Assembly: GCA_030615855.1 (NCBI GenBank)
Contig: JAUWYL010000032.1
Location: 1-9,694, forward strand
DNA from: a bacterium
Lineage (GTDB): Bacteria; UBP18; UBA7526
DNA length: 9,694 bases
Direction: 5' to 3'
Shown here: in pieces, positions 1 to 9,694 of the stretch
How positions within the stretch are numbered: the first letter of the stretch is position 1
Layout of the letters: each line of letters begins with the position of its first letter
Notes under the pieces: generated by a model
The model's input: the letters and a program-made list of their open reading frames with translations, nothing else
Told to the model about the DNA's origin: nothing
The model's database searches: none
Position numbers and translations under genes: made by a program

Positions 1-952
1 TCACATCCTCTACCATCTGTCCCAGATTCATCTCTACAGTAAGATACCCTTTTATCCTCGAGGCATTCTCTAAAATGATCCCTTTAGGGAAAGGGAAGAG
101 GGTGATAGGTCTTATGAGCCCCACTTTTAATCCCTCTTTCCTTGCCCGATGCATGGCCTCCTTGCATATTCTGGCTGGCGTCCCGAAGGCCACCAGGATT
201 ACCTGAGCATCTTCTATTCCTATAGCCTCATATCTTATCTCTTTCTCCATCTCTTGATACTTCTTAGATAGTTTCTCATTATGCCTTTCTAGCACCCCTT
301 CTCCTAAGCGAAGGGACTTTATACTCCTTGGCTCTCTTCCCTGGCATCCATCCAGTATCCAATCTTTTTTAGGAAGTTTACGGTTCACGGTTAACGGTTC
401 ACGGTTAACGGTCTGCATGGGTTCCATCATCTGGCCCAGAACTCCATCCCCTAAGATAATGACCGGATTTCTATATCTATCCGCTAAATCAAAGGCCTCT
501 TTCGCTAGATGAAACATCTCCTGAACAGAATGGGGAGCCAAAACAAGGGTGCGATAGTCCCCATGCCCTCCCCCTCTTGTTGCCTGGAAGTAGTCTCCCT
601 GGGCCCCGGAGATATTCCCCAGTCCCGGGCCTCCCCTCTGGATATTGACTATGACACAGGGGAGCTCTGCTCCTGCCATATAGGAGATCCCTTCCTGCAT
701 CAAACTTATTCCAGGAGAAGAGGAAGAGGTCATGGCCCTTGCCCCAGTTAAAGAAGCGCCGTAGAGCATGCTGATGGCTGCCAATTCCGATTCTGACTGG
801 ATGAAGATTCCCCCTACCTGGGGCATCTTTTCTGCCATATAAGCAGTCAGCTCATTCTGGGGAGTGATGGGATAACCAGCGTAGAAGCGACATCCTGCAG
901 AAATCGCTCCTTCGCCAATGGCCTCATTCCCCCTCATCAGTCTCTTAGTCAT
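1..952 (-). CDS. vorB: 2-oxoacid:ferredoxin oxidoreductase alpha subunit, VorB type (partial, C-terminus off the window)
   Basis: This is the thiamine-diphosphate (pyrimidine-domain) subunit of a multi-subunit oxidoreductase that decarboxylates 2-oxoacids to acyl-CoA and passes electrons to ferredoxin. The reading frame is open from an ATG at 952 to the left edge, 317 codons. The family is roughly 350 residues, so little is missing. Visible family signatures are GNEAIGEGAISAG (8-20), GYPITPQNE (26-34), a TSSSSPGISLMQEG block, RGGPGLGN, a GGGHGDYR block, LGQMMEP before the inter-domain linker, and RPITLFPFP near the end. The start is supported by GAGG at 958-961, 5 nt upstream. The ferredoxin gene lies just upstream, as is usual for delta-alpha-beta-gamma operons; the beta and gamma genes should follow beyond the left edge. 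Similarity favours the branched-chain (2-oxoisovalerate) VorB type over 2-oxoglutarate KorA, but the substrate cannot be fixed from sequence. Residues 181-193 (TVNREPLTVNRKL) are encoded by a 7-bp repeat array and look like an in-frame insertion. Confidence 0.9.
   Translation of the reverse strand, partial: MTKRLMRGNEAIGEGAISAGCRFYAGYPITPQNELTAYMAEKMPQVGGIFIQSESELAAISMLYGASLTGARAMTSSSSPGISLMQEGISYMAGAELPCVIVNIQRGGPGLGNISGAQGDYFQATRGGGHGDYRTLVLAPHSVQEMFHLAKEAFDLADRYRNPVIILGDGVLGQMMEPMQTVNREPLTVNRKLPKKDWILDGCQGREPRSIKSLRLGEGVLERHNEKLSKKYQEMEKEIRYEAIGIEDAQVILVAFGTPARICKEAMHRARKEGLKVGLIRPITLFPFPKGIILENASRIKGYLTVEMNLGQMVEDV
376..412. repeat. 7-bp tandem repeat array inside the vorB coding sequence
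   Basis: On the plus strand the array is GTTT followed by ACGGTTC, ACGGTTA, ACGGTTC, ACGGTTA and ACGGT. The 14-bp double unit is repeated exactly (380-393 and 394-407). It is read in frame through vorB as TVNREPLTVNRKL, in the linker after LGQMMEP. The same words, inverted, occur at 1067-1100: a 20-base stretch matches with only two differences. It is therefore a dispersed repeat and not local protein evolution. Confidence 0.85.
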
Positions 953-1066
953 CTATGCCTCTTTCTAGTATAAGTTGATAGGTTAATGAACGTTTACGAT
1001 TGAGCGGTGCATTTTACTTGCCCCGCTGATGAATAACTATTATTCAATTTGCCCGCCCTTCGGGCT
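953..1066. other. Intergenic region between the ferredoxin gene and vorB with a run of small hairpins
   Basis: This gap holds three predicted stem-loops: 1003-1027 (8-bp arms AGCGGTGC/GCCCCGCT with one mismatch, 9-nt loop), 1031-1045 (GAATAA/TTATTC, 3-nt loop) and 1051-1065 (GCCCG/CGGGC, 5-nt loop). The 7-bp array at 1067-1100 follows. On the transcribed minus strand none is followed by a clear run of T, so they are not convincing terminators. They could slow exonucleases or tune the ratio of the subunits. The ribosome binding site of vorB (GAGG, 958-961) is at the other end of the gap. Confidence 0.5.
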
Positions 1067-1100
1067 GTTTACCGTTTACCGTAAACCGTTAACCGTAAAC
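1067..1100. repeat. 7-bp tandem repeat array (intergenic copy)
   Basis: The units are GTTTACC, GTTTACC, GTAAACC, GTTAACC and GTAAAC. The outer units are complementary (GTTTAC/GTAAAC), so an imperfect hairpin is possible. The array sits 20 bp past the ferredoxin stop codon and is the same family as the array embedded in vorB at 376-412. Confidence 0.85.
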
Positions 1101-1120
1101 CCTTGCTAATTTGTTAACTC

Positions 1121-1324
1121 TTACTTATAGACCTCAATGGCGACATCGGGACAGATTAGATAACAGAGTCCACAGGCAGTACATTCCCCTTCTCTTGCTT
1201 GCTCTGCTGGATGATATCCTTTACTATTCAATCTCTGGGACATGGTAATCAAGTTCGTGGGGCAAACTGGGATGCAGAGCCCGCATCCCTTGCATCTCTC
1301 CTCATCGATTACTATCTTAGCCAC
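1121..1324 (-). CDS. 2x[4Fe-4S] ferredoxin-type delta subunit of the 2-oxoacid:ferredoxin oxidoreductase
   Basis: This 67-residue protein carries two complete Cys-x2-Cys-x2-Cys-x3-Cys-Pro clusters, C11/C14/C17/C21 and C48/C51/C54/C58, each able to ligate a [4Fe-4S] centre. Between them is a loop of about 26 residues with NSKGYHP, typical of the delta subunit of VorB/KorA-type enzymes rather than of free clostridial ferredoxin. It should relay electrons from the thiamine-diphosphate site to soluble ferredoxin in the cytoplasm. The start codon is GTG (1322-1324), supported by AGGAG at 1331-1335 with a 6-nt spacer. It precedes vorB by 168 bp, an unusually long gap for two subunits of one complex, and the gap is filled by repeats and hairpins. 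It could also be called VorC or KorD; the substrate is undetermined. Confidence 0.9.
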   Translation of the reverse strand: MAKIVIDEERCKGCGLCIPVCPTNLITMSQRLNSKGYHPAEQAREGECTACGLCYLICPDVAIEVYK

Positions 1325-1330
1325 TCAAAT

Positions 1331-1335
1331 CTCCT
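1331..1335 (-). promoter_or_regulatory. Ribosome binding site of the ferredoxin gene (GTG start)
   Basis: On the minus strand AGGAG lies 6 nt upstream of GTG at 1324. It decides the start, because no ATG is available at the conserved N-terminus. Confidence 0.75.
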
Positions 1336-1348
1336 GTAAGGTGATATG

Positions 1349-1383
1349 AAGTAAAAAGTAGCAAGTAAGAATTAAAAAGGCAA
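1349..1383. repeat. Degenerate 7-bp repeat array downstream of nadK
   Basis: Successive plus-strand heptamers are AAGTAAA, AAGTAGC, AAGTAAG, AATTAAA and AAGGCAA. The first three share AAGTA. It lies in the 92-bp gap between nadK and the ferredoxin gene, next to a second heptamer array. No promoter or terminator was identified in this gap. Confidence 0.55.
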
Positions 1384-1386
1384 ACC

Positions 1387-1419
1387 ATTTTAAATTTTAC
1401 ATTTTGCATTTTGCATTTA
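1387..1419. repeat. 7-bp ATTTTGC-type array that includes the nadK stop codon
   Basis: Plus-strand units are ATTTTAA, ATTTTAC, ATTTTGC, ATTTTGC and a partial ATTTA. The last partial unit contains the TTA (1417-1419) that is the nadK TAA stop on the minus strand. The array is a different family from the ACGGTTM heptamers but has the same period. Confidence 0.75.
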
Positions 1420-2280
1420 TGAGGTGGTTCCTCCCCATTTTAATTTCTTCCTCAATATCTGATAGTAGCTCTTCTTTCTGGGAACGATGAGCCTCACCTT
1501 AAAGGGGGCCTTCCTTATCTGGATAACATCCCTCTCCCTTAATTTGATCACCTCCTGGCCATCTAAGGTGAGAGCAACGTCTGGATGGGGAGAGGCGATC
1601 CTTATCCTGATCTCCTCTTCTCCAGAGACGATGAGAGGACGGTTGCTCAAGGTATGGGGGCAGATGGGGGTGAGGATGATGGCTGGAATGCCCGGATGTA
1701 CGATGGGTCCTCCAGCAGAGAGGGAATGAGCAGTAGAGCCGGTAGGGGTGGAAATAATGAGTCCATCCGCAGCATAGGTTGTAAGATACTCTTTCCCAAT
1801 GAAGGCATCCAATCTGATTAGTCGGGAAAGAACCCCCTTGGTAATCACGCAATCGTTCAGGGCTAAGGAAGAGGTTATCCTCTTTTTCCCTCGATAGAGG
1901 GTGGCCTCAAGACCCATCCTCTCCTCCAATCGATACCTGCCCGCCAGGACATTATTCAGTGTCCCATAGAGTTCGCCTAAGGTAACCTCAGTCAGAAAAC
2001 CCAGTCCTCCCAGGTTCACTCCTAGAATGGGAACCTCTCTTCCTTTAAGCATCCTTACTGCTCTCAGAAGGGTTCCATCCCCACCTAAGGCAATGATCAG
2101 ATGGCATCTGGCATATGCTCTATTATCCCTTACCCCCAGTCTGGAACGTTTAATTAATCTGGCGCTCGCTTCATCAAGGACGATTGACTTCCTTTTCCTG
2201 CTTAGATAACTGACCAGCTTTTTAAGGGTCTCTTTTGCTTTGGGTTTTTGGGGGTTGGCGATTATTCCAATTCTCTCCAT
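1417..2280 (-). CDS. nadK: NAD kinase
   Basis: NAD kinase phosphorylates NAD+ to NADP+ in the cytoplasm, using ATP or polyphosphate. The 287-residue length is normal for the family. Diagnostic motifs are GGDGT (66-70), NLGGLGFL (89-96), the LND loop (141-143), DGLIISTPTGSTAHSLSAGG (172-191) that forms the NAD site, LSNRPLIV (211-218) and DGQ (240-242). The ATG start at 2280 overlaps the TAA stop of tlyA by one base (TAATG), with GGAGGG 5 nt upstream, so it is translationally coupled. The order tlyA-nadK after dxs is a widespread arrangement; in many Firmicutes argR and recN follow, but here the ferredoxin/vorB genes come next. The C-terminal KLKWGGTTS ends at a 7-bp repeat array that contains the stop codon. 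Confidence 0.96.
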   Translation of the reverse strand: MERIGIIANPQKPKAKETLKKLVSYLSRKRKSIVLDEASARLIKRSRLGVRDNRAYARCHLIIALGGDGTLLRAVRMLKGREVPILGVNLGGLGFLTEVTLGELYGTLNNVLAGRYRLEERMGLEATLYRGKKRITSSLALNDCVITKGVLSRLIRLDAFIGKEYLTTYAADGLIISTPTGSTAHSLSAGGPIVHPGIPAIILTPICPHTLSNRPLIVSGEEEIRIRIASPHPDVALTLDGQEVIKLRERDVIQIRKAPFKVRLIVPRKKSYYQILRKKLKWGGTTS

Positions 2281-3077
2281 TACTTCCCTCCGTGGGCGTA
2301 ATTGACCACTTCTTTTATTCTTTCTGGGATATTCTTTATTTCCTTTCCTTCTCTTGCCAGATAGACAAAATATTCTATATTTCCTGCCGGACCTCTTAGG
2401 GGTGAAGGGATTAACCCCCTTGTTTTAAGACCCTCCTCTTTCGCCTTATCCATAACCTTAAGAATTACCTCTCTGTGAACCCCGGGATCTCTTACCACCC
2501 CACCCCTCTTTACCTTTTCTCTCCCGGCTTCGAACTGGGGCTTGATAAGAGCAATCATCTCTCCCTTTGGGGTCAAGAGATTGCTGATTTCTTTTAAGAC
2601 CTTGGTCAAGGAGATGAAGGAGAGATCCAGGGTAACAAGGTCTACTTCTTCTTCTAATTCCTCTCTTTTTAAATAACGAATATTTCTTCTCTCCAGCACT
2701 ACTACCCGAGGATCCGTTCTCAATCTCCAGGCCAACTGGCCATAGCCAACATCGACCGCATAGACCTTCCTTGCTCCATGCTTCAAGAGACAGTCAGTGA
2801 ATCCTCCAGTAGAGGCTCCAGCATCCAGAGCAATCTTCCTCTGGCAATCGATCCCAAATTCTTTCAATGCTTTCTCTAGCTTCTCCCCCCCACGGCTGAC
2901 ATAGGGGCTTCTTTCTTTAACCTCTATCCCTGCCCCACTCTCCACCCTGGTTCCCGGCTTATCTATCCTCTTCCCCTCTAAGTAGACCTCTCCTGCCAGG
3001 ATGGCCCTTGTCGCCTTCTCTCTCGAAGAAAAGAGACCTCTTCTAAAGAGAAGTCTATCTAAGCGCTCTTTAACCAT
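2280..3077 (-). CDS. tlyA: TlyA family rRNA 2'-O-methyltransferase (S4 + FtsJ-like domain)
   Basis: TlyA proteins 2'-O-methylate cytidines in 16S and/or 23S rRNA using S-adenosylmethionine; some members are also described as haemolysins. An S4 RNA-binding domain spans about residues 3-60 (ERLDRLLFRRGLFSSREKA). SRGGEKLEKAL (61-71) leads into the Rossmann methyltransferase with the SAM motif LDAGASTGGFTD (84-95). Further motifs are AVDVGYGQL (107-115), DLSFIS (151-156), IKPQFE (178-183) and GNIEYF (232-237). The length of 265 matches the family. The ATG at 3077 lies inside the 3' end of dxs (19-bp overlap) with only a weak Shine-Dalgarno sequence, which suggests translational coupling to dxs. 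The stop touches the nadK start. Methylation of both rRNAs or only 23S cannot be decided by eye. Confidence 0.95.
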   Translation of the reverse strand: MVKERLDRLLFRRGLFSSREKATRAILAGEVYLEGKRIDKPGTRVESGAGIEVKERSPYVSRGGEKLEKALKEFGIDCQRKIALDAGASTGGFTDCLLKHGARKVYAVDVGYGQLAWRLRTDPRVVVLERRNIRYLKREELEEEVDLVTLDLSFISLTKVLKEISNLLTPKGEMIALIKPQFEAGREKVKRGGVVRDPGVHREVILKVMDKAKEEGLKTRGLIPSPLRGPAGNIEYFVYLAREGKEIKNIPERIKEVVNYAHGGK

Positions 3078-4918
3078 CTTCTAATGGTCTTTAATATCCC
3101 CTGAGATGTCAGGCCATACTTGGAAAGCAGGATATGGCGCGGGCCATGCTCCAGGAATTTATCTGGAAGGCCGATGCATTTCACCTTAATATTGCCCAAG
3201 CCCTCTTCCTCTAAAAGCTCTAAGACCCTTGTTCCCACCCCTCCTTCCAGAATTCCTTCTTCAACAGTGACTATTTTACCACACTCTCTGGCTAAAGTAG
3301 TAATTATTTTTTTATCTAAAGGTTTTGCGAAGCGCAGATTAACTAGAGTAGCATCCAATTCTTCCGCCACTTCTAATGCCGGATAGACCGTAGAACCCAG
3401 AGCAAAGATGGCTAAACCTTCTCCTTTGCGCAAGACTTCAGCTTTGCCAATCCTTAAGGACTTTAAGCCCTTATCTAACCTTACTCCCCTTCCCTCGTCC
3501 TTGGGATAGCGTAAGGCTATAGGGCTATCATGTTTCAAGCCAGTATAGAGCATATGGCGAAGTTCATTCTCGTCCTTGGGAGCCATCAAGGCCAGATTTG
3601 GAATATGGGAAAGATAGGCGATATCGAATATCCCCTGGTGAGTCGCTCCATCCCCTTCCACAATACCTGCCCTATCGATGACAAAGAGAACCTTCAGGTT
3701 CTGTAAGGCGATGTCGTGGAGCACCTGATCATAGGCTCTCTGTAAAAAAGTAGAATAGATGGCAACCACTGGCCTGAAGCCCGAGACTGCCAAGCCAGCA
3801 GCAAAAGTAACTGCATGTTCCTCTGCAATCCCCACATCGAAGAACCTATCCGGGAACTCTTCCTTGAAGGCCTCCAGGCCTGTTCCCCCTCCCATGGCAG
3901 CGGTGATTCCGATTATCCTCTTATCTCTTCTGGCCAGTCTGAGTAAGGTCTCTCCAAAGACCTGGGTATAGGTTGGTTGCTTCTTTCTCTCCTTTAGTTT
4001 CCCTGTTTTAATGTCAAAGGGACCCAGTCCATGGAACTTGGCCGGATCTTCCTCTGCCAATCTAAATCCCTTGCCCTTCTTAGTAATGACATGAACCAGA
4101 ACCGGTCCCTCAATCTTCTTCACTCTCTCTAAGGTCTCGATGAGATGGGTTAAATTATGGCCATCCACTGGTCCAAAGTATCTGAAGCCCAGTTCCTCAA
4201 ACCAGATGCTGGGGATGAAGAGATTCTTCAGCCCTTCTTCAAGTCTCCGGGTAAACTTTAAGGCCCGGGGGCCGATGACCGGGGTCTTCTTCACCAGATA
4301 CTGAGTCCTTCTCCTCAACCTATTATATAAAGGGGTAGCCATAAGTTTATTTAAGTAAATTGATAGGGCGCCCACGTTCTTTGAGATGGACATCTCATTA
4401 TCGTTCAGGATAACCAGGAGGTTGGTTCCCAGGGCTCCTGCCTGATTCAGGGCCTCAAAGGCCATCCCTCCAGAGAGTGCGGCATCTCCAATAATAGCGG
4501 CTACGGTATAATCTTCATTCTTTAAGTCCCGGGCCTTGGCCATGCCCAGGGCGGCGGAGATGGAGGTTGAGGAGTGACCGGTTCCAAAGATATCATATCT
4601 ACTCTCTTCCCTTCTGGGAAATCCACTTAGTCCCTGGTATTGTCTGAGACTAGAAAATTTCTTTCTCCTACCAGTGAGGAGTTTATGGGCATATGTCTGG
4701 TGACCCACATCCCAGATGATCTTATCCTCTGGAGTATTGAGAACATAATGGAGGGCGATGGTCAGTTCCACCATACCTAAATTGGGAGCCAGATGGCCTC
4801 CGGTCTTCGATACCGTAGAGATAATCTCCTCCCTGATCTCAGAAGCAAGATGGGACAATTCCCCAATACTCAACCTCTTAAGATCCTTAGGACTATTAAT
4901 TTTGTCTAAGTAACGCAC
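3059..4918 (-). CDS. dxs: 1-deoxy-D-xylulose-5-phosphate synthase
   Basis: Dxs condenses pyruvate and glyceraldehyde 3-phosphate, with loss of CO2, to make DXP, the first step of the MEP isoprenoid pathway and a precursor of thiamine and pyridoxal. The 619 residues are full length. Landmarks are GGHLAPNLG (40-48) with the catalytic His, DVGHQTYAHKLLTGR (70-84), the thiamine-diphosphate motif from GDA (144-146) to NDN (172-174), FGPVDGHN (248-255), AEEHAV (365-370) with the catalytic Glu, the YSTFLQRAYDQ block (388-398), DRAGIVEGDGATHQG (415-429) and ALRYPK (468-473). The ThDP motif reads G-D-A where most homologues have G-D-G. The start is GTG at 4918, supported by AGGGAG about 8 nt upstream. 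The gene sits between folD (34-bp gap) and tlyA (19-bp overlap). The xseA, xseB and ispA genes often found between folD and dxs are absent. Confidence 0.97.
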   Translation of the reverse strand: MRYLDKINSPKDLKRLSIGELSHLASEIREEIISTVSKTGGHLAPNLGMVELTIALHYVLNTPEDKIIWDVGHQTYAHKLLTGRRKKFSSLRQYQGLSGFPRREESRYDIFGTGHSSTSISAALGMAKARDLKNEDYTVAAIIGDAALSGGMAFEALNQAGALGTNLLVILNDNEMSISKNVGALSIYLNKLMATPLYNRLRRRTQYLVKKTPVIGPRALKFTRRLEEGLKNLFIPSIWFEELGFRYFGPVDGHNLTHLIETLERVKKIEGPVLVHVITKKGKGFRLAEEDPAKFHGLGPFDIKTGKLKERKKQPTYTQVFGETLLRLARRDKRIIGITAAMGGGTGLEAFKEEFPDRFFDVGIAEEHAVTFAAGLAVSGFRPVVAIYSTFLQRAYDQVLHDIALQNLKVLFVIDRAGIVEGDGATHQGIFDIAYLSHIPNLALMAPKDENELRHMLYTGLKHDSPIALRYPKDEGRGVRLDKGLKSLRIGKAEVLRKGEGLAIFALGSTVYPALEVAEELDATLVNLRFAKPLDKKIITTLARECGKIVTVEEGILEGGVGTRVLELLEEEGLGNIKVKCIGLPDKFLEHGPRHILLSKYGLTSQGILKTIRRWLKSA

Positions 4919-4926
4919 CGATATAT

Positions 4927-4934
4927 CTCCCTCT
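4927..4934 (-). promoter_or_regulatory. Ribosome binding site of dxs (GTG start)
   Basis: On the minus strand AGAGGGAG is 8 nt upstream of GTG at 4918. It fits the start at MRYLDKINSP, which matches the usual Dxs N-terminus. Confidence 0.7.
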
Positions 4935-4936
4935 GC

Positions 4937-4976
4937 TCACCCGCCCACTTTCTCACTTTCTCACCTTCCTGCTTTC
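4937..4976. repeat. 8-bp tandem repeat array spanning the folD stop and the folD-dxs gap
   Basis: Plus-strand octamers are TCACCCGC, CCACTTTC, TCACTTTC, TCACCTTC and CTGCTTTC. On the coding strand this is a run of GAAAGTGA-like units. The folD stop (TGA, 4953-4955) and its last residues RKVRK fall inside it. The same octamer family fills the rny-ymdB gap at 6568-6615. Confidence 0.75.
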
Positions 4977-5798
4977 TGCTGCCTCAAAAACATTCTTAAG
5001 GAGCATAATAATGGTCATGGGACCCACCCCACCAGGAACGGGTGTGATATAGGAGGCTTTTTCTCTTACTTTCTCAAAATCAACATCCCCCACAATCTTA
5101 TTGCCTATTCTGTTTATTCCCACATCGATGACCACTGAGCCCTCCTTCACCATCCCTTCCTTGATGAACCCTGGCTTTCCCATGGCAACAACCAGGATAT
5201 CCCCCTCTTTAGTAATAGAGCCTAAGTCCTTTGTCTTGGAGTGGCAGATGGTAACCGTAGCATTCCTGGCAAGGAGTAAAAGGGCTAACGGTTTTCCTAC
5301 GATATCGCTTCTTCCCACAACCACCGCCCTCTTCCCCTCAAGGGGAATCTTATACCTATCCAGAAGTTCCATAATCCCCCTGGGAGTAGCGGGAACGAAG
5401 AAAGAAACCCCTTTTAATAACCTTCCCATATTCAGGGGATGGAAGCCATCCACATCTTTATCGGGAGAAATCCTCTCCAAGATTTTCTTTTCATCGAGAT
5501 GGCTGGGGAGGGGAAGTTGAAGGATAGTCCCATCTATTCTGGAATTACCGTTTAACTCTTCTATCAATTCTATTAATTCATCCTGCAAGGTACTCTCTTT
5601 TAGGGCGCGTTCCTCAAAATAGATTCCCACTTCTTCTGCTTTTTTCTTCTTATTCCGGACATAGATTAGGGAAGAGGGATTCTCCCCAACCCTTATGACC
5701 GCCAGCCCAGGAGTAATTCCTTCTTCCTTTACTTTTAGAGAGAGTTCTTTTTGGATTTCTTGGGCAATCTTCTTTCCATCTAGAATTATGGTGACCAT
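4953..5798 (-). CDS. folD: Bifunctional methylenetetrahydrofolate dehydrogenase / methenyltetrahydrofolate cyclohydrolase
   Basis: FolD interconverts 5,10-methylene-, 5,10-methenyl- and 10-formyl-tetrahydrofolate with NAD(P), supplying one-carbon units in the cytoplasm. At 281 residues it is full length. The catalytic-lysine segment YVRNKKKKAEEVG is at 46-58 (K50 aligns with the E. coli active-site Lys). It also has QLPLP (94-98), KDVDGFHPLN (114-123), the PATPRGI segment (136-142; many homologues have PCTP), the nucleotide-binding VVGRSDIVGKP (160-170) and the C-terminal PVPGGVGPMT (253-262). The ATG at 5798 overlaps the 3' end of ymdB by 13 bp. The C-terminal ESRKVRK is partly encoded by an 8-bp repeat array that supplies the stop codon, so the last few residues are probably not ancestral. 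A cyclo-ligase gene of the same folate pool lies three genes upstream. Confidence 0.97.
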   Translation of the reverse strand: MVTIILDGKKIAQEIQKELSLKVKEEGITPGLAVIRVGENPSSLIYVRNKKKKAEEVGIYFEERALKESTLQDELIELIEELNGNSRIDGTILQLPLPSHLDEKKILERISPDKDVDGFHPLNMGRLLKGVSFFVPATPRGIMELLDRYKIPLEGKRAVVVGRSDIVGKPLALLLLARNATVTICHSKTKDLGSITKEGDILVVAMGKPGFIKEGMVKEGSVVIDVGINRIGNKIVGDVDFEKVREKASYITPVPGGVGPMTIIMLLKNVFEAAESRKVRK

Positions 5799-6571
5799 CT
5801 CTCTTGAATCCTTTCTATCTTTTTTGCTCTTCCTGTCTCAGAATCTATGTTAATTACTACCCCCTGAAGATAGATATTCTCCTTCTCAACCTCAAACCTA
5901 ATCGGTAACTGGGATAGAAACCTCTTTAAAGCCAGTTCCTTCTTTACTCCAATCACAGAGTCTAAGGAGCCCACCATTCCAACATCTGTAATATAGGCCG
6001 TCCCTTTAGACAGGATCCTCTCATCTGCTGTCGGGATATGGGTATGGGTTCCCACCATAGCCGACACCCGGCCATCGAGATACCAGCCCATAGCGGTCTT
6101 TTCACTGGTGATCTCAGCATGCATATCAACGACGATGATCTTTGTTTCCTGGGATAGCTTTTCAATCTCTTCATCTGCCTTTCTGAAGGGACAGTCCAGC
6201 TCTGCCAGGAAGACTCTCCCCATAAGGTTTAGAACCCCAACTTTATCACCTTTTTCTGTGGAGAAGATACAGGAACCCTTTCCGGGAACCTTTGGGGGAT
6301 AGTTTGCTGGCCTTAAGAAGTAAGGGTCCTTATCCAGGGTTCCATAGATCTCCTTATATTTCCAGACGTGATTCCCACTGGTAATAACATCTATCCCACT
6401 AGAATATAGTTCTTCAACGATCTTGGGGGTAATCCCCATCCCCCCAGCAGCGTTCTCTCCATTGGCGATCACCAGATCGAGTTTATGCTTTCTCTTCAAC
6501 TTGGGAAGGAGATCAGCAACTGCTTTTCTCCCCGGACTTCCGATAATATCACCAATGACTAAGATGTTCAC
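5786..6571 (-). CDS. ymdB: YmdB family metallophosphoesterase (TIGR00282), putative cyclic nucleotide phosphodiesterase
   Basis: This is a 261-residue calcineurin-like phosphoesterase of the YmdB family. In Bacillus subtilis YmdB is a phosphodiesterase influencing biofilm and motility decisions and is encoded next to RNase Y, as here. Metal-binding and active-site motifs are GD at 7-8, NGENAAGG (37-44), SGNHVW (65-70), MHAE (150-153) and GTHTHIPTAD (174-183). The start is GTG (6569-6571): it opens directly on the conserved MNILVIGDIIGS N-terminus, with AGGTGA 4 nt upstream. Both the start codon and the ribosome binding site are made by an 8-bp repeat array that fills the gap after rny. The 3' end overlaps folD by 13 bp. 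The family assignment is secure; the substrate in this organism is unknown. Confidence 0.94.
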   Translation of the reverse strand: MNILVIGDIIGSPGRKAVADLLPKLKRKHKLDLVIANGENAAGGMGITPKIVEELYSSGIDVITSGNHVWKYKEIYGTLDKDPYFLRPANYPPKVPGKGSCIFSTEKGDKVGVLNLMGRVFLAELDCPFRKADEEIEKLSQETKIIVVDMHAEITSEKTAMGWYLDGRVSAMVGTHTHIPTADERILSKGTAYITDVGMVGSLDSVIGVKKELALKRFLSQLPIRFEVEKENIYLQGVVINIDSETGRAKKIERIQERWSP

Positions 6572-6615
6572 CTTCTCACCTGCTCACTTTCTCACTTTCC
6601 TACTCTTTACTACTT
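6568..6615. repeat. 8-bp tandem repeat array that forms the whole rny-ymdB junction
   Basis: Plus-strand octamers from 6568 are TCACCTTC, TCACCTGC, TCACTTTC, TCACTTTC, CTACTCTT and TACTACTT. They run without interruption from the ymdB start codon (CAC at 6569-6571, GTG on the minus strand) to the rny stop codon (CTA at 6610-6612). The coding strand reads as GAAAGTGA-like units, and one unit supplies the AGGTGA ribosome binding site of ymdB. It is the same family as 4937-4976. Confidence 0.8.
6576..6581 (-). promoter_or_regulatory. Ribosome binding site of ymdB, formed by the octamer array
   Basis: AGGTGA on the minus strand lies 4 nt before the GTG start at 6571. Both are repeat units, so a change in unit number or sequence would alter translation initiation. 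Confidence 0.55.
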
Positions 6616-8184
6616 CGCGTATTCTATGACCCTCCTCTCCCGAATGACGGTCACTTTTATCTGTCCCGGGTATTCCAGTTCCTTCTCAATTTTCTTACTT
6701 ATATCTCTTGCTAACTGGGCCGCCTGGGCATCGTCAACCTTCTCTACCTCCACCATAATCCTTATCTCTCTTCCTGCCTGAATAGCATAGGACTTCTGGA
6801 TCCCGGGAAAGGAGTCAGCGATATCCTCTAATCTCTCCAGCCTCTTGACATAGCTTTCCAGGGTCTCCCTTCTCATCCCCGGTCGGGAGGCAGAGATGGC
6901 ATCTGCTGCTAGAACCAAGACCGCTTCCACGCTCTTGGGTTCCACTTCCTCATGATGACTAACGATGGCTTGGATGACTCCCGGGGATTCCCGGTATCTT
7001 CTCGCCAGGTCGGCTCCAATCCGGGCATGGGTACCCTCTACCTCATGGTCCACCGCCTTCCCTATGTCATGGAGTAATCCCGCCCTCTTGGCCACCTTGC
7101 CCTGGGCTCCCAGTTCTGCGGCCATCATCCCGGCAAGATGGGCCACCTCCTTGGAATGCTCCAGGACATTCTGACCATAACTCGTCCGATACTTCAGCCT
7201 CCCTAGGAGCTTAAGCTCCTCTGGATGAAGGTTGGAAACCCCGACCTCAAGAGCCGTCTCTTGCCCCACTTTTCTTATGGTGGTCTCCATCTCCCTCTTC
7301 GCTCTGCCCACCATCTCCTCAATCCTGGCGGGCTGAATTCTGCCATCAGCGATTAGCCTTTTTAAGGCGATCTTGGCGATCTCCCTCCTCACGGGGTCGA
7401 AACTAGAGAGCACTACCGCTTCTGGGGTATCATCAACGATTAAGTCAACCCCGGTGGCGGCCTCAAAGGCCCTGATGTTCCTTCCCTCCCGACCAATGAT
7501 CCTTCCCTTCATCTCATCTGAAGGAAGGGAGACGGTAGAGACTGTGGTCTCTGTGGTATACTCTGGAGCGCACCTCTGAATGGCGGTAGAGATAATCTCC
7601 CTCGCTTTCCTATCCGCTTCCTCCCTTGCTTTATCCAAAGCGGTCTTAATCACCATTGCTTGCTCCTGAGTCATCTCTCTCTTTAGATTAGCAAGGAGCA
7701 TTCCCTTTGCTTCTTCCCTGGTTAGTCCGGATAGTCTCTCCAGGTTCTTTCTCTCTTCCTCCATAGTAGCCTTCAGGCTCTCCTCCTTTAAAGTAAGGGA
7801 CTTCTCCCTTGCCAGGATTTGATTAACCTTGAAGTTGAGATCCTTCTCCTTCTTCTCCAGTAGGTCAACCTTGCGGTTTAGTTCTTCCTCTTTTCTGGAG
7901 AGTTCTCGAGAAAGTCTTTCTATCTCCTGGCGTCTGGTTTTAGTTCTTTTCTCAAACTCTACCTCCTGCTTATGAGAGATATCTTTTGTTTCCAGGAGGG
8001 CCTCTCTTCTTTTGGCCTCTGCTTCCCTTTTGGCTTCCTCTAAAATTTTCTCTGCTTCTTTTTTGGCTGCTCCCAGGCGTATCCGGGTGATCTTCTGCCC
8101 GACTAAAAATCCTACCAGGAGGACACCTACTAGGCAGAGGAATAAGGCAATGGCAGGACCAAAAATCTCCCAATTAATGATCAT
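6610..8184 (-). CDS. rny: Ribonuclease Y
   Basis: RNase Y is a membrane-anchored endoribonuclease that starts bulk mRNA decay in many bacteria lacking RNase E. The 524 residues follow the family layout: a short N-terminus, one membrane segment (about 8-28, [20 protein letters not shown]), a long Lys/Glu/Arg-rich coiled coil (about 36-150), a KH domain with [12 protein letters not shown] (227-238), and an HD domain with LEHSKEV (341-347), LLHDIGK (370-376; the H372-D373 metal pair), SHHEE (409-413) and AADAIS (426-431). The C-terminal region ends [12 protein letters not shown] as usual. The ATG at 8184 has a strong AGGAGG 6 nt upstream. The gene is followed by ymdB, its frequent partner, across an 8-bp repeat array that begins at its stop codon. 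The 176-bp upstream leader contains a large inverted repeat. Confidence 0.98.
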
Positions 8185-8190
8185 CTATCT

Positions 8191-8196
8191 CCTCCT
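8191..8196 (-). promoter_or_regulatory. Strong ribosome binding site of rny
   Basis: AGGAGG on the minus strand lies 6 nt before the ATG at 8184. It is the best Shine-Dalgarno sequence in the window. Confidence 0.85.
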
Positions 8197-8201
8197 TTTC
8201 A

Positions 8202-8300
8202 TCACAGATTCACCCCGCACCTTTGCCTTTTTGAGAAACGATTTCTAAAAAGGTGCGGGGTTCACACAGATTGATTACAGATTTCCGCAGATCACAGATA
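8202..8300. repeat. CACAGATT repeat region in the rny leader, split by an inverted-repeat element
   Basis: Copies or near copies of CACAGATT occur at 8203-8210, 8265-8272, 8275-8283 (TACAGATTT) and 8293-8300 (CACAGATA). The first and second are separated by the inverted-repeat element at 8214-8260. Removing the element and one TTCAC gives two CACAGATT units spaced by 2 bp, the expected tandem arrangement. Confidence 0.6.
8209..8265. mobile_element. Small inverted-repeat (MITE-like) element, copy A, with 5-bp flanking direct repeats
   Basis: The element body is 8214-8260 (47 bp): CCCGCACCTTT at the left end, AAAGGTGCGGGG at the right, and a 24-nt centre containing a smaller AGAAA/TTTCT stem. 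It is flanked by TTCAC at 8209-8213 and 8261-8265. Counting the first flanking base, the arms pair perfectly over 12 bp (8213-8224 with 8249-8260). It interrupts a CACAGATT array and lies 16 nt upstream of the rny ribosome binding site. It encodes no protein, so any mobility would depend on a transposase elsewhere. Confidence 0.7.
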
Positions 8301-8313
8301 ATGAAAATAATTA

Positions 8314-8342
8314 ATTATAATTCGCGTAGATTCGCGTCTTGA
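8314..8342 (-). promoter_or_regulatory. Weak candidate promoter for rny
   Basis: On the minus strand TATAAT (8314-8319) is a perfect -10 hexamer. A 17-bp spacer separates it from TCAAGA (8337-8342), which matches only three of six positions of the -35 consensus. It lies in the 176-bp gap upstream of rny, the most plausible place for an internal promoter in the window. The AT-rich context makes a chance match possible. Confidence 0.25.
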
Positions 8343-8397
8343 TTATCTTTCGTTTCTGCTTTACAGTTCGCGTAGATTCGCGTCAATGATTCGCGTC
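8321..8397. repeat. 18-bp direct repeat (two exact copies and a partial) at the 3' end of the cyclo-ligase gene
   Basis: On the minus strand the unit is GACGCGAATCTACGCGAA, itself two near-identical halves. Exact copies lie at 8321-8338 and 8367-8384, with a partial GACGCGAA at 8390-8397. The second copy and the partial one are translated as the end of the cyclo-ligase (TRIIDANLRE); the first lies in the intergenic region. Confidence 0.85.
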
Positions 8398-8933
8398 TCT
8401 GTTATCACCTTCGAAACCCTTCTATCGTGTTTCTTGCCAGAAATATTTTTTACCACCTGAAAGTTATAGGCCAGCCCAATCAATGGGATTCTTTTGGGGA
8501 TTTTTCTTAAGAAGCGATCGTAGTATCCCAGCCCATATCCTACCCTTCTCCCTTTTAGGTCAAAGGCAATCCCCGGAAGGATGACCAGATCGATCCCTTT
8601 GGGTGTTGCCTTCTTAGAGGCTTCTTTAGGCTCCAGGATGCCAAAGCTTCCCTTTTCTACATCCTTCTCCAGGTCTTTAATCTCACCCAGGTAGATCTCC
8701 CTTCTCCTTACCCTGGGAAGGAGGACTCTCTTTCCTTTCCTGAGGGCCTCCTCCATCATCTCTTTTGTCTTTACCTCGCTCCCTTTTGAGTAGTAGAAGA
8801 GGATGGTATGGGCCTCTTTAAACTCCTTCAGAGAGAAGAGCCTCTTCTTTATTCTGTGGCTCTTCTTCTTTCTTAGATCTTCTGGTTCTTTATCTCTTCT
8901 TGTTAATATCCTCTTTCGCAGGCTTTCCTTCAT
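8361..8933 (-). CDS. ygfA: 5-formyltetrahydrofolate cyclo-ligase
   Basis: This enzyme converts 5-formyl-THF to 5,10-methenyl-THF with ATP hydrolysis and returns stored folate to the pool used by FolD, encoded three genes downstream. At 190 residues it has the normal length. Family features are the basic N-terminal helix KESLRKRILTRRD, YYSKGSEVKT (47-56), the LPRV segment (72-75), ILPGIAFD (118-125) and the ATP-binding GYGLGYYDRFL (132-142, the GxGxGYYDR signature), then HDRRVSKVITE (169-179). The ATG at 8933 overlaps the TGA of rarA by 4 bp (ATGA). The start codon lies in a 5-bp direct repeat bordering an inverted-repeat element, whose arm provides AAAGG as a possible ribosome binding site. 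The last ~10 residues (TRIIDANLREL) are encoded by an 18-bp repeat family that recurs just outside the gene, so the tail is probably acquired. Confidence 0.94.
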   Translation of the reverse strand: MKESLRKRILTRRDKEPEDLRKKKSHRIKKRLFSLKEFKEAHTILFYYSKGSEVKTKEMMEEALRKGKRVLLPRVRRREIYLGEIKDLEKDVEKGSFGILEPKEASKKATPKGIDLVILPGIAFDLKGRRVGYGLGYYDRFLRKIPKRIPLIGLAYNFQVVKNISGKKHDRRVSKVITETRIIDANLREL

Positions 8934-8988
8934 CCCGCACCTTTTTTTGTATCCATCTTCTGCTCCTGCCCAAAGGTGCGGGGTTCAT
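8929..8988. mobile_element. Small inverted-repeat (MITE-like) element, copy B, with 5-bp flanking direct repeats, inside the rarA 3' end
   Basis: The body is 8934-8983 (50 bp): CCCGCACCTTT at the left, AAAGGTGCGGGG at the right, the same ends as copy A. The 27-nt centre differs from copy A. Flanking direct repeats are TTCAT at 8929-8933 and 8984-8988. It is translated as the last residues of RarA (PRTFGQEQKMDTKKGAG) and brings the stop codon. The left direct repeat contains the ATG of the cyclo-ligase. Confidence 0.7.
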
Positions 8989-9694
8989 CTTCAACAATTC
9001 CTTCCCATTCTTCTAATCTCTTCTTTATTCTCGCCTCATAGCCATGTTCCGTGGGCCAATAATATCTTACTTTCTTGGGAAGATATTTTTGCTTGACATA
9101 CCCTCCCTTATATTCATGAGCATACTTATATCCCTTTCCATAACCCAACTTCTTCGCTCCTTCATAATGGGCGTTCTTGAGATGTTTGGGCACTAAAAGG
9201 GTTCTTTTCTCCTCAATATCCTTCAGGGCCTTCTCGATGCCCAGGTAGCTGGCATTCGATTTGGGGGCCGTGGCTATATAGATCGCTGCCTGAGCTAAGG
9301 GGATCCTGGCCTCTGGTAGACCGATAGATTCTGCCGCCCCTAAGGCCGCCTGGGCTAAGACTAAAGCCTGGGGATCGGCATTCCCCACATCCTCACTGGC
9401 ACAGATAACAATCCTTCTTGCGATGAACCTTGGATCCTCTCCGGCAGAGATCATCTTGGCCAGCCAGTATAATGTAGCATCTGGATCAGAGCCCCTCATA
9501 CTCTTAATGAAGGCCGATATGGTATCGTAGTGCTCGTCCTCGCCCCTATCATACCTCAGGGCCTTCTTCTGAATGGACTCCTGGGCCACCTCAAGATTGA
9601 AATCGATTATTCCTTCCTTATCTGGTTTAGTAGTCATGACCCCCAGTTCCAAGGCGTTCAAGGCTTTTCGGGCATCCCCATCACAATAGGTGGC
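8930..9694 (-). CDS. rarA: RarA/MgsA family replication-associated recombination ATPase (partial, N-terminus off the window)
   Basis: RarA (MgsA, eukaryotic WRNIP1) is a clamp-loader-like AAA+ ATPase acting at stalled replication forks. The frame is open from the right edge, giving 254 residues of a protein usually 420-450 long, so the Walker A/B part lies outside. Visible are the sensor-2 stretch GDARKALNALE just inside the edge, EHYDTISAFIKSMRGSDPDA, LYWLAKMISAGEDPRFIARR, the SEDVGNADPQAL block, and the C-terminal tetramerisation region with YKYAHEYKGGYVKQKYLP. An apparent start at 9661 is internal, because the conserved sequence continues to the edge. The last ~18 residues after GIVEDE come from an inverted-repeat element. 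Removing it with one direct repeat would give the tail DEGKPAKEDINKKR ending at 8890-8892. The stop overlaps the cyclo-ligase start by 4 bp. Confidence 0.95.
   Translation of the reverse strand, partial: ATYCDGDARKALNALELGVMTTKPDKEGIIDFNLEVAQESIQKKALRYDRGEDEHYDTISAFIKSMRGSDPDATLYWLAKMISAGEDPRFIARRIVICASEDVGNADPQALVLAQAALGAAESIGLPEARIPLAQAAIYIATAPKSNASYLGIEKALKDIEEKRTLLVPKHLKNAHYEGAKKLGYGKGYKYAHEYKGGYVKQKYLPKKVRYYWPTEHGYEARIKKRLEEWEGIVEDEPRTFGQEQKMDTKKGAG

Follow-up and report, generated by a model that had tools for sequence, protein, structure and literature searches.

The window, meaning the whole 9,694-nt stretch of DNA analysed here, carries two short inverted-repeat elements (copies A and B). 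These are probably non-autonomous, MITE-like members of a dispersed family, whose autonomous form, an element with a GIY-YIG nuclease as its only gene, is the most likely driver of their movement. The family itself is mobile DNA, with empty sites in relatives, nested insertions and target duplications. Taken alone, the window copies are ordinary in shape, and the novelty appears to lie in the class of element to which they lead. With a little less assurance, it is proposed that transposase-free elements with a single Slx1-type nuclease of approximately 85 aa, CCC-starting ends and a TTNA-like 4-bp target are widespread in uncultured phyla and drag 47-140-bp hairpins with them.

Copies A and B and the genes around them

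The pattern CCCGCACCTTTN{15,40}AAAGGTGCGGG has exactly two matches in the window and none in 200 shuffles, so the two inverted-repeat copies reported in the first-pass annotation are real. Both are perfect inverted-repeat elements with TTCA duplicated on either side. Copy A is a 48-bp element (8213..8260, CCCC..GGGG), supported by the pattern search and by identical copies in G002 and G004, with arms at 8213-8224 and 8249-8260 (CCCCGCACCTTT / AAAGGTGCGGGG) and target duplications at 8209..8212 (TTCAC on a 5-bp reading) and 8261..8264. Copy B is a 51-bp element (8933..8983, TCCC..GGGG), supported by the pattern search and by relatives, with arms at 8933-8944 and 8972-8983 and duplications at 8929..8932 and 8984..8987.

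The centres of A and B are unrelated to one another, as had been claimed, but each recurs elsewhere. The 48 bp of copy A are identical at the orthologous site in G002 and also in G004:C100, at a different locus and in the opposite orientation, while copy B is a member of a subfamily with several copies, found in G000, G002, G004 and G005. Copy A (window 8204-8310) and its identical G004 counterpart (L236) both lie within CACAGATT repeats; CACAGATT is a dispersed repeat of these genomes and may be a preferred target or the carrier itself. A different hairpin, with the ends CCCCGTTAGAGG..CCTCTAACGGGG (L205, G004:C118), lies in G004 close to the copy A site and perhaps represents a further family.

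The neighbours of the copies are housekeeping genes, these being a pyruvate/2-oxoacid ferredoxin oxidoreductase subunit, NAD kinase, S4/FtsJ methyltransferase, Dxs, FolD, YmdB, RNase Y, 5-formyltetrahydrofolate cyclo-ligase (5-FCL) and RarA. Copy B is located at the overlap of the last two, both on the minus strand: the 5-FCL gene (8361..8933, PF01812) and the 3′ part of rarA (8930..9694, PF12002), which encodes an MgsA-type AAA+ ATPase and whose frame crosses copy B and stops at its edge. Removal of the B body with one repeat gives back a coherent rarA tail (..VEDEGKPAKEDINKKR and stop) that overlaps the beginning of the gene that follows, in agreement with the first-pass annotation, while with copy B present the C-terminal end of rarA is VEDEPRTFGQEQKMDTKKGAG. 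Over window 8925-8990 the rarA C-terminus is seen rewritten by copy B to PRTFGQEQKMDTKKGAG. The 5-FCL gene starts at a minus-strand ATGAA within the 8929..8932 duplication of copy B, and since this duplication preserved the start codon, both rarA and 5-FCL survive the insertion.

A dispersed and mobile family

The window's genome is a draft of 1.375 Mb in 45 contigs (93.6% complete). The exact half-site CCGCACCTTT occurs 47 times in it, against once for a reversed control, so the motif does recur when searched for genome-wide; the single half-sites L024, L025, L028, L048 and L051 seem to match by chance. Exact short pairs are present in four of the five genomes of the same genus or family and in none of 54 distant genomes, and a looser pattern recovered 48 short elements over all six genomes with none for its reversed control. 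The members are short, non-coding and present in multiple copies, and end in 12-16-bp terminal inverted repeats with the consensus YCCCGCACCTTT. Common ends with different centres point to the ends being what is recognised, as had been suggested. The accompanying view that such centres are unlike an ordinary MITE family did not hold, as they form subfamilies recurring across genomes, like those of MITEs that share one mobilising system.

Comparison of occupied and empty sites in relatives shows that empty sites exist. Site C9 is empty in G001 (flank identity 95%), and sites C43, C34 and C30a are empty in G002. Site C20 is occupied in G002 and empty in G001, G003, G004 and G005, site C44 is occupied in G002 and empty in G003, and site C39 is occupied in G005 and empty in G003; the empty-site test for the L064 site was run separately. 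The copy A site is occupied in G002. The same copy B insertion is found in G005; only one arm is left of it in G001 and G002, and it is missing in G003 and G004, where the flanks are divergent. There are also nested copies, in which elements are inserted within other elements at TGAA/TTCA. At site C30d (L223 vs L047) the orientation of the same 57-bp-type element in G002 is the reverse of that in G000, the result either of in-place inversion or of two insertions at one target.

A perfect 4-bp duplication flanks the element at 41 of 62 independent sites, with re-paired flanks giving a mean of 9.4 and a maximum of 20 in 5000, as befits insertion with target-site duplication. The duplicated words are TTCA/TGAA (23), TTGA/TCAA (14), TTTA/TAAA (3) and CTCA/TGAG (1). 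As these vary together on both sides, they indicate a target preference for TTNA with TTCA the commonest; of the two readings previously offered for the TTCA common to both window copies, target preference therefore stands and TTCAY as a part of the element was rejected. The 5-bp repeats TTCAC and TTCAT noted earlier are literally present, but the family-wide duplication is of 4 bp, and a 5-bp rule was rejected with the agreement of the fifth flanking base being marginal (25/41 vs 20.2 by chance, p~0.03).

Also seen in two species is a 116-bp unit with an 11-bp inverted repeat, CCCCGCACCAT..ATGGTGCGGGG (L007, 478-595; L041, 2418-2531), which in L007 encloses a tRNA-Arg gene, either a captured gene or a chance symmetry.

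GIY-YIG nuclease genes between inverted repeats

The first-pass annotation had proposed a search for a transposase gene with matching ends. None was found in the genomes searched, and the sole gene found between such ends is that of a small Slx1/UPF0213-type GIY-YIG nuclease. In G000:C35, convergent ends enclose approximately 370 bp with a GIY-YIG gene that itself holds a nested short element. A second GIY-YIG gene, bounded by CCCCGCCCCCATTT..AAATGGGGGCGGGG, is located in G000:C30 and at the same site in G002. A 130-bp element of G002 is a truncated derivative, with the first half of a GIY-YIG gene between CCCCGCACCTCC ends, and its site is empty in G000, G003, G004 and G005. The remaining convergent pairs in G000 are MITE-sized; a 2.5-kb pair in G000:C44 was rejected as an IS, as it spans host genes resembling pilM/pilN/pilO. 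Nuclease-carrying copies are few per genome, which weighs against a nuclease-driven model. One TTCA (L073 vs L298) carries the truncated nuclease element in G002 and a family member with an unrelated centre in G001, indicating either a target hot spot or an exchange of centres between common ends.

The protein has a PF01541 match in 37/37 nuclease sequences, and no variation is seen among 82 sequences at Y16, G18, R26, H30, E50, E62 and K66, which include the catalytic Tyr, Arg, His and Glu of the GIY-YIG fold (Y16, R26, H30, E62). Its predicted fold (mean pLDDT 85) matches the UPF0213 protein 1zg2 and Slx1, followed by I-TevI and UvrC domains, and no additional DNA-binding domain was seen in its approximately 85 aa. 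According to PDB titles, Slx1 cleaves branched DNA, and by this likeness it is plausible that the nuclease could recognise its ends as a hairpin or cruciform.

When the nuclease was searched against 84,980 species genomes, 80 loci were recovered, mainly in Omnitrophota and Patescibacteria. Inverted repeats (score at least 12 within 130 bp) bound 56 of these 80 genes, against 6 of 466 control ORFs of similar size from the same loci; no repeat was detected at the other 24, which also weighs against a nuclease-driven model. The bounding repeats mostly start with CCC, and 4-7-bp duplications are frequent, examples being TGAA, TTGA, TATGA, ATAA and TAAA. A duplication of at least 4 bp occurs at 22 of 57 nuclease elements, with 2.1 expected (maximum 8). 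Typical elements measure 275-360 bp, and CCCCGCACCTTTT and CCCCCACACCTTTT are examples of their ends.

Certain locations recur. Three nuclease elements are inserted within 16S rRNA genes, and five terminate at the conserved AGGAAAGTCC of RNase P RNA, with rnpB identified by Rfam at four and no Rfam rnpB match at cut-off for the fifth (L117); their placement is probably in stem P3. A further four, forming one nuclease clade with a common CCCCTCAC end, end at tRNA-Ala genes, and this clade is nearer to site-specific than the window's family.

Mapped on the nuclease tree, the repeat/end class shows 17 changes against 31.3 when shuffled. As end class tracks the tree, gene and ends form a lasting unit, which is not proof that the nuclease acts on the ends, and the result carries limited weight since the same pattern is expected if the two merely descend together. 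Of 15 genomes in which the nuclease element ends in CCCGCACCTT, 6 also have short elements with that end, against 0 of 15 genomes in which the nuclease element ends differently. One Omnitrophota subfamily of short elements with the CCCGCACCTT end has its centre in common with subfamily V of the window's genus. The closest nucleases to that of L058 are from Omnitrophota MAGs and one Planctomycetota MAG (69-77% identity), while among the genomes compared the window's genome has, beyond its own family, no relative nearer than 'domain'. The combination suggests that the nuclease elements have spread horizontally. A phage origin of the genes was rejected, with viral contigs numbering only 6.

Proposed mode of movement and relation to known systems

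We infer that the GIY-YIG nuclease drives the movement. The autonomous form would be an element of approximately 300 bp with one gene for a Slx1/UPF0213-type endonuclease of approximately 85 aa between family ends. The enzyme would recognise the two ends together, in the form either of duplex repeats or of a hairpin/cruciform, and would cut TTNA with a 4-nt stagger. After excision or copying, the element would be joined in by host repair, with gap filling leaving the 4-bp duplication, and short elements that share these ends would be moved in trans.

The main rival, a weakened one which we consider unlikely while still giving it some weight, is that an unseen transposase acting in trans moves all such ends and that the GIY-YIG gene is cargo that promotes retention or homing, the role played by TnpB in IS200/IS605. 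DDE transposition does typically involve inverted repeats and a short duplication of fixed length, and GIY-YIG enzymes are known to us as hydrolytic nucleases, with no strand transfer or joining known for any of them. Against this, the search for three transposase families in the incomplete draft genomes found no DDE_Tnp_1 (IS4/IS5-type) or DDE_Tnp_1_4 (IS1380-type) gene, on which grounds an IS4/IS5 or IS1380 parent was rejected, and no Y1_Tnp (PF01797) in five genomes, with positive controls. For these three families, the transposase with the same ends that is the usual autonomous partner of a MITE is thus lacking. Furthermore, no gene besides GIY-YIG lies between convergent ends in G000, and the ends remain tied to the nuclease across phyla.

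It is very improbable that the elements are instead non-mobile regulatory hairpins or transcription terminators at fixed places, even though as single-stranded DNA copies A and B both fold far more strongly than shuffled sequence, many family hairpins sit at gene ends, and arm pairing is maintained in the subfamilies with CCCCGCACC or CCCCGCCCC ends. Neither window hairpin is followed by a T-run, and the empty sites, duplicated targets and nested copies, together with insertion in coding sequence and nuclease-carrying relatives in 16S rRNA genes, all argue for mobility; secondary regulatory effects are possible. The least probable reading is that of REP/REPIN-type palindromes moved by a RAYT (Y1 HUH transposase), suggested by short, dispersed palindromic units partly near gene ends and opposed by the absence of Y1_Tnp, the 4-bp target duplications and single arms which are not palindromes.

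The preferred reading, of elements driven by their own nuclease, places them beside several known systems. Like the TnpB-only elements of IS200/IS605, they are small mobile elements whose one gene encodes a nuclease; the TnpB-only elements lack the inverted-repeat and target-duplication anatomy, depend on TnpA (Y1) in trans and have a different nuclease fold. With bacterial MITEs (reviewed in PMC10969869) the short elements have in common the non-coding form, inverted ends, duplicated target, many copies and recurrent centre subfamilies, but here the partner that has the same ends encodes a GIY-YIG nuclease rather than a transposase, and that review has no mention of GIY-YIG. REP/RAYT systems (PMC2817692, PMC3733652) likewise combine dispersed palindromic elements with a partner enzyme gene, whereas no Y1 transposase was found here and the target is duplicated. 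Casposons (PMC4046053) also combine terminal inverted repeats and target duplications with an enzyme of non-classical type, but are large and use Cas1 in place of one GIY-YIG gene of approximately 85 aa.

The I-TevI-type homing endonuclease genes (PMC1564403) are also selfish GIY-YIG genes, and some of the relatives described here similarly occupy fixed sites (16S rRNA, tRNA-Ala, beside rnpB). However, the present elements differ in having inverted ends, short duplications of fixed length and non-autonomous derivatives and in occupying many unrelated sites, with no intron or added DNA-binding domain seen. Where a homing gene would have one conserved site and no duplication, the window's family has many sites with 4-bp duplications. 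GIY-YIG ORFs have been described in rRNA genes of Patescibacteria (CPR), where the insertions are called sparse and outside homing and the main text makes no mention of inverted repeats (PMC11270868). In open-access full text, no description was found of GIY-YIG elements bounded by inverted repeats in bacteria, and within that literature this type of mobile element appears to be undescribed.

If this is true, the elements would constitute a new mobile-element class of approximately 300 bp, common in candidate phyla and based on a nuclease fold with no known role in transposition. They would account for unassigned short palindromes in those phyla, for GIY-YIG insertions in 16S rRNA genes and beside RNase P RNA and tRNA-Ala genes, and for rewritten coding ends such as that of rarA. 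They would also raise the question of whether a minimal hydrolytic nuclease together with host repair can stand in place of a transposase. Other GIY-YIG genes, at L063, L066, L071 and L057, have tRNA-Ser or tRNA-Asn genes as neighbours, show partial duplication of the tRNA, lack family ends, and are perhaps a tRNA-directed relative.
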